DNA of 64,000 nt from Dehalococcoidia bacterium (lineage in GTDB: Bacteria > Chloroflexota > Dehalococcoidia > Bin125), in assembly GCA_022822855.1 (NCBI GenBank), contig JAJDYG010000033.1:124001-188000 (forward strand), read 5' to 3'. The notes below the pieces were generated by a model. The model saw only the letters and a list, made by a program, of their open reading frames with translations, was not told the DNA's origin and did not search any database. The position numbers were made by a program, and so were the translations under genes. The number at the start of each line of letters is the position of its first letter. Within the stretch, counting starts at the first letter, position 1. This document shows, one piece after another, positions 1 through 64,000 of this stretch.

Positions 1-973
1 GCGGATGCTCCGCCGACACGATCATCGATCCGCGCCGTACATCGAGCTGGTCCGCCAGCCTCACGGTGACCGCCATCGGCGGCGAGGCTTCGGCCAGTTG
101 CTGATCGAAGGCGTCGATCCCGACGACGCTGGTCTCCGCGCCGGAGGGCATCACCTTGACACGGTCGCCAACCCGCAACACCCCGGAGGCCATGGTGCCG
201 GCGTATCCGCGATAGTCGTGATAGTCGTCGCGCAACGGACGAACGACATACTGGACAGGCAACCGAGACGCATGGTGCTGAGGCGGCTCCGAAGCCTCCA
301 GCGTCTCAAGCAGCTCCAGCAGCGGTGGTCCGCCGTACCAAGACATCCGCTCGGATGGCTCAACGACCCAGTCGCCAAATTTTGCCGAGATCGGAATCGC
401 CCGGACGTCGCTGACCCCCATGCGTCCCGAGAACCGCGTCAGCTCTTCCGCGATCGCCTCGAAGACCGACTGATCCCAGCCGACCAGGTCCATCTTGTTC
501 ACGCAGAGCACGAAGTGGCGAATCCCGAGCAGGTTGGACAGGTAGGCATGCCGGCGCGTCTGTTCGAGCACGCCGCGCCGTGCGTCGACCAGCAGCAACG
601 CCGCGTCGGCGGTCGACGCGCCGGTCACCATGTTGCGCGTGTACTGCACGTGCCCTGGCGTGTCGGCAAGGATGAACTTGCGCCGCGGGGTCGAGAAGTA
701 GCGGTACGCGACGTCAATCGTGATGCCCTGTTCGCGCTCCGAGCGCAGCCCGTCGGTCAGGTAGGCGAGGTTGACATCCTCCTCGCCGCGCGTTCGCGAC
801 GTACGCTCAATCGCCTCCATCTGATCGATGAATGTCTGCTTCGAGTCAAACAGCAGCCGGCCGATCAACGTTGATTTTCCATCGTCGACCGACCCGGCCG
901 TGGCCAATCGCAACAGCGTCCGGCGATCCGGACCAAGCGGATCTGCGGTGTCGACCAGCGTCTCCGTCGTCAC
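1..973 (-). CDS. cysN: Sulfate adenylyltransferase subunit 1 (CysN), 3' end outside window
   Basis: This is the GTPase subunit of ATP sulfurylase. It couples GTP hydrolysis to formation of adenosine 5'-phosphosulfate from ATP and sulfate in the cytoplasm. About 324 codons are visible. A P-loop region lies near residue 30 (GSVDDGKST) and the G3 motif appears as ADTPGHVQYTRNM, both typical of the EF-Tu-like CysN family. The start is GTG at 971-973, which overlaps the cysD stop (TAGTG), so the two genes are translationally coupled. The C-terminal part leaves the window, so it cannot be seen whether an APS-kinase domain (CysNC fusion) follows. Confidence 0.93.
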   Translation of the reverse strand, partial: MTTETLVDTADPLGPDRRTLLRLATAGSVDDGKSTLIGRLLFDSKQTFIDQMEAIERTSRTRGEEDVNLAYLTDGLRSEREQGITIDVAYRYFSTPRRKFILADTPGHVQYTRNMVTGASTADAALLLVDARRGVLEQTRRHAYLSNLLGIRHFVLCVNKMDLVGWDQSVFEAIAEELTRFSGRMGVSDVRAIPISAKFGDWVVEPSERMSWYGGPPLLELLETLEASEPPQHHASRLPVQYVVRPLRDDYHDYRGYAGTMASGVLRVGDRVKVMPSGAETSVVGIDAFDQQLAEASPPMAVTVRLADQLDVRRGSMIVSAEHP

Positions 974-1896
974 TAGAAATACCCCTCACGCTTACGATCT
1001 TCCATGGCCGCCTCCGAGAACCGGTCGTCCGCACGTGTCTCGCCCCGCTCGGTGATCCGCGTGGCCGCGATCTCAGCCACGACCGACTCCAACGTCTCCG
1101 CCTCGGACAGAACGCCCGCCGTGCAGGTCATGTCGCCGACTGTCCGGAACCGGACTCTGGCCTCGAAGGGATCCTCGCCCGGCAATCGGGGGACGAAGTC
1201 AGAGACCGGGAAGAGCATCCCATCGCGCTCGAACATCGACCGTTCGTGAGCGAAGTAAATCGAGGGAATCTCCAGGCCCTCGCGCTTGATGTACTGCCAG
1301 ACATCGAGCTCGGTCCAGTTCGACAGCGGGAAGGCGCGGATATGCTCACCGCGCGTCAGCTTGCCGTTGTACAGGTTCCACAGCTCGGGACGCTGGTTGG
1401 ACGGATCCCACTGTCCGAAGGCGTCGCGAAACGAGAAAATCCGCTCCTTCGCCCGCGCTTTCTCCTCGTCCCGCCGAGCCCCGCCGAACAGGGCATCGAA
1501 GTTGTGCTCCGCAATCGCGTCCAGCAGAGTCACCGTCTGCAGCCGATTACGCGACGCCCGAGGTCCGACTTCTTCAACCACCCGGCCCTGGTCGATCGAC
1601 TCCTGCACCGACGCCACGATCAGGTCGACCTCAAGCTCGGCGGCCCGCCGGTCGCGGAACTCAATCGCCTCAGCGAAGTTGTGCCCCGTGTCGACGTGCA
1701 TCACGGGAAACGGAATCCGCGCCGGCCAGAAGGCTTTTTCCGCCAGCCTGAGCATCACGATCGAGTCCTTGCCGCCCGAGAACAGCAGGCAGGGACGCTC
1801 CAGCTCCGCCGCGACCTCGCGGATGATGTGTATGCCCTCAGCCTCCAGCCAGGACAGGGTGTCCAGGGCTGCCGGGCGCGTAGCTGTCGTTGTCAT
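973..1896 (-). CDS. cysD: Sulfate adenylyltransferase subunit 2 (CysD)
   Basis: This is the catalytic adenylyltransferase subunit of the CysDN ATP sulfurylase, the first step of assimilatory sulfate activation. The 307-residue product has the PP-loop SGGKDS used to bind ATP. It also has the family blocks HVDTGHNF, FGGARRDEEKARAKER and FPLSNWTELDVWQYI, and ends in DRKREGYF as CysD proteins usually do. The ATG at 1894-1896 is chosen because GAGGAAT lies just upstream. A TTG at 1921-1923 would add nine residues but lacks a comparable ribosome-binding site. It is the first gene of a cysDN operon and diverges from the MOSC gene. Confidence 0.95.
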   Translation of the reverse strand: MTTTATRPAALDTLSWLEAEGIHIIREVAAELERPCLLFSGGKDSIVMLRLAEKAFWPARIPFPVMHVDTGHNFAEAIEFRDRRAAELEVDLIVASVQESIDQGRVVEEVGPRASRNRLQTVTLLDAIAEHNFDALFGGARRDEEKARAKERIFSFRDAFGQWDPSNQRPELWNLYNGKLTRGEHIRAFPLSNWTELDVWQYIKREGLEIPSIYFAHERSMFERDGMLFPVSDFVPRLPGEDPFEARVRFRTVGDMTCTAGVLSEAETLESVVAEIAATRITERGETRADDRFSEAAMEDRKREGYF

Positions 1897-1946
1897 CGAT
1901 TCCTCATTGGCCGTCGGGTTCAATCATGACAAACATTACTAGATCA

Positions 1947-1958
1947 CTCATATATGAG
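1947..1958. promoter_or_regulatory. Perfect 12-bp palindrome in the cysD/MOSC divergent promoter region
   Basis: CTCATATATGAG is a perfect AT-centred palindrome in the 135-bp region between the divergent cysD and MOSC genes. It lies about 50 bp upstream of the cysD ATG and about 75 bp upstream of the MOSC ATG. The position and symmetry suggest a dimeric repressor or activator site. The regulator is unknown and no match to a named operator is claimed. Confidence 0.35.
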
Positions 1959-1995
1959 GCATTGAGTACCCTGCCTGCCAGTGCAAGAAAACACA

Positions 1996-2011
1996 CAGGC
2001 GGCAACGCCTG
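1996..2011 (+). promoter_or_regulatory. Small GNRA-type hairpin in the leader of the MOSC gene
   Basis: CAGGCG-GCAA-CGCCTG forms a 6-bp GC-rich stem closed by a GCAA tetraloop. It ends 20 nt before the ATG of the MOSC gene and directly precedes its purine-rich ribosome-binding site (GAAGGGAAG). It may be an mRNA leader structure; no known riboswitch is recognised. Confidence 0.3.
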
Positions 2012-2031
2012 CATCCTGAAGGGAAGCGCCA

Positions 2032-2910
2032 ATGCCAGTCGGCGAGTCAGTCGGAACCGTGAGCCAACTGTGGCGCTATCCCGTTAAGTCAATGGCAGGT
2101 GAACAGCTCTCGACCGTGGCGATCGACGGGAACGGCATCGCTGGTGACCGGGGCTGGGCCGTCCGCGAAGTCGAGGCCGACGTCACGCGCAACGCCCGTG
2201 AGATGCCCAAGCTGCTCCAGTTCGCCGCCGCCTACGCAGAGTCGCCCCGCTTCGACAACCGCTCTCCGGCCGTCACGATCACCACGCCCGACAACGCCCA
2301 GGTCCAGTCCGCCGATGCAGACCGCGACCAACAACTCAGCGACATCCTCGGTCGTCCCGTCCTGCTGACCCCGCTGCATCCCGTCGACGACCTCGCCTGG
2401 TACGCGCGCGCGCCGATGCCGGAAGGCGTAGACCCGATGCAGGCGCTGCGTCAGATCATGGGGATGGAAGAGGACGATCCGTTGCCCGACTTCTCCGGGC
2501 TGCCCCAGGAACTGCAGGGGTTCTCGACCCCTCCCGGCACCTACTTCGACTGCTATCCAATCCACATCATGACCACGTCGTCGCTCAGCACCCTCGCCTC
2601 CGTCGGCGGCGGTGACGACGTGGACGTGCGCCGCTTCCGCCCCAACGTCCTGATCGACACCGGCGACGCCGAAGGATTGCTCGAGGTCGATTGGACCGGC
2701 AAGAAGCTGCGACTCGGCGAGGTCGTGATCGAGATGAAGACCACCACCGTGCGCTGCTCCGTTCCTGCTCACGCGCAGCGAGACTTCGGCTCCAGCCGAG
2801 CAGTCGGCCGAGCGCTGATCGAAAACACCAAGCAGCACCTGGGCAGCTACTGCAACGTCCTCGAGGGCGGCAAGGTCAACGTCGGCGACGCGGTCGAACT
2901 GATCGACTAG
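2032..2910 (+). CDS. MOSC domain-containing protein
   Basis: The 292-residue protein has the MOSC N-terminal beta-barrel (LWRYPVKSMAGE, then IAGDRGWAV) followed by the MOSC domain (FRPNVLIDT, then CSVPAHAQRDFG). The family is named after the C-terminal domain of molybdenum-cofactor sulfurase, and members handle sulfur for Mo-cofactor enzymes or act as mARC/YcbX-type reductases. The cysteine in TTVRCSVPA is at the usual MOSC position. The start ATG at 2032 follows GAAGGGAAG at good spacing. It diverges from the sulfate-activation genes, which would suit a sulfur-related role; that link is inference. Confidence 0.85.
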   Translation: MPVGESVGTVSQLWRYPVKSMAGEQLSTVAIDGNGIAGDRGWAVREVEADVTRNAREMPKLLQFAAAYAESPRFDNRSPAVTITTPDNAQVQSADADRDQQLSDILGRPVLLTPLHPVDDLAWYARAPMPEGVDPMQALRQIMGMEEDDPLPDFSGLPQELQGFSTPPGTYFDCYPIHIMTTSSLSTLASVGGGDDVDVRRFRPNVLIDTGDAEGLLEVDWTGKKLRLGEVVIEMKTTTVRCSVPAHAQRDFGSSRAVGRALIENTKQHLGSYCNVLEGGKVNVGDAVELID

Positions 2911-2914
2911 CCCA

Positions 2915-4426
2915 CTAGCCCTGGGCTGCACCGTCAACGACGGCCGACACCACCTCGGTATCGGGGTGGAAGGCCTGCCACGCGAACCAGAAGTGATCAG
3001 AATGGATCACGCGGGTCAGCTGCGAACCGGCAAGTTCGCCCTCGACACCCCGCCCAAAGATGTCCCAGACCGTGCCCGTCTGGTCGTCAACGAATGTCTG
3101 ACCGGACTCGTCCGACGGATTGACGCCGAACGTCAGCACGCGACCGTCCAGCGCAGTCTCGAAGACCGCCGTCGTCCCGACCTCGCGACCGTCCCGCAGG
3201 ATCCCAGCGTCAAGAATCGACCGCGCCCCGGGCGTCCAGAACACGACGAGGTCAATGCCGTCGAACGAGTCGTGGACCGCGCGTTCCTGCTCCAGCGTCG
3301 ACCAGGCATAGGCAATCGTCGCGCCTGACGGACCCTCGATACTTACCACACGCTCCGCCGGCGGCAGCCGTTCGTCGATCGTGTCGCGGTCGAAGAAGAA
3401 CGTGTACGGCCCGCCCTCTTCCGGATTGTCATAGCCGCGATACGGATTCTGGCCGTAGGGACGGTCCCAGCCGGTGTCTCGAGACATGACCAGCGCGTCC
3501 GGATAGGCGGAGCGCAATTGGCCCACGGTGACCACCGAGGCCGGGACATACTTCAGCCGCGCGCCGACCATCCGGCCGACAATCGCCCGACCCGAAGACT
3601 GCTGCCAGAGCGACTCGGTGTTGCGGTCGTACATCACCAGATCAGAGTTGCGCAGCAGACCCGATACGCCGAACTTGTAGATCTCATCCCCAATCTGCGA
3701 CTCAAACGCGATCGCCGTGTTGCACAGCGGGCAGAACGTCACTGCGACCGGCACGCCGCCGATTGTGTCATTCACGATCTCGTGCCAGGTCAAGATCTCC
3801 AGCGGGAACCCTCGCACGTCGCCGTTGATGTTGACCTGAACCAGGGGGACGTTGTCGGTGTACACCGCAGAGGCTTCCTCCAGCGTCCAGTAAAGGGGAC
3901 CGGAGATTGCCGGGATGGCGTCGCGCCCTGCGCCCTGCGACAGTTCTTCCAGGTCGATCAGCCGAAGCCCCCACTCAGTCCCCCAATCGAGACCGAAGTA
4001 CTGCGGACGTTCCGAGTCGCGGATGATCGGGATCCCCTCGGCCGTCTCCGTCGCGTCGCGCGAGAGGAAGGTCGGGGTCGTGGCAACGGCAGCGCTCTGC
4101 TGCTGTTCGGCTTCGTCCTGTTGCTGCTGCGCGGCGACAGTCTGTTGCTGGCTTTGCCCAGTCTGGTCGGCGGCTTCGGGTTGAGTTTCCTCAGCCGGAG
4201 CATCTGACTCGGTGGTCTGCCGCTCAGCTTCCTGCGCCTGACGCGCTTCGCTCTCGGACGTCGTTCGCTGCGTCGATGACTGATCCTGCTGCTCGCTCGA
4301 TGCGACCGACTGCTGGGAGGTCGATTCCTCGATCTCATCGCGGCACCCGGTCAGCGCCAGTGCCGAAACGCCCACTGCGATTCCTGCCAGCCCGACTGTT
4401 CGCGCGACGTTTCGTATGATCTTCAT
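2915..4426 (-). CDS. DUF3179 domain lipoprotein with Gln-rich tether
   Basis: This is a 503-residue predicted lipoprotein. The signal peptide ends in a lipobox (ALALTGC), followed by about 90 residues rich in Q, S, E and T, and then the DUF3179 domain. Visible family features are VNINGDVRGFPLEIL, WHEIVND and a CPLC pair (TFCPLCNTA) that could bind metal or cycle as a disulfide. The function of DUF3179 proteins is unknown. The ATG at 4424-4426 is chosen because it places the signal peptide at the N-terminus; an in-frame start at 4600 would add 58 unlikely residues and overlap the next gene. It is convergent with the MOSC gene, with a 4-bp gap. Confidence 0.85.
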   Translation of the reverse strand: MKIIRNVARTVGLAGIAVGVSALALTGCRDEIEESTSQQSVASSEQQDQSSTQRTTSESEARQAQEAERQTTESDAPAEETQPEAADQTGQSQQQTVAAQQQQDEAEQQQSAAVATTPTFLSRDATETAEGIPIIRDSERPQYFGLDWGTEWGLRLIDLEELSQGAGRDAIPAISGPLYWTLEEASAVYTDNVPLVQVNINGDVRGFPLEILTWHEIVNDTIGGVPVAVTFCPLCNTAIAFESQIGDEIYKFGVSGLLRNSDLVMYDRNTESLWQQSSGRAIVGRMVGARLKYVPASVVTVGQLRSAYPDALVMSRDTGWDRPYGQNPYRGYDNPEEGGPYTFFFDRDTIDERLPPAERVVSIEGPSGATIAYAWSTLEQERAVHDSFDGIDLVVFWTPGARSILDAGILRDGREVGTTAVFETALDGRVLTFGVNPSDESGQTFVDDQTGTVWDIFGRGVEGELAGSQLTRVIHSDHFWFAWQAFHPDTEVVSAVVDGAAQG

Positions 4427-4538
4427 AGAGCTGAGCATACGCGCGAGACCTGGGGTCAGCGGTATGCCAGCCGCCCCAACAGGCAATCGCGCGAGGCAAC
4501 TGCGCGAGACAACGGCCTGGTCAGACCGGAGCTTCAGC

Positions 4539-4973
4539 ATGTCGGCCGAAGAACCCAGCTCCGACTCGACGCGCGACAGGCGCGCCGTGTTGCAGGCCAA
4601 CCGGGCCTTCTACGAGGCGTTCAATGCGCGCGATATCGAGGCCATGGCCGATCTCTGGCTGCGCGCCGACGACGTGACCTGCATCCATCCACATCGCAAC
4701 GTCACAACCGGACATGCCGATGTTCAACGCACCTGGCGCGCGATTCTGACCAATCCAGATCAACCGAAGATCGTCTTCGCCGCCGAAGAAGCTCGGGTCG
4801 TCGGCGATATCGGCATCGTTGCCGGACGCGAGGTGGTCGCCGGCGTCCCGATCGTGGCGACCAACATCTACCAGCGCTCGCAACAGGCCGACCTGACCGA
4901 TAATGCCGACACGCCGGACAACACCTGGTTCCTGATTCACCATCACGGCAGTCCCGTGCTGCACACCGAATAG
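4539..4973 (+). CDS. NTF2-like (SnoaL/DUF4440-type) small protein
   Basis: The 144-residue product has the cone-shaped NTF2-fold pattern: a helical start (VLQANRAFYEAFNARDIEAM), WLRADDVTCIHP, a middle RTWRAILTN and a C-terminal strand FLIHHHGSPV. Members are ligand-binding domains or small isomerases/hydrolases, and the exact reaction cannot be told. The ATG at 4539 has CGGAG upstream; earlier in-frame codons would overlap the divergent lipoprotein start. It is 20 nt upstream of the peroxiredoxin gene and probably cotranscribed with it. Confidence 0.8.
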   Translation: MSAEEPSSDSTRDRRAVLQANRAFYEAFNARDIEAMADLWLRADDVTCIHPHRNVTTGHADVQRTWRAILTNPDQPKIVFAAEEARVVGDIGIVAGREVVAGVPIVATNIYQRSQQADLTDNADTPDNTWFLIHHHGSPVLHTE

Positions 4974-4993
4974 CTCCAACGAAAGAGAAGACC

Positions 4994-5467
4994 ATGCCCG
5001 TGACTTTGGCCAAGGGCGACCAAGCGCCCGACTTCCAGCTCTCCGACCAGGACGGCAACCTGCACAAACTTGGCGACTACGCCGGCCAGACCGTCGTGCT
5101 CTACTTCTACCCGCGCGACGACACGCCGGGCTGCACCAAGCAGGCCTGCTCGCTTCGCGATGACATGAAGGAGATCAACGCTGAAGGCGCGGTCGTGCTC
5201 GGTGTCTCGACCGACAGCGCCGAGTCGCACCAGAAGTTCATCGCCAAGCACGAACTCAACTTCCCGCTGCTCGTCGACGCCGAAGCCGAGGTAGCGACTC
5301 GTTACGGAGCTTGGGGCGAGAAAGTGTTGTACGGGCGCAAGAGCATTGGCATGACCCGTGCTACATTCGTCATCGGACCGGACGGCGTGTTGACCAAAGT
5401 CTGGAAACGCGCCAAGGCCGCCGATCACGGCCAAGCGGTTCTTAAGGCCCTGCGGACAGGCCGCTAA
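4994..5467 (+). CDS. bcp: Thioredoxin-dependent peroxiredoxin, Bcp/PrxQ type
   Basis: The 157-residue thiol peroxidase reduces H2O2 and organic peroxides using thioredoxin. The peroxidatic cysteine is C47 in TPGCTKQAC and the resolving cysteine is C52, the classic PrxQ spacing of four residues between them. Length and the core LYFYPRDDTPGC match the family. The ATG at 4994 follows AAAGAGAAG. Here the active site is plain cysteine, in contrast to the two UGA-containing redox genes elsewhere in the window. The ferredoxin-thioredoxin-reductase-like gene at 12961 could supply reduced thioredoxin; that link is inference. Confidence 0.95.
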   Translation: MPVTLAKGDQAPDFQLSDQDGNLHKLGDYAGQTVVLYFYPRDDTPGCTKQACSLRDDMKEINAEGAVVLGVSTDSAESHQKFIAKHELNFPLLVDAEAEVATRYGAWGEKVLYGRKSIGMTRATFVIGPDGVLTKVWKRAKAADHGQAVLKALRTGR

Positions 5468-5501
5468 TCGCAACAACTTGCCCGCCTAGATCGATTTGTT
5501 C

Positions 5502-7946
5502 ATGTCCCGGTTCTTCAGGTTGGCGCTCGGTGCCTTCATTGCGCTGTCTCTGGCTGCGGCGCTTCTCCTCGGCTGCTCTGGCGACGACCAGTCGCAGCAG
5601 CAACAGCAGTCAACGGCGCAAGAGCAGGATCAGCAGACTCAGCAACAGCAGAGTCAGCCAACGTCCGCGGCTCAGTCGAGCCGTGCCCAGGTACAGCAGG
5701 ATCAACAGACGCAGCCACAGGCAGTGTCGAGCGAACCTCTGAAGATCGTCACCTCCACGCAGATCATCGCCGACTGGGTACGTCAGATCGGCGGCGATCA
5801 GGTTGATGTCACGGCACTCGTCCCGGCAGGCGCCGACGTGCATACGATCGAGCTAAGCGTCGCCGATATCCGCGCCATCGCCGATGCGGACCTCGTGGTC
5901 ATCAACGGGGCCGGGCTTGAATCGGCCTACGAGGACGCCATTCTCGAGAACTCTGACCGCATTCTCGACCTTGTTGAAGCGATCGAGGCAGCGGGCTTCG
6001 AGCTCGCACCGTTCGGGGCGATGGAGCACGATCACGGCCACGAGGACGAAGATGAGCACGGGCATGAGGACGAAGACGATCACGCGGATGAGGACGAGGA
6101 TCACGAGCAGCACGAACAGCACGAGCAAGATGAGCACGATGACGACCACGAAGCCTCGCCAACGGGCCGCCTGCTGATCGCGGACGGGGCTGAGGCCGTC
6201 ATTTCAGTCGTCGACCTGATGAGTGAGGAGGTCGACTTCGGCGCCTTCGCAGTCGCCACGGTGAACGCAACGGTGAAGCACAGTCCCACCCACCGCTACG
6301 GCATCGTGCTGGCTCGCGGGCCTGAGGACGACGACGACCGCGTCCACACCTTCGACGGTGGGGTCTTCCTCGTCGAGCACGACGATCACTACGACCTGTT
6401 CGTAGAGCCGGTTTCGCGACACTCGCTGGAGATCGTTGAAGAAGCGCCGATCCACTACGTCAACAGCTACGGCTGGACCGCAATCTTCGCCGACGCGAGC
6501 GGTCACGTCATCCTCATCAATGAAGACGCGCTCACGAACGCTCAGGGCGACTACGAACCGATCGTGCTTGAGGCAGGTCCCCAGCACGGAGCCGCGCTGG
6601 TCATTTCCGAAGACCACGTCGTGGTTACGACCAAGAATCCCGACGACCCGAACGACCCGCTGCCTGTCGGCGTCGAGGTCTGGACGTTCGACGGTGAAGT
6701 CGTTTACGACGACAGCAACGCTTCATGCCCCGGTATGCATGGCGAGGCCCACAGCGAGCATGGCGCGGTCTTCGGTTGTGTCGGCGGCGTGCTCTTCCTG
6801 CACGCCCACGACGGCGAGTACGAGCACGAGTTCATCGCCAACCCGCCGGAGATGCACGAAAGCGCCCGCATCGGATCCGCCTACGGGCACCATCACCTCG
6901 AGCACTTCTTCGGTAGCGCCTCCTACCGCGGGGAGGACGGCTGGAACTCCGATGGTATCTGGCTGATCGACGTAGCCTTCGGCACGATGACCCGCGTCTT
7001 CGACGCAGCAACTCTGGCTGTTGCGATTGGCAATCACGGCGAGACGCTCTACTTGCTTGGCGCTGACGCCGTCTTGTACGCGCTCGACGCGCACGACGGT
7101 GAGATGATCGCCAGCGCCGAGATGGTCGGCGCCAGCGAGGTGGGGAGGCCCAGCATGATCGCCGTCGGCGAGCATCTCTTCATCACCGACCCGTCCGACG
7201 GCCACGTGCTGATGGTTGACGGCCACTCACTTGAGGTCGTCGAGGATTGGCACGTGGGCGGCGCGCCGAGTTCGCTGGCCTTTGTCGGCGTGGTCGACTC
7301 AGACGACGCTCCCCACGCCGGACACGACGACGACGAGATGCACGAAGACGACGACGATCACGACCATGATGAAGAGGAACACGAAGACCACGACGAAGAA
7401 GAGCGCGAAGACGACGATCAAGGTCACGCCCACGATCACGGCGATGAGGACCCGCACTTCTGGTTCGACACCGAACTGGCCGCTGTGGCGATCTCCGCGA
7501 TTGCCGATGAACTCAGACACCTGAACCCGGCAGCCGCTGATGTCTTCAGCGACCGACTCGATCTCTACCTCGATCAGATCGAAGAAGCCGACGCCGAGGT
7601 GCGAGCATTGCTCGAGGGCGTGCCCGACAATCAGCGTCTGCTGGTCACCTTCCACGATGCGTTCGGCTACTTCGCCCGACGCTACGGCCTGGAAGTAGCC
7701 GGCTTCGTGGTCGAGGGACCGGAGCAGGGCATCAGCGCGGGAGCGCTGACCGAGTTGATTGAACTCATCGAGCACGAAGGCGTCACCACCGTCTTCCACG
7801 AGCCGCAGTTCGATTCGTCAATTCTCGACACGGTGGCCGACGAAACCGGAGCTGGACGGGGGATCATCTGGTCGCAGCCGACCGATGACAACCCGACCTA
7901 TCTGGGCATCCTGGTTGGCAACGCGAGGGCCATCGCCGAGCAGTAG
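5502..7946 (+). CDS. Zinc ABC transporter binding lipoprotein (ZnuA/AztC-type) with an inserted AztD-like beta-propeller
   Basis: The protein has 814 residues against roughly 300 for a normal ZnuA. Order: signal peptide with lipobox (ALLLGC); Gln-rich linker (about 30-75); N-lobe of a cluster A-I metal-binding protein, including GADVHTIELS (to about 173); first His/Asp/Glu-rich stretch (about 174-219); about 380 residues of propeller-like repeats; second His/acid-rich stretch (about 600-651); then the C-lobe with DPHFWFD, TFHDAFGYFARRYG and VFHEPQFDSS. The inserted block, with CPGMHGEAHSEHGAVFGC and HHHLEHFF, resembles the periplasmic zinc chaperone AztD. The insertion replaces the usual His-rich flexible loop. 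The ATG at 5502 is preferred to a TTG at 5496. The ZnuB-like permease at 8559 is the likely partner. Confidence 0.85.
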   Translation: MSRFFRLALGAFIALSLAAALLLGCSGDDQSQQQQQSTAQEQDQQTQQQQSQPTSAAQSSRAQVQQDQQTQPQAVSSEPLKIVTSTQIIADWVRQIGGDQVDVTALVPAGADVHTIELSVADIRAIADADLVVINGAGLESAYEDAILENSDRILDLVEAIEAAGFELAPFGAMEHDHGHEDEDEHGHEDEDDHADEDEDHEQHEQHEQDEHDDDHEASPTGRLLIADGAEAVISVVDLMSEEVDFGAFAVATVNATVKHSPTHRYGIVLARGPEDDDDRVHTFDGGVFLVEHDDHYDLFVEPVSRHSLEIVEEAPIHYVNSYGWTAIFADASGHVILINEDALTNAQGDYEPIVLEAGPQHGAALVISEDHVVVTTKNPDDPNDPLPVGVEVWTFDGEVVYDDSNASCPGMHGEAHSEHGAVFGCVGGVLFLHAHDGEYEHEFIANPPEMHESARIGSAYGHHHLEHFFGSASYRGEDGWNSDGIWLIDVAFGTMTRVFDAATLAVAIGNHGETLYLLGADAVLYALDAHDGEMIASAEMVGASEVGRPSMIAVGEHLFITDPSDGHVLMVDGHSLEVVEDWHVGGAPSSLAFVGVVDSDDAPHAGHDDDEMHEDDDDHDHDEEEHEDHDEEEREDDDQGHAHDHGDEDPHFWFDTELAAVAISAIADELRHLNPAAADVFSDRLDLYLDQIEEADAEVRALLEGVPDNQRLLVTFHDAFGYFARRYGLEVAGFVVEGPEQGISAGALTELIELIEHEGVTTVFHEPQFDSSILDTVADETGAGRGIIWSQPTDDNPTYLGILVGNARAIAEQ

Positions 7947-7977
7947 TCACCAAGCCCGGCCGCTAGGCTGAGGCGCG

Positions 7978-8553
7978 ATGAGCAATCAACCAATCGCGCC
8001 TCGGCCCCAGCGGTCGGCAGACAACTTGGTCTGGATCGACCTCGAAATGACGGGGCTCGATCCAGACCGGGATGTGGTCATCGAGGTCGCCGTCCTGATC
8101 ACCGACGGAGACCTCAATATCATCGCCGACGGCCCCGACTTCGCCATTCACCGCTCGGACGAAGAGCTGAGCGTGATGAACGACTGGAACCGCAAGACGC
8201 ACCACGGTTCCGGTCTGATCAAGCGGGTCAAAGAGTCTGAGGTCACGATCGAGCAGGCCGAGGCCGCGGTCCTGGAGTTTGTCCAGCAGTGGACCGTCGA
8301 GCGCGAATCCCCGCTCTGCGGCAACTCTGTCCACCAGGACAAACGGTTCCTCTACCGCGAGATGCCAATGTTGGTCGACTGGCTTCACTACCGCATCATC
8401 GATGTCTCCACGGTCAAGGAGTTGGCCGCACGCTGGTATCCCGACCTCGAGAAGTTCGTCAAACAGGAGCGCCACCGCGCACTTGACGACATCCGCGAGT
8501 CGATCGACGAACTGCGCTGGTATCGGGAGCAGGTGTTTAGGCCGACTCTTTGA
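7978..8553 (+). CDS. orn: Oligoribonuclease
   Basis: This is a 191-residue DEDDh 3'-5' exoribonuclease that degrades short oligoribonucleotides, including pGpG from cyclic-di-GMP turnover. Visible catalytic blocks are WIDLEMTGLDP (Asp and Glu), GNSVHQDKRF (Asp) and HRALDDI (His and Asp). Length and the C-terminal YREQVFRP match Orn. The ATG at 7978 lies 31 nt after the zinc-binding-protein gene, so the two may share a transcript. There is no sign that its function is tied to zinc. Confidence 0.95.
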   Translation: MSNQPIAPRPQRSADNLVWIDLEMTGLDPDRDVVIEVAVLITDGDLNIIADGPDFAIHRSDEELSVMNDWNRKTHHGSGLIKRVKESEVTIEQAEAAVLEFVQQWTVERESPLCGNSVHQDKRFLYREMPMLVDWLHYRIIDVSTVKELAARWYPDLEKFVKQERHRALDDIRESIDELRWYREQVFRPTL

Positions 8554-8558
8554 CTTCC

Positions 8559-9545
8559 TCAGCCTCTTGGTATCAGGCGTGCGCTGACACGGCAGCAGGC
8601 GCCCCAGCAGACACCACCGAACTGGCAACACGCACCCCAGCAGATAAGTGCGGTTCGCCGCCAACCTGCCGGCATTTCCTCGGCTCGTCCGCGGTCTGTG
8701 GTTGTAAACGTTGGCATCGCCTCCCGCAGACCTCGGGGGCTCAGAACGAACGCAACCCCCATCAGAAGCACGGCAGTCAGCACGATCGACGGGCCTGCTG
8801 CCAGGTCGAGGTAGAAGGATGCGTACAGCCCGACCACAGTCGAAAGGATGCCAATTCCGGCTGCGAGCAACATCATGGTTATGAGCCGTCGTGAGATGAG
8901 CAACGCAGCGGCGGCCGGCGTCACGAGCATCGCCATCGCCAGAATCACACCGACCAGACGAAACGCCACTACGGTCGCCAGAGCGATCAGGACCAACAGG
9001 CCTATCTGCATGAAGCTGACCGGAACGCCGGAGACTGATGCCACCTCCGGGTCATATGCGGTAAATCGCAACTCGGGCAGGAAGGCCAACACCAGCACCG
9101 TCACCACAACGGTCAGCGCCGCCATCACGATCAGGTCGGTCCAGGATGCCCCGAGTATGTGACCGACGAGTAGCGACCCGAGGTCGACAGAGAACGTACG
9201 CTGGCGCGAGATCAGCAGTACGCCGAGCGCGAAGAAGCCGGCGAACATGATCCCGATCGCCGTGTCCTCGCGCAGCCGACCACGCAGGGTGAGCAGGGCC
9301 ACCCCCAGCGCCGTAAGCACGGCGGCAACGCCCGCCCCGAGCGTGATGAATACCGCGCCGCCGCCAACCACCAACGCGACGGCCGCGCCAGCGAGTTGCG
9401 TGTGCGCGACGGCATCGCCGAGGAACGCAAGACCGCGCAGCACGACGAACACGCCGACCATACCGGCAGCGATCGAGACAACGATCCCGGCAAGCAGCGC
9501 ACGCTGCATGAACTCAAACGACCAGGGGTCGGTGAGCCAGTCCAC
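8559..9545 (-). CDS. Zinc/manganese-type ABC transporter permease (ZnuB family) with Cys-rich tail
   Basis: The 328-residue integral membrane protein has about eight hydrophobic segments and the ABC-3 family signature (LRGLAFLGDAVAHTQLAGAA near residue 40). It would form the membrane channel for a cluster A-I metal-binding protein such as the one at 5502. The normal family core ends near LSPRGLREAM. The extra roughly 45 residues contain two copies of a CWGACC segment separated by five residues, which may bind metal or may be recent read-through into a direct repeat. It is convergent with orn, with a 5-bp gap. No ATP-binding subunit is present in the window. Confidence 0.88.
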   Translation of the reverse strand: MDWLTDPWSFEFMQRALLAGIVVSIAAGMVGVFVVLRGLAFLGDAVAHTQLAGAAVALVVGGGAVFITLGAGVAAVLTALGVALLTLRGRLREDTAIGIMFAGFFALGVLLISRQRTFSVDLGSLLVGHILGASWTDLIVMAALTVVVTVLVLAFLPELRFTAYDPEVASVSGVPVSFMQIGLLVLIALATVVAFRLVGVILAMAMLVTPAAAALLISRRLITMMLLAAGIGILSTVVGLYASFYLDLAAGPSIVLTAVLLMGVAFVLSPRGLREAMPTFTTTDRGRAEEMPAGWRRTALICWGACCQFGGVCWGACCRVSARLIPRG

Positions 9546-9636
9546 ACTGTCTCTTGCTAGGCCTCTACCGGGAATGCGGCACTATGCGGCACTACCATCT
9601 GCGAAGACACGCGTCGTGCAAGGTGGAGGCATCCCA

Positions 9637-10533
9637 ATGGTACTTGAGCGACAGGTCACGCTGATTACGGGCGCCTCACGAGGCTTTGGTCTCGCCGCCG
9701 CCGAGGAACTGACCGCCCGCGGTCACCTCGTGATCGCGACGATGCGCAACCCCGACCGTGATGGCCCGAACCTCGCCGGTATCGATCCTGAGCAGGTCGA
9801 AATCGCGCAATGCGATGTCACCGACCGCGCCTCGATCGATGCTGCCGTCGAAGCGGGCCTGACGAGGTTCGGACGAATCGACGCGCTCTTCAACAACGCC
9901 GGCTACGGACTCTACGGACCGGTCGAGGATTTGTCGGACGAAGAAGTCTCGCGCCAAATGGACACCAACTTCATCGGCCAGATCCGCATGGCTCAGGCGG
10001 TGCTCCCCGCAATGCGCGAGCAGCATCACGGCAAGATCATCAACGTCTCCTCGCTCGCCGGGCGCATCGTCGCTCCAATGATGGGTCTCTACGCCGCATC
10101 GAAATGGGCCGTCGAGGCCATGTCGGAAGCGCTGCGCTACGAGGTCTCGCGCTGGAACGTCGATGTCACCATCCTCGAGCCGGGCATGTACGCCTCGGAC
10201 TGGCAAACGACCAACCTCGATGTCGCCGCCGCCGTCCGCGAGGGCCGCTCGCCCTACCAGGAGTCCGCAAATCTCGCGCTGCAGACCTTCCGGACACGCG
10301 CTGCGACACGCCCCGGTTCACGTTCGGTCGCGACCGCCGTTGCCGACATCGTCGAACTCGAACAGCGCCTGCCCATGCGCTGGCCGATCGGCGAAGACAC
10401 GATTCAGACCATCCGCCTGCGAGAAGCTATGACCGACCAGGAATGGGAAGAGCGAGTCCGCGGCGACACGAAAATCTACCGCGGCGCTTTCTTCCGAGGC
10501 GTCGACAACCCGCTCGAGGACAAGCCGCGCTGA
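9637..10533 (+). CDS. Short-chain dehydrogenase/reductase
   Basis: This is a 298-residue NAD(P)-dependent oxidoreductase of the classical SDR family. The cofactor motif GASRGFG is near residue 12, followed by NNAGYG, the catalytic serine in NVSSLAG and the YxxxK motif (YAASK). The extended C-terminal substrate-binding part suggests a ketone/alcohol or lipid-like substrate, but this cannot be specified. The ATG at 9637 is fixed by AGGTGGAGG 7-8 nt upstream. Much longer in-frame extensions upstream are antisense to the permease gene and were not used. Confidence 0.93.
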   Translation: MVLERQVTLITGASRGFGLAAAEELTARGHLVIATMRNPDRDGPNLAGIDPEQVEIAQCDVTDRASIDAAVEAGLTRFGRIDALFNNAGYGLYGPVEDLSDEEVSRQMDTNFIGQIRMAQAVLPAMREQHHGKIINVSSLAGRIVAPMMGLYAASKWAVEAMSEALRYEVSRWNVDVTILEPGMYASDWQTTNLDVAAAVREGRSPYQESANLALQTFRTRAATRPGSRSVATAVADIVELEQRLPMRWPIGEDTIQTIRLREAMTDQEWEERVRGDTKIYRGAFFRGVDNPLEDKPR

Positions 10534-10545
10534 GCGCGCATCGAC

Positions 10546-11136
10546 TCAGCCGTGCTTGCCGACCGTCCAGCCCGCCTGGGCCAGGTGCGCGTCCGAAAAC
10601 TCCACTGCGTCCGGTTCGAGCTCGTTGGCCAGGGTGTCGTTGAAGCGGTTGAGGAATCCGAACATCGAGATCACGCAGACGATCTCAACCATTTCGGAGT
10701 CCGACCAGTACTTGCGCAACTCGTCAAACTGCTCGTCGCTGGCGGCGTTGGGGACTCCGCCCGAATCGCGAGCGACGCGCAACGCCGCCCGCTCGGCCTC
10801 GGAGAACAGGTCCGAGGTCTCGAACGCCCAGACCGCCTCAACGCGGTCGTAGCTCTCGCCGGCCAGAGAGTGCGCGAAGTGGCCCGTGTGCGCCTGGCAG
10901 TACAGACAACCCGCCGTGCGCGAAACCACGTGCGCAATCAATTGCTTCAGCCCCGCCGGGACGTCGCCCTCCCGCATGATCGAGCCGAAGAACGGTTGGA
11001 ACGCTTCCAGTACCTTCGGCCGGCGTCCCAGCACATGGAAAGACGTGGGAATCGTGATTCCGTTGTCCTGCATAGCCGAGAGAAACGGAGCCGCTTCCAA
11101 CAGTTCCTGGGTGCTCAGCGGTGTGACTCGATTCAT
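10546..11136 (-). CDS. AhpD-like/carboxymuconolactone-decarboxylase-fold protein
   Basis: The 196-residue all-helical protein has the CMD/AhpD active-site pattern (SRTAGCLYCQAHTGHFA), with a CxxC pair and a downstream His. In AhpD the two cysteines accept electrons and the His relays protons, giving a peroxidase or disulfide-reductase function; many homologues are called peroxidase-related without proof. It overlaps the end of the upstream methyltransferase by 4 nt (11133-11136), indicating an operon. Both active-site positions are ordinary Cys codons here. Confidence 0.85.
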   Translation of the reverse strand: MNRVTPLSTQELLEAAPFLSAMQDNGITIPTSFHVLGRRPKVLEAFQPFFGSIMREGDVPAGLKQLIAHVVSRTAGCLYCQAHTGHFAHSLAGESYDRVEAVWAFETSDLFSEAERAALRVARDSGGVPNAASDEQFDELRKYWSDSEMVEIVCVISMFGFLNRFNDTLANELEPDAVEFSDAHLAQAGWTVGKHG

Positions 11137-11999
11137 CTTGTCCTCCAGCGAATCAACATCTGTTTCGGTTGATCGGGCAACGACCAGCCGCCGTCCCGTT
11201 CAACCAATAGGTCGGCCACCGCCTTGCGCAATGCCGGCAACTTGGCCGAGTTCTCCGACAACCATAGCCGTCTGCGCGCCCAGTCCATCGCTGCTTCGGG
11301 TTCGTCGAAGACGAATCGCTGGCGGTCCCCGCGACGCTCCAGATCGCTCGCCTCGACCTCCGCCCCGCGAGCCTCCAGCAACTCGATGAACTCAACTGCG
11401 CCTGGTAGGTGTACCTGTTCCTCGCCATGAATTTCCGGCCAGACCTGCCAGAACATCGAACCTGGCGATCGGTCGTACTGCAGCGCGACGCACTCTCGCG
11501 TGGCGGCTCGTTCCATCGTGTCGAGGAAGCTGCCCATCTGCTCGATGTCATAACCAACGTGCGAGATCAGCGCGACATCAGCCATCCCGCTGATCTCGGG
11601 ATCCTCGGACGGCCAGCGTTGATCGCGCAGATCCACATTGGTGATCCCGTGTTCGATCTGCAGGTTCGCCAGTTCCGCCCGCATCGCCGGCGACGGCTCG
11701 ACCGCGATCACCCGACGCACTTGCAGCGCGAGCGGTAGGGAAAACCGTCCGGCTCCGGCGCCGACGTCTACCCAGGTGTCTTCGGGCTTGGCGATCGACA
11801 GCAACGCTTCCAGGGCCGAGTCTCCGCTGCGGCGAGGGTCGGCGCGGAAGGCTGAAGCCAGCGGGCGATAGTGGTCCCCGCCGTCCGAGTCTTCTCGCAG
11901 CCGTTCGGCCTGTTCTCGATTCGCCGCGACGCGGTCGGCCCAGTCCCGCGTCAATTCGGCCGCCGACGAACCACCGGCGCTGGAGTAAACTTCGCTCAT
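11133..11999 (-). CDS. Class I SAM-dependent methyltransferase-like protein
   Basis: The 288-residue product carries the Rossmann motif I (WVDVGAGAGRFSLPLA), motif II (VIAVEPSPAM) and a motif IV-like stretch (MADVALISHVGYDI). These mark it as a class I S-adenosylmethionine-dependent methyltransferase; the substrate is unknown. The ATG at 11997-11999 has GAGGTGGTC upstream and is preferred over an in-frame start 13 codons earlier. This start overlaps the ATG of the divergent PAC2 gene in a shared CATG, an unusual arrangement. It overlaps the AhpD-like gene by 4 nt. Confidence 0.85.
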   Translation of the reverse strand: MSEVYSSAGGSSAAELTRDWADRVAANREQAERLREDSDGGDHYRPLASAFRADPRRSGDSALEALLSIAKPEDTWVDVGAGAGRFSLPLALQVRRVIAVEPSPAMRAELANLQIEHGITNVDLRDQRWPSEDPEISGMADVALISHVGYDIEQMGSFLDTMERAATRECVALQYDRSPGSMFWQVWPEIHGEEQVHLPGAVEFIELLEARGAEVEASDLERRGDRQRFVFDEPEAAMDWARRRLWLSENSAKLPALRKAVADLLVERDGGWSLPDQPKQMLIRWRTR

Positions 12000-12882
12000 G
12001 ACCACCTCACCTGACCTCAGTATCGACGAACTCCCCAACCTCTCCGATCCAGTGATGATTGTCGCTTGGGAAGGCTGGAATGACGCTGGCGAGTCCGCAT
12101 CGACCGCTGCCCAGTATCTGATTCAACAGTTGGGCGCGAAGCCGTTCGCCACGATCGACCCCGAAGAATTCTACGACTTCACCGAAGCCCGTCCCATGGC
12201 GAGGTACCGCAGTGGCGAGCGCTTCATTGCTTGGCCGGCGACAGAGTTCGTCCATCTGCAGTCCGACACTGGTGGCCGCGATGTGGTCGTCGGCATCGGC
12301 ATCGAGCCGCACTACCACTGGAAGCGATACATGACGGCGCTCTCGGAGCTCGTCGATGAGATCGGCGCCAAGCTGATTCTCTCCCTCGGCGCTGTCGCCG
12401 CGGGCACCCCGCACACACAGCCCGTGCATGTTCGCGGATCGGCGAACAACCCGGAACTCGCGCAGCGCTACAACATGCACCCGTCCCGCTTCGAGGGCCC
12501 GTCAGGCATCGTCGGCGTGTTCCATGATCATTGCCGCCGCCGAGGCGTGGCCGGCGTCTCGCTCTGGGCCTCTGTGCCGCACTATCTGCCCGGGATCACC
12601 AATCCGGTCGGTGCGCAGGCGCTGCTGCGAGTGGTCAGCGACATGACCGGCCTGCACTTCGACCTCGATCCGCTCGAGCGCGGCATCGAACGCTTCCACA
12701 CTCAGCTTGACGAGGCATTGCGGGACAACGACGAGCTGCGCGACTACGTCGCTCGGCTTGAAGCGGCCGCTCCAATGCCGCAAACAGAGGAGCAACCCGA
12801 GAGCGAACTGCCCAGCGCCGACGCGCTGATCGCCGACCTCGAGGATTTTTTCCGACAAGGCGGCGACAACGCCAACAACTAG
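11998..12882 (+). CDS. PAC2 family protein
   Basis: The 294-residue protein matches the PAC2 (proteasome assembly chaperone 2-like) family. It has the conserved MIVAWEGWNDAGESASTA near residue 20, a Gly-rich core (LSLGAVAAGTPHT) and GPSGIVGVFHDHCRRRGV. Bacterial members have no settled function. The Asp/Glu-rich C-terminus is variable. The ATG at 11998 shares bases with the divergent methyltransferase start, and its GGAG is somewhat distant (about 12 nt), so the true start could be slightly downstream. It is followed 78 nt later by the FTR-like selenoprotein gene. Confidence 0.88.
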   Translation: MTTSPDLSIDELPNLSDPVMIVAWEGWNDAGESASTAAQYLIQQLGAKPFATIDPEEFYDFTEARPMARYRSGERFIAWPATEFVHLQSDTGGRDVVVGIGIEPHYHWKRYMTALSELVDEIGAKLILSLGAVAAGTPHTQPVHVRGSANNPELAQRYNMHPSRFEGPSGIVGVFHDHCRRRGVAGVSLWASVPHYLPGITNPVGAQALLRVVSDMTGLHFDLDPLERGIERFHTQLDEALRDNDELRDYVARLEAAAPMPQTEEQPESELPSADALIADLEDFFRQGGDNANN

Positions 12883-12960
12883 AGCGCGCCGTGCGCCGAA
12901 GGCAGCGCGTACAGTAGATCCGACGACGCAATCTGGAAACGGCTAGAGCGGTGGTGAGCG

Positions 12961-13422
12961 ATGGCGGATGTTGACCAGGTCAGCGACGACGATCGCCAGC
13001 AAGCGTCCGAGAAAAACCTCAACAAGATGTGGAAGTTCGCCCGCAACTTCGCGGAGAAGAGCGGCTCGTATCTGCATCCACAGGAGGAAATTACCGAATT
13101 CCTGGTGATCGGACTGGCCAAACACATCGACGACTACGGCCGGCCACTCTGTCCCTGCAACTTCTACGAGGACAAGGCTGAAGAGGTCAAAGAGTCGACC
13201 TGGATCTGCCCCTGCGAGGAGATGCAGCGCTGGAAGTACTGCCATTGACTGCTCTTCTGCGATGAGGAAGGTCTTCCCATCACCGAGTACCTGCCCAGAG
13301 ATCACGAAGGCGTGACGATCTACGGCGATCGCAAGGACCCGCATCCGGACAAAGGCCGAGCCCTCGGCCGGTTGGAAGAGCAAAGCGGACGCAAAATCGA
13401 CAAGCGCAAGCGCCGCGACTAG
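12961..13422 (+). CDS. Ferredoxin-thioredoxin reductase catalytic-type selenoprotein (in-frame UGA = Sec96)
   Basis: Read through the TGA at 13246-13248, the gene gives 153 residues with the FTR catalytic-chain signature CxC-x16-CxC-x8-CxU: C64, C66, C83, C85, C94 and Sec96. In characterised FTR, four of these cysteines bind a 4Fe-4S cluster and the second of the first pair plus the last one form the redox disulfide. The UGA falls exactly on that last active-site cysteine (family sequence CHC, here CHU). Translation continues in frame (LLFCDEEGLPITEYLP) to a basic C-terminus and TAG. A SECIS-like hairpin sits 12 nt after the UGA. The likely role is reducing thioredoxin or a similar disulfide with ferredoxin electrons. 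A 95-residue call ending at the UGA would lose the active site. Confidence 0.9.
13261..13281 (+). promoter_or_regulatory. Bacterial SECIS element of the FTR-like gene
   Basis: GAUG(A)GGA-AGGUCU-UCC-CAUC folds into a 7-bp stem with one bulged A and a six-base apical loop AGGUCU. The same loop sequence is found in the E. coli fdhF SECIS, which SelB recognises. The loop begins 20 nt after the UGA; in fdhF the gap is 17 nt, so the difference is one codon. The hairpin lies inside the coding sequence, as bacterial SECIS elements do. Confidence 0.85.
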
Positions 13423-13485
13423 CCCTAGCGCTCACACTGCGACTACGCTCATAGAGACGAACTGAAAACCAACACTGGACAACGT

Positions 13486-13788
13486 ATGGCCCGAACCTCC
13501 AACGTTCACCGCGACCTCAAGCGCCGCAAGATGCACGCCAAGTACCTCGGCAAGCGAGAGGCGCTCAAGCAGCAGCTCAAAGAGTCCAACAATCCGCGCG
13601 AGAAGCAGAACATTCAATTCCAGCTCCAGGCCCTGCCCCGCAACAGTTCTCCGACCCGGCTCAAGAACCGCTGCGCCGTGACCGGTCGCCCGCGCGCCTA
13701 CATGCGGAAGTTCGGTCTCAGCCGGATTACCTTCCGCGAAATGGCCTCACTCGGCCTGCTCCCCGGTGTGCGTAAGAGTTCCTGGTAG
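13486..13788 (+). CDS. rpsN: 30S ribosomal protein S14, zinc-independent form
   Basis: The 100-residue product is the long S14 type ([16 protein letters not shown], then [19 protein letters not shown] and ending GVRKSSW). It lacks the CxxC-x12-CxxC zinc ribbon of short S14, keeping only one Cys in NRCAVTGR. The ATG at 13486 fits this family start exactly. It stands alone rather than in an spc-type operon. In many bacteria a stand-alone zinc-free S14 replaces a zinc-binding copy when zinc is scarce; whether another copy exists in this genome cannot be seen here. Confidence 0.95.
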
Positions 13789-13810
13789 CGTCCCAGCCTT
13801 CCACCCTTGT

Positions 13811-13829
13811 TCCAACTCGATGAGTTGGA
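13811..13829. terminator. Inverted repeat after rpsN
   Basis: TCCAACTC-GAT-GAGTTGGA is a perfect 8-bp inverted repeat, 22 nt after the rpsN stop and about 70 nt before the iron-binding-protein gene. It lacks a following T-run, so it is either a weak terminator or an operator for the iron-uptake genes. Confidence 0.4.
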
Positions 13830-13901
13830 CTAGCCGCAACTTTGCCCAATCATCCCTGTGTTGACGAATCGTTCCGCTGATCAGAGGGAGACCGGGTAGC
13901 G

Positions 13902-14957
13902 ATGACCGACGTTCGCGCTGGACGCGCTCTCTGGCCCTGGCTCCTCTGGCTCGCGCTGCTCGCACTCCTGTCCATCGTGACCTTGGCCTGCGCCTCGGAT
14001 CAGGCGGGAGAGCCCTCTTCGGCCCAATCAGAAGGCGGCGAGTTGACGATCTACTCGGGCCGCAGCGAGTCGCTGGTCGGGCCGCTGATCGACCGCTTCG
14101 AGGAGGTCAGCGGGATCTCCGTGCGCATCCGCTACGCCGGAACCGCCGAGCTGGCCTCGGCAATCCTTGAGGAGGGCGAACGCTCTCGTGCGGATGTCTT
14201 TTACTCGCAAGACGCCGGTGCGCTCGGCGCGCTGGCCGACGGCGGGATATTGATGGAGTTGCCCGATGATGTCGTCGCCAGCGTGCCCGCGGAGCTGGCT
14301 GATGCGTCCGGTCGCTGGGTGGCAACCTCAGGTCGGGCGCGGGTTCTAGTCATCTCGACCGAACGTGTGCCCAACCCACCGTCGAGCGTGTTTGATCTTG
14401 TCAATGAGGAATGGCGCGGGCGCGTCGGATGGGCGCCGACCAACGCCAGCTTCCAGGCGTTCGTCACCGCCATGCGACAGATCCACGGCGAGGACGCAAC
14501 CGAGGAGTGGTTGCGAGGCATGCTGGCCAACGACGTCGTCGAATATCCCAGGAACTCGCCGATCGTCCTGGCCGTTGGCGAGGGCGAGATCGATGTCGGC
14601 TTGGTCAACCACTACTACCTGTTCCGCTTCCTCGCGGACGAACCCGACTTCCCCGCCGCGAATCACTTCACCGACCCTGGTGAAGCCGGTGGGTTGGTCA
14701 ACGTGGCTGGCGCAGCGGTGCTCGCCTCTTCGCGCAACTCGCAGAACGCGCTGCGCTTCGTGCGCTTCCTGCTCAGCGAAGAGGGTCAAACCTACTTCCG
14801 CGATCAGACGAGTGAGTATCCCGTTACCTCGGGAGTCGAGCCCAGACAAGAACTCATCCCGCTTGCGGAGCTTGATCCGCCCTCGCTCGCCCTGACGTCG
14901 CTGGCCGACCTGGAAGGCACGCTCAAGCTGCTCCAGGACGTAGGCGCTGTTCCCTGA
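13902..14957 (+). CDS. Iron(III) ABC transporter substrate-binding protein (FbpA/FutA-like)
   Basis: The 351-residue exported protein begins with an N-terminal hydrophobic signal ending near LACASD, probably a lipobox. It continues with the ferric-binding-protein pattern: ELTIYSGRSESLVGPLIDRFEEVSGI, RADVFYSQDAGALGAL and a C-terminal GLVNVAGAAVL with NALRFVRFLLSEEGQ. The tyrosine pair used by FbpA-type proteins is plausibly in VNHYYLFRFL. The ATG at 13902 has GAGGGAG upstream. It leads a three-gene importer (binding protein, permease, ATPase) and is separated from the permease by 290 nt containing a hairpin. The substrate is inferred from family. Confidence 0.88.
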   Translation: MTDVRAGRALWPWLLWLALLALLSIVTLACASDQAGEPSSAQSEGGELTIYSGRSESLVGPLIDRFEEVSGISVRIRYAGTAELASAILEEGERSRADVFYSQDAGALGALADGGILMELPDDVVASVPAELADASGRWVATSGRARVLVISTERVPNPPSSVFDLVNEEWRGRVGWAPTNASFQAFVTAMRQIHGEDATEEWLRGMLANDVVEYPRNSPIVLAVGEGEIDVGLVNHYYLFRFLADEPDFPAANHFTDPGEAGGLVNVAGAAVLASSRNSQNALRFVRFLLSEEGQTYFRDQTSEYPVTSGVEPRQELIPLAELDPPSLALTSLADLEGTLKLLQDVGAVP

Positions 14958-15022
14958 TCCCCGCCGGAGAGCCTCCTTCGCCGCTCAGGCTGCTGGTCAG
15001 ACCTCAGAGCTCTTCTCCCTTT

Positions 15023-15044
15023 GATGGCATTACTGCCATCTTTT
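15023..15044 (+). terminator. Hairpin with short T-run after the iron-binding-protein gene
   Basis: GATGGCA-TTAC-TGCCATC followed by TTTT resembles a small Rho-independent terminator, 65 nt after the stop of the binding-protein gene. It would let the binding protein be made in excess over the permease and ATPase. An operator is the alternative reading. The remaining roughly 200 nt to the permease start show no gene that I can support. Confidence 0.5.
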
Positions 15045-15247
15045 GAAGAATTTGTGCATAAACTACGCACGTGCTCGGAAACAGCATCCGTGGGCACCCG
15101 AGAGCTCGATTCCGGGAATGAGGGTGATTGATGCCAAGATCCCCGTCAGGTGCGCTTCCGTTCCTCCTTTCTTGTCAGCAGATCGCGCTGGTCGGCGCGC
15201 CCTCATTCCTCGCCTGGCAGACCAAAACACTCCGATAGCCTCGACTC

Positions 15248-16855
15248 ATGAGCCTCCTCGGTCGGACCGTCAATACTCCAATCCGACTCCGCTCATCGAT
15301 TTCCGCAATCTGGATCCTGGCTCTGGCCGCCGCTGGTGCAGCCTGCATTCCGCTGGTCTACCTGCTGATTCGCGCCGCGACCGCCGATGCCGAGGACTGG
15401 TCGAGAGTCCTCAGCGACAGAACCTTGCGGTTGCTGATCAACACCACGACGCTGACCCTGGCAGTCACCGCGACCAGCGCCGCGCTCGCGCTGCCGATCG
15501 CCTACCTGACCGAGCGAACCGATCTGCCGTTCGCCGGGTTCTGGCGAACCGTGACCATCGTCCCACTGGCAATCCCCTCCTACGTTGGAGCCTTTGCCTT
15601 CGTCATCGCGCTGGGACCGAACGGTTCACTACAGGACCTGCTCGCGCCGCTCGGCGTTGACAGCCTGCCGCAGATCTATGGGTTCTTCGGCGCCTGGCTG
15701 GCGCTGACGCTGTTCTCGTTCCCCTATCTGCTGATCGTTGTCCGCGCCGGTCTGCGCGATCTCGACCCGGGCATCGAAGAATCGGCGCGATCGCTGGGGC
15801 AATCGGCCTGGGGCGCCTTTTGGCGGGTGACCGTTCCCCAGCTCCGCGTACCGATCACGACCGGCAGCCTGCTGGTAGCGCTGTATGTGATATCCGATTT
15901 TGGCGCCGTCTCGTTCATGCGCTTTGAGACGTTTACCTGGGCGGTCTATCTTCGCGTCAAATCGGCATTCGATCTCTCTGGAGCGGCCGTGCTGTCGCTT
16001 GTCCTGGTTGGATTGGTCGCCGTCGTCTTGCTCGTGGACTGGTCTCAGCGGCGCCATGCCCGCTATCACCGACTGGGCAGTGGAGCCGCGCGCATGCCTC
16101 GACTCGTGTCGCTCAGGCGCTTCCGCTGGCCGGCGGTGTTGGCGCTGGGCATCGTCATGGCCGTCGCGCTGCTGGTACCAGTCGCGGTGTTGTTCCACTG
16201 GTTGTCGATCGGTCTCAACCAGGGCGAGACCTTTCCCGGACTCTGGAGTGCCGCGCTCAACTCTGTGTACGCGTCCGCTCTGGCAGGGGGCGTGACGGTC
16301 GCGGTGGCGATACCGATCGCCTTTGTCGTCATTCGCCGTCCGGGCTTCCTGTCTCGCATTGTCGATCGCGTGTCGTACGTCGGCTACGCGCTGCCGGGCG
16401 TCGTCGTCGCCTTCGCTCTGGTCTTCTTCACCCTGCGAGTCACGCCTGGGATCTACCAGACGATCGTCACTCTGATCTTCGCTTACGCCGTGCTGTTCTT
16501 GCCCCAGGCGATCGCCGGGTTGCGGACCTCGCTGGTCCGGATCCAGCCCGGCCTCGAAGAAGCCTCCCGGTCACTCAGCCGCAGCCCGTGGCAGACGTTC
16601 TGCAGTGTGACGCTGCCCCTGATCGCGCCTGGCGTCCTCGCAGGCTTCGCGCTCGTTTTCCTGACTACGATGAAGGAGCTGCCTGCGACGGTCATCTTGG
16701 CGCCGATCGAGTTCGACACCCTGGCAACAACGCTCTGGGGGGACACGGAAGAGGCGTTCTTCGCTCGCGCCGCGGCCTCGGCGCTTCTCCTGCTGGCTTG
16801 CGCGGCGGTGCCCATGTTCCTGCTGTTTGGGAGTGACCGTGAACTCCGGACCTGA
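15248..16855 (+). CDS. Iron(III) ABC transporter permease, fused two-domain (FbpB-like)
   Basis: The 535-residue membrane protein has about 12 hydrophobic segments in two homologous halves. Each half has an EAA-type loop that contacts the ATPase: IEESARSLGQSAWGAFWRVT near residue 177 and LEEASRSLSRSPWQTFCSVT near 437. This fused layout is usual for ferric-iron permeases of the FbpB/SfuB type. The ATG at 15248 is the start. It overlaps the ATP-binding gene by about 17 nt, so those two are coupled. Confidence 0.92.
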   Translation: MSLLGRTVNTPIRLRSSISAIWILALAAAGAACIPLVYLLIRAATADAEDWSRVLSDRTLRLLINTTTLTLAVTATSAALALPIAYLTERTDLPFAGFWRTVTIVPLAIPSYVGAFAFVIALGPNGSLQDLLAPLGVDSLPQIYGFFGAWLALTLFSFPYLLIVVRAGLRDLDPGIEESARSLGQSAWGAFWRVTVPQLRVPITTGSLLVALYVISDFGAVSFMRFETFTWAVYLRVKSAFDLSGAAVLSLVLVGLVAVVLLVDWSQRRHARYHRLGSGAARMPRLVSLRRFRWPAVLALGIVMAVALLVPVAVLFHWLSIGLNQGETFPGLWSAALNSVYASALAGGVTVAVAIPIAFVVIRRPGFLSRIVDRVSYVGYALPGVVVAFALVFFTLRVTPGIYQTIVTLIFAYAVLFLPQAIAGLRTSLVRIQPGLEEASRSLSRSPWQTFCSVTLPLIAPGVLAGFALVFLTTMKELPATVILAPIEFDTLATTLWGDTEEAFFARAAASALLLLACAAVPMFLLFGSDRELRT

Positions 16856-17948
16856 CCGAACAGGCGACACCCCGGCGCTCGTTGCTCAACGCGTCTCCAA
16901 GGCGTTCGGTGACACCGTGGCAGTTCGCGAGGCGTCCTTCGAGGTCGAGCGAGGAGAGATCGTCGCGCTGTTAGGGCCCAGCGGCTGCGGCAAATCGACG
17001 ACCCTGCGCGTCCTGGCCGGTTTCGAGCAGCCGGACGACGGTGTGGTGCAAATCAACGGCGAGATCGCGGTCGGTCCCGGCGTCTGGAAGCCGCCCGAGC
17101 GCCGCAGGATCGGAATGGTGCCCCAGGACTTCGCCCTGTTCCCCCACCTCAGCGTCGCTGAGAATATCGGGTTCGGTCTTACCGACGGTCATCGTGCCTG
17201 GTGGACGCGTCCAGTCAGAAGACTCCGACGCGCCCAAGCGCCCGCGCGCGTTCATGAGATGCTGGAACTGGTCGGTCTTCACGACTTCGCCGAGCGATAC
17301 CCGCACGAACTCTCCGGCGGTGAAGCGCAGCGGGTCGCGCTCGCCAGAGCATTGGCCCCCGAACCCGCCGCCGTACTCCTCGATGAGCCGTTCAGCAATC
17401 TGGACCAGAATCTGCGCGCCAGTCTGAGGCTCGCCATGCGAAACATCCTCAAGGCTGCGAACACGGCAGCCGTGTTCGTCACCCACGACCGCGAAGAGGC
17501 GCTTTCTCTCGCCGACCGCGTCGCCGTCATGCGAGACGGCCGGATCGAGCAGATTGGCCCGCCCGACGACATCTACTACCGGCCCGAGACGCGTTTCATT
17601 GGCACGTTCGTCGGCGACGCCAACATCCTTCCGGGTGAACGTACCCGAGGCGGTGCGCAGACCGAACTCGGTTTCGTCGTGCTGGCCGACCTCCCATCCG
17701 AGAGCACTGGCCAGACGGTCGACGTTCTCCTCCGTCCGGAACAACTGGCGCTCAAGCCCTGTCGGGACGATGGGCCCGGTTGCGCAAATGTCATCAGCAG
17801 CGAGTACTACGGACACGACCAGGTCGTCCGAGTGCGCCTCCGATCCGGAGTCGAGGTCGAAGCGAGGCTGCGCACCGAAGTCGTCTGGCACCCCGACGAC
17901 CCGGTCGATGTCATCGTTCTCGACGACGCGATCGCCTTTCCTCGCTGA
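16839..17948 (+). CDS. Iron(III)/spermidine-putrescine-type ABC transporter ATP-binding protein (FbpC-like)
   Basis: The 369-residue ATPase powers the preceding permease. Walker A is GPSGCGKST, the signature is LSGGEAQRVALARAL, Walker B is AAVLLDEPFSNLD and the switch His is in VFVTHDREEALSLADR. A C-terminal TOBE-like regulatory domain follows (VDVLLRPEQL and onwards). The start is placed at GTG 16839, where GGGAG lies at good spacing; TTG 16827 and GTG 16833 are in-frame alternatives. The call of iron as substrate rests on the neighbouring genes, since the ATPase family also serves polyamines and molybdate. Confidence 0.9.
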   Translation: MNSGPDRTGDTPALVAQRVSKAFGDTVAVREASFEVERGEIVALLGPSGCGKSTTLRVLAGFEQPDDGVVQINGEIAVGPGVWKPPERRRIGMVPQDFALFPHLSVAENIGFGLTDGHRAWWTRPVRRLRRAQAPARVHEMLELVGLHDFAERYPHELSGGEAQRVALARALAPEPAAVLLDEPFSNLDQNLRASLRLAMRNILKAANTAAVFVTHDREEALSLADRVAVMRDGRIEQIGPPDDIYYRPETRFIGTFVGDANILPGERTRGGAQTELGFVVLADLPSESTGQTVDVLLRPEQLALKPCRDDGPGCANVISSEYYGHDQVVRVRLRSGVEVEARLRTEVVWHPDDPVDVIVLDDAIAFPR

Positions 17949-18020
17949 CAGCCGCCCGCCGTCCGACCCTTACCATGCCTGCACAGGTTGGATGAGGCCG
18001 AAGCTGCAGAAGGAGCCTCT

Positions 18021-18998
18021 ATGCGCGTCGCCCTGATGGTCGAAGGACAGAACGGACTCACCTGGGAACGCTGGCGGCACATCCTCAGGCTGGCCGACCG
18101 GCTCCGGTTCCCCTCGTTGTTCCGCAGCGATCACTACTTCACCGGTCCCCTGGAGACTAACCAGCAGGACAGCCTCGAGTGCTTTCTCAGTTTCGTCATG
18201 GCGGCCGAAGAAACAACGAGCCTGCGCTTCGGGCCAATGGTCACGCCGGTCACTTTCCGCCGGCCGGTCGATGTCGGCCGGATGGCCGCTCAGATTGATC
18301 AGCTCTCCGGCGGACGCTTCGTCATGGGGCTCGGCGCCGGTTGGAACGAGCCCGAGCACGACGCCTATGGCCTCGACTTCCCCTCAACCCGCGAGCGCTT
18401 CGAGCGTCTCGAGGACGCCATCAACATGATGCAGGCCCTCTGGAGCCCCGGCGAGTCCAGCTACGACGGCAAGTACTACAGTCTCGACCGCGCCGACTGT
18501 CTGCCGATTCCTGAGCCGGGACGCCCCCCAATCCTGATTGGCGGCGGCGGAGAGAAGCGCACGATCCCCATGGCGGCCAGATACGCAACCGAGTGGAACT
18601 GCGTCTCGTTGACGCCCGAGGCGTACGGACACAAACGTGATGTCATGGCCAGAGCGTGCGAGGCGATCGACCGCAATCCCGACGAGATTGCTCACTCGAT
18701 GATGATGTTCCACGCAGTCGGGCCGCCTGAGCTGGTCGAAGCCGGCGGCAAGTTTGCGCAGGGTATGTTCGGTCGACCAGGTCAGTCGCTCGACGAGTTC
18801 CTGACCGAGTTCGGTTCGATGGGCCGACTCGTTGGCGGCGCCGACCAGGTCGTCGATTCTCTGGGACGGTTAGCCGAAGCAGGAGTCGCCGAGGTCCAAT
18901 TCCAGCACTTCCTGTTCGACCGCGACGACGTCCCCGAATTTCTCGCAAGAGATGTCGCGCCGCAGGTCGCCGGCCTCGCGATTGGCAGTCACGCTTAG
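18021..18998 (+). CDS. LLM-class F420-dependent oxidoreductase
   Basis: The 325-residue TIM-barrel protein belongs to the luciferase-like monooxygenase superfamily. It shows LRFPSLFRSDHYFTG, RFGPMVTPVTFRRP and GGRFVMGLGAGWNEPEHDAYGLDFP, the last being typical of the F420-dependent branch. Likely cofactor is F420 or FMN; the substrate is unknown. The ATG at 18021 follows AAGGAG, so an in-frame start 11 codons upstream is not used. It is the first of four LLM-family genes within 13 kb. Confidence 0.9.
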   Translation: MRVALMVEGQNGLTWERWRHILRLADRLRFPSLFRSDHYFTGPLETNQQDSLECFLSFVMAAEETTSLRFGPMVTPVTFRRPVDVGRMAAQIDQLSGGRFVMGLGAGWNEPEHDAYGLDFPSTRERFERLEDAINMMQALWSPGESSYDGKYYSLDRADCLPIPEPGRPPILIGGGGEKRTIPMAARYATEWNCVSLTPEAYGHKRDVMARACEAIDRNPDEIAHSMMMFHAVGPPELVEAGGKFAQGMFGRPGQSLDEFLTEFGSMGRLVGGADQVVDSLGRLAEAGVAEVQFQHFLFDRDDVPEFLARDVAPQVAGLAIGSHA

Positions 18999-19091
18999 GA
19001 AGATCGTCGTCACTCGCTCGGTGGCGGGCTTCTCGCCCGGATCGACTTGCAGCCCAACACCCAACTCAGCACCCAGCCGAAAGGCCAGATC

Positions 19092-20090
19092 ATGAAAATC
19101 AGCGACAACGTCCGCATGGTCCCCGTCCCCGAGGACCAACCGATGCGCCCGACCTCGACCAACATCTACATCATCGGCCAACGCGGCGGCCAGACCTTGA
19201 CCATTGACTCGGGCGAGGCGATCGACAAGTTCCGCTGGATGCTGCGCGGATACCTCGCAGCGATCGACCATTCCGAGATCGGTGTTGCGGCGATCACACA
19301 TCACCATTTCGACCACTCCGGCAACCTCAAGCACGTCAACGAACACCTCAAAGCCGACGTCGCCGTCCCCGAAAACGGCGTCAAACTGCTGCGCGGCCGA
19401 CTCCCGAAAGAGGGAGTCAAGACGTACGCCGACGGCGACACGATCGACCTCGACGGCGGCATACGAGTGCAGGTGATGACCAGCCCGGGACACTCTGTCG
19501 ACTCGCTCTGCTACTACATCGAAGAAGAGGGCATCCTCTTCACAGGCGATACGATCCTCGGCAACACGACCACGGTGGTGGGCGACGTCAACTCCTACAT
19601 GGCGTCGCTCAGGCGTCTGCTCCAGCTTCCCAACATTAAGGTCCTCTGCCCAGGCCACGGCCCGCTGATCACCGACACCGACGACGCAAAGGCCCGCGAC
19701 CGGCTCGAGATGTATGTCGCCCACCGCCAGATGCGCGAGGACCAGATCCTCGAACAGCTCCAGGACGGCGAACCGAGGACCTCCTGGCAGATCATGGAGA
19801 GCATCTACGGAGACAGCATCGACAAGCGCCTCCGCCGCGCCGCCGACGGCAACGTCCAGGCCCATCTCAAGAGCCTGCAGAAGTCGGGAGTCGTCAAAGC
19901 CTCACGAGGCCAGAAGAAGAGACCGAACCCGGCCACGGTCGCCAAGAACAAGGCGAAGGAGCAGGCCAACCGCAAAATCATCCAGCAGGGCAAGCGCCTC
20001 GACAAAGCCCAGAGAGCCAAGATCCTCGCACAACAGGAGAACCCACCCACCGACCTCTGGAAGAACCCGCCCACCTACCAGCTCCGGTAA
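19092..20090 (+). CDS. MBL-fold metallohydrolase (LACTB2-like) with basic C-terminus
   Basis: The 332-residue product is a metallo-beta-lactamase-fold hydrolase. The binuclear metal site is visible as THHHFDHSG (HxHxDH-type), SPGHSVDS, FTGDTILG and CPGHGPLI. A winged-helix-like segment follows (TSWQIMESIYG and the repeat of basic helices), then a lysine/arginine-rich tail. LACTB2-like proteins include endoribonucleases and glyoxalase-II relatives, and the basic tail would fit nucleic-acid binding; this is inference. The ATG at 19092 is preferred over a TTG 15 codons upstream. A hairpin repeat begins 2 nt after its stop. Confidence 0.88.
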   Translation: MKISDNVRMVPVPEDQPMRPTSTNIYIIGQRGGQTLTIDSGEAIDKFRWMLRGYLAAIDHSEIGVAAITHHHFDHSGNLKHVNEHLKADVAVPENGVKLLRGRLPKEGVKTYADGDTIDLDGGIRVQVMTSPGHSVDSLCYYIEEEGILFTGDTILGNTTTVVGDVNSYMASLRRLLQLPNIKVLCPGHGPLITDTDDAKARDRLEMYVAHRQMREDQILEQLQDGEPRTSWQIMESIYGDSIDKRLRRAADGNVQAHLKSLQKSGVVKASRGQKKRPNPATVAKNKAKEQANRKIIQQGKRLDKAQRAKILAQQENPPTDLWKNPPTYQLR

Positions 20091-20091
20091 G

Positions 20092-20140
20092 AGCTCCCCC
20101 TCTGGGGGAGCTGCCCTGCACGGAGTGCGGGGCTGAGGGG
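20092..20140 (+). repeat. Intergenic hairpin repeat, copy 1 (post-stop)
   Basis: A perfect 9-bp stem, AGCTCCCCC-TCT-GGGGGAGCT (20092-20112), is followed by a second imperfect hairpin GCCCTGCACGGAGTGCGGGGC (read as two arms around GGA) and then TGAGGGGGC. It begins 1 nt after the stop codon of the MBL-fold gene. Related structures are at 21305, 23513, 47416 and 55185. Confidence 0.8.
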
Positions 20141-20188
20141 GCACGCCGAGGTTCGCACCGCCTCAACAATCTGACGAAAGAGACGCCA

Positions 20189-21277
20189 ATGCACTACGGA
20201 ATCGGAATTCCCAGCTGGATCAACGCCTACCAGGAAGTCCAACGCGCCGAGGCCGCCGGCTTCACCCACGCCTGGTTCTACGACTCCCAACTCATCTACT
20301 CCGATGTCTACGCGGCGATGGCGTTGGCCGCGCACCACACCTCGACGATCAAGCTGGGCACGCTGGTCGCGATTCCCTCAAACCGGATCGCGCCCGTCAC
20401 CGCTTCCGCCGTCGCCTCGCTGAACAAGCTCGCGCCCGGGCGCATCATCCTCGGCATCGGTACCGGCTACACCGGTCGTAACACCATGGGTCTGCCCGCC
20501 TACCCGATTGCCCGCTACCGCGAGTACGCGAAGCAGGTCCGGGGACTGCTCAACGGCGAGGATGTCCTCTACACGGACGACGTCACCGGTCAGGAACGCT
20601 GGATCCGTCTGATTCACGGTCAGCATTCCGAGTTCCTCAACCTTGACGACTTCATCCCGATCTATGTCGCCGCCAACGGCCCCCGCGCGCTGGAGGTCGT
20701 CGGGCAAGCAGGTGACGGCTGGGTCACCACCGGCATGGGACTCAACGCGCAGCAGTGCTTCCCCGCCATCGCCGCCGCCGCAGAGGCCGCCGGTCGCTCG
20801 ACCGAGAAACCCTACACCGTTGGCCTCACCTCCGGACTCGTGCTGAACGAAGGTGAGACCTTCGAATCGGAGCGCGTGACCAGGATCCTCGGCCCCGGGA
20901 TGGTCCCCGGCGTCCACGCGATGTGGGAGGCCGCCTACGGCCCCGGCGCCAACCTCGGCATGGACAACCCCGACCTCGCCGGCGAGTACCACAACTACAT
21001 CCGCGAATACTCGTCGGCCAAGGGCACGCCCGACGATCGCCTCTATCTCGACGTGCACGAAGGCCACATGGTCTATCTCAAGCCAGGCGAGGAACGCTTT
21101 GTCTTCCCCCAGGTGCTCGAACGCAGCCTGGTCGGAACGGGACCGCAGATCATTGAGAAGCTCGAACACCTCGAATCGATCGGCGTCGACAACATCGCCC
21201 TCACCGCCAACGATCCCGCTGGCGCCCGCGAGATCATCGACGACTTCTCAAGAGAAGTCATCCAGAAGCGCACCTAA
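20189..21277 (+). CDS. LLM-class flavin/F420 oxidoreductase, paralog A
   Basis: The 362-residue LLM-family protein is close to the N5,N10-methylenetetrahydromethanopterin-reductase-like branch. Visible blocks are GFTHAWFYDSQLIYSD, LGTLVAIPSNRIAPVTASA and RIILGIGTGYTGRNTMGL. It is strikingly similar in sequence and identical in length to the protein at 22423. Both probably bind F420 or FMN; the substrate is unknown. The ATG at 20189 follows a purine stretch (GAAAGAG). The gene is bracketed by hairpin repeats on both sides. Confidence 0.9.
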   Translation: MHYGIGIPSWINAYQEVQRAEAAGFTHAWFYDSQLIYSDVYAAMALAAHHTSTIKLGTLVAIPSNRIAPVTASAVASLNKLAPGRIILGIGTGYTGRNTMGLPAYPIARYREYAKQVRGLLNGEDVLYTDDVTGQERWIRLIHGQHSEFLNLDDFIPIYVAANGPRALEVVGQAGDGWVTTGMGLNAQQCFPAIAAAAEAAGRSTEKPYTVGLTSGLVLNEGETFESERVTRILGPGMVPGVHAMWEAAYGPGANLGMDNPDLAGEYHNYIREYSSAKGTPDDRLYLDVHEGHMVYLKPGEERFVFPQVLERSLVGTGPQIIEKLEHLESIGVDNIALTANDPAGAREIIDDFSREVIQKRT

Positions 21278-21304
21278 AGCCTCATTTGCGCGGACCCTCC
21301 GATC

Positions 21305-21337
21305 CCCTCTCCCTCTGGGAGAGGGTGAGGGCGAGGG
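21305..21337 (+). repeat. Intergenic hairpin repeat, copy 2
   Basis: CCCTCTCCC-TCT-GGGAGAGGG followed by TGAGGGCGAGGG, 27 nt after the stop of paralog A. It is the most diverged member of the hairpin family but keeps the TCT loop and the G-rich 3' tail. Confidence 0.7.
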
Positions 21338-21400
21338 CCCTCCCACACCTGGTCAAGCAACCCCTTGGACGGCCCACGCCGCGACGCACCGGCGGTCGTC

Positions 21401-21428
21401 GCCCCGTGCTTGACACGGGGCCCAGACC
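21401..21428. repeat. Palindromic repeat with CCCCGTG core, copy 1
   Basis: Core CCCCGTGCTTGACACGGGG forms a stem (CCCCGTG/CACGGGG) with a TTGA-like loop and is followed by CCCAGACC. The same 28 bases recur at 55273-55300, also within 100 nt of a G-rich hairpin repeat, so the two repeat types travel together. Confidence 0.75.
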
Positions 21429-21517
21429 TCGATGTTCGATCGTGCTGCAGAAGTCACCTTCACCTCAAACATTGTGCGCGGCCAGGGTCGGTACGCCCAG
21501 AAAGAGCACAACCGCGT

Positions 21518-21733
21518 CTAAAAATACCGATCGGCCAGAGCACTGCCTGCGACTCGCAAGTAGGCCCATCCAATCATCAACGCAGCGCCGCCTGCAGTTG
21601 ACAGGGACCAGAGTACGCATGCTTTCGCAATGCTCACCTCGCCGGTGAGCCCCAACACAAGCGGAAGGATCAGCGCTCCCACGATGAGCCCGAGGGCATC
21701 ACGACGGCGGTGAATGCCACGAATCTTCGGCAT
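21518..21733 (-). CDS. Possible small two-TM membrane protein
   Basis: A 71-residue frame from ATG 21731-21733 has a basic N-terminus (MPKIRGIHRRRDA), a hydrophobic helix (LGLIVGALILPLVLGL), a short polar turn and a second hydrophobic helix. That is the look of a small positive-inside membrane protein. No clear ribosome-binding site precedes it and no family is recognised. It lies alone in a 1.1-kb stretch between the two LLM paralogs, which otherwise holds only repeats. Confidence 0.35.
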   Translation of the reverse strand: MPKIRGIHRRRDALGLIVGALILPLVLGLTGEVSIAKACVLWSLSTAGGAALMIGWAYLRVAGSALADRYF

Positions 21734-22180
21734 AGCACTCAGGTGAACAGGTCTTGGTGTAACCAATCCTCCAATGGTCGACGGCGTCCCAAGGATAATC
21801 AAACCTTCGTCCGGGCGGTCGTTGCTTGACCCTCAACATCCATCACAGTACATTTGTGCTTGGGTTGACCAATCGGAAAGCGAGTCCCCCCGTGCCGCAA
21901 GCCACACCGATCCAGCATCTATCCCCGCCTCACCCGGCCGGTGTCTCGCGCCTACTAGCTCATCCATCAAACCCACCCCGAACCGACAAAACCATGCCAA
22001 AATTATCACTTCTTGTACCCCCCAATCTCACGAGCCCCAGCAAAACAAAGAAGATCGACGTTTTTCTCCTCCCAGAAAAAATTCTCGGCGAATCGCGCTC
22101 CACTCGACCGAGTCAGAGTCAACGACAGTCCAACGATTGTCCAAGCGGCCGCGCCAGTACCCGGCCAGGTTCCACCAAAT

Positions 22181-22280
22181 CCGAACGAAATCGAACAAAC
22201 CCGAACGCCCAAGCGGTCAGTCAGGCTGAACGGGGCTGGACCAGGCTGAACGATCCTGACCGATTCTGACCGCCCTGAAC
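22181..22280. repeat. Degenerate 10-bp tandem array A
   Basis: On the minus strand the tract reads as units of about ten bases beginning GTTCAG, GTCAG or GTTCG (for example GTTCGGGTTT, GTTCGATTTC, GTCAGAATCG). On the plus strand CGAAC or CTGAAC/CTGAC recurs at 22182, 22192, 22202, then 22226, 22246, 22256, 22266 and 22275. It combines the unit types of arrays B (28321) and C (40361). It lies 140 bp upstream of an LLM gene; the surrounding 21734-22422 holds no supportable gene. Confidence 0.75.
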
Positions 22281-22422
22281 GCACGATCTTCAGCAATACA
22301 CTGAACTTCGTGCCGTTCAGCTCCGAAAGAGCTGTTCTGACCTGAACACTGAACGGCGGCACGTAGGCTTCAAAATTGGCTCTAGCCGAACAAGTAGCCT
22401 GAGGCAGCTGAGGAGGCGACCC

Positions 22423-23511
22423 ATGGACTATGGACTGCTCGTCCCGACCTACATCGACATGTGGAAGGAAGTCGTGCGCGCCGAGGAGGCGGGCTTCACC
22501 CACGCCTGGTTCCCCGACTCGCAGTTGATCTGGTCCGATTGCTACGCCGCAATGGCGCTGGCTGCCGAGCGGACCTCGACGATCAAGCTGGGCACGCTGG
22601 TTTCAATTCCATCCAACCGGATCGCGCCGGTGACCGCGTCGGCGATTGCGACAATCAACAAGCTCGCACCGGGTCGCACGATCCTCGCACTCGGTACCGG
22701 CTACACGGGTCGCAACACGATGGGTCTGCCCTCATATCCGGTCAAGAAGTTCCGTGAGTACGCGCAGCAGGTTCGAGACCTCCTCGACGGCAACGACATC
22801 CTGCACACCGACGACGTGACCGGCCGCGAGACCTGGATCCGGCTGATCCACCCCGACCATCCGGACTTCTACAACATCAAGGATCACATTCCGATCTACC
22901 TCGCCGCCAACGGTCCGAGAGCGACCGCGGTGGTTGGCGAGATCGGCGACGGATTCGTGACCGCCGGCACCGGACCGTGGCTCGATTCCGCCTTCCCGAT
23001 CATCGAGGACGCGGCACGCTCGGCCGGCCGTTCGACCGAGAAGCCCTACACGGTCGGTCTGGTCGGCGCATGCGTGCTGGAGGACGGCGAGGACATCATG
23101 TCGGAGCGCGTCGTCCACCGCGCCGGCGCGGTCGCGGCGGTCTACAACCACACGCTGTGGGAGTCGGAGTACGGCGGCTGGGGCGGCAACCTCAAGGGCG
23201 CCAATCCCGACGCCGCAGCCGAGTACAACCAGTACATCACCCAGTACGCCGAAGAGCGCGGCCGGCCGCTCGATCGCCTCTACCTCGATGTGCATGAGGG
23301 CCACTACAGCTACCTCAAAGAGGGCGAGGCCCAGTTCGTCACGCGAGACCGTCTGGAGGACATGATCATCGGCACGCCCGACCAGATCATCGAGAAGTCG
23401 GAGCGGGCCGAGTCGAGCGGTGTGGACCATCTCGCGATGACCGCGCTGGATCCAGCGGCTGCCAATGACCTGATCGACGAAATGGCCCCAATCATCGCGA
23501 GGACGTCGTAA
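22423..23511 (+). CDS. LLM-class flavin/F420 oxidoreductase, paralog B
   Basis: The 362-residue product is a close paralog of the protein at 20189, sharing GFTHAWFPDSQLIWSD, SIPSNRIAPVTASAIA, LGTGYTGRNTMGLPSYP and RSTEKPYTVGL. Differences are concentrated in the middle and C-terminal parts, which shape the substrate pocket in this superfamily. Hence the pair probably arose by duplication and diverged in substrate. The ATG at 22423 follows GAGGAGGCGACCC. A hairpin repeat begins 1 nt after the stop codon, as for the MBL-fold gene. Confidence 0.92.
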   Translation: MDYGLLVPTYIDMWKEVVRAEEAGFTHAWFPDSQLIWSDCYAAMALAAERTSTIKLGTLVSIPSNRIAPVTASAIATINKLAPGRTILALGTGYTGRNTMGLPSYPVKKFREYAQQVRDLLDGNDILHTDDVTGRETWIRLIHPDHPDFYNIKDHIPIYLAANGPRATAVVGEIGDGFVTAGTGPWLDSAFPIIEDAARSAGRSTEKPYTVGLVGACVLEDGEDIMSERVVHRAGAVAAVYNHTLWESEYGGWGGNLKGANPDAAAEYNQYITQYAEERGRPLDRLYLDVHEGHYSYLKEGEAQFVTRDRLEDMIIGTPDQIIEKSERAESSGVDHLAMTALDPAAANDLIDEMAPIIARTS

Positions 23512-23512
23512 G

Positions 23513-23554
23513 CCTCCCCCTTTGGGGGAGGTGTCACGAAGTGACGGAGGGGGC
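23513..23554 (+). repeat. Intergenic hairpin repeat, copy 3 (post-stop)
   Basis: CCTCCCCC-TTT-GGGGGAGG is followed by a second hairpin GTCAC-GAA-GTGAC and the tail GGAGGGGGC. It begins 1 nt after the stop codon of paralog B and ends about 5 nt before the next gene, so it fills the intergenic space. Confidence 0.8.
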
Positions 23555-23559
23555 CGACA

Positions 23560-24198
23560 ATGGAGACGCCGCTGACCTGGAATCTGCCCAAGTCGCCGCC
23601 GGCTCCGACGCTGGTGCTGACCCACGGGGCAGGCGCGTCTTCGACCCATCCGAGCACCGCGCATCTGGCCGAACTGATCGCCGAACGCGGCGTCCGGGTC
23701 GCGCGGTTCGACTTTCCCTACATGCGACGTGCGACGGCCGAAGGACGCCGACCGTGGCCGCCCGATCCTGAGGACGTCCTCGCCGGAACCTGGGTGCAGG
23801 TGATCCAACAGCTCGCCGAGCAGGGCGTGCCGACCTCGAAGCTGTTCTTCGGCGGCCGCAGCATGGGCGGCCGGATCGCCAGCTACATCGCCGACGCGGT
23901 TCAGCCAGCCGGCATGGTCTGCATCAGCTACCCGTTCCATGCTCCGAACAACCCGTCATCGGCGATCACCATTCATCTCCAGCAGATGGCGACGCCGACG
24001 CTGATCGTCCAGGGTGAGCGTGACGAGTATGGGACGCGGGACGAGGTTGAGGCGTACGATCTCTCACCCAGCATCGAACTCTGTTGGATTCCAGACGGCA
24101 ACCATGGGCTCGTGCCTCGGAAGCGCTCCGGGCATACGGAGGAGGGGAATCGGGAGTTGGCGGCGGACGCGATTGCGGAGTTCATTCTCGCCAGATGA
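23560..24198 (+). CDS. Alpha/beta hydrolase (KANL3/Tex30, dienelactone-hydrolase-like)
   Basis: The 212-residue product has a short alpha/beta-hydrolase fold. The oxyanion region is LVLTHGAGASS, the nucleophile Ser is in FFGGRSMGGRIAS, the acid is in VQGERDEYG and the His in IPDGNHGLVP. The compact size and GRSMGG motif match the KANL3/Tex30-like predicted hydrolases. Substrate unknown. It overlaps the convergent nitroreductase by 17 nt at the 3' end. Confidence 0.88.
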   Translation: METPLTWNLPKSPPAPTLVLTHGAGASSTHPSTAHLAELIAERGVRVARFDFPYMRRATAEGRRPWPPDPEDVLAGTWVQVIQQLAEQGVPTSKLFFGGRSMGGRIASYIADAVQPAGMVCISYPFHAPNNPSSAITIHLQQMATPTLIVQGERDEYGTRDEVEAYDLSPSIELCWIPDGNHGLVPRKRSGHTEEGNRELAADAIAEFILAR

Positions 24199-24730
24199 CT
24201 TCGGCGGGTCGGCGTTCGGCGGGCATCTCGCGCATCTCCTCGGGGGCGTAGCCGAGGTAGAGGTAGGCGACGATCCGGTCCTGCTCGCCGATTCCCAGCC
24301 AGCGCTTGGCGGCAGGATTCTCGGCCAGCGCGCCGGTGCTCCACTTCGACGCGAGGCCTCGGGCGGTTGCGGCGAGCATCATGTTCTGCACCGCGCAGCA
24401 GACGGCTGCGTAATCTTCCTGGTCGCGGATCGGATCGTCCGGGACAGCCTGCTGCGTCACTGCGACGAACAGCGGCGAGCGCATCAGCTTGCCGCGCGGG
24501 TCCTTCTTGAACTCTCCGCCCGCGTCGAGGATGGCGTTGCACATATCTTCGCGCGCCGATCCTGATACGACGTGAAAGCGCCAGGGTTCGGTGTGCTTGT
24601 GATTGGGCGCCCAGCGCGCGGCCTCGATCAGGTCCTCAATCACTTCCTGCGCGACCGGGCGATCAGAGAAGACGCCGATCGTGCGTCGCTCGCGGATTGC
24701 CGTGTCGACATCCATGGCTGTCACTTTCAT
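24182..24730 (-). CDS. Nitroreductase-family FMN protein
   Basis: The 182-residue protein has the nitroreductase pattern: TAIRERRTIGVFSDRPV with the Arg pair that binds FMN phosphate, AARWAPNHKHTEPWRF, and CCAVQNMMLAATARGL. Members reduce nitro compounds, quinones or enones using NAD(P)H. The ATG at 24728-24730 is chosen with GGAAA upstream; a second ATG lies five codons further in and a TTG three codons upstream. The gene diverges from the MFS transporter, with which it shares a 49-nt promoter region. Confidence 0.9.
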   Translation of the reverse strand: MKVTAMDVDTAIRERRTIGVFSDRPVAQEVIEDLIEAARWAPNHKHTEPWRFHVVSGSAREDMCNAILDAGGEFKKDPRGKLMRSPLFVAVTQQAVPDDPIRDQEDYAAVCCAVQNMMLAATARGLASKWSTGALAENPAAKRWLGIGEQDRIVAYLYLGYAPEEMREMPAERRPAEVIWRE

Positions 24731-24779
24731 TGTTTCCAACTTCTGACGGAAACCTGCTCACAGCATACGATCACGGGAC

Positions 24780-26081
24780 ATGATTCGTGCGGGCATCGGT
24801 CAGACGTTTGAGGCATTCGGGGTTGGTCTGTTCCGGCTTCACTGGTTGTTGACCGTGATGGCCTTCATGGCCTTCTCGATGAACTTCACGGTCCTGCCGA
24901 TCGTCGCCTTCGACCTGGGCGGCACCAACTCGTCGGTGGCGCTGGCGATGGCGGGGAACGGTATTGCCTGGTTCTTCATCGGCCCGTTCGCAGGAGCGCT
25001 GACCGACCGGCTGTCGAAGCGGCGGCTGATCGTTCTGGCCCAGACCGCGATCGCGATCAACTACGCATTGATCGGTTTCCTGATCCTGATCGGCCGGATC
25101 GAGGTGATCTGGCTGACGGTCAGCACGCTGTTCCTGGGAGCATGTTTCGCGTTCACCGGGCCGTCGCGTCGCGCCTACGTGGCCGACATCGTGCCGCCGC
25201 GCCTGGTCGGCAACGGCGTGGCACTGCTGCAGACCGGATTGACGTTTCCGCAGTCCGTTGGACCCGTACTGGGTTCTCTGCTGCTGTTTGCGCCGTTCAT
25301 CGGGGCCGACGGCGCCTACTTCATTATGGCCGGAATCCTGGTCTTGACGATCATCTCGCTCTACCTGATGCCGCCGGGCAGCCCGCGCAATGTGCCTCGG
25401 GGCTCAGTCACTCGCGAGCTGTTGCTCGGTCTGCGATACGCCTGGCGACAGCCTCGGCTTCGCGTGCTGCTGGCCACCCTGCTGCTGGTCTCGGCGACGG
25501 CCGGTCCGTACCAGAACGTGCTGCCCGGCCTGCTCGAGAACGTGTTCGGGATCGAATCGAGGAACCTGGGGCTGGTTTCCTGGCCGATGGGCGTCGGCTC
25601 TTTTGTCGTGGGATTGTCGGTTGCCGGCGTGGTCGGCACCCGCTGGTCCGGTGGCGTCCTGCTGATCATGAGCTGCGCCTTTGGACTGGGCGTGGCGCTG
25701 CTTGGGGTGACTCCGAACGCGCTGGTGATGTTGCCGGTGATCTTCCTGGTCGGGTCAGGATTCTCCGCGTTCCAGACGTTGAACACGGCGGAGGTGATCC
25801 GGCAGTCGGAGCGCGAGTACCACGGTCGCGTGACGGCGCTCACGTTTCTGCCGTTCGGCGTGCAGTCGTTCACCGGGCTCGGCTTCGGCCAGGTCGCGGA
25901 CATGATCGGTGAACAGGACGTGCTGATCATCATGGGGGTCTCGTCGATCGCGATCAGCCTGATCCTGGGCACGGTGTATCTGCGGATGAAGCCGCCCACG
26001 ATGCAGGTCCAGGCGGCTGCCGAGCGGATGATTCGCCGTACCCTTCGGCCCGTCGCTGCTGTGATGCGACCGCAGAAGTAG
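24780..26081 (+). CDS. MFS transporter, probable exporter
   Basis: The 433-residue membrane protein has about 12 predicted transmembrane helices. The loop-2 motif (GPFAGALTDRLSKRRLI) and the absence of a binding protein are typical of the enterobactin-exporter/macrolide-efflux-like MFS group. It probably exports a small organic compound. The ATG at 24780 is used. It diverges from a nitroreductase and converges with an S9 peptidase gene (12-nt gap). Confidence 0.9.
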   Translation: MIRAGIGQTFEAFGVGLFRLHWLLTVMAFMAFSMNFTVLPIVAFDLGGTNSSVALAMAGNGIAWFFIGPFAGALTDRLSKRRLIVLAQTAIAINYALIGFLILIGRIEVIWLTVSTLFLGACFAFTGPSRRAYVADIVPPRLVGNGVALLQTGLTFPQSVGPVLGSLLLFAPFIGADGAYFIMAGILVLTIISLYLMPPGSPRNVPRGSVTRELLLGLRYAWRQPRLRVLLATLLLVSATAGPYQNVLPGLLENVFGIESRNLGLVSWPMGVGSFVVGLSVAGVVGTRWSGGVLLIMSCAFGLGVALLGVTPNALVMLPVIFLVGSGFSAFQTLNTAEVIRQSEREYHGRVTALTFLPFGVQSFTGLGFGQVADMIGEQDVLIIMGVSSIAISLILGTVYLRMKPPTMQVQAAAERMIRRTLRPVAAVMRPQK

Positions 26082-26093
26082 TGGCTCGACCCG

Positions 26094-28031
26094 TTAGAGG
26101 TATCGCTGGAACCAGGCCACCATCCTCTCGTAGTACTCCTTGACCAGCGCCGGGTCGCCGACTCGCATCATCAGGTGGGAGCAGCCGGGGAAGCGGACCA
26201 TCTCGGCGATCTTGCCCCGATAGCGGAGGCCGGCGAAGTATTCCTCGCCCTGTGAGATGGGGACTCTCCAGTCGTGCTCGCCGTGGAGGATGAGGACGGG
26301 ACACTGGACGTTCTCGACGTAGGTGATCGGCGAGCGCTCGCGGTACCAGTCGAAGTTGTCGTCGGGCACGTCGCCCCACTGGTAGGAACCCCAGGACGGT
26401 CCGATGTCCGAGACGCCCCACATCGACCAGAGGTTGACCACCGGCGCGCCGGCGATGGCGGCCTTGAAGCGGTTGACGTGGCCAATCAGCCAGGTGGTCA
26501 TGTAACCGCCATAGGAGTAACCGTGGACGCCGAGCCGGTTGGCGTCCACGTACGGCCGCTCGCAGACCACGTCCAGCGCGTGGAGCAGGTCCAGCGAGTC
26601 CTCGCCGCCCCAGTCGACGGTGACGGCGTCGGTGAACTTCGCTCCGTAGGTCGAGGAGCCGCGCGGGTTGACGAAGAGGACCATGTAGCCGGCCCCGGCG
26701 ATGACCTGGTGGAGGACGTTGAAGCCCTCGCCGAAGAATCCGTTGGGTCCGCCGTGGATTTCCATGACCAGCGGATAGGACTGCTCGGGATCGAAGCCGG
26801 GCGGATAGATCAGTCCGCATGGGATCTGCCAGCCGTCGCGCTCAACGGTGAAGAATTCGACGTCGCCGATCTCGTGCGTCTCGACGAAGTCCTCCGAGGC
26901 GTTGGTCAGCACGGCCTGAGTGTCGTTGCCGATCGTCACGATCTCTCCGGGAGCGTCCGGTGTCGTGGAGACGATGGCAATCGAGCGGCCATCTGAGGAC
27001 ACATCGAAGCCGTTGATCAGTTCGGCTTCGGCACGCAGCGCCTCAACCGGTTCTGAGCCGTCCGACTTGACGCGGTACACGCGCGAGCGGCCGCGGGCGT
27101 CGCCGGCGAACGTGATCTCGTCGTCGTGCCAGACCATGGTCGGCGGGCCGGCGATGGGGAAAAAGCCGGTCTGGGGATTGACGGTGTCGTCGGTCAAGCG
27201 GGTTCGCTTGCCGCTGTAGCGCTCGATCCGCTCCAGGTAGGCCTGGTGGCGCTGGGACATATCGGTCACCGAGACGGCCAACGCCGAACCGTCGGGCGAC
27301 CAGCACGGCTTGCCGGCAGACATCACGCCCGGCGTGAGCCGCTCGATGTGTCCGCCGCCGACTCCCTGCGTGGACATCACGCAGAGCTCGGAGCCGAATG
27401 GCCGGCGCTTCTCGCGGTTGACGTTGCGGTCCGCGGTGAAGGCGACCCAGCGTCCGTCGGGCGAGACGACCGGGTGCGCGTGGTTGAAGGTTCCCGTCGT
27501 CAGTTGCAGCGCTTCTCCGGTGTCTGCGTCGATGCGAAAGAGCTGGTGCCAGGCGTCCTCGCGATAGCCGAGCGCGTCGCCTCGGTAGTAGGTGTCGCGG
27601 ACAACGGTCGTTTTGGAGCCGTCGCGCTGGCCTCGGTGGGGGTCAATGTCGACGGTCGCGATGATCGCGGAGCCGTCGGGCAGCCAATCGAAACCGCCCA
27701 CAGAGTGCGGCAGGTCGGTCAATCGGCGCGCTTCGCCGCCGTCGGTGGGCAGCAGCCAGATCTGCCGAGGCGCGCCTTGTTCTTCCGAGGACGGCCGGAG
27801 AAATGACAGCAGGGAACCGTCCGGAGACCAGGATGGGGCGGAGTCGGATGTGGCTGAGGTCAGGCGGCGCGATTGGCCTCCTTCGAACGGGGCGCACTCG
27901 ATCCAGGAGACGCGCTTGCCGCCGTCGACCTGGCCACGGACGTAGGCGACGACGGAGCCGTCGGGAGAGATCGCCGGCGAACCGACGCCGGGCAGTTGAT
28001 TGACAATGTCAGGACTGATGGGAGATTTCAT
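26094..28031 (-). CDS. S9 family peptidase (acylaminoacyl-peptidase/prolyl oligopeptidase-like)
   Basis: The 645-residue protein has an N-terminal seven-bladed TolB/WD40-like propeller with repeated SPDG motifs (residues 1 to about 380), then the peptidase domain. The catalytic triad is S506 in HGYSYGGYMT, D587 in GEHDWRVP and H619 in GCSHLMM. No signal peptide is seen, so it acts in the cytoplasm on short peptides. The ATG at 28029-28031 is the only sensible start. It shares a 598-nt divergent region, rich in decamer repeats, with the hydrolase gene at 28630. Confidence 0.93.
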   Translation of the reverse strand: MKSPISPDIVNQLPGVGSPAISPDGSVVAYVRGQVDGGKRVSWIECAPFEGGQSRRLTSATSDSAPSWSPDGSLLSFLRPSSEEQGAPRQIWLLPTDGGEARRLTDLPHSVGGFDWLPDGSAIIATVDIDPHRGQRDGSKTTVVRDTYYRGDALGYREDAWHQLFRIDADTGEALQLTTGTFNHAHPVVSPDGRWVAFTADRNVNREKRRPFGSELCVMSTQGVGGGHIERLTPGVMSAGKPCWSPDGSALAVSVTDMSQRHQAYLERIERYSGKRTRLTDDTVNPQTGFFPIAGPPTMVWHDDEITFAGDARGRSRVYRVKSDGSEPVEALRAEAELINGFDVSSDGRSIAIVSTTPDAPGEIVTIGNDTQAVLTNASEDFVETHEIGDVEFFTVERDGWQIPCGLIYPPGFDPEQSYPLVMEIHGGPNGFFGEGFNVLHQVIAGAGYMVLFVNPRGSSTYGAKFTDAVTVDWGGEDSLDLLHALDVVCERPYVDANRLGVHGYSYGGYMTTWLIGHVNRFKAAIAGAPVVNLWSMWGVSDIGPSWGSYQWGDVPDDNFDWYRERSPITYVENVQCPVLILHGEHDWRVPISQGEEYFAGLRYRGKIAEMVRFPGCSHLMMRVGDPALVKEYYERMVAWFQRYL

Positions 28032-28320
28032 GCGTGTCGCCTGTCTAGTTCGAGATCAGAGGTGGTTGGGCGGCGTTCGTTGGCTGAGGATAGGGCGGCG
28101 TTCGGCGGCCGAGTGAACAGTTTGCAGCGGATTTTTTTCTGAGGGCGCGAACAGCGCGGAACCCCAGTGTTTTGCGGGAGATCGTGCGAAAGGGGGGGTG
28201 CAATTTGTGTCAGTTTCGTGCTGGTTTTTTCGGTTTGAGACAAGTTTTGCGACCCAGATGAGTCGGAGTCCGGCAGGAACAGACGGTTGGATTCTCCGGG
28301 ATCTCGGTCTCGAACTGGTC

Positions 28321-28389
28321 GTTCGAAGCGTTCGGGCTTGTTCGATTTTGTTCGATTTTGCTCGGAGTTGTCGGAGCCAGTACGCAGGA
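28321..28389. repeat. Degenerate 10-bp tandem array B
   Basis: Units start at 28321, 28330, 28340, 28350, 28360, 28370 and 28380, with consensus GTTCGATTTT (variants GTTCGGGCTT, GCTCGGAGTT, GTCGGAGCCA). Spacing is ten bases, about one turn of B-DNA. A 25-base stretch here differs from array A (on the opposite strand) at only two positions. More weakly phased T-rich sequence extends left to about 28200. Apart from this the 28032-28629 divergent region holds no gene that I can support. Confidence 0.75.
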
Positions 28390-28629
28390 CATCAGCGTCC
28401 TGGCGAGCGATGTTGACAGTGATTGCGAGGATGCTGGAGATGATGCTGGCACTCCTGCGCATGGCGATGCATCCGAACTGAGGGTGTCCACAATACAGGA
28501 CGGACGTGCGAATGCGCTGATGAGGCGTGTCGGAGTTTGCAAGCGACGAGTGCTCGCCGGGGCAGGATTGGCACCGGATTGGTTGTGAGGCGGCTCGCTT
28601 AGACTCTAGCCACGGATCGGAGAGTCACC

Positions 28630-29391
28630 ATGCCCAGCATTGAACGAGACGGCGTCAGCATCCACTACGAGGCGCAAGGCGCCGGACCGGCGATCATCCT
28701 CTCGCACGGCTACGGCGCGACGTCGCAGATGTGGGCGGGGCAGCTTGAGCTGCTTTCGAGGGACCACCGGCTGATCGTCTGGGACATGCGCGGACATGGG
28801 CTGACTGATTCGCCTGAGGATCCGACCTGCTACAGCGAGGCGGAGACGGTCGACGACATGGCGGCGATTCTGGACGCGGAGGGCGTCGAGAGCGCGGTGA
28901 TCGGCGGGCTGTCGCTGGGCGGCTACATGTCGTTGGCGTTCAACGTGGCGTATCCGGAGCGGACTCGTGCCTTGATGCTGTTCGACACGGGCCCCGGCTA
29001 CAACAATCCCAAGGCTCGCGAGGGCTGGAACACGGGCATGGCGATTCCCCGGGCGGAGGCGCTGGAGCGCGACGGGCTGGCGGCGCTGGGCGGTTCGGAG
29101 GAGGTGCGGGTCTCGACGCACCGCTCGGCGGCGGGTCTGGCTCGGGCGGCTCGGGGGATGCTGGCCCAGTTCGACAACCGGATCATTCAGTCGCTGAGCG
29201 GTATCGACAAGCCGACGCTGGTGCTGGTCGGTGAGAACGATGAGCCGTTCCTGGCGGGCACGGACTACATGGCGAACAAGATTCCCGGCAGCACCAAGGT
29301 CGTGATCCCGAATGCGGGACACGCGGCGAACATCGACAATCCGGCGGACTTCAACGACGCGGTGTCGTCGTTCCTGTCGTCTCTCGACTAG
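28630..29391 (+). CDS. Alpha/beta fold hydrolase
   Basis: The 253-residue enzyme has the alpha/beta-hydrolase fold. It shows an oxyanion motif ILSHGYGAT, the nucleophile S95 in GGLSLGGYM, the acid Asp in VGENDEPF and the His in PNAGHAANID. Such enzymes hydrolyse esters, lactones or C-C bonds in aromatic catabolism; the substrate is not predictable here. The ATG at 28630 follows GGAGAGTCACC. It lies 17 nt upstream of an LLM monooxygenase, likely in one operon, which suggests monooxygenase-then-hydrolase chemistry (inference). Confidence 0.9.
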   Translation: MPSIERDGVSIHYEAQGAGPAIILSHGYGATSQMWAGQLELLSRDHRLIVWDMRGHGLTDSPEDPTCYSEAETVDDMAAILDAEGVESAVIGGLSLGGYMSLAFNVAYPERTRALMLFDTGPGYNNPKAREGWNTGMAIPRAEALERDGLAALGGSEEVRVSTHRSAAGLARAARGMLAQFDNRIIQSLSGIDKPTLVLVGENDEPFLAGTDYMANKIPGSTKVVIPNAGHAANIDNPADFNDAVSSFLSSLD

Positions 29392-29408
29392 CGAGCCCTG
29401 GAGCCATC

Positions 29409-30602
29409 ATGCAGGTCAGTCTGTTTTTCCTTCCTTCGGTCGGGACGCGCGAGGACATCGAGGCCGGCATGGCCGGCAATCGTCCCGAGCTGTACCAGAA
29501 CATGCTTGCGGACCTCTCGGCCTTCGCCAAGGCCGGGGACGCGCTGGGCTATGACTCGATTGGGTTCACCGAGCATCACTTCCACATCGAGGGCTTCGAG
29601 GTCTCGCCGAATCCGATCATGCTCGATCTATACCTGGCGATGCAGACGGAGCGCATTCGCGTGGGCCAGCTTGGGCTGGTGTTGCCGGCGCAGAATCCGA
29701 TCCGCGTGGCCGAGGACATCGCGATGCTCGATCACATGTCGGGCGGCCGGGCGCTGGCCGGGTTCGCGCGCGGCTACCAGCGGCGCTGGGTCGACACGCT
29801 GGCCCAGCAGATCCACGGCGTCCACGCTGCGCATCCGGGCAATCACGATGCGATCGACGCGGCGAACCGCGCGGCGTTCGAGGAGCACTTCAACATCATC
29901 CGCAAGTGCTGGACCGAGGAGATGGTCGAGTACAAGGGCCAGGCCTGGCAGATTCCGCCGGACGGTACGCCCTGGGACATCGAAGCGACGCGCATGTACG
30001 GCAAGGGCGTGGACGAGAACAATATTGTCCGGCAGGTCGGCGTGGTGCCGAAGCCGCTGCAGAAGCCGCACCCGCCGCTGTTCCAGCCGTTCGCGTCGTC
30101 CGAGCGGACGATTCGCTGGTGCGCTCGGGAGGGGATCACGGCGATCCTGCCGCCGATGTACCCGGAGCTGCAGAATCGGCTGTACGAGGTCTATCAGGAG
30201 GAGGCGGCGTCAGTTGGCCGCGATCTGAAGCCGGGTGAGGGCCTGGGCGTGCTCAGGGATGTGATCATCACCGATACGGACGAGGAGGCGATGGAGCTGT
30301 GGCGTCACTCGGCGGCGTTCGCGGGCGGGGCGTGGTTCGCGCCGTTCGGCTTCGCCGAGGCGCTGCGTCCGCCGAACGGCGAGATCATGACTCCGGAGCA
30401 GCAGCTTGAGAACGGCCTGTTGTTCGCGGGGACGTTGGACTCGGTGAAGCGTCAGGTGCAGGCGATGATGGACGTGACGCCGGTGTCGTGGATCTTCATG
30501 TGGCAGTACAACGGGTTGTTGAGTCGGGGTCAGATATTGCGGTCGATGGAGGACTTCTCGGAGAAGGTTCTGCCGGAGTTCGGTGAGTTGGGCGGCAACT
30601 GA
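29409..30602 (+). CDS. LLM-class flavin-dependent monooxygenase (bacterial-luciferase-like)
   Basis: The 397-residue protein is of the FMN-dependent luciferase branch rather than the F420 branch. It has YDSIGFTEHHFHIEGFEVSPNP, the region LGLVLPAQNPIRVAEDIAMLDHMSGGR and GFARGYQRRW. Members oxidise aldehydes, alkanes, ketones or sulfonates with reduced flavin and O2. The ATG at 29409 follows the hydrolase stop by 17 nt with GAGCC upstream. A separate flavin reductase is normally needed; the nitroreductases nearby are candidates only. Confidence 0.9.
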   Translation: MQVSLFFLPSVGTREDIEAGMAGNRPELYQNMLADLSAFAKAGDALGYDSIGFTEHHFHIEGFEVSPNPIMLDLYLAMQTERIRVGQLGLVLPAQNPIRVAEDIAMLDHMSGGRALAGFARGYQRRWVDTLAQQIHGVHAAHPGNHDAIDAANRAAFEEHFNIIRKCWTEEMVEYKGQAWQIPPDGTPWDIEATRMYGKGVDENNIVRQVGVVPKPLQKPHPPLFQPFASSERTIRWCAREGITAILPPMYPELQNRLYEVYQEEAASVGRDLKPGEGLGVLRDVIITDTDEEAMELWRHSAAFAGGAWFAPFGFAEALRPPNGEIMTPEQQLENGLLFAGTLDSVKRQVQAMMDVTPVSWIFMWQYNGLLSRGQILRSMEDFSEKVLPEFGELGGN

Positions 30603-30616
30603 GCCGATCAGGACCG

Positions 30617-31648
30617 TTAGCCCAGTCGATCCATGATTCGGGCGATGTTGGCTGGGTCCGACTTTAGCTCTCCGACGGGGAATGAGCGGACGACTTCGGC
30701 GACGGCCTGGTTGATTGGGGTTGGGACTTCGACAGCCTTGCCCTGCTCGACGACCCAGCCGTTGAGGGCGTCGATTTCGACCCGGCGGCCTCGGATCACG
30801 TCCTGGAGGAAGCTGGGGCGGCCGGCTCCGAGAGCCTGGGCTCCGGCGATCAGTTCGGCGTCGAGTTCGGTTGGGTCGGCGCCGTTGGCGACGTCGACGA
30901 ACTTCTGGGCGTCGATGCCCCAGACTCCGTCGATGTTGTGGCCGTGGGCACGGCCGACCTGGATGACCTCGGCGGCGATCCTGGTGCAGAGCCAGCGGGT
31001 ATCGTCGCGGGCCCGGACTTCTCCTGAGCCGTAGCCGGAGAGGCCGGCGATCGGGTTGGCCATGCAGTTGACGGCCAGCTTGCCCCAGCGCTCGCCCCAG
31101 AGGTTGGTGGTCGACTCGGCGCCGGCGACGTTGTTGACGATGGCGGCGATGTCGCGGGCGCGGTCGGAGTCGGTGCCGTCCAGCTCGCCGACCTTGAAGC
31201 CCAGGGTTCGCGTGTCGGTGCGGATGCAGTGGCCGGGGTCGTACATCCCGCAGCCGATCGTGATCACGCAGCCCAGGGTGCGTTCTCGGCCGACGACGGC
31301 GGCGACGCGCTCGTCGTTGATCCCGTTCTGGAAATCGACGATCGCGCCCTCGTCTTTCACCAATGGCGAGATAAAGGCTGAGGCCCACTCGGTGTCGTAG
31401 CTCTTGACCGCAACGAAGCCAAGGTCGAAGGGTTCGGAGATCTCCTGCGCCTCGTACAGGTACCTGGCGTTGACCGGGACTCGGATGTCGCCGATCAGCG
31501 GGCCGCTGAGTCGCAGACCGTTCTGCTTCATCGCGTCGACGTGTTCGACCCAGTGGTCGAAGAGGGTGACGTCGTAGCCGGCGCGGGTGAGCATTCCGCC
31601 GACGACACCGCCAATGGCGCCGGCTCCAATGATGCCGATTCGGGTCAT
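30617..31648 (-). CDS. 2-dehydropantoate 2-reductase-like (ApbA/PanE family)
   Basis: The 343-residue NADP-binding protein begins TRIGIIGAGAIGGVVGGML, the Rossmann GxGxxG, and has the PanE-type VAVKSYDTE region and the helical C-terminal domain (RWGKLAVNCMANPIAGLSG) with the catalytic Lys of WGKLAVN. True ketopantoate reduction in CoA synthesis is possible. Its setting among catabolic genes and the family's breadth also allow another 2-keto acid reductase. The ATG is at 31646-31648. It lies 39 nt downstream of the MaoC pair on the same strand. Confidence 0.85.
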   Translation of the reverse strand: MTRIGIIGAGAIGGVVGGMLTRAGYDVTLFDHWVEHVDAMKQNGLRLSGPLIGDIRVPVNARYLYEAQEISEPFDLGFVAVKSYDTEWASAFISPLVKDEGAIVDFQNGINDERVAAVVGRERTLGCVITIGCGMYDPGHCIRTDTRTLGFKVGELDGTDSDRARDIAAIVNNVAGAESTTNLWGERWGKLAVNCMANPIAGLSGYGSGEVRARDDTRWLCTRIAAEVIQVGRAHGHNIDGVWGIDAQKFVDVANGADPTELDAELIAGAQALGAGRPSFLQDVIRGRRVEIDALNGWVVEQGKAVEVPTPINQAVAEVVRSFPVGELKSDPANIARIMDRLG

Positions 31649-31687
31649 TGCTGAGTCCTTGGGATTGGTCGCCGACTGCTGGCGGCT

Positions 31688-32152
31688 CTACGTGCGGCGG
31701 GGAAGCCGGACGGTCGCCCAGCCCGGTGTGGTGACGCCGAGGCGGTCGTTCTCCAGCCAGACTTCAAGCTCGACCAGTCCGTGGGCGTCGTCGAGGTCGG
31801 ACTTGCCGAGGACCTTGCCTCGGGCGTGGACTTCGTCGTCGGGGATGTTCATGCGGCGCATCTCGAAGCGGAACCTCGACATCCAGCCGGCCGGACCGGC
31901 CCAGTCGGTGACGACGCGGCAGAGCGCGGCCTGGGTCCAGCCGGTGTTGTAGAAGATCGCCGGGTGGCCGGCCTCGGCCGCGAAATCGGGGTCGTGGTGG
32001 ACTGGGTAGAAGTCCTGCGAGCCTGAGACCTGCTCGACCATCTTGGTCCAGTCGAGGGTCAGGTCGTAGCCCTCGATCAGATCGCCCTCGCGGACATCGT
32101 CCCAAAAAGTCTGATCGGTAGCGATGCTGTTCGGTGAGGTGCGGGTCGTCAT
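31688..32152 (-). CDS. MaoC-like hotdog dehydratase, C-terminal-type subunit
   Basis: The 154-residue hotdog-fold protein resembles MaoC/R-specific enoyl-CoA hydratase subunits. The hydratase motif is seen as QDFYPVHHDPDFAAEAGHPAIFYNTG, containing the Asp/His pair that activates water. The ATG at 32150-32152 overlaps the stop of the upstream gene by 4 nt (ATGA), so the two subunits are translationally coupled. Upstream in-frame codons would extend far into that gene and are rejected. Two-subunit hydratases of this kind act on steroid, terpenoid or branched-chain enoyl-CoAs. Confidence 0.87.
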   Translation of the reverse strand: MTTRTSPNSIATDQTFWDDVREGDLIEGYDLTLDWTKMVEQVSGSQDFYPVHHDPDFAAEAGHPAIFYNTGWTQAALCRVVTDWAGPAGWMSRFRFEMRRMNIPDDEVHARGKVLGKSDLDDAHGLVELEVWLENDRLGVTTPGWATVRLPRRT

Positions 32153-32697
32153 AGCGGGCGCTCGCCTTCTTCTGCTTCGACTTGTTCGGGAGTCCGGTGG
32201 GTGCAGAGGGTGTTGGTGCCGACGGCGACCAGTTCGCCGTCCTGGTTCGTGATTCGGGTTTCGGTCACGATCCAAACGGAACGCGGGTCGAGTTTGATCG
32301 ACTTCTCGTAGATGTCGGTCACCTCGGTCTGCGAGGCCAGGTGGTCGCCAACTTTCGCCGGCAGGAGGTACTCCCACTCGGTGTTGAGATTGATGTTTCG
32401 CTCTCCGCGAGTCGGGACCGAGAGGAGCAAACTGACCTGGTTGTCGGAAGAGGGCGGCCAGACGCCGGCGCCGGCGAAGTAGCGGGTCATCACCGGTGGC
32501 GCGATCACCGCGCCATGCTCAGAGGAGCGGCCGTACTCGGGATCGAGGAAGAGCGGATTCGTGTCCTCGACCATGTGGCAATGGCGGCGGATGCTGTCGT
32601 ACTCGACCGGATATCGGCCGGGGACGACATCGGTTTGCCTCCCGATCCACTCTCGGCGGACTGCTTCGATGTCGTAGGGTTCTGTCGTTCGAACCAT
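32149..32697 (-). CDS. MaoC N-terminal-type (FAS1-like) dehydratase subunit
   Basis: The 182-residue partner of the preceding gene has the N-terminal hydratase pattern: YPVEYDSIRRHCHMVEDTNPLF, then HGAVIAPPVMTRYF and a core strand NLNTEWEYLLPAKVGD. This half usually lacks the catalytic Asp/His and shapes the substrate tunnel. The ATG at 32695-32697 is chosen over a start eight codons upstream. Together the pair should form a heteromeric enoyl-CoA hydratase. Confidence 0.85.
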   Translation of the reverse strand: MVRTTEPYDIEAVRREWIGRQTDVVPGRYPVEYDSIRRHCHMVEDTNPLFLDPEYGRSSEHGAVIAPPVMTRYFAGAGVWPPSSDNQVSLLLSVPTRGERNINLNTEWEYLLPAKVGDHLASQTEVTDIYEKSIKLDPRSVWIVTETRITNQDGELVAVGTNTLCTHRTPEQVEAEEGERPL

Positions 32698-32784
32698 CAG
32701 TGTTCTCGTGTGACAGCGCAACCGTTCGTGGCTAGGCTGAGGCTACCAGACGACAAGATTTGGTAAGGGGCACGGGGACTAGCG

Positions 32785-33009
32785 ATGTCGGTAATGGCTC
32801 CGATTCTTAGGATTCGCAAGGTGATTCGCTCCATCGGGGCGACATCTGACCAGGTAGACGACTTTGCCGACGCCATGGCGGACTACCCCGGTCGGCGCGA
32901 GTTGCAACTGATGTTGGAGGAGATGTTCTCCCGTTGGTTCAATCGCATTCTCTTCGCGATCATTGTCGTGGTCGGATTAGCCGTGGCCCTGATCGTCGCT
33001 CTCAACTAG
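32785..33009 (+). CDS. Small tail-anchored membrane protein
   Basis: The 74-residue protein has an amphipathic helical N-terminus (RKVIRSIGATSDQVDDFADAM, LMLEEMFSRWF) and one C-terminal transmembrane helix (ILFAIIVVVGLAVALIVAL). The layout resembles the protein at 53648, which has a longer coiled coil before a similar C-terminal anchor. No family function is known. The ATG at 32785 has GGGGACTAGCG upstream. It is convergent with the crotonase gene, overlapping by 4 nt. Confidence 0.7.
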   Translation: MSVMAPILRIRKVIRSIGATSDQVDDFADAMADYPGRRELQLMLEEMFSRWFNRILFAIIVVVGLAVALIVALN

Positions 33010-33899
33010 GTGCTACGTGGACCGAACGGCTCCGGTCGGAACGGTTCATCGCGCGCTCTCAGGAATGCGCCGAAGCCGCCGGTCTCCCTGGCGGCGTCCA
33101 GGTGCGCCACCTCCGGGCCGTCAGCCGAGGCCTCGACCATCGTTGAGAGCATCGACCCCACGTTGAGCGCGTTGCGCAGGCCCATCGCCTCGAGGCCACG
33201 AGCGGTGATCAGCTTGTTGTAGCGAATCGAGTGCGAGGGTACGAGCGCCAGACGACGCGCCAGGGCGTCGGCTTTCTCCATCAGATCTTCGACCGGGACG
33301 ATTTCATTGATCACGCCGATCCGCAACGCCTCCTGGGCGTCGAAGTGGTCGCCGGTCAAGGCGTAGCGATGCGCCGTCTTCCAGCCAGCGAGTGCGGCGA
33401 AGAGCACGGAACTGTTGGAGATCATGCGGACTTCGGGCTGGGCGAACACGGCCCGGTCGGTCGCGATGGTGATGTCGGCAGCCAGCGAATACCAGAATCC
33501 GCCGCCGATGCACCAGCCGTTGACGGCAGCGATTATCGGCGTTTCCAGCGTCATCAGGTGCATCATCATGTCGGGGTTCTTGGACGAGAAGCGGAACCAG
33601 CGCTCCAGGTGCTCGGAGACCGGCTGGGTGGGACCGCCGACCTCGCTGTCGATCCCACCCGCAATGTTGTACCCGGACGAGAACGCCCGACCAGCGCCGG
33701 TGAAGATGATCGCTCGCGCAGACGGATCGGCGTTGGCGACATCGAGCGCGTCGTGGAACTCGCGCTCCAGCGCGGGTGTTATCGCATTGAGCGTCTCGGG
33801 ATTGTTCCAGGTGATCGTGACGACCGGGCCGTCCTGTTCGTAGAGGATGTTCTCGTAGTCGGGCATCATTCCGCTCGATTCTTCATGGGGTTCATTCAT
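33006..33899 (-). CDS. Enoyl-CoA hydratase/isomerase-family (crotonase) protein, atypical active site
   Basis: The 297-residue crotonase-fold protein has the oxyanion-hole regions GAGRAFSSGYNIAGG and AVNGWCIGGGFWYSLAADI. Compared with rat mitochondrial hydratase (GGGCE...), the first catalytic Glu position is Trp (GGGFW), while the second is retained as Glu in AQPEVRM. A plain hydratase needs both, so this may be an isomerase, dehalogenase, hydrolase or C-C lyase. The start is ATG 33897-33899, with an alternative 10 codons downstream (MMPDYENI). It diverges from the CoA-transferase cluster and may act on its products. Confidence 0.85.
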   Translation of the reverse strand: MNEPHEESSGMMPDYENILYEQDGPVVTITWNNPETLNAITPALEREFHDALDVANADPSARAIIFTGAGRAFSSGYNIAGGIDSEVGGPTQPVSEHLERWFRFSSKNPDMMMHLMTLETPIIAAVNGWCIGGGFWYSLAADITIATDRAVFAQPEVRMISNSSVLFAALAGWKTAHRYALTGDHFDAQEALRIGVINEIVPVEDLMEKADALARRLALVPSHSIRYNKLITARGLEAMGLRNALNVGSMLSTMVEASADGPEVAHLDAARETGGFGAFLRARDEPFRPEPFGPRST

Positions 33900-33950
33900 T
33901 GAGAGTCTACGCGCCGGCCTCGCCTAACCTGCTCGATTGAGGAGTTGCTC

Positions 33951-35243
33951 ATGCCCGGACCGCTGGACCGCATCAAGGTGCTGGAACTCACCCAGATCAT
34001 CGCCGGGCCGTACTGCGGCGTCGCGCTGGCTGACCTGGGTGCTGAAGTCGTGAAGCTCGAATCTCCTGAGGGAGATGCTGCGCGCAAGATTGGACAGTTC
34101 GCTCCCGGAGAGAGCAAGGCCTTCCACGGACTGAATCGCGGGAAGCGCGGCTTGGTGCTCAACCTGGCCAGTCCCGACGGGAGGGCGGTGGCGCACCGGC
34201 TGATTCGCGACTTCGATGTATTCGTCACCAACGTCCGTCCGGGTGTCGCAGAGCGCATTGGAGTGGACTATGAGACGCTGCGCCAGTTTCGCCCGGACCT
34301 GATCTACTTCGACGTGACCGGCTTTGGCGAACGTGGACCGAGCTCGCATCGCGCGGGGTCCGATGCGATGGTCCAGGCCTACTCGGGCCTCGTGGCCGGC
34401 GACTTGAAGGTCGCACCGAACGGGGCGCCGGAGCAGATCACGGCAACTGCGCCGTCCGACTACATTGCCGCGCTCGGCGGCGCGATGGGAGTTTGCGCCG
34501 CGCTCTACCACCGCGAGCGGACCGGCGAGGGTCAACGGATCTCGACCTCATTGCTGGGCGCCGGTCTCGCTCTGCAGGCGCCCTGGGCCGCCGATGTTCC
34601 CGTTTCTGATTCAATTCTGATTGAACCGCTGCGGCGGATGATGTCGGAGATGCGTGAGTCAGGCGCATCGTATGCGGAGATGATCGAGGCTCGACGGAGC
34701 CGTCCAACGCAGGGCAAGGCGTTCCGCATCTACTACTCCGGCTATCCGGTCCGCGACGGCGCGATCATCCTCGGTGCGCTGACACCTCAGAATCGGGACC
34801 AGATCCGTACGGCGCTGGGGATTACCGACGATCCGATCGATGACGACGACTTCAATGCGATCGGTCCGGAGGCCGACGCCGTCGTTGCCCGTGTCGAAGC
34901 GCAGATCAGATCGAAGCTGGCCAGCGGCACGATGGCCGAGTGGATGGCCAGGCTCGACGCAGCCGGCGCGCCCGCCTCACCGGTCAACTGGCTGGAGGAC
35001 ATGGCCGACGATCCGCAGGTTGTCGCGATGAATCTGATGCGATCGATTGACCATCCGCTGACGGGACCGGAGCGGCATGTCGGACCGCTGGTTGAGATGT
35101 CCGAAACAGAGACGGGTACGGATCGCTCCGCGCCGCCGCTTGACAGCGAAACCGATGCGATCCTCCTGGAGCACGGCTTCGAGGAACCGGAGATCGTCAG
35201 ACTTCGAGCAAGCGGGGCCATCGGCGCTGCTTCCTCGACATAG
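33951..35243 (+). CDS. CaiB/BaiF family CoA-transferase 1
   Basis: The 430-residue class III CoA-transferase moves CoA from an acyl-CoA to a carboxylic acid through an aspartyl-CoA anhydride; some relatives are acyl-CoA racemases. The N-terminal block (IKVLELTQIIAGPYCGVALADLGAEV, written here as adjoining parts of residues 8-33) and NRGKRGLVLNL are diagnostic. The likely catalytic Asp is D170 in TAPSDYIAAL, at the position known from formyl-CoA transferase. The ATG at 33951 follows TTGAGGAG; a TTG two codons earlier is not needed. First of three tandem paralogs, and the most diverged of them. Confidence 0.92.
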   Translation: MPGPLDRIKVLELTQIIAGPYCGVALADLGAEVVKLESPEGDAARKIGQFAPGESKAFHGLNRGKRGLVLNLASPDGRAVAHRLIRDFDVFVTNVRPGVAERIGVDYETLRQFRPDLIYFDVTGFGERGPSSHRAGSDAMVQAYSGLVAGDLKVAPNGAPEQITATAPSDYIAALGGAMGVCAALYHRERTGEGQRISTSLLGAGLALQAPWAADVPVSDSILIEPLRRMMSEMRESGASYAEMIEARRSRPTQGKAFRIYYSGYPVRDGAIILGALTPQNRDQIRTALGITDDPIDDDDFNAIGPEADAVVARVEAQIRSKLASGTMAEWMARLDAAGAPASPVNWLEDMADDPQVVAMNLMRSIDHPLTGPERHVGPLVEMSETETGTDRSAPPLDSETDAILLEHGFEEPEIVRLRASGAIGAASST

Positions 35244-35287
35244 TTACCTATCCTCACGGCAACTCGCGATCGAGAGAGGAGAATCCG

Positions 35288-36589
35288 ATGCCCGGTGCGC
35301 TTGATGGAATCAAGGTTCTTGAGGTCACCCAGATTATCGCCGGACCGATGTGTGGGGTGATGCTCTCCGACATGGGCGCCGACGTGATCAAGATCGAGTC
35401 CGCGGCCGGTGACGGGATGCGCTTGCTCGGTCAGATCTCGCCGGGCGAGAGCAAGGGCTTCCACGTGTTCAATCGAGGCAAGCGGGGAATGGTGCTCAAC
35501 CTGCAGGATCCCGATGGACGGGCCGTTGTGCAGCGGCTGATCACGGAGATGGACGTCTTCCTGATCAACGCTCGCCCCGGCGTGCCTGAACGCCTCGGCA
35601 TCGACTACGAGAGCCTGCGGGCGCACAAGCCAGACCTGGTCTACCTCGAGAACACGGCCTATGGTCCGACCGGTCCGTCCGCCCACCGAGCCGGGGCGGA
35701 CATCATCGCCCAGGCGTATTCGGGGCTGATGGCCGGCGACGAGAAGGTCGACGAGCACGGCGGGCCGGACCTGATCACGGCCACGACGCCTGCCGACTTC
35801 GTGGCGGCGTTTACCAGTGCGATCGCGGTCTGCGCCGCGCTCTTCCACCGCGAGCGGACTGGGGAGGGCCAGAAGATCGACACGTCGCTGCTTGCCGGAG
35901 CGATGGTGTTGCAAAACGCGTTCGCCTCGCGGATGCCTGTTTCCGACGCCGTCCTGCTCGATCCGATTCTGAGCGGGCTCGCCGCCGTTCGAGAACGCGG
36001 CGGCAGCTACCGCGATCTGCTGGGCGCGCGCGGAGGTTTGCGGGCGCTGGTGGGTGGAGCGTTCTTCCTCTACTACGGCGGATACCAGACGTCCGACGGC
36101 GCGATCATGCTCGGCTGCGTGACGCCGCCGAATCGACAGCAGGTTCGCAACGCGCTCGGCCTGGAGCCGGGGGATGACCCGACCGACGACGGTGACTTCA
36201 ACGCGCTGGCCGAGGGCTCGGAAGAGATCGTGGCGCGTGTCCGCGCTCAGATTTCGGAGCGGTTCGCCTCGGACACCACGGAGAACTGGGTAGCCAAGCT
36301 CGACGCCGCCGGCGCGCCAGCCTCGCAGGTCAATATCCCGGAGGAGATGATTGACGATCCGCAGGTTCAGGCCTTGGGCATCATGGTCGACCTTGAGCAT
36401 CGGCTGACCGGTCCAGAGACGATGGTTGGTCCGGCGTTCGGCATGTCCGCTACGCCTCTTGAGGCTCGCCGCGCATCGCCGCCCCTGGATGGAGACACCG
36501 ACGAGGTGTTGATCGAGTACGGCTACACCGAGGAGGAGGTCGCCGCCCTGCGCTCATCCGGTGCAGTCGGCTTGCCCTCGGACAGTTAG
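35288..36589 (+). CDS. CaiB/BaiF family CoA-transferase 2
   Basis: The 433-residue paralog has the same layout as its neighbours: IKVLEVTQIIAGPMCG at the start, FNRGKRGMVLNLQDPDG, and the catalytic D170 in TTPADFVAAF. It shares HGGPDLITATTPAD and DEKVDEHGG with the third copy more than with the first. The ATG at 35288 follows GAGAGGAGAATCCG, a strong ribosome-binding site 44 nt after the previous stop. Substrate unknown; no acyl donor gene is linked. Confidence 0.92.
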   Translation: MPGALDGIKVLEVTQIIAGPMCGVMLSDMGADVIKIESAAGDGMRLLGQISPGESKGFHVFNRGKRGMVLNLQDPDGRAVVQRLITEMDVFLINARPGVPERLGIDYESLRAHKPDLVYLENTAYGPTGPSAHRAGADIIAQAYSGLMAGDEKVDEHGGPDLITATTPADFVAAFTSAIAVCAALFHRERTGEGQKIDTSLLAGAMVLQNAFASRMPVSDAVLLDPILSGLAAVRERGGSYRDLLGARGGLRALVGGAFFLYYGGYQTSDGAIMLGCVTPPNRQQVRNALGLEPGDDPTDDGDFNALAEGSEEIVARVRAQISERFASDTTENWVAKLDAAGAPASQVNIPEEMIDDPQVQALGIMVDLEHRLTGPETMVGPAFGMSATPLEARRASPPLDGDTDEVLIEYGYTEEEVAALRSSGAVGLPSDS

Positions 36590-36598
36590 GGACATCGG

Positions 36599-37900
36599 AT
36601 GTCTGGCCCGCTGGACGGGATCAAGGTTCTCGAACTGACGCAGATCATCGCCGGGCCAATGTGCGGCGTGATGCTCTCCGACCTTGGCGCCGAGGTGGTC
36701 AAGATCGAATCGCCGCAAGGCGACGCTACTCGCGGTGTCGGTCAGTTCATCCCCAATGAATCGAAGGTCTTCCACGTCTACAACCGAGGTAAGCGCGGGA
36801 TCGTCCTGAATCTGCAGTCGGAGCAGGGCCAGGCGGTTGTTCACCGGCTGGTCCGCGAGTTCGATGTGTTTCTGATCAACGCCCGTCCCGGTGTCGCTGA
36901 GCGGCTGCAAGTCGACTACCAGCGCCTCAGCGAGCAGAACCCGCAACTGATTTACCTCGAGAACACGGCGTTTGGCCCGGAGGGTCCCTCGGCCGGCCGG
37001 GCCGGAGCGGACATCATCGCCCAGGCCTACTCCGGGCTGATGGCCGGCGATGAGAAGATGGACGAGCATGGCGGCCCGTTGGCGATCTCGGCGACGACTC
37101 CGGCCGACTATGGGGCCGCCTGGACCAGCGCGATGGCCCTCTGCGCTGCGCTGTTCCATCGCGAGCGCACCGGGCGGGGACAACACATCGAGACTTCTTT
37201 GTTGGGGGCGGCACTGCAGCTGCAAAACTTCGCTATTGCCCGGTTGCCGGTCAGCGACGCGACGTTTCTCCAGCCTTCCCTTGATGAGATTCGGGCGGTG
37301 CGCGAGCGAGGCGGTGCTTACCACGAGATCCTCGAGGCGCGCACCGGTGTGCGGTCGATGATCGGAGCAGCATTCGCGCTCTACTACGGCGGCTACGAGA
37401 CCGCCGACGGCGCGATCATGCTGGGCTGCCTGACGCCGCTGAATCGTCAACAGGTTCGCCAGGCGATTGGACTGACGGAACAGGATGATCCGACTGACGC
37501 GGAGGGCTTCAATCCCCTCGATCCGGCTTCGGTCGAGATCGTTGAGCGAGCGCGAGGGAACATCGCGGCCAGGTTCCGCAGCGACACGACCGCCAACTGG
37601 ATTGTGAAGCTTGACGCCAAGGGCGCGCCGGCGTCTCAGGTCAACCTGCCCGAAGACATGGTCGACGATCCCCAGGTCAAGGCGATCGGCGTGATTGCCG
37701 AGATCGAGCATCCACTCACCGGCCCCGAACAGATGGTTGGCCCCGTCTTCAGAATGTCGGATTCACCGCTCAGGGCCAGCGGGCCATCGCCGGTGTTCGA
37801 CGGCGACTCCGACGACATCCTGCGCGAGCACGGTTACGGTGAGCCGGAGATTGCCGCACTCAGGTCATCAGGCGCAGTTGGGCTGCAGGCTGCGGACTAG
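36599..37900 (+). CDS. CaiB/BaiF family CoA-transferase 3
   Basis: The 433-residue third copy follows the second by 9 nt and is surely cotranscribed. It keeps the N-terminal CoA-binding block, YNRGKRGIVLNLQSEQG and the catalytic D170 in TTPADYGAAW. Copies 2 and 3 are closest to each other, suggesting an older duplication giving copy 1 and a later one giving the pair. Class III enzymes are interlocked homodimers, but mixed dimers of 2 and 3 are possible. The start is ATG 36599-36601. Confidence 0.92.
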   Translation: MSGPLDGIKVLELTQIIAGPMCGVMLSDLGAEVVKIESPQGDATRGVGQFIPNESKVFHVYNRGKRGIVLNLQSEQGQAVVHRLVREFDVFLINARPGVAERLQVDYQRLSEQNPQLIYLENTAFGPEGPSAGRAGADIIAQAYSGLMAGDEKMDEHGGPLAISATTPADYGAAWTSAMALCAALFHRERTGRGQHIETSLLGAALQLQNFAIARLPVSDATFLQPSLDEIRAVRERGGAYHEILEARTGVRSMIGAAFALYYGGYETADGAIMLGCLTPLNRQQVRQAIGLTEQDDPTDAEGFNPLDPASVEIVERARGNIAARFRSDTTANWIVKLDAKGAPASQVNLPEDMVDDPQVKAIGVIAEIEHPLTGPEQMVGPVFRMSDSPLRASGPSPVFDGDSDDILREHGYGEPEIAALRSSGAVGLQAAD

Positions 37901-37948
37901 CGTCGAAGTGGCTGGATGCGCCGGTAGGTGGCGGATCGCCACGCCCAC

Positions 37949-38446
37949 TCAGCTCCCCGATTGGGGATAGGGATCTGTCTCGCTGAACTCTCTCTGGTAT
38001 TGGGCAATCGGAACTCCATCAACCTCTTTGCCCTCCCAGAGCGACTTGACGTACTCGAGGACTGCGATGATCTCATCGCGGGTCAGCTCATCCTTGAAGG
38101 CGGGCATGTTGCTGCCGGCGCCGAGGCCGAGTCCGCCTTCGCTGACGATGCCGAAGAGGACTCCGTCGGAGTGGTGCCAGGTGTGGCCGTCGCCGTCCAG
38201 TGGGGGTGGTGGGAGACGGCCGTCGTCGTCTCGAACCATCCAGTTCTCTGCGCCCTCGCCGGCGGCTCCGTGGCAGGCGGCGCAGGTTGAGGCGAAGATC
38301 TGTGAGCCGGTTCGTGGTCCGCTGACCGTGCCGGACTGTTCGGGCGTCGGCGCAACGACCGGTTCGGAGTCCCCACATGCCGCGATCAGGCCCAGCCAAC
38401 CGAACAACACGACCATCACGACTGAGGTCTGACACCAGCGCCTCAC
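37949..38446 (-). CDS. Mono-haem c-type cytochrome, probable lipoprotein
   Basis: The 165-residue exported protein has a basic N-terminus, a hydrophobic segment and a lipobox-like LIAACG. A proline-rich linker leads to a cytochrome c domain with the haem site CAACH and an axial Met in SNMPAFKDELT. It would carry electrons on the outer face of the membrane to a terminal oxidase. The start is placed at GTG 38444-38446 with GGAGG five nt upstream; an ATG ten codons in (38414-38416) is an alternative that loses the basic residues of the signal. Diverges from the aminotransferase. Confidence 0.87.
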   Translation of the reverse strand: MRRWCQTSVVMVVLFGWLGLIAACGDSEPVVAPTPEQSGTVSGPRTGSQIFASTCAACHGAAGEGAENWMVRDDDGRLPPPPLDGDGHTWHHSDGVLFGIVSEGGLGLGAGSNMPAFKDELTRDEIIAVLEYVKSLWEGKEVDGVPIAQYQREFSETDPYPQSGS

Positions 38447-38530
38447 CACGACCTCCGTGGGCCAAGGGTATCCAGTGGCTGAACGCCGGATGGCAAGTAC
38501 CCTCGCTTCAGAACGACACGATGAGATCGG

Positions 38531-39712
38531 ATGTTGACCATGGTGCTTCCAACGACCGCAGCACGGAACCTGGGCACGGAGACGGCGTTCGAGGTGTTGG
38601 CGCGGGCGAACAAGCTGGCTGCCAAGGGACGTTCGATCATCAATCTTGGCATCGGACAGCCGGACTTCGCGACGCCGGACAACATCGTCCAGGCGGGCGA
38701 GCGGGCGCTCGCGGAAGGCAAGCACGGTTACACGCCCGGCGCGGGGATTCCTGAGCTTCGGGATGCGGTCGCCCGCGATCTTCAGCGCCGGCACGGCGCG
38801 GAGGTCGACCCTGAGTCGGTGCTGATCACGCCCGGGGCGAAGCCGGTGATGTTCTTCGCTGCGCTGTTGATGGGCGAGCCGGGCGCGGAGATCATGTATC
38901 CGAATCCCGGCTTCCCGATCTATGAGTCGGTGATCCGCTTCTCCGGCGCGACGCCGGTGCCGATCGAGTTGCACGAGTCGAGCGGCTTCACCTTCGATCC
39001 CGACCAGGTGCTCAGCCAGATCAACGAGCGCACCCGGCTGATCATCCTCAACAGCCCGGCCAACCCGACCGGCGGCGTGTACACGCGCGAACAGGTCGAG
39101 CGGTTAGTCGAAGGCCTCGAGCAATGGCCGGACGTGGTCATTCTGAGCGACGAGATCTACTCGCGGATCCTTTACGAGGGACTCGAACACACATCGTGGC
39201 TGAGCTACCCGCAGCTTCGCGACCGATTGATCGTGCTGGACGGCTGGAGCAAGACCTATGCGATGACCGGCTGGCGGCTGGGCTTCGGTGTGTTCCCGCC
39301 CGACCTCTTCCCGTTCGCCGAGCGGCTGGCGATCAACAGCTACTCGTGTCCCAACGCGGCCACGCAGTACGCGGCGATCGAGGCGCTGGACGGACCGCAG
39401 GCGGCGGTCGACATCATGACGACGGCGTTCGACGAGCGCCGCCAGGTGATCGTTAAGGAATTGAACGACGTGCCCGGTGTGACCTGCGTCAATCCTCTGG
39501 GCGCGTTCTACGCCTTCCCCAATATCTCCGAGACCGGCATCGACGCGCGCACTCTGCAGGAGCGCTTGCTGGAAGAGGCCGGGCTGGCAGTGATCGCCGG
39601 GACGAGCTTCGGACACCTCGGCGAGGGCTACCTGCGCTTCAGCTACGCCGCATCGCTGGAGGAGATCGTCGAAGGCGTCGACAGAATGCGTACCCTGTTG
39701 GCCAACAGCTAG
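38531..39712 (+). CDS. Class I/II pyridoxal-phosphate aminotransferase (aspartate-aminotransferase-like)
   Basis: The 393-residue fold-type I enzyme shows INLGIGQPDFATPDNI, GYTPGAGIPELR and ILNSPANPTGG. It also has DEIYSRILYEG with the PLP-pairing Asp, the PLP Lys in DGWSKTYAMTGWRLGF, and the C-terminal substrate Arg in YLRFSYAAS. It most resembles the AspC/aromatic aminotransferase 1-gamma group; the specific amino acid is not resolved. The start is ATG 38531, with a second ATG at 38540. The OsmC-like selenoprotein gene starts 22 nt after its stop, probably in the same transcript. Confidence 0.92.
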   Translation: MLTMVLPTTAARNLGTETAFEVLARANKLAAKGRSIINLGIGQPDFATPDNIVQAGERALAEGKHGYTPGAGIPELRDAVARDLQRRHGAEVDPESVLITPGAKPVMFFAALLMGEPGAEIMYPNPGFPIYESVIRFSGATPVPIELHESSGFTFDPDQVLSQINERTRLIILNSPANPTGGVYTREQVERLVEGLEQWPDVVILSDEIYSRILYEGLEHTSWLSYPQLRDRLIVLDGWSKTYAMTGWRLGFGVFPPDLFPFAERLAINSYSCPNAATQYAAIEALDGPQAAVDIMTTAFDERRQVIVKELNDVPGVTCVNPLGAFYAFPNISETGIDARTLQERLLEEAGLAVIAGTSFGHLGEGYLRFSYAASLEEIVEGVDRMRTLLANS

Positions 39713-39734
39713 CCGACCCGGACAGGAGTGAGAC

Positions 39735-40205
39735 ATGGCGCGTTTCGAGTACATCTCACGCAACAAGCTTGAACTGAAGAACGGCATCCGCCACGCGACG
39801 CTGGGCGACGTGCCCGAGCAGGTCGCCTACGGCGTCCAGGGCAAGCTCAAGGAGCATTACGGGGTGCCCGAGAGCGCGCCGCCGATGACGGCCACTCTGG
39901 ACCACATCGTCGCCGCGGTCGGCGGTTGAATGTACGGCACTTTGGCGCGGGCGATGTCCGCGCGCAAGGTCGAGTTCGACCCCAACACCTACAAGGCCGA
40001 CGTCCTGGGCATGATCGAGGGCGAAGACAACCAGACGATCCGGATTACGAAGATTCACGTGGTTTTCCAGATCCCGGGGATCGTTGAGGAACAGCGAGCC
40101 GCCGCCGAGCGGGCGGTGAAGTTCCACGCTCCGGGCTGCCCGGCGCACGAGAGCGTCAAGGACGCGATCGAGATCACCTGGGAAGCCGACTACGGCGATA
40201 ACTGA
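39735..40205 (+). CDS. OsmC-like selenoprotein (in-frame UGA = Sec65)
   Basis: Two abutting frames, 39735-39929 and 39930-40205, are in the same reading frame and are separated only by TGA at 39927-39929. Read through, they give one 156-residue OsmC/Ohr-family protein. The UGA lies in TLDHIVAAVGG-U-MYGTLARAM, the helix that carries the peroxidatic Cys in the family. The second conserved Cys is C135 in HAPGCPAHESV. A SECIS-like hairpin follows 15 nt after the UGA. OsmC/Ohr proteins reduce organic peroxides, usually with dihydrolipoyl proteins or thiols. AGGAGTGAGAC before ATG 39735 supports the start; the ATG directly after the UGA has no ribosome-binding site of its own. Confidence 0.9.
39945..39963 (+). 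promoter_or_regulatory. Bacterial SECIS element of the OsmC-like gene
   Basis: GCGCGG-GCGATGT-CCGCGC forms a perfect six-bp GC stem with a seven-base loop that begins with G. The loop starts 21 nt after the UGA. Bacterial SECIS elements have an apical loop about 16-37 nt from the UGA with a G among its first bases, which this meets. The loop is less fdhF-like than that of the FTR gene. Confidence 0.7.
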
Positions 40206-40360
40206 GGCCCTGTTCACCGTCGGCTCCTCTCCGGTTCGCCGGCCGTCGAACGAGCGATGATCTGACCGCCAGGGGCTGTTCAGCAGGGGAAGAATGGTGG
40301 AGAATTTCGGCCTGCTTGGGCGAGTTTGGCGCCGAGGGCAGGGAAATCTCGCTCCGCGAT

Positions 40361-40456
40361 GTCAGATTTGGTCAGGTTTGGTCAGATTCTGTCGGGAAGA
40401 GGTCAGGTTTAGGCGGGGTATGTCAGCCCAGGTCAGCTCATGGCGGGTTCTGTCGG
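40361..40456. repeat. Degenerate 10-bp tandem array C
   Basis: Units start at 40361, 40371, 40381, 40391, 40402, 40412, 40422, 40432, 40442 and 40452, with consensus GTCAGNTTTG (variants GTCGG and GGCGG at the head). Ten units with one 11-base step give about 10.1 bp spacing, close to the DNA helical turn. It lies between the OsmC-like gene and the small minus-strand gene at 40613. The rest of 40206-40612 holds no supportable gene. Confidence 0.8.
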
Positions 40457-40526
40457 ATTGGTTGGTGGGGTTCATGCGGCGCTCCTGGATCGCTATCGCC
40501 TGCCGGACACCGCCGATTGTATGTGA

Positions 40527-40538
40527 ACGAATATTCGT
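40527..40538. promoter_or_regulatory. Perfect 12-bp palindrome
   Basis: ACGAATATTCGT is a perfect palindrome about 70 bp beyond array C. It lies downstream of both flanking genes (the OsmC-like gene and the minus-strand gene at 40613), so an operator role is not obvious. No named binding site is claimed. Confidence 0.3.
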
Positions 40539-40612
40539 ATGATTGATCGTGATGTGTCGGAGGCAACGGTGCCGGCGCGGGGGTAACCGGACGCGCCCAC
40601 TGTGAACAGGTT

Positions 40613-40855
40613 CTAGTCCTCGACCGGGCGCCGAGCGTTCCAGATCACATCCTTGGGTAAGGGGGCCGGCTGAGGACGCGGCTCTACCGTTGGACGGTTG
40701 GCGATGTCGCCGGTGGTGATGTCGATGAAGTCATCGAGCACCAGCGGCTTGCCACCGATCGTGAATCGCGCGTTGGAGGAGATGGGAAAATCGCGGTCGC
40801 GCTCTTCCGACTCCGCGTCCTCATCCGAGGGCACATCCTGCTCATGGTCGGACAT
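40613..40855 (-). CDS. Small acidic hypothetical protein
   Basis: The 80-residue product has a highly acidic N-terminus (DVPSDEDAESEERDRD), a compact middle with FTIGGKPLVLDDFIDITTG, and a proline-rich C-terminus (EPRPQPAPLPKDVIW). No family is recognised. The ATG at 40853-40855 diverges from the RibD-like gene across only 22 nt, so the two promoters must overlap. Coding is supported by an ordered, low-bias residue pattern but not by homology. Confidence 0.55.
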   Translation of the reverse strand: MSDHEQDVPSDEDAESEERDRDFPISSNARFTIGGKPLVLDDFIDITTGDIANRPTVEPRPQPAPLPKDVIWNARRPVED

Positions 40856-40877
40856 GCCCGCAACCTAGCATGACCTC

Positions 40878-41621
40878 ATGGACTCGACCGAGATCGACTA
40901 CACCCAACTCAGCTTTCCCGATCCGCCCTCCGATCGGCCCTTTGTGGCGATCAACATGGTCATGTCCGCCGATGGCCGGACGGTGATCGACGGGACGGAG
41001 CGCGGACTTGGCTCGCAGCTCGATCAGCGGTTGATGCGGGAGTTGCGGGTCCACTTCGACGTGGTGATGAACGGCGGCGCGACGTTCAGAGCATCAGGCA
41101 CATCGGCTCGGCTGAACAATCCGGAGCTTGAGCGATGGCGCGTAGATCGCGGCATGACGCCATCGCCGATCGCGGCTGTGCTCACGAGAAGCGGAGACTT
41201 GCCACCTGAGCGCCGCTTCTTCAGCGACGACGGGTTCGAGGCCGTCATCTACCTGTCCAGCGCCGCGCCGGACTCCGTGCGCCGCAAGCTGGAGTCGCGC
41301 GGCAGGCCGGTCGTCAGCGTCCCCGAGGGGAAGGAGGCGGTCGCGGCGCTGGATCACATGAAGCGCGAGCTGGGAGCGTCGCGAGTCCTGGTCGAGGGCG
41401 GCGCGATGCTGAATGGCGAACTGATCTCGCGAGGGCTGGTCGACGAGTACTTCCTCACTCTCGCCCCGAGGATCACGGGCGGTGAGAGCGCGCATCCCGC
41501 GGTGCAATGGCCCGGAGAGCCAACAGCCTCTGGGATCAGACAGCTTGAGGTCGTCCAGGCGACGCGGTCTGTCGGTGGGGAGATGTTCCTCCGCTACCGA
41601 TTCCAGCCTGTCGATATGTGA
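40878..41621 (+). CDS. RibD C-terminal/dihydrofolate-reductase-fold reductase
   Basis: The 247-residue protein has the RibD C-terminal fold: RPFVAINMVMSADGRTVIDG at the start, a conserved RHFDVV-like segment (HFDVVMNGGATFRAS) and RVLVEGGAMLNGELISRGLVDEYFLTLAP. The family includes 5-amino-6-ribosylaminouracil-phosphate reductase of riboflavin synthesis and dihydrofolate-reductase-like enzymes. No deaminase domain is attached. A role in flavin or F420 supply would suit the many flavoenzymes here, but is inference. Confidence 0.87.
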   Translation: MDSTEIDYTQLSFPDPPSDRPFVAINMVMSADGRTVIDGTERGLGSQLDQRLMRELRVHFDVVMNGGATFRASGTSARLNNPELERWRVDRGMTPSPIAAVLTRSGDLPPERRFFSDDGFEAVIYLSSAAPDSVRRKLESRGRPVVSVPEGKEAVAALDHMKRELGASRVLVEGGAMLNGELISRGLVDEYFLTLAPRITGGESAHPAVQWPGEPTASGIRQLEVVQATRSVGGEMFLRYRFQPVDM

Positions 41622-41661
41622 CTCGTTCTTGCCGAGTCCCGGCCTCCACCCCGTGGAACGG

Positions 41662-41683
41662 GTCCCGGCTCGGGTGCCGGGAC
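41662..41683. terminator. Hairpin between convergent genes
   Basis: GTCCCGGC-TCGGGT-GCCGGGAC is a perfect 8-bp stem in the 105-bp gap between the convergent RibD-like and NHL genes. It probably serves as a two-way terminator or mRNA 3' cap, although no T-run follows. Confidence 0.5.
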
Positions 41684-41726
41684 TGGGACAGACGGGGTCA
41701 GTTCAGGCAGGATGTGCAGACAGACG

Positions 41727-42668
41727 TTACTGTCGCACCAGCTTGCTGAGTGAGTGCAGCTCGACTCCGAGGGCCTTGCCTCGGATGGTGTTGCAGACCT
41801 CTCCGACGTAGACGTCTCCCTTTGAGTCGACGGCGATTCCGTGGGGGGCGATGAACTTGCCCGCATCGTCTCCCTCGTCTGGATGGCCGAGGAGGGCGAG
41901 CCGATTGCCGGAGCGGTCGTAGATGCTGACCCGGTGGCCGAGGCCCGGCGCGCCTTCCATTCCGCCCATCTCGTTCAGTTCGCCGATGTAGATGTTGCCG
42001 TCGGGCGCGAGCGTGAGACCATCGGGTCGGTGGATGTTGTTCCACATGGTGACGAACTGGCCCGACTCCGAGAAGATCTGCACCCGATGGCACTCGCGGT
42101 CGGCGATGTAGAGCAGGCCGTCCTCGTCGATGGCGATGTTGTGCGGGCGGATGAACTGGCCCGCGTCGATGCCCGGGGTGCCCCAGGTCTGCTTGTGGTT
42201 GCCGTCGGCGTCGAAGCGGTGGACGCACGAGTTGCCATAACCATCGGTGACGAAGATGTCGCCGGTCTTTGGGCTGACGGCGGCGTGGGTTGGCCGGTTG
42301 AAGGGCTTGCCGGCCCAGGCCGGGGCAGGGTTGTAGGGGTCGCCGAGCGTCTGCAGCAGCTCGCCGTCGGGCGACCAGCGGGTGATGGTGTGGGTTCCGT
42401 CGTCGGCGCCCCAGACGTCGCCCTCCGGGCCGATCCAGATGCCATGCGATCGTTCCGTAAAGTTGCCCTGACCCCAACTCCCGCGCCAGGCGCCGTCGGC
42501 GTCGAAGACCATCACCGGATGCTCGACGTTACGGGTCAACACGTAGACGGTGTCGTTGGCGTCGACGGCCACTCCCGGGCATTCGACCAGCGTCACGCCG
42601 TCCGGCATCTGCTCCCATATGTCGAGTGCGGTGTAGGAATAGTTCCCGTCAGAAAGTTGCGCTGTCAT
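41727..42668 (-). CDS. NHL-repeat six-bladed beta-propeller protein
   Basis: The 313-residue protein consists of NHL repeats: [85 protein letters not shown] and [15 protein letters not shown]. Such propellers resemble peptidyl-alpha-hydroxyglycine alpha-amidating lyase and bacterial SMP-30-like lactonases, but no catalytic set is certain. No signal peptide is visible. The ATG is at 42666-42668. It diverges from the carboxyltransferase gene. Confidence 0.87.
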
Positions 42669-42790
42669 CGTTATGCTCCGCTCTCCCGAGCTCGTTTACG
42701 CGTTTGCTTACCGGCGAGCCTGCGGACGAGTCTAACCGCGCAATACCCTGCCTACATGACGTGGACGAGGTGCGTTCCCAGGAGCGACCT

Positions 42791-44455
42791 ATGAGCGACG
42801 GCGGCGGATCGATCGAGCTTTCTTATCAGGTTGAGGCGTCCTCGCCGATTCAATCGACGGTCAACACCGGATCGGCCGAGTTCCAGGAGAACGCCGCCTG
42901 GATGCGAGGCCTGGTCGAAGAACTGAGGGAGCGCGAGGCCGTCGTCCGCGCCGGCGGCGGAGTTCGAAGCGTCGAGCGGCATCACGCCCGGGGCAAGCTG
43001 CTGGCTCGGGAGCGAATCGAGCGCCTGCTCGATCCGGACTCGCCGTTTCTCGAACTCTCACCACTGGCGGCCGACGGGATGTACGGCGACGAAGCGCCGG
43101 GCGCGGGCATCGTCACCGGCATCGGCCGCGTCGCCGGTCGGGAGACGATGATCGTCGCCAACGACGCGACGGTCAAAGGCGGCAGCTACTACCCGATCAC
43201 GGTCAAGAAACACCTGCGGGCTCAGGAGATCGCCGCTCAGAACCGGCTGCCCTGCGCGTACCTCGTCGATTCCGGCGGCGCCTTCCTGCCGATGCAGGCG
43301 GACGTGTTCCCCGACCGCGACCATTTCGGCCGCATCTTCTACAACCAGGCGACGATGTCCGCCGCCGGCATCCCGCAGATCGCCGCCGTGATGGGCTCCT
43401 GCACCGCCGGAGGCGCGTACGTGCCTGCGATGTCGGACGAGGCGATCATCGTCGACGGCGTGGGCACGATCTTCCTCGGCGGTCCGCCATTGGTCCGCGC
43501 CGCGACCGGCGAGCAGATCTCGGCGGAAGAGCTGGGCGGCGGGCTGGTCCACACGCAGATCTCCGGCGTCGCCGACCACCTGGCCGAAGACGATGAGCAC
43601 GCGCTCGAGCTGGTCCGCGCCGCGGTCGGCAACCTGGGCAGCGAGGCGGCGGCCGACTGGCCTGTCACGCCGGCGGAGCAGATCGAGGCGCCGCTGTACG
43701 ACCCCGAGGAGATCTACGGGATCGTCCCGCGGTCGACGCGAAAGTCGTACGACGTCCGCGAGCTGATCGCTCGGATTGTGGACGGGTCCCGATTCCATGA
43801 GTTCAAACCGGCGTACGGTTCTACGCTGGTCTGTGGGTTCGCTCGGGTGATGGGCCATCCGGTCGGAATTGTGGCAAACAACGGCATCCTGTTCTCGGAA
43901 TCGGCGCTCAAGGGAGCGCACTTTATCCAGCTCTGCGCCAAGCGCGGGACGCCGCTGCTGTTTCTTCAGAACATCACCGGATTCATGGTCGGCCGCCGAT
44001 ACGAACACGAGGGCATCGCCAAGCACGGGGCGAAGATGGTGACTGCGGTGGCCTGCGCCGAGGTACCGAAGTTCTCAATCGTGCTGGGCGGATCGTTCGG
44101 GGCGGGCAACTATGCGATGTGCGGGCGCGCCTATTCCCCGCGACTGCTCTGGACCTGGCCGAACGCCCGAGTCTCGGTGATGGGCGGCGAACAGGCCGCC
44201 AACGTGCTGCTCACGATTCGCCAGGACGCCCTCGCGCGTCAGGGCGAGGAGATGTCCAGCGAGGATCAGCGCGAGTTCATGGCCCCGACCCTGGAGAAGT
44301 ACGAGGAAGAAGGCGCCGCCTCCTACGGCTCGGCCAGGATCTGGGACGACGGGATTCTCGACCCGATCGATACTCGACAAGCTCTGGGCGTTGGACTCGC
44401 GGCGGCGCGCAATGCGCCGGTGCCCGAGTCCAACTTCGGCGTTTTCCGGATGTAG
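42791..44455 (+). CDS. Acyl-CoA carboxylase carboxyltransferase subunit, methylcrotonyl-CoA type
   Basis: The 554-residue biotin-dependent carboxyltransferase beta subunit closely follows the methylcrotonyl-CoA carboxylase pattern: [59 protein letters not shown] and FGRIFYNQA, with the acyl-CoA oxyanion loop [11 protein letters not shown]. It would carboxylate 3-methylcrotonyl-CoA (leucine catabolism) or geranyl-CoA-like substrates of acyclic terpenes. The biotin-carboxylase/carrier subunit is not in the window. The ATG at 42791 follows GGAGCGACCT; earlier in-frame starts are antisense to the NHL gene. Confidence 0.9.
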
Positions 44456-44461
44456 CGACCG

Positions 44462-46966
44462 ATGTCAGGCGCGGCGATCGACCCACAAACAGACTCAGCG
44501 ACAGGCGACCGCGGCCTGCCTTATCTGGCCGGTCTGGACGGGATCCGCGGCCTGGCGGCGCTCGCGGTTGTGCTGTTCCACGCCGGGGTCTCGTGGCTGC
44601 CGGCCGGCTTTCTCGGGGTCGATGTCTTCTTCGTGGTCTCGGGATTCCTGATCACTGCGCTGTTGGTCGCTGAGCGCGAACGTAGTTCGCACACCAATCT
44701 CGCCCAGTTCTGGTTGAGGCGAGGGCGACGCCTGCTGCCGGTGCTGGCGCTGGTCCTGATCGTGACGACGGTCTACGCCGCGCTGATGCTCGGCGAGACG
44801 CTGGGACAGCATCTGCACGACGTGCTGATGGCGGCCGTCTACTTCACCAACTGGGACCTGATTCTGCGCGATGTCTCGTACTTCGAGATGTTCGAGCGTC
44901 CCTCGCAGTTGCGGCATCTGTGGTCGCTGGCGGTCGAGGAGCAGTTCTACATCATCTGGCCGGTGCTCTTCGTGCTGGTCATGCGCTTCCTCAACCTGCG
45001 CTGGCTCTGGTGCATCGTCGCGGCGCTTGGGGTGATGTCGCTGATCTGGATGGTTGTCCTGTTCACGCCCGGTACCGATCCCTCGCGTGTTTACTTCGGC
45101 AGCGATCCGCGCGCATTCACGATTCTGATCGGCGTGGCGGTCGGCCTGATCTGGAAGCCGTGGCGCTACACGTGGCGCGCTCCGTTCGGTCACCTGATGG
45201 ACGTGATCGCGGTGCTCGGGCTGGCCATGATCGTGGTGATCATGGTCATCGGCCGCCACTGGAGCGACTGGATGTACCCGTGGGGCCTGCTCGCAACCTC
45301 GATGGGCGCGATCGTGCTGGTCTCGTTCGTCGTCAGGCCGGGTTCGCTGATCGGTCGCGCGCTCGAGATCGCTCCGATGCGCTGGCTGGGTCAGCGCAGC
45401 TACAGCATCTATCTCTGGCACTGGCCCGTGCTGTTGGCGCTGCAATGGGAATTTGGTTTCGTGCCCAACACGCTGGCAATCGTGGTCGTGGCGTTGGTTG
45501 CCACGTTCGCGCTCTCGGAGATCAGCTACCGCCTGGTTGAAGCTCCAATGCGTCGTCCGGAGTTCTGGAGTCATCCGCGTTTCAAGTCCCCGCTGGCCAG
45601 CCCGCGGGCGATCGGCGCTGTCACAGCCTCGATTTCGCTGGCCGTGCTCCTGGCCCTCGTCGTTGGGTTCGCGGTACTGCCCGGGCGGTCGCCTTCCGAT
45701 CTCCTCTTTTCAGCGTCGGCCGAGCAATCCTCCCACAGCGACGCGATCGATTCTCAGGGGGTTGGAGATTCAGCGTCCGAGCGGCAACGCGTTGACCGGG
45801 TCACTATCAGGGACAGCCGGTTGGCTGTCGTGTCTCCCGTGACTTCTTCGAAGGACGGCGACGATGCGGCCATCGTGAAGGCGACGGTGACATCGGGGCG
45901 GAAGGATGAGCCGGAAGCCTCCAGTGCGCGTGCCACGACGCCAGAGGACGGCGTCGGCGGGGAGCCGGCGGTTCGCGCGGCCGAGCCGGAAGCGCTCGTT
46001 CAGTATCCGCCCGGTGAGTACTTCACCCGATACACGGTCGAGCCCGGCGACTCTCCGTTCGGATTGATGAGCCGCTTCAGTATGTCGCGCGAGCAGTTCA
46101 CGGAGCTCAACGGCGAGCGGGTGATGCAGATCATCCATCCCGGCGATGTCCTGCGCGTGCCCTGTCCCGGCAGTGCGCCCTGCGCATTCGTCCAGCTCGA
46201 GCAAGTGGGCAAGGGTTGTCTGAGCTGGCAGATCGAGGGCGCCACGGAGCGAGTCTGCCGGTCGTCGACCTTCCTCGTGGATCTGCCGATTCGGTTCCAC
46301 GCGGAACCGGGCGGCCCGCTTGACGCCGAACCGATGTGGTCGTGGGGTGGAGGCGGGAACGTCCCGGGGTTCGAGTTCACGCTCTTGCTTGAGCACATTG
46401 ATGACGCCGGGCTGCAGCCGTCGGTGTTGAGGCTGACCTTTGGTCTGCCGCCGCTGGCGATCGGCGACTCGGTGATGGTCGGCGCGCGGGAACGGATGGA
46501 AGAAGTTGGTATCGAAGTCGACGCCGAGGTTGGACGGATTGCTCACGTCGCGATCGCCATCCTCGCCGAGGACATCGCCCGCAACGGCCCGCGCGACACC
46601 GTCATCTTCCACGCGGTGGGCACCAGTTTCCTCGACGCGAGCGGCTTCCAGAGGCTGCTCGACGCTGCGGACGGCGTCCGCCATCTGATCGTGCTGACGC
46701 GGCAGTTCCCGCCCCGCGAGCCGCTATTGAGCTACGAGCGCGATACCAACAAGATGCTGCGGCAGGAGGCGGCCAAGCACGACTGGGTGACGCTGGTCGA
46801 CTGGAACGAGATCACCGACGGTCGCGAGGACGAAGTCTCGTGGGACGGGACTCACCTTAACGAGATCGGCCGACAGCTCTACACCGATCACATTCTCGCC
46901 GCGATCATGAGCCGGCCGCCGGCTCAGTTTGACTTGCGGGCCGATCTCGTCCGCTTCGGCGGTTAG
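44462..46966 (+). CDS. Acyltransferase-3 (OafA-like) with LysM and SGNH domains
   Basis: The 834-residue membrane protein starts with an acyltransferase-3 domain: YLAGLDGIRGLAALAVVLFH, GFLGVDVFFVVSGFLI, HLWSLAVEEQFYIIWPVLF and about ten transmembrane helices (residues 20-405). An extracellular linker follows, then a LysM module (YTVEPGDSPFGLMSRFSMS to IHPGDVLRVP, about 520-562). It ends in an SGNH hydrolase-like domain with the block I motif AIGDSVMVGA and the Asp/His pair WDGTHLNEIG. OafA/OatA proteins O-acetylate cell-surface sugars, with the SGNH domain completing transfer outside; LysM would dock it on peptidoglycan. The gene starts 7 nt after the carboxyltransferase stop. Confidence 0.88.
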   Translation: MSGAAIDPQTDSATGDRGLPYLAGLDGIRGLAALAVVLFHAGVSWLPAGFLGVDVFFVVSGFLITALLVAERERSSHTNLAQFWLRRGRRLLPVLALVLIVTTVYAALMLGETLGQHLHDVLMAAVYFTNWDLILRDVSYFEMFERPSQLRHLWSLAVEEQFYIIWPVLFVLVMRFLNLRWLWCIVAALGVMSLIWMVVLFTPGTDPSRVYFGSDPRAFTILIGVAVGLIWKPWRYTWRAPFGHLMDVIAVLGLAMIVVIMVIGRHWSDWMYPWGLLATSMGAIVLVSFVVRPGSLIGRALEIAPMRWLGQRSYSIYLWHWPVLLALQWEFGFVPNTLAIVVVALVATFALSEISYRLVEAPMRRPEFWSHPRFKSPLASPRAIGAVTASISLAVLLALVVGFAVLPGRSPSDLLFSASAEQSSHSDAIDSQGVGDSASERQRVDRVTIRDSRLAVVSPVTSSKDGDDAAIVKATVTSGRKDEPEASSARATTPEDGVGGEPAVRAAEPEALVQYPPGEYFTRYTVEPGDSPFGLMSRFSMSREQFTELNGERVMQIIHPGDVLRVPCPGSAPCAFVQLEQVGKGCLSWQIEGATERVCRSSTFLVDLPIRFHAEPGGPLDAEPMWSWGGGGNVPGFEFTLLLEHIDDAGLQPSVLRLTFGLPPLAIGDSVMVGARERMEEVGIEVDAEVGRIAHVAIAILAEDIARNGPRDTVIFHAVGTSFLDASGFQRLLDAADGVRHLIVLTRQFPPREPLLSYERDTNKMLRQEAAKHDWVTLVDWNEITDGREDEVSWDGTHLNEIGRQLYTDHILAAIMSRPPAQFDLRADLVRFGG

Positions 46967-47379
46967 TCGGGCAGCGACTGCCCGTAACCGGTCACCGAGA
47001 CGACGTCGCGCCGCTTGAACAGCCACTCGCCGTCGACCTTGACGATGATGTCCTCGTAACCGAGCAGGATCGATGCCACCGACCCATCCGGCGACGGCAC
47101 CTTGAAGTCGAGGAAGCACTTGTGCTGGCAGGTGTCGCCGTCCATCTCGAAGAGGTGGTTGTCGGTGAAGTGCATTCCGCCGGGGAACGCCTCGGCGAGC
47201 TGGCCGCAGAAGGCGACCAGCGCCTCGCGGCCCTCGGCCTGTCCGGCCGGCCCGTGGAAGATGCCGTCCTCCGTGAATGTCGCAGCCCAACCCTCACCGT
47301 CGGCCTGGTCGACGGTGTAGTTGTAGACCGAACAGAGATCGATGATTTCGAATCGATCCTCAAGCGAAATCTTGCCCAT
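46963..47379 (-). CDS. NTF2-like (SnoaL) protein
   Basis: The 138-residue protein has the SnoaL-like pattern: LEDRFEIIDLCSVYNYTVDQ at the N-terminus, WAATFTEDGIFHG, and GEWLFKRRDVVSVTG at the C-terminus. Relatives include small dehydratases and ring-hydroxylating-dioxygenase beta-like subunits, but no specific reaction can be assigned. It overlaps the end of the convergent acyltransferase gene by 4 nt. ATG 47377-47379 has AGGAGAG upstream. It is unrelated at close range to the NTF2-like protein at 4539. Confidence 0.83.
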   Translation of the reverse strand: MGKISLEDRFEIIDLCSVYNYTVDQADGEGWAATFTEDGIFHGPAGQAEGREALVAFCGQLAEAFPGGMHFTDNHLFEMDGDTCQHKCFLDFKVPSPDGSVASILLGYEDIIVKVDGEWLFKRRDVVSVTGYGQSLPD

Positions 47380-47415
47380 TGCTCTCTCCTGTTACTGGCC
47401 GGTTGGTGTTTCCTT

Positions 47416-47458
47416 TCTCCCCCCGCACTGCGGGGGGAGATGCCGAAGGCAGAGGGGG
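47416..47458. repeat. Intergenic hairpin repeat, copy 4
   Basis: TCTCCCCCCGC-ACT-GCGGGGGGAGA is an 11-bp perfect stem, followed by TGCC-GAA-GGCA and the tail GAGGGGGG. It is the same two-hairpin plus G-tail plan as at 23513 and 55185. It lies in the 100-bp gap between two minus-strand genes. Confidence 0.8.
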
Positions 47459-47479
47459 GTCTCCGCAAGCCTCAGTGCG

Positions 47480-47878
47480 TCAGTCCAATACCGCGATCGC
47501 CTCGACCTCGATCATGAACTCCGGCGCTGCCAGCGCCTGCACGCCGATCAACGTGCTCGCTGGGGCGGTCGTGCCCTCAAAGACGGCCTTGCGAGCGTCG
47601 TTCAGCGCCCGACCCATCTCAGGGTCGTAGTTGACGATGTAGACGTTCGTCTTGGCTACGTCGGCCGGGGTCGCGCCGGCTGCCTCAATCGCAACCGCGA
47701 GGTTCTCGTAGGCCTTCTTCGCCTGCGCGGCGAAGTCGCCCACGCCGACGATGCCGCCGTCAACATCCCAGGCCACCTGGCCCGAGATGTAGATTGTCTT
47801 GCTGCCGCTCGCCGCGACGACCTGCGTGAACGATCGCAGGTTGACCAGTCCATCGGGGTGAATGTGTTCCAGTCCCAT
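47480..47878 (-). CDS. RidA/YjgF/UK114 family protein
   Basis: The 132-residue trimeric-fold protein shows the RidA pattern: TIYISGQVAWDVDGGIVG, FAAQAKKAYENLAVAIEAAG, DVAKTNVYIVN and the C-terminal MIEVEAIAVL. RidA proteins hydrolyse reactive enamine/imine intermediates of PLP enzymes to ketoacids plus ammonia. The key Arg of RidA proper, usually just before the C-terminal VEIEA, is not evident here (APEFMIEVEA), so this may be a non-RidA subgroup with another role. ATG 47876-47878. Confidence 0.87.
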   Translation of the reverse strand: MGLEHIHPDGLVNLRSFTQVVAASGSKTIYISGQVAWDVDGGIVGVGDFAAQAKKAYENLAVAIEAAGATPADVAKTNVYIVNYDPEMGRALNDARKAVFEGTTAPASTLIGVQALAAPEFMIEVEAIAVLD

Positions 47879-47978
47879 TCATCGCTCCTAGCTGAATGCT
47901 CGTCTGTACAGGTGCCGTCGGAGGCTTACGATAGCGTCGAATGCAATCGCCCGCCTGATTGCCACAGAGGAGCAGATC

Positions 47979-48611
47979 ATGCCTCGCTACGGACGCCTCG
48001 GCCTCCCGCTCTACGAAGCGATCTATTCGATGCGCGCCATCCGCCGGATACGGCCCGACCCAATCTCCGACGAAGACCTGGAGATCATCCTCGATGCCGC
48101 GCGTCAGGCGCCGAACGGCGGCAACGCGCAGCCCTGGCACTTCCTCGTCGTGCGAGACCCGGTGAAGAAGGCTGAGCTGGGAACCCTGTACCACGAAGCG
48201 TGGTGGGCCAAGCGCGCTGACGAAGGCATCGAAGGCCCCGATCATCCCGCCTTCGAGAATCCCGTCCGCCGATCTGCCATGCGTTTCGCGGACGAAATCG
48301 GAGACGTTCCCGTCATGATCCTGCTCTGCGCCACCGCGCCCGGAGCGGGAACCGCGCAGTCGGTCATCCCATCCGTCCAGAACATGCTCCTGGCTGCCCG
48401 AGGACTGGGCATCGGAGGAACGATCACGACCCTTCACGCGGTTGTCGACGAGCGGGTCAAGACCCTCTTCGAGATCCCCGACGAAGCCCAGGTCGTCTAC
48501 TGCGTCCCGCTCGGCTACCCGAAGGGCCGGTTCGGCCCCCTTAATCGGAAGCCGCTCCGAGACGTCGTCTCCGAAGACGCCTGGGGCTCAACTCCGGACT
48601 GGGTTGACTGA
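47979..48611 (+). CDS. Nitroreductase-family FMN oxidoreductase
   Basis: The 210-residue flavoprotein has the nitroreductase signature: YEAIYSMRAIRRIRPDPISDE, ARQAPNGGNAQPWHFLVV, SVIPSVQNMLLAARGLGIGG and VVYCVPLGYPKGRFGP. It uses FMN and NAD(P)H to reduce nitro, enone or quinone substrates; some relatives dehalogenate. ATG 47979 follows AGAGGAGCAGATC. It is distinct from the shorter nitroreductase at 24182. It converges with the dehydrogenase at 48615, with a 3-bp gap. Confidence 0.9.
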   Translation: MPRYGRLGLPLYEAIYSMRAIRRIRPDPISDEDLEIILDAARQAPNGGNAQPWHFLVVRDPVKKAELGTLYHEAWWAKRADEGIEGPDHPAFENPVRRSAMRFADEIGDVPVMILLCATAPGAGTAQSVIPSVQNMLLAARGLGIGGTITTLHAVVDERVKTLFEIPDEAQVVYCVPLGYPKGRFGPLNRKPLRDVVSEDAWGSTPDWVD

Positions 48612-48614
48612 GCC

Positions 48615-49724
48615 TTACGGGACAAGCATCGAACGTGAGACGTTCGTCTCCCGCTCGTGCCACTCGCTGTCCTCGAAGGCCTGGTTGACATCGGCCAGCG
48701 GATAGGTGTGTGAGACGATCTTGTCGTAGGGAATGTCCCGCTGATTCTTGAGCAGCATGTCCATCATCAGCGGCAGCAGGTGGGGCCGATACATGACGGA
48801 GCCCATGATCTTCTTGCCGCTGAGCATCGTGCTGGGATCGATCTCGACGGTCCGCCCGCGCACGATGTCGCCAATCTCGACGAACGTTCCTCCGTTGGCC
48901 AGATAGGTCAAGCCTTCGGCCAGCAGTTCGGCGCGGCCGACCAGCTCCATCACGATGTTCGCGCCGCGGCCCTCGGTCAGGTCCCAGACGGCGCGACGCC
49001 GCGTCTCCGGCGTGTTGAACTCCTCGATGTTGATCGTGTGGTCGGCGCCGAACTCCTCGGCCAGCGCCAGACGCTGGGGCAACCGGTCGAGCACGATCAC
49101 CTTGTGCGCGCCCATGTCCTTGGCCATCGCCGTCGCGTTCAGCCCCAGACCACCCGCGCCCTGGATCACGACGAAGTCGTTCTCCTTGCAGCCTGCCCGC
49201 ATCAGACCCTCGGTCGTGGTGCCCATCGCGCAGTTGACGAAGCCCAGTACCTCGTCAGGCAGTTCGTCCGGCACCTTGAACACCGGGTGATTTGGCTTGA
49301 GGTAGTAGTAGTCGGCGTACGTACCGGTGAAGTACGGAGGCACGCCCGCCTCCCGTGACCACGCGCCCCGGTCTGAGCACCAGTTCGGCTCCCCGCGCGA
49401 ACACTGGTAACAGCGGCCGCAGGGAGTGATCGCCGAGTACATCAGCCGGTCGCCAACCTCGATGTCTCGGCCCAACGAATCGGTCGACACGCCGTCGCCC
49501 AGCGCGTAAACCACGCCGGTTCCCTCGTGGCCCATCACCCGACCATTTGATGGCAGCGGCGTCTCGACCATGTCGCCGCGCCAGGTATGCAGGTCCGACC
49601 CGCAGACGCCCGCCTGCGTGATCCGAAGCACGATCGCCCCAGGCTCCGGTTCGGGAACCGGATACTCCTCAATCACAAACGGCTGCTGATACTCCTTGAC
49701 GACGACAACTCGTCCGGTGGCCAT
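48615..49724 (-). CDS. Zinc-dependent medium-chain alcohol dehydrogenase
   Basis: The 369-residue MDR enzyme has both zinc sites. The catalytic site is in AGVCGSDLHTWRG and GHEGTG; the structural site is CGRCYQCSRGEPNWC (four cysteines). The NAD-binding motif is GAGGLGLNA. It oxidises a secondary alcohol or polyol, or reduces the matching ketone. ATG 49722-49724 follows AGGAGTGCGATC. It stands between the nitroreductase and the peptide importer and may be transcribed alone. Confidence 0.92.
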   Translation of the reverse strand: MATGRVVVVKEYQQPFVIEEYPVPEPEPGAIVLRITQAGVCGSDLHTWRGDMVETPLPSNGRVMGHEGTGVVYALGDGVSTDSLGRDIEVGDRLMYSAITPCGRCYQCSRGEPNWCSDRGAWSREAGVPPYFTGTYADYYYLKPNHPVFKVPDELPDEVLGFVNCAMGTTTEGLMRAGCKENDFVVIQGAGGLGLNATAMAKDMGAHKVIVLDRLPQRLALAEEFGADHTINIEEFNTPETRRRAVWDLTEGRGANIVMELVGRAELLAEGLTYLANGGTFVEIGDIVRGRTVEIDPSTMLSGKKIMGSVMYRPHLLPLMMDMLLKNQRDIPYDKIVSHTYPLADVNQAFEDSEWHERETNVSRSMLVP

Positions 49725-49802
49725 GATCGCACTCCTCTCCGGACTCCAGGTGCCCGAAGTCTAGGCATTTCGACGAGTGCGGATCGTCAGTGGAAATCTT
49801 CG

Positions 49803-50726
49803 TCAAGCCCCGCGCAACCGGGGATCGAATGCGTCTCTGAGCGCGTCGCCGATGATGTTGAACGAGAACACCGTGAGGAAGATCGCCAAGCCGGGCCAGA
49901 CCGAGAGCCAGGGCTGCTCGATCATGTGAATCCGCGCCTCCGCCCCCAACATGAATCCCCACGAGGCCGCCGGCGGCTGGATCCCGTAACCGAGGAACGA
50001 CACCGACGCCTCGATCAGGATCGCGATCCCCAACTGCGCGGTCGCGATCACCAGGATCGGCGGCATCGCATTGGGCAAGATGTGCCGACCGATGATCCGC
50101 GCCTGACCCGCTCCCAGCGTTCGGGCTGCCTCGATGTAGGGCTGCGACGACACCTGGATCGCCGCCGCGCGAGCCACGCGAATTCCCGCCCCCAACAGCG
50201 CGATCGCAATGACCACGATCAACAGGCCGACGCTGTTGCCGAGGAAGGCCGTCAACGAGATCACGATGATCAGGCCGGGGAAGGCCATCAAGATGTCGAC
50301 GATTCGCTGGACCAGCACGTCGAACCAACCGCTCACCGCTCCGCTGACCAGACCGACGAAGGTCGAGATCCCGATCGCGATGCCGACCGACGCGATGCTC
50401 ACGCCCAGGGACGCTCTGCCGCCGTACAACACCCGAGTGAACACGTCCCTGCCGAGCGCGTCGGTGCCCATGATGTATGTCGTGGTCGGGCCGAACAGCC
50501 GCTCGCGAGGGTTGATCGCCAACGGATCCGCCGGCGCGACCAGGTCGGCCAGCCCCGACCCCAGGCCGATCAGCAGCAGCACCAGCGCCATCAGGCAGGG
50601 GAACGGATAGCGGCGCACGACCTGGACGATGCGCAGCGCAGCGCTCGCCCCGCCGGACAGGACGGCCTGCGCGAGCGACTCGGGACGCTCAGGCGCCGAC
50701 GCGGATGCGGGGGTCGAGGAAGCCAT
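49803..50726 (-). CDS. Oligopeptide-type ABC transporter permease, DppC-like
   Basis: The 307-residue inner-membrane subunit has six hydrophobic segments and an N-terminal extension. Family features are GTDALGRDVFTRVLYGGRASL and the EAA loop (YIEAARTLGAGQARIIGRHILPN), which contacts the ATPase. It overlaps the DppB-like gene by 38 nt. No DppD/DppF-type ATPases are found; they must lie elsewhere or downstream genes have been lost. Confidence 0.92.
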   Translation of the reverse strand: MASSTPASASAPERPESLAQAVLSGGASAALRIVQVVRRYPFPCLMALVLLLIGLGSGLADLVAPADPLAINPRERLFGPTTTYIMGTDALGRDVFTRVLYGGRASLGVSIASVGIAIGISTFVGLVSGAVSGWFDVLVQRIVDILMAFPGLIIVISLTAFLGNSVGLLIVVIAIALLGAGIRVARAAAIQVSSQPYIEAARTLGAGQARIIGRHILPNAMPPILVIATAQLGIAILIEASVSFLGYGIQPPAASWGFMLGAEARIHMIEQPWLSVWPGLAIFLTVFSFNIIGDALRDAFDPRLRGA

Positions 50727-51639
50727 ACGACACGTCCACTAGGAGATTGGTGATGATCACGGCGCCGGCGATCCAGACATTGACCGCCTGCACCACGACG
50801 TAGTCCCGATTCGCGATCCCGTCGAGCAGATACGCCCCAAGCCCGGGCAGGGCGAAGATCAGCTCGAATACGACCGCCCCGCCGAGCACGACCGGAAACT
50901 GCACGCCGATCACGGTGACGAAGGGAATCAGCGAGTTACGCAGCGCGTGCCGCCGCAGCAGCAGCAGCCTGGACAGGCCCTTCGCCCGAGCCGTCAGCAT
51001 GTAGTCCTGGCGCAACACATCGAGCAGCGCTGTGCGCAGGATGCGGGTCTGCACGCCGGCCAGGATCAGGCCGAACAGCAACGCCGGCAGCCACATCTGC
51101 TGCAGATTCGTGAACGGCGCCTCCCAGATCGGCTGATAACCCAGCGGCGGAGACCAGCTAAACCACTTCGCCCCGAACACGACTGCTAGCGTCGCGAGCC
51201 AGAACCCGGGGATCGCCAGAGCGAACACGGCGATGCTGCGAGCGACATAATCCGGCCACTGACTGCGCCGAAGCGCTGCCAGGATTCCCAGCGGCACCGA
51301 GATCATCGTCGCAATGATCAGCCCGAGGATGGCCAGCTCCATCGTCACGTCGAGCCGGCGCGCCAGATCGTCGCCAACGCTGCGCTGCGTCCTCAGCGAC
51401 TCGCCGAAATCACCTTGCAGCGCTGCTCCCAGCCACTTGCCGAAGTAGACGAAGAACGGGTCCTCCAGCCCCAGCTCCTCGCGCAGGCGCTCCTTTTCGC
51501 GATCGTCGTAGAACGCCTCGGCTGCCAGCACATCGACGACATCGCCGGGCAGCGTGCGCATCATCCCGGCGACCAGCACGCTGATGCCCAGCAGCGTCAG
51601 CGCGGCGAGCAACAGCCGACGCAGCAGATAGCCACGCAT
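50689..51639 (-). CDS. Oligopeptide-type ABC transporter permease, DppB-like
   Basis: The 316-residue membrane subunit begins RGYLLRRLLLAALTLLGISV, the usual DppB start. It has GLEDPFFVYFGKWLGAALQGDFGESL and the EAA loop (YMLTARAKGLSRLLLLRRHALRN). It forms the translocation pore with the DppC-like protein. ATG 51637-51639 follows GGGAGGCGG. Upstream is the binding protein, giving the order A-B-C in one operon. Confidence 0.93.
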   Translation of the reverse strand: MRGYLLRRLLLAALTLLGISVLVAGMMRTLPGDVVDVLAAEAFYDDREKERLREELGLEDPFFVYFGKWLGAALQGDFGESLRTQRSVGDDLARRLDVTMELAILGLIIATMISVPLGILAALRRSQWPDYVARSIAVFALAIPGFWLATLAVVFGAKWFSWSPPLGYQPIWEAPFTNLQQMWLPALLFGLILAGVQTRILRTALLDVLRQDYMLTARAKGLSRLLLLRRHALRNSLIPFVTVIGVQFPVVLGGAVVFELIFALPGLGAYLLDGIANRDYVVVQAVNVWIAGAVIITNLLVDVSYGFLDPRIRVGA

Positions 51640-51704
51640 TCGGCCGCCTCCCTATCGCTGTGCGAGCTTCAGCGATCGGCCCCAGTCAGGCCGACAAGCC
51701 GGGC

Positions 51705-53576
51705 CTACAGGTTGTTGAACCACATGTCCTCGAGCGACGGCGACGGAGCGAAGGTCTGGATGAACTGCACGCCCGAGAGCTCCGGCCGCGCGATCTGGGA
51801 GACCGGCGGATTCACCCAGGGCACCGAGTACATCTGCTCGGCGATGTGCAACTGCAGGTCGTAGATCTGCTTCTTGCGAGCCTCGACGTCGCTCTCCGTG
51901 CGCTGCATGTCGAGCAGCTCGGACATCCGCGCGTCGTCGGCCATCAGCTCGCCGTTGGGAATCGGCGAGCGCGGGCTGTCGGGAATGAAGACGTTGCGCA
52001 GCGCCTCGTCCGGCTCAATCGAGGCCACCGACAGCGTGTGACCGATCACGCCGGTCGTGCTGCCGTTGAAGATCGTCGAGTAGTGAACCGTCGGCTCGTT
52101 GACGACCAGTTCGACCTCAATGCCAACCTGCAGCAGGTTGGCCTGGACGACCTGCGACTGCTCGGCGAAGATCGGACCATACGCGGTCGTCGTGTGCAGC
52201 GGCACCGGTCCGACGCCGTCGATCCCGGCTGCGTCGAGCAGTTGCATCGCCCGCTCCGGGTTGTAGTTGTAGTACTCGCCCAGCGCCGCGTCCTCCTTCG
52301 GATCGACCCACCAGCCGGGCATCGGCGGCAGCGCCGTCGACCATTTCCCGGTGTCGAGCGCGCCGCCGACGGCGAGGATCGAGTCACGGTCAATCGCCGA
52401 CGACATCGCCTGCCGCACCCGAGGATCGGTGAACGGCTCCATGCCGATGTCGGGGAACACGCCGCCGATCACGAGACTCGGTTCGAACTCCCAGGTCGCG
52501 CCGGGAATCCCGTTCTCCAGCTCCTCCACGATCGGCGGGGCGACGCCGAACCAGCTCGTATTCAGCTCGCCGCTCAGGTACGCGGCCGCAATCGCCGAGT
52601 TGTCGCCGATGAAGTTGATCACCAGCGAGTCGACGTACGGCTTCGGCGCGTCGAAGTAGTCCGGATTGCGCTTGTAGACCACGCGCGAACCGGGCTCGTA
52701 CTCGTCCAGCAGGAACGGCCCGGCGCTGATCATCGTCTGCCGCGACATTTCGTCCTCGAGCAATTCAGGCGGCATCACATACGGTCCGGCGTGGTGACCG
52801 GCATAGAGCAGGAACGGCGCCAGCCCGGCAGTCAGGTCGAAGCGCACGGTGCGGTCGTCCGTCGCCTCGACCCCCGCCAGACTCGGCAGGATCGCGCCGC
52901 GGTTCGGATAGCCCGCGTAGCGGTCGCCGGCGAACGAGAAGGCCACATCCTCGGCCGTCACCTTGCGACCGTCGACCGGAGCCCGGTCCTCCCAGACCGC
53001 GTTGTCCTTGATCACGAACACGTACGTCGCGTCGTCCGGTTGCTCGACCGAGTCCGCCAGCCAGAGCTCCGGCTGGAAGTCGATCGAGGACTGTCCCGGC
53101 TCGTTCGCGAACTGCGTCAGCATCGGGTAACAATTGTGCCCGTGCAGGAACGCCTTGTAGCCGAACGTCAGGAAGCCGTCGAACGAGGCCAGGTCGGATG
53201 TGTCTGAGATCCGCAGCTCGCCGCCCATCGCCGGACCGGCCTGCTGCTGCTGGGCCTGCGCGACCGCGGCCTGCTGCTGCTGATCCTGCTGCTGCATCGA
53301 CTGCTGTTGAGCAGCCTCGTCCGGCTGGTCAGCCTGCTGCGCCGTCTGGTCGGCAGTCTGATCCTGTTGCTGTTGTTGCTGCTGGGCGGCCTGCTGCGGC
53401 TGGTCCTGCTGCTGTTGCTGCTGAGCGACCGCCTGCTGGCCGTCGTCGTCATCGTCGCCGCAACCGACCAGGGCCAGCCCGGCAGCGCCTACTCCGGCCG
53501 TCGCCGCCGATCGCAGCACCGCCCTCCGAGACAGACGCTGCGTCCGCATTCGTGTCCAGTAGTTCGAGCTACTCAT
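51705..53576 (-). CDS. Oligopeptide-type ABC transporter substrate-binding lipoprotein, Tat signal and Gln-rich tether
   Basis: The 623-residue SBP family 5 protein starts with a twin-arginine signal (RLSRRAVLRSAATAG) merging into a lipobox (ALVGCGDD). About 75 residues of Gln/Asp/Ala low-complexity tether follow, then the mature domain (GGELRISDTSDLASFDGF, VFVIKDNAVWEDR, VRQAMSSAIDRDSI, then YNPERAMQLLDAAGID). It would bind peptides or other organic ligands outside the membrane. ATG 53574-53576 follows GGGAGGTG. The long poly-Q tether matches those of the DUF3179 and zinc lipoproteins. Confidence 0.93.
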   Translation of the reverse strand: MSSSNYWTRMRTQRLSRRAVLRSAATAGVGAAGLALVGCGDDDDDGQQAVAQQQQQQDQPQQAAQQQQQQQDQTADQTAQQADQPDEAAQQQSMQQQDQQQQAAVAQAQQQQAGPAMGGELRISDTSDLASFDGFLTFGYKAFLHGHNCYPMLTQFANEPGQSSIDFQPELWLADSVEQPDDATYVFVIKDNAVWEDRAPVDGRKVTAEDVAFSFAGDRYAGYPNRGAILPSLAGVEATDDRTVRFDLTAGLAPFLLYAGHHAGPYVMPPELLEDEMSRQTMISAGPFLLDEYEPGSRVVYKRNPDYFDAPKPYVDSLVINFIGDNSAIAAAYLSGELNTSWFGVAPPIVEELENGIPGATWEFEPSLVIGGVFPDIGMEPFTDPRVRQAMSSAIDRDSILAVGGALDTGKWSTALPPMPGWWVDPKEDAALGEYYNYNPERAMQLLDAAGIDGVGPVPLHTTTAYGPIFAEQSQVVQANLLQVGIEVELVVNEPTVHYSTIFNGSTTGVIGHTLSVASIEPDEALRNVFIPDSPRSPIPNGELMADDARMSELLDMQRTESDVEARKKQIYDLQLHIAEQMYSVPWVNPPVSQIARPELSGVQFIQTFAPSPSLEDMWFNNL

Positions 53577-53647
53577 GGGTCACCTCCCGGTTGTTTCCGG
53601 GAGGCTAGCGATTTAAGATCGCGCCCGTCGAAGCCTGCCTGAACGAA

Positions 53648-54133
53648 TCAAACCGCGCCGAACAGCCTCAGGAGAATGGCGATCATCCCACCGACTATGG
53701 CGGTTCCCAGCGTGACGCTGATGCTGATCACCACAATCATCAATTGCCGGTGGCGCGCTCGCGCCTCGGGTCGCTCCTCCTCGACACGCCTCTCCAACTG
53801 GCGTATCAGCTCCTCCAACCGGCCTATCTGACTCTCAAGACCGGCGATGTCCTGCTTCATCTCGCTGCGTAGCTCGGACATCTTCGCATCCTGCTCGATG
53901 GCTAGCCGCCGCACTTCTTGCCGCGGCTCGGAAGTCTTAGCGTCCTGTTGCACGGCAAGCCGCTCGATTTCTCCACGCAACAACTCTGTCGCGTGCGATA
54001 CCTCCCGCTCCACATCCTCGACCGTCGCCGCGTTCTCGGCCCGATCAATCGCCAGCGCCACGCGGTGCGCACGGTCAGCCGGCATCCCGACGCCAACCAG
54101 CGCCTCCTCGATCTCTTCGACCGACAGCACCAT
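53648..54133 (-). CDS. Coiled-coil protein with C-terminal membrane anchor (DUF1640-like)
   Basis: The 161-residue protein has a short globular start (EEIEEALVGVGMPADRAHRVALAI) and a long charged coiled coil with internal repeats (LAVQQDAKTSEPRQEVRRL and LAIEQDAKMSELRSEMKQD). One C-terminal transmembrane helix follows (IVVISISVTLGTAIVGGMIAIL). The layout resembles DUF1640/CCDC90-type proteins, whose bacterial role is unknown. ATG 54131-54133. The small protein at 32785 looks like a short version without the coiled coil. Confidence 0.8.
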   Translation of the reverse strand: MVLSVEEIEEALVGVGMPADRAHRVALAIDRAENAATVEDVEREVSHATELLRGEIERLAVQQDAKTSEPRQEVRRLAIEQDAKMSELRSEMKQDIAGLESQIGRLEELIRQLERRVEEERPEARARHRQLMIVVISISVTLGTAIVGGMIAILLRLFGAV

Positions 54134-54179
54134 TCTGCCGCTCCTGCGGCCAGTCTAAGCCTCGGCGCGGTCTCTATCG

Positions 54180-55094
54180 CTACCCCTTCCGATCCTCGTA
54201 GGTGTCGAAGAAGCGGTTCTTGACCGTCTTCTGGTTCTCGTAGATTGAGCCCTGCTTTGGGGAGGCCGGCAGGGGCAGATAGGCGGGGACCTCGGTCTGG
54301 CGCGGCTGCTCGACGTGCTCGCCCGCGCACATGAAGCCCTTGTACTGGTCCAGCGTCATCTTGCCCAGACCCATGATCGGCCAGGCGTCGGCGGCGGCGT
54401 AGCCGAACAGCAGCAGGCGACGCGGATTCTCCGAGCGGTTCAAGGCCGAGCCGTGCATCGTCCGCACGTGGTGGAACGAGACCGAGCCGGCCGGACCTTC
54501 CAGCGCGACCAGGTCCTTCTCCATGTCCCAGTCAAACTCCTCGGGCTCCACCGCGCCGGTGAAGTAACGCTCCTCTGGGTGGTGATGGTCGTAGATCGCG
54601 CGCTTATGCGATCCGGGTACGACCAGCAGCGGGCCATTGATCGCGTAGCAGTCGTCGAGCAGGATGCCCGCCGCGACCAGGTCGTCGTTGGTGTGCGGGT
54701 AGAACGGCCAGTCCTGGTGCCACTCGACCGGCGCGCCGTACTCGGCCGCCTTCATGTTCAGCTTGTCGTTCTGCAGCCGCACGTTGGGGCCGATCAGCGC
54801 CGTTACGACCTCCATCAAGACCGGATGCTGGGCTAGCTCACGGAAGAACGGCCAGTGCCACGAGGGCGACTTCAGCCGCCGCACGCGAGGCTCCTCCGGC
54901 GTGTGCGAGTCCTCCAGGTCGTACTGAGCATTGTGGTCGGTCAGCCCCGCCGCCTCGGCCACGATCCGGTCGGTCTCGTCGCGCAGCGCTTGCAGCACGT
55001 CGTCCGGCAGCAGCTTCGGCATCAGCAGGAAGCCGTTCTCGTGATAGAACTCAACCTGCTCCTGGGTCACGGTCGGTGCGGCGGCGGTGGTCAT
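54180..55094 (-). CDS. Phytanoyl-CoA dioxygenase-family oxygenase 1
   Basis: The 304-residue Fe(II)/2-oxoglutarate dioxygenase has EQVEFYHENGFLLMPKLL at the start. The metal site is HQD in PVEWHQDWPFYPHT and the distal His in VRTMHGSALNRSENPRRLL, followed by the 2-oxoglutarate Arg. Members hydroxylate CoA esters, halogenated or natural-product substrates. The enzyme ends in a basic tail. ATG 55092-55094. Not a close copy of the PhyH-type protein at 62699. Confidence 0.9.
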   Translation of the reverse strand: MTTAAAPTVTQEQVEFYHENGFLLMPKLLPDDVLQALRDETDRIVAEAAGLTDHNAQYDLEDSHTPEEPRVRRLKSPSWHWPFFRELAQHPVLMEVVTALIGPNVRLQNDKLNMKAAEYGAPVEWHQDWPFYPHTNDDLVAAGILLDDCYAINGPLLVVPGSHKRAIYDHHHPEERYFTGAVEPEEFDWDMEKDLVALEGPAGSVSFHHVRTMHGSALNRSENPRRLLLFGYAAADAWPIMGLGKMTLDQYKGFMCAGEHVEQPRQTEVPAYLPLPASPKQGSIYENQKTVKNRFFDTYEDRKG

Positions 55095-55184
55095 GGGAAC
55101 TCCTCGAGTCGATACACCGCCAAGAATAGAGCCTCAGTCCCAGCCAAGATGACAGCGTCATGTCCGCGTCCCCTTCGCCAGGTT

Positions 55185-55235
55185 TCTCCCCCGCGCAGCG
55201 GGGGAGATGTCACGAAGTGACAAAGGGGGGTCCCT
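55185..55235. repeat. Intergenic hairpin repeat, copy 5
   Basis: TCTCCCCCGC-GCA-GCGGGGGAGA (10-bp stem) is followed by GTCAC-GAA-GTGAC and the tail AAAGGGGGG. The GTCACGAAGTGAC part is identical to copy 3. It stands in a 398-bp gap (55095-55492) that holds two further palindromes and no supportable gene before 55493. Confidence 0.8.
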
Positions 55236-55272
55236 CCGAGGCTGGGTGTGCGCTCCCCCTCCTCCCTCCGAT

Positions 55273-55300
55273 GCCCCGTGCTTGACACGGGGCCCAGACC
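55273..55300. repeat. Palindromic repeat with CCCCGTG core, copy 2
   Basis: This is identical over 28 bases to 21401-21428, including the trailing CCCAGACC. As at the first locus it lies within 100 nt of a G-rich hairpin repeat. Confidence 0.8.
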
Positions 55301-55364
55301 ACCCAACTCCGCCAAGCCAACCACCGCCCGCCTCACCTCAGACCGGCGCAACCAACATGTCCCA

Positions 55365-55385
55365 GTCCCCGCTTCATGCGGGGAC
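55365..55385. repeat. Third palindrome of the 55-kb repeat block
   Basis: GTCCCCGC-TTCAT-GCGGGGAC is a perfect 8-bp stem, about 65 bp after the CCCCGTG palindrome. It is similar in plan but not in sequence to the hairpin at 41662. Confidence 0.65.
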
Positions 55386-55492
55386 CCGCTCCCTCCCCCT
55401 CCGCAAACCCCAACACACACCCACACCCCACACCGAACGCCGGTTCGCATACCATTGTCCCCATTCGCACCGCAAGAACAGGAGTTCCGCCA

Positions 55493-55912
55493 ATGCCCCG
55501 CGACGCCGCCATCGCCCACGCCAACCCCCCGCTCCCCTTCACCAGGGACGCCATCGTCAACCAGCTCCGCCACCAGGCCACCAACGGACCCGCCTACGTC
55601 CAGCACAGCGCGACCAAGGCCCTCGCCCACCTCAAGGGCCTCTACGCCGAGGCCCGCTACGAGGCCCGGCTCGCCTACGAGGCCGCCCGCGACGCCCTCC
55701 GCGACGCTGCTCAGCAGGCCGCCCAGAAGATCAGCTCCGACCACCAGCCGATCGCTCACACTCCGAACCGTGGGCCGATCACCGAAGAAGAAATGCGACT
55801 CGCTGACGAGTACTTCGGCATAACCAGCAACGAGACCAGCAACGGGACCCCCGACGAGGAGGCAGGCGACGAAGAGAGCCACTCCGGGGAGACTGAGGAC
55901 GAACCTCCCTAA
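55493..55912 (+). CDS. Hypothetical Ala-rich helical protein
   Basis: The 139-residue product is mostly helical and alanine-rich (YEARLAYEAARDALRDAAQQAAQK), with an acidic, Thr/Ser-rich C-terminus that looks disordered. The helices suggest a coiled coil or a DNA-binding-like bundle, but no family is recognised. ATG 55493 is supported by AGGAGTTCCGCC. Upstream codons in the same frame run through the palindromic repeats and were left out. Confidence 0.6.
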   Translation: MPRDAAIAHANPPLPFTRDAIVNQLRHQATNGPAYVQHSATKALAHLKGLYAEARYEARLAYEAARDALRDAAQQAAQKISSDHQPIAHTPNRGPITEEEMRLADEYFGITSNETSNGTPDEEAGDEESHSGETEDEPP

Positions 55913-55939
55913 TACCCGGGACAGGTCCGCGCGTGCCGC

Positions 55940-55963
55940 CGCGGCGCCGCCCGCCGTTTTTTT
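55940..55963 (+). terminator. Possible terminator: GC-rich stretch then seven T
   Basis: A GC-rich segment that can form short stems (GCCGC/GCGGC) is followed by a run of seven T at 55957-55963, about 45 nt after the stop of the hypothetical gene. The stem is weak, so the call is tentative. Confidence 0.4.
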
Positions 55964-56077
55964 CCGGCCTACCGGCGATCCCGCTCTTCCAATCGCTCCT
56001 CAGCGCCCCCTGCCCCAAAGAGATCGCTAGATGCGACGGGGATCGGAGGAACGTGCCCCGCGCCTAGACTGTGCCGC

Positions 56078-57712
56078 ATGACGAACCTCCCCACACACCC
56101 CTTCCGCTTCGAATCGCGACGCTCCCCGGTGCTCTCGACCAAAGGCATCGTCGCGACCAGCCAACCGCTCGCCTCGATGGCCGGACTGCGCATCCTCCGC
56201 GAGGGCGGCAACGCCGCCGACGCCGCCGTCGCCGCTGCGGCCACCCTCGCGGTGACCGAACCAACCTCGACCGGGATCGGCGGCGACTGTTTCGCGCTCT
56301 TCTACAACGCAGAGGACCAATCGGTGTCCGCGCTCAACGGCAGCGGGCGCGCGCCGGCCGCGCTCGATCTCGACGTGGTCGAACGCTGCGGAGGCTGGGA
56401 GCGCCAGGGCCCGCACGCCGTGACGGTGCCCGGCTCAATCATGGGCTGGCACGACACCGTCACCCGCTTCGGCCGGATGCCGCTCGCCGACGTCCTCCAA
56501 CCCGCGATCGAGCACGCCGAGCAGGGCTTCGCGATGACCCCCGCGATCGCCCGGGGCTGGCACTTCCAGGCGGAGCTGCTTGCCGAGAAGGGCCCCGCCG
56601 GACACGACCTGCTGCTCAACGGCAAGGCGCCGCGGGCCGGCGAGGTCTGGACCAACCAGCACATCGCCAACGTCATGCGCGAAGTCGCCGAGGGTGGCCC
56701 CGAAGCCTTCTACCAGGGACGACCGGCCGAGCGCATCGTGGAGGCGCTCGAGGAGCACGGCGGTGTGATGTCGCCCAGCGATCTCGCCAACCACTGCTCC
56801 ACCTTCGACGAAGCGATCTCAACGACCTACCGCCGACACCGGATCTGGGAGTGCCCGCCCAACGGTCAGGGCATCACCACGCTGATGGCGCTCAACATCC
56901 TCGAAGGCTTCGAGATCGGCGAGTACGAGGACCGCTCGCCCGAGGTGCTGCACATCGTCATCGAGGCCCTCCGCCTCGCCTTCGCCGACGCCCGCGCCCT
57001 AGTCGCCGACCCGGCCAAGACCGACGTGCCCGTCGAAGAGATGCTGAGCAAGAAGTACGCCGCCAAGCGACGCCAACTGATCTGCGCCGACCAGGCCATC
57101 GAACTCGCTTCCTCGGGCTTCCTGCCCGGCCAGTCCGATACCGTCTATCTCTCAGCGGCCGACGGTGACGGCAACGCCTGCTCCTTCATCAACTCAAACT
57201 ACGAGGGTTTCGGAAGCTGCATCGTCCCGCGCGAGTGCGGCTTCAGCCTGCAAAACCGGGGAGCCGGGTTCGTGGTCGACGACCCGGACCATCCCAACGC
57301 GCTCGCCGGCGGCAAGCGGCCCTATCACACGATCATGCCCTCAATGATCACCCGCCACGACGGCAGCCTCTTCGCCAGCTACGGAGTCATGGGCGGCTGG
57401 AACCAGCCCCAGGGCCAGACCCAGGTCGTGCTCAACCTGATCGACCGGGGCATGGACGCCCAGACCGCGATCGACTCGCCCCGAGTCTCGATGTACGAAG
57501 AACCGCCCAACGGACCGATCTACGTCGAGGAGACCTTCGGCGTCGAGGTGCTGGCCAGGCTGGCAGAACTCGGCCATCCCGTCGTCCCCGCCAGCGGAGC
57601 GATCCGCACCGGAGTCGTCGGCAAGGGCCAGATCATCGTCCGCGATCCCGAACGAGGAGTCCTCTGGGGAGGCTCCGACCCCCGAGCCGACGGCTGCGCC
57701 GTCCCGCTGTAG
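56078..57712 (+). CDS. Gamma-glutamyltransferase-family protein
   Basis: The 544-residue Ntn-hydrolase-family protein is made as a precursor that cuts itself before a conserved Thr, here T355 in GQSDTVYLSAADGDGNACSF. Other blocks are REGGNAADAAVAAAATLAVTEP, STGIGGDCFALFY and CPPNGQGITTLMALNIL. No signal peptide is seen, so it is likely cytoplasmic. Besides gamma-glutamyl transfer from glutathione-like compounds, relatives act as cephalosporin acylases or hydrolyse gamma-glutamyl conjugates in catabolism. ATG 56078. Confidence 0.92.
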   Translation: MTNLPTHPFRFESRRSPVLSTKGIVATSQPLASMAGLRILREGGNAADAAVAAAATLAVTEPTSTGIGGDCFALFYNAEDQSVSALNGSGRAPAALDLDVVERCGGWERQGPHAVTVPGSIMGWHDTVTRFGRMPLADVLQPAIEHAEQGFAMTPAIARGWHFQAELLAEKGPAGHDLLLNGKAPRAGEVWTNQHIANVMREVAEGGPEAFYQGRPAERIVEALEEHGGVMSPSDLANHCSTFDEAISTTYRRHRIWECPPNGQGITTLMALNILEGFEIGEYEDRSPEVLHIVIEALRLAFADARALVADPAKTDVPVEEMLSKKYAAKRRQLICADQAIELASSGFLPGQSDTVYLSAADGDGNACSFINSNYEGFGSCIVPRECGFSLQNRGAGFVVDDPDHPNALAGGKRPYHTIMPSMITRHDGSLFASYGVMGGWNQPQGQTQVVLNLIDRGMDAQTAIDSPRVSMYEEPPNGPIYVEETFGVEVLARLAELGHPVVPASGAIRTGVVGKGQIIVRDPERGVLWGGSDPRADGCAVPL

Positions 57713-57721
57713 GGGTCCGTA

Positions 57722-58120
57722 TCAGCGTCGAGCGTCGATTCGATCCAACTGGCCCGACCAATCCAGGATCTGACGGTCGCTGGTGACCAATGTGTGTCCG
57801 GCTAAGGCTGTGGCCACGATGATTCGGTCAGCGGGGTCGCCGTGCAGGTCAGGAAGAAGTCCGGCACGTATACCGATCTCGCCGTCAAGCGGAATCTCGA
57901 TGAGTCCGCCCGCGAGCAACCGCTGTCTCCAAGCGCCGATTTCCAGCCTTACGCCAAGTCGGCCCTTGGACTGGAGCATGGCAAGCTCCCAGAACGTCAT
58001 GGACGATACCGCCACTTCGCTGCTTGCCCATGCTGTTCTCACAAGGGAGGTAGCCCGGGAGCCTAGCTGACTGTCGCCGAATCGGAACCAGACCAGTACA
58101 TGGGTGTCGAGCTGGATCAC
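57722..58120 (-). CDS. PIN-domain toxin (VapC-like)
   Basis: The 132-residue PIN ribonuclease has the acidic residues in MIQLDTHVLVWF, VSSMTFWELAML, DPADRIIVATAL and LVTSDRQIL. It overlaps the upstream Phd-type antitoxin by 4 nt (57722-58120 and 58117-58422), the standard toxin-antitoxin layout. It would cleave RNA when released from the antitoxin. It converges with the gamma-glutamyltransferase gene. Confidence 0.9.
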   Translation of the reverse strand: MIQLDTHVLVWFRFGDSQLGSRATSLVRTAWASSEVAVSSMTFWELAMLQSKGRLGVRLEIGAWRQRLLAGGLIEIPLDGEIGIRAGLLPDLHGDPADRIIVATALAGHTLVTSDRQILDWSGQLDRIDARR

Positions 58121-58422
58121 TTCAGCCGTTCATCCCACTTGCGGTCCCATTTCTCTTCCCAGTCAGGGTCGACAGGAGCGTCCAAGTCGTCGTACCAGAG
58201 GATGATGTCGCGGTCAGCGCCCCACGGGTCGGGAGAGGGCGGCCCGTTTCGGGTGGGTTCGACGTCGGAGCAAGGGACGAGGCGGGAGACGGGGCGGCCG
58301 TCCTTGGTGATGATGATGGATTCGCCTGTCTCGGCGACTTCTTCGATCAGGGAGAGGCAGCGGGCCTCGAAGTCGGAAGCGTTGACGGTGCGTGGTAGGC
58401 TGTTGCGCGGTTCAGTGGTCAT
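58117..58422 (-). CDS. Phd/YefM-type antitoxin
   Basis: The 101-residue protein has the Phd/YefM fold at the N-terminus (VNASDFEARCLSLIEEVAETGESIIITKDGRPVSRLVP), which is described here in family terms as the DNA-binding dimer region, residues 13-50. The acidic, Trp-rich C-terminal tail (ILWYDDLDAPV, WEEKWDRKWDERL) should wrap the PIN toxin. It probably represses its own promoter. Confidence 0.88.
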   Translation of the reverse strand: MTTEPRNSLPRTVNASDFEARCLSLIEEVAETGESIIITKDGRPVSRLVPCSDVEPTRNGPPSPDPWGADRDIILWYDDLDAPVDPDWEEKWDRKWDERLK

Positions 58423-58489
58423 GCTCTGACCGTACTACGGCGAAGGCGCGCGGATCGGGTTGCGAGTCGTTGGCTTCGGGACCGGCTGC

Positions 58490-58801
58490 CTAGAAGCCGC
58501 TGCCGATGTCGCCGCCGAACCCACCGCCTCCGTCGAAGCCGCCGCCGGTGTCGTGCGGACCTCCGTGGTGTCCGCCGTCGAAGTGGCCGCCAGGATCGTA
58601 GCCGGCGACGCTTTGTCCCGCATCTCCGGTGTGGTGGTCGCCGACCATGTATCCGACGGCGGCCGCTCCCAGGAACCAGGTCCAGGTGTTGTCCTGCCAG
58701 TCGCGTACCCTCGCGTTCGCACGGCGTCCAAACAGCCGCGAGACCATCCGAAGCGGGATGAACACAACCAGCGTGACGATCTCCATGATCAGTGTCTTCA
58801 C
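58490..58801 (-). CDS. Small membrane protein with Gly/His-rich tail
   Basis: The 103-residue protein has an N-terminal transmembrane helix (EIVTLVVFIPLRMVSRLFG), a short second hydrophobic stretch (WTWFLGAAAVGYMVGDHH) and a tail of Gly, His and Asp (GGHFDGGHHGGPHDTGGG). The tail might bind metal or be an unstructured surface region. No family is recognised. ATG 58799-58801 lies 14 nt after the ABC exporter stop on the same strand, so it is probably the last gene of that transcript. Confidence 0.65.
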   Translation of the reverse strand: MKTLIMEIVTLVVFIPLRMVSRLFGRRANARVRDWQDNTWTWFLGAAAVGYMVGDHHTGDAGQSVAGYDPGGHFDGGHHGGPHDTGGGFDGGGGFGGDIGSGF

Positions 58802-58814
58802 GATTGCCTCCTGG

Positions 58815-61800
58815 CTACCGGCGAGCCGCCGACAACTGCCGGCGCACGAGTCGCGAGTACAAGCCGTCTTCCGAAGCTAACTGATCGTGCTGGCCGATCT
58901 CCACCACCTTGCCCTCGTCCAGCACCACGATCTGATCGGCGTCGCGAACCGTCGAGAGGCGATGGGCGATGACCAGGGTGGTCCGATCGGACATCAGCTT
59001 GTCCAGCGCGTCGCGCACGAGGCGCTCGTTGAGGCCGTCAAGATGAGAGGTCGCCTCGTCCAGGATCAGCACCGGCGCATCCTTGAGCAGCGCGCGGCCA
59101 ATCGCTACCCGCTGGCGTTGACCGCCCGAGAGTTGCGCGCCTCGTTCGCCGACCGGCGTACCGAGACCGTCGGGCAGTGACTCGATGAAGTCCGCCAGCC
59201 CGGCGCGCTCGATGGCGAGCAACAATTCGCCCTCAGTGGCCTCGGGCTTGGCGACCAGCAGGTTGTCGCGGATCGATGCGTTGAACAGGTAAGTGTCCTG
59301 CGCGACCAGGGCGACCTGCCCGCGCAGTTCGTCCAGTCGATACGTCCGCAGGTCAGCGTCTTCAAGTGTGATCTTGCCGTCCTGGGGATCCCAGAAGCGG
59401 AGCAGCAGGTGGGCCGCCGTGGTCTTGCCCGCGCCCGAGGGTCCGACCAGCGCGACGGTGCCGCCCGGTTTGAGGTCGAACGAGACCTCGTCGAGGGCCG
59501 CACGCGGCGTGTCTTCATAGCTGAATCCGACGGCGGCGAAGGCGCCTTCCGAGACGCCGCCGCTGACGGCCTGTCCATTGGTCGCCCGACCGGGACCGTC
59601 GACGACGGCGACCGCTTCGGAGTGGACCGCGGTCAATCGACGCGTCGCGCCCAGCGTGTCGCCCAGCCGTCGGCCAACCTGGGCCAGTTCTGCAACGGGC
59701 ATGAAGGCGCCCATCGCCAGCAGGGTCAAGAGCGGGGCCAGCGACGAGTCGATGTCGCCTCGAACCGCCAGAGCGCCGCCGATCGTCAACACGGCCAATC
59801 CGCCGTAGCCGGTCAGCCCTTCGAGCAGCGTGCGCTGCGCCGAGATCTGGCGATTGAAGCCGCCGCGAATCGGCATGTAGTCGCGCATCAGACCCTCGAA
59901 CTCTGCCTTCCGCTCACGCTCGCGCTGGAACGCCGTCACCTCGCGCAGGCCCTGCAGGGTGTCGACCATGTGCGCATTCAGCGCCCCAAGATGGTCGCGC
60001 GAGCGCGAACCCAGCCGGTCAACGATACGCCGAGTGAACAGCGGACTCAGACCAGCCAGGATCAGCAGCGGCGCCAGACCAAGCCCAAGCCGCCAGTCGA
60101 CCACAAACAAGGTGATCAACGCCGCGCCGGGAATGACGACGCTGACAAAGGCATTGGCGATCGTGTGGGCGAAGAAGTACTCGACGGTCTCCACGTCCTG
60201 TGTGGCCATCGAGACGAGGTCGCCGGTTCGGCGGCGGAGCAGATAGGCAGGCGCCAGTTGGTCCAGCTTGCGGAACAGATCGATCCGCATATCGGCCAGC
60301 AGCCGGAACGCCATGTCGTGCGAGACCCAGTTCTCGAGGAACCTGAACAGGCCGGTCAGCACGGCGACGACGATCAGCAGGACGGCCAGCAGCGTGATTG
60401 AGTCGCCGTCGCGAACGTTGGCGACCATCAGCGCGCCGATTACCCCGACCGCAATCGCGCCGAAGAAATGCGCCACTCCGGTCGCAAACGAGAGCGTCGT
60501 CTTGAACCAATACGGCGCAGCGAGCGCCAGCAACCGTGCCGATGTCTCCTGCCAGCCCATGCCCTCGGCCCGCACGATCGCCTCGGTCGCGCCGCCGCTG
60601 TCGGCGCGCATCGCCAGCGATCCCGACGCGCTCGCCGCTGCCCGCTCGGTCGCAGGCGCGTCGTCGACGAAGCCGTCGATGCTCGGATCTGTCATCTGAC
60701 CGGCCATCAGCCAGTCGTAGACACCGCCCTCGGCGAGCAGGGTCTCGTGGTCGCCCCGCTCGACGAGTCGGCCTTCGTCCAGGACCAAGATCTCGTCGCA
60801 GTCCCGCACGCTGGACAGCCTGTGCGCCATGATCAACGTGGTCCGGCCCTGCATCAGCCGATCCAGCGCGGCCTGGATCGTGGCTTCGTTCTCGGCGTCC
60901 ACGCTGGACAGCGCTTCGTCGAGGATCAGCATGGGCGCGTCGCGCAGAAGCGCGCGAGCGATGGCGATCCGTTGGCGTTCGCCGCCCGACAGGCGGTGCC
61001 CGCGTTCGCCGATCACGGTCGCGTAGCCCTCGGGAAGCGAGCTGATGAAGTCGTGCGCGTTTGCGGCCTGTGCCGCGGCGCGGATCTCTTCCTCGCTCGC
61101 GTCCGGCTTGGCGAATCGCAGATTGGCCAGGACCGATCCATGGAACAGGTAGGTGTCCTGCAGCACGACGGCCATCTGCGCGCGAATATCGGCGAAGCGC
61201 AGTTCGTTCAGATCGTGCCCTCCGAGCCGAATCGTGCCGTCCTGGGGCGTGTACAGCCGCTGCAACAACCAGACCAGCGTCGACTTGCCCGAACCGGAGC
61301 GTCCGACCACCCCGACTCGCTTGCCCGGCTCGACAGTGAACGAGACGTTGCTCAGCGCCTCCCGGCGTCCGCTCGGATAGCTGAACGTGACGTTCTCGAA
61401 CTCGATCCGAGGCTCCAGAGTCCCGACGGTTTCCACTTCGGCATCGGGAGTCAGCGGCGTGGCACGGTCGACATCCAGCACGCTCTCCGATGCGGCAACG
61501 CCCAGCAGTCCCTGGTGGAAGAGCTGGCTCAGTTCTCGCAGGGGTCGGAACACTTCAACGCCGAGCATGAGCACCACCAGTAGTTCCGCCAGCTCCATTG
61601 CGCCGCTCTCGACTCGCAGCGCGCCGACGTAGAGGGCTACCGCGGCGCCCACGGTGATGGCGAGAATCGTCAGTCCCTGGGCGATGGCGTTCTGAAAGAG
61701 CACGCCCATCGTCGAACGGAACACCTCTTGGGCCCGCTCGGCCAGCGCCGCGCCCCGGCGGCCGCTCTGTCCGAACGCCTTGAGCGTGGCGAGTCCTTGC

Positions 61801-62405
61801 ACAGAGTCGAGGAAGTCGGCCGCGAACGATCCGTACGCGTCGCGACGGCGCAGGGACGCCTCGGCGTTTTTCTGCTTGAGCAACTGCGGCAGCAACAGGG
61901 TGACAAGTGCGAATCCGAAGTAGATTGCCGCCACGGGTAGGTCGAGCCAGCCCATGAAGATGAAGATCCCGATCGGTGCCAGGGCCGCGACGATCAACTG
62001 GGGCAGGTACTGGCCGAAAAACGTCTCCAACTGCTCGACGCCCTCAATCACCCCGACGGTGACATCGCCGGTGCGCTGACGATCGAAGTGCGACGGCCCC
62101 AGCCGGGCGACCTGGTCGAACAGACGCTGCCTGAGGGAAAACTGAACCTGCAGCGCCGTGCCGTTGGCGATCTCCTCCTTGGCGTAGAGAAACAATGAAC
62201 GCGCTGCAATCGAAGCCGCCGTCGCGATGATCAGCGGGACCAGGTCGCCGAAGCTGTCGCCCTCGAAGATCCGAGCTCCGATCCAGCCCAGCAGGGCCAG
62301 CCGGGCGACCCCCGCGGCCACGGCGAGCAGGCCGACACTGACCGCCAGGGCGATGCGCCAGCGAACTCCCTCGGTGAAGCGCCACAGATCCCAGGAAAAC
62401 GTCAT
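58815..62405 (-). CDS. Fused ABC exporter, CydDC-like
   Basis: The 1196-residue protein contains two complete type-IV ABC exporter halves. In half 1 the membrane domain (RTGDVTVGVIEGVEQLETFFGQYLP resembles CydD, described by its parts) leads to a nucleotide-binding domain with GRSGSGKST and LSGGERQRIAIARALL. Half 2 has six more helices, then GPSGAGKTT and LSGGQRQRVAIGRALL. CydDC exports cysteine/glutathione or haem-related thiols and is needed for bd-oxidase assembly; other fused exporters move drugs or lipids. The ATG at 62403-62405 follows GGGAG; a start 64 codons upstream is rejected. Confidence 0.87.
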   Translation of the reverse strand: MTFSWDLWRFTEGVRWRIALAVSVGLLAVAAGVARLALLGWIGARIFEGDSFGDLVPLIIATAASIAARSLFLYAKEEIANGTALQVQFSLRQRLFDQVARLGPSHFDRQRTGDVTVGVIEGVEQLETFFGQYLPQLIVAALAPIGIFIFMGWLDLPVAAIYFGFALVTLLLPQLLKQKNAEASLRRRDAYGSFAADFLDSVQGLATLKAFGQSGRRGAALAERAQEVFRSTMGVLFQNAIAQGLTILAITVGAAVALYVGALRVESGAMELAELLVVLMLGVEVFRPLRELSQLFHQGLLGVAASESVLDVDRATPLTPDAEVETVGTLEPRIEFENVTFSYPSGRREALSNVSFTVEPGKRVGVVGRSGSGKSTLVWLLQRLYTPQDGTIRLGGHDLNELRFADIRAQMAVVLQDTYLFHGSVLANLRFAKPDASEEEIRAAAQAANAHDFISSLPEGYATVIGERGHRLSGGERQRIAIARALLRDAPMLILDEALSSVDAENEATIQAALDRLMQGRTTLIMAHRLSSVRDCDEILVLDEGRLVERGDHETLLAEGGVYDWLMAGQMTDPSIDGFVDDAPATERAAASASGSLAMRADSGGATEAIVRAEGMGWQETSARLLALAAPYWFKTTLSFATGVAHFFGAIAVGVIGALMVANVRDGDSITLLAVLLIVVAVLTGLFRFLENWVSHDMAFRLLADMRIDLFRKLDQLAPAYLLRRRTGDLVSMATQDVETVEYFFAHTIANAFVSVVIPGAALITLFVVDWRLGLGLAPLLILAGLSPLFTRRIVDRLGSRSRDHLGALNAHMVDTLQGLREVTAFQRERERKAEFEGLMRDYMPIRGGFNRQISAQRTLLEGLTGYGGLAVLTIGGALAVRGDIDSSLAPLLTLLAMGAFMPVAELAQVGRRLGDTLGATRRLTAVHSEAVAVVDGPGRATNGQAVSGGVSEGAFAAVGFSYEDTPRAALDEVSFDLKPGGTVALVGPSGAGKTTAAHLLLRFWDPQDGKITLEDADLRTYRLDELRGQVALVAQDTYLFNASIRDNLLVAKPEATEGELLLAIERAGLADFIESLPDGLGTPVGERGAQLSGGQRQRVAIGRALLKDAPVLILDEATSHLDGLNERLVRDALDKLMSDRTTLVIAHRLSTVRDADQIVVLDEGKVVEIGQHDQLASEDGLYSRLVRRQLSAARR

Positions 62406-62698
62406 CGTCACTCCCTTGAGCCCGGAGTCGCGCACCCCAAACTTCGGCACGCAACTAGCAGCCTCCGCTGGCGACCAGATCGCGCATCCCGAAACGGGTC
62501 GAGGCGCAAGCGCCTGGGCCAACTGTCCCGCCCAGTCTAGGAAGGCGCCTTGCGGCCGCAAGCGATGCCGTGCGGAGACTCGGCGCCAAGACCACACCGA
62601 GTCTTCACAGCCCGGGGATCGGGCGGCCTAGACTGTCCGCATTCGCCGCGAATGCGCGCTACCTGCGTGTAGGTCGCCAACCGCCGACTGGAGCAGAG

Positions 62699-63604
62699 AT
62701 GGATATCGCCGCACTGGGAAAGTCACCGCACGCCGACCCCCTGGTCAAGACGATCATGGAGCACGATCTGGCTCGACACATCGTCGAGCTGGACGCCTAC
62801 GGATTCACGGTCATCCCACCGGAGAAGCTGGGCACTTCGCCCGGCTTCGCCGAGCGCCTGCGCGACGCGATCCTCAACACCTATCAGCGGCGCCACGATG
62901 TCGAAATCGACGATTGGCGCACCGCCGATCTGCCCGCGCCCAACGAGCGCGCCTGGCAGCTCGTCGACGAGGACGACGTGATCACCGAGGCCGTGCTCAA
63001 TCCGGTCGTGCTGGCCATGGCTCGCTGGCACTGTGGCCAGAGCGCCATCCTGGGCGGCACCTCTTCGATCATCAAGCCGCCGCACGAGAAGAACTACCTG
63101 GCGATCCACAACGACACGCACGGCGTGCCCCCGCCCCAGGCTGCGTACACGCACCTGGTCAATACCAGTTGGGTGCTGACCGACTACGCCTCGCGCGAGG
63201 ACGGACCAACCGTGTTCGTGCCGGGCTCGCATCGCTGGGGCCGGGCGCCTGCGCCGCACGAGACGAACTTCTGGGAATGGGAGGGCGAGGATCGGTTGTA
63301 CGAACCGGTCCCAATCGAGGCCAAGGCCGGCTCACTCGCCGTCTGGGGCGGCAATACCTGGCACGGCGCGATGAACCGCGAGAGCACCGGGCTGCGGGTC
63401 ACGATGGTCCTCGTCTGGATTCGCTCCTACATGCAGAGACTGAACATGTGGGACGACGGCGCGGTCTCGCCGGAGCGCCTAGAGCGCTACCCCGAACTGC
63501 ACAAGATTCTTGGCTACGACCACCCGTACCCGTTCCGCGAACACGTCGACAAACCCGACAAGATCATGCAAATGATCGCACCAGGCCAGGATCAGTTCGC
63601 CTGA
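62699..63604 (+). CDS. Phytanoyl-CoA dioxygenase-family oxygenase 2
   Basis: The 301-residue PhyH-like protein has VELDAYGFTVIPPEKL, the metal motif HNDTHG in YLAIHNDTHGVPPPQ, VFVPGSHRWGRAPAPHETN and the distal His in NTWHGAMNRES. The motif is HxD as required for Fe(II), with an Arg further on for 2-oxoglutarate. ATG 62699 follows GGAGCAGAG; a much earlier in-frame start is not supported. A strong terminator hairpin ends the gene. Confidence 0.9.
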   Translation: MDIAALGKSPHADPLVKTIMEHDLARHIVELDAYGFTVIPPEKLGTSPGFAERLRDAILNTYQRRHDVEIDDWRTADLPAPNERAWQLVDEDDVITEAVLNPVVLAMARWHCGQSAILGGTSSIIKPPHEKNYLAIHNDTHGVPPPQAAYTHLVNTSWVLTDYASREDGPTVFVPGSHRWGRAPAPHETNFWEWEGEDRLYEPVPIEAKAGSLAVWGGNTWHGAMNRESTGLRVTMVLVWIRSYMQRLNMWDDGAVSPERLERYPELHKILGYDHPYPFREHVDKPDKIMQMIAPGQDQFA

Positions 63605-63627
63605 CCGCGGCCAAGCAGCGAACATCG

Positions 63628-63654
63628 AGAGGGCATGCTTCAGGCATGCCCTCT
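63628..63654. terminator. Hairpin terminator between PhyH gene and tRNA-Ala
   Basis: AGAGGGCATGC-TTCAG-GCATGCCCTCT is an 11-bp perfect stem, 24 nt after the PhyH stop and about 37 nt beyond the 3' end of the minus-strand tRNA. It can serve both converging transcripts, although only a short pyrimidine stretch follows on the plus strand. Confidence 0.75.
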
Positions 63655-63690
63655 TCGCGCTTCAGTTATTGGACGCAGGGATGGATGGGT

Positions 63691-63766
63691 TGGTGGAGCT
63701 GGGGGGACTCGAACCCCCGGCCTTTTGACTGCCAGTCAAACGCTCTCCCAGCTGAGCTACAGCCCC
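63691..63766 (-). tRNA. tRNA-Ala (anticodon GGC)
   Basis: The 76-nt tRNA on the minus strand has a complete cloverleaf: 7-bp acceptor GGGGCTG/CAGCTCC with the G3-U70 alanine identity pair, D-arm GCTCAGCTGGGAGAGC, anticodon stem TTTGA/TCAAA around CTGGCAG (anticodon GGC), and T-arm GGGGGTTCGAGTCCCCC. The 3' CCA is encoded. The remaining 63767-64000 shows no gene that I can support. Confidence 0.97.
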
Positions 63767-64000
63767 ACATCTGACGCCTACACAGGCGGATCCTCAGCCT
63801 ACGCCTGAGCAGGCGCTTGCGCTAGCACCATCTGGTCAATTCCCCGACTCTCCGACCATAGACCTACCGAATCCGCGGTGACCGATTTACGCTGGGCTAA
63901 CTGGGTTTGCGGTTTCCGTTTGGCGGCGTGCACGGTTACTGCATACATTGGGCCAACTGGCGTCGTGGGTGGCGCAAGGGACAACGGCCATGCTTGACCG

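Follow-up and report, generated by a model that had tools for sequence, protein, structure and literature searches.

Described OsmC-like selenoproteins

OsmC-like selenoproteins have been known as a kind since 2005, and the preliminary description of the present locus noted that they were described from metagenomes. Three sequences were reported from the Sargasso Sea (PMC1088965) and five from the GOS dataset (PMC2398784), with the motif UxxT. A 2026 review lists a single OsmC-like family, likewise with the motif UxxT (PMC13188914). On the basis of this motif the Sargasso Sea/GOS family was equated with the NCBIfam family NF041052 (OsmC_like_Se), and most of the Chloroflexota members of the latter contain ULLT or a near variant, in line with UxxT. 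The locus considered here is found in the window, the whole 64,000 nucleotide stretch of a Dehalococcoidia genome that was analysed. Its predicted product shares with the NF041052 family the membership of the OsmC superfamily, a selenocysteine (Sec) at the peroxidatic Cys position, a bacterial SECIS-like hairpin and an occurrence in the Chloroflexota. It differs in its motif, which is UxxxT (UMYGT) rather than UxxT (ULLT), and in its scores against the NF041052 model, with 17 bits for the window protein and up to 23 bits for its relatives, against a cut-off of 95. Furthermore, in a tree obtained by a quick search, with long branches and an uncertain deep order, the 51 members of the window family group together in a single clade (SH-aLRT 98), which is separate from NF041052, with Cys-containing OsmC groups branching on both sides. 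The genome from which the window derives contains no match to NF041052, and no further OsmC-family gene was detected in it. The window family appears to constitute a lineage distinct from NF041052, which is so far unmodelled in NCBIfam and the open-access literature, and Sec has likely been gained independently in the two groups, as far as can be judged from a quick, long-branched tree.

The Ohr and OsmC subfamilies (TIGR03561, TIGR03562) resemble the window protein in their fold, in the distance of approximately 70 residues between the redox positions and in the location of the peroxidatic residue on the central helix. However, they carry Cys where the window protein would carry Sec and a catalytic Glu where it has Asp at best, and the window protein scores far below the subfamily cut-offs. 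The window also includes another UGA-containing thiol-redox gene, which is ferredoxin-thioredoxin reductase beta-like (FTR-like; 12961-13422, + strand) and has one in-frame UGA (CH-UGA-LLFC; 13247-13249) that is kept in three congeners (91-97 % identity). This gene calls to mind the FtrB selenoprotein family NF041072, but the FtrB fold is unrelated to that of the OsmC-type protein, and the FTR-like gene, with its one UGA, scores 37.9 bits against a cut-off of 160.

Structure of the OsmC-type locus

As read from the window, an ATG at 39735 opens a reading frame which is interrupted by a TGA at 39927-39929, resumes with a further ATG at 39930 and closes with a terminal TGA at 40203-40205 (Table 1). 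These coordinates agree with the two frames of 64 and 91 codons, abutting in one frame and parted by TGA, of the preliminary description. When joined, the two frames yield a product with a score of 34.9 bits against Pfam OsmC (PF02566), above the gathering score of 27.5 and as expected of the single OsmC-like protein that had been proposed, while separately the first half has no match and the second reaches 24.1 bits. PF02566 is matched by all 18 family members, and the second Cys (C135) is intact in the joined product. An aminotransferase is encoded 22 bp upstream of the gene, as is the case in several congeners; it is absent upstream in other lineages and thus provides no functional clue. 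Downstream, the gene is followed by an intergenic region with a short 10-bp tandem repeat, GTCAGATTTG (2.8 copies; 40361-40388), as well as more GTCAG units. Elsewhere in the window, three consecutive and mutually similar reading frames of 432-433 amino acids (33945-37900, + strand) were recognised by eye as presumable CaiB/BaiF-like CoA-transferases.

Table 1. Features of the OsmC-type selenoprotein locus, in window positions
Feature	Position	Strand	Remarks
Selenoprotein gene, OsmC/Ohr superfamily, 156 aa, UGA as Sec codon 65, stop TGA	39735..40205	+	
In-frame UGA (Sec65), peroxidatic Cys position	39927..39929	+	TGA in all matches of family and class; TGC in G722, TGG in G658
Cys135 codon (TGC), presumed resolving Cys	40137..40139	+	Invariant in 51 homologues
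Shine-Dalgarno-like sequence CAGGAGTG, 5' of start codon	39723..39730	+	By eye
SECIS-like hairpin, stem GCGCGG/CCGCGC, loop GCGAUGU	39945..39963	+	Loop starts 21 nt after UGA

Conservation of the in-frame UGA

The protein is encoded in 18/20 genomes of the organism's family, and all eighteen genes contain exactly one internal stop, a TGA in the same column. The fourteen congeners share 86-97 % identity with the window protein, and three genomes that belong to other genera 64-67 %; residues 53-69, around the UGA, are invariant. When 393 genomes of the class were searched with a profile, 34 of them yielded a total of 35 matches, each containing a single TGA and the most distant sharing ~34 % identity; a second profile, applied to 400 genomes of the phylum, matched 39 of these. 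Of the 38 complete phylum matches, 36 contain a single TGA, while the remaining two carry TGC (Cys; G722, L154) and TGG (Trp; G658, L155), and the Sec codon of the 51 sampled homologues is UGA in 49, Cys in one and Trp in one. All 51 homologues are single genes, which runs counter to the prospect of two separately encoded proteins and bears out the expectation that both halves would be conserved together, with Cys in place of Sec in G722. The latter, the sole Cys version found, reads AGCMTGV at the Sec site and is, as judged from its sequence, a classical Sec/Cys counterpart. The homologue with Trp (L155; G658:C49:15837-16214) is a close relative with TGG at the Sec codon, yet SelA is encoded in its genome; it is possibly an inactivated copy or the result of a base error. 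G637 contains the UGA-bearing OsmC gene twice, at two sites ~20 kb apart (G637:C1:7645737-7646180 and 7666407-7666850). The family is present in about a tenth of the sampled Chloroflexota genomes, with the Cys version almost absent. No relatives were found among phage records, plasmid records and viral contigs, and on that evidence a mobile or viral gene was rejected.

The SECIS-like hairpin

The published model of the bacterial SECIS element (bSECIS) comprises a stem of 4-16 bp, a loop of 3-9 nt, a spacing of 16-37 nt and a folding energy of -7.5 kcal/mol or lower, with a G within the first two positions of the loop (PMC13188914). The 6-bp GC hairpin with a G-starting loop, noted previously downstream of the UGA, was confirmed and conforms to all four published criteria, outdoing every one of the synonymous shuffles of its own sequence. 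Compliance extends to 44/49 UGA-carrying homologues, whereas 100 rounds of synonymous shuffling, with protein and codon usage preserved, gave 12 on average and never more than 16; the suggested check by SECIS folding thus came out well above shuffle expectation. A common register is found elsewhere (GCGCGC-UGGAA-GCGCGC), in which one pair occurs as G-C, C-G or A-U and another as C-G or U-A. In the lineages sharing this register 97.8 % of cells pair, and their count of double changes was reached by 0/500 shuffles. Furthermore, synonymous variation across codons 72-83 is near zero in fifteen species of the window's genus, lower than in any interval in 5000 permutations. The register shifts between lineages, a weak stem (-4.3 kcal/mol) is seen in L019, a congener, and by the strict criterion the hairpin is missing from a few homologues, among them L087. 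By sequence comparison, the SECIS element is conserved in kind and not base for base. A scan of the window with Rfam at the gathering threshold found no SECIS, and single-sequence z-scores after synonymous shuffling were modest (group means ~ -0.75 to -1.3); the case for the hairpin rests on the bSECIS criterion, covariation and synonymous constraint, rather than on these z-scores.

Selenium machinery

The genome encodes SelA (519 bits), SelB (630 aa), SelD (349 bits) and a tRNA-Sec (70 bits), which ARAGORN identified as tRNA-SeC with the anticodon TCA (UCA in RNA) and which shares its contig with the window. The absence of selenocysteine machinery, which would have spoken against a selenoprotein, can thus be set aside. 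The gene for SelD (G000:C29:63104-64045; L162) itself contains an in-frame UGA in an N-terminal CGGUG motif, which we take to be the usual Sec/Cys site of SelD, and therefore a second gene in this genome needs UGA decoding. The proposed use of selenium by the organism is upheld by this full machinery and by the retention of the FTR-like UGA among congeners. In the test panel, SelA is encoded in 40/42 UGA carriers versus 7/16 non-carriers (Fisher p = 4e-5, an optimistic value as related genomes are not independent). The machinery does not imply the presence of the OsmC-type gene, since in G015, of the same family, SelA, SelB and tRNA-Sec were found, while neither the OsmC-type gene nor an above-cut-off SelD was found.

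Predicted fold and active site

The fold and active-site layout were predicted with AlphaFold2 on the basis of 14 sequences (pLDDT 89.6, pTM 0.82). The top Foldseek matches of the model are all OsmC/Ohr-type (E from 2e-9, 10-20 % identity), while a sequence-only search of the PDB returned chance matches only. In the predicted fold a central helix (54-76) contains residue 65, so that Sec65 occupies the peroxidatic position and C135 that of the second Cys. T54, D56, G68, G92, R126 and C135 are invariant across the 51 sequences, while position 19 is occupied by Arg in 47 of 49 sequences and by Lys in the other two. Ohr catalysis involves an Arg-Glu-Cys triad (PMC5962072). The catalytic Glu is absent as such among the 51 sequences of the selenoprotein family, and R19 and D56 are candidate counterparts of the Arg and Glu of Ohr, with Asp replacing Glu.

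In the proposed mechanism, the ribosome would meet the UGA at codon 65, where the downstream hairpin would recruit SelB carrying Sec-tRNA-Sec, so that Sec would be inserted and translation would run on as far as the stop codon proper, at 40203. This would yield a small alpha/beta protein in which Sec65, on the central helix, would be peroxidatic and Cys135 would provide the resolving thiol. In analogy with the Ohr/OsmC enzymes, the selenol would attack ROOH to form a selenenic acid, this would give rise to a selenenylsulfide with C135, and the latter would be re-reduced by a cellular dithiol. It is from the analogy with these enzymes that we infer the substrate, reductant and physiological role. 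The Sec-based organic peroxide reductase put forward earlier is thus supported as regards Sec and the OsmC fold, while for the reductase part we infer that the protein may reduce organic hydroperoxides from its family and active-site residues only.

Alternative readings of the locus

The locus is best read as one selenoprotein gene of the Ohr/OsmC superfamily, with the UGA decoded as Sec and with a product that would by analogy be a peroxidase (probability approximately 0.87). Comparative evidence shows the decoding as Sec. The ATG codons that start both frames in the window's genus would suit two separate small proteins, and partial stopping, usual at Sec UGA codons, could conceivably be regulated to give a functional short form. 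However, the ATG following the UGA is replaced by CTG, CTC or TTG in other lineages and has no clear Shine-Dalgarno sequence in front of it, the predicted central helix spans the UGA, the Cys homologue reads through as a single protein and the first half alone has no family match, making such a reading extremely unlikely. Decoding as a different amino acid such as Trp, by a code change or near-cognate read-through, is very unlikely: the TGG in G658 is in its favour, but UGA is also the terminal stop of the same gene, the Sec machinery is complete and includes a SelD that needs Sec, and the position is that of the redox Cys of the family, occupied by Cys in G722. The draft genome is fragmented, with 42 contigs, and its relatives are titled MAGs, which might be taken to favour an assembly error. 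However, the error at 39927-39929 that had been considered is excluded because the relatives, Dehalococcoidia/Chloroflexota MAGs, stem from a large number of separate assemblies, with the identical TGA recurring in dozens of genomes that were assembled independently. The strong conservation of the sequence to either side of the TGA likewise argues against a decaying pseudogene, and the probability of either is practically negligible.

The function is less certain. An OsmC-fold selenoprotein with a function other than organic hydroperoxide reduction, such as a YhfA-like redox protein whose substrates would be persulfides, sulfenic acids or some other electrophile, would be consistent with the distance of the sequence from the Ohr/OsmC subfamilies (13.8 bits against TIGR03562, with a cut-off of 85.8), with the failure to keep the Glu of Ohr as Glu and with the occurrence of certain superfamily members without known activity (PMC5962072). 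Such a function is considered unlikely, albeit far from negligible, given the conservation of the two redox residues and of an Arg close to where one is expected, and given that this is the sole OsmC-family protein detected in the genome. The peroxidase reading of the selenoprotein is thus preferred.

Implications

In earlier surveys OsmC-like selenoproteins were few and were handled as one UxxT family. While OsmC-fold thiol proteins with Sec were known as a kind, the UxxxT lineage appears to be a further one that NCBIfam and the open-access literature have so far not modelled. It is quite probable that this lineage represents a second, independently evolved group of OsmC-fold selenoproteins, which is near-obligately Sec-containing, widespread in the Chloroflexota, unmodelled in NCBIfam and probably annotated in public records as split or truncated genes, and which includes the sole OsmC/Ohr-type protein detected in the genus. 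The near-absence of Cys versions suggests a reaction in which Cys substitutes poorly for Sec. Antioxidant genes in this group can also escape notice, because the codon of their key residue is taken for a stop.
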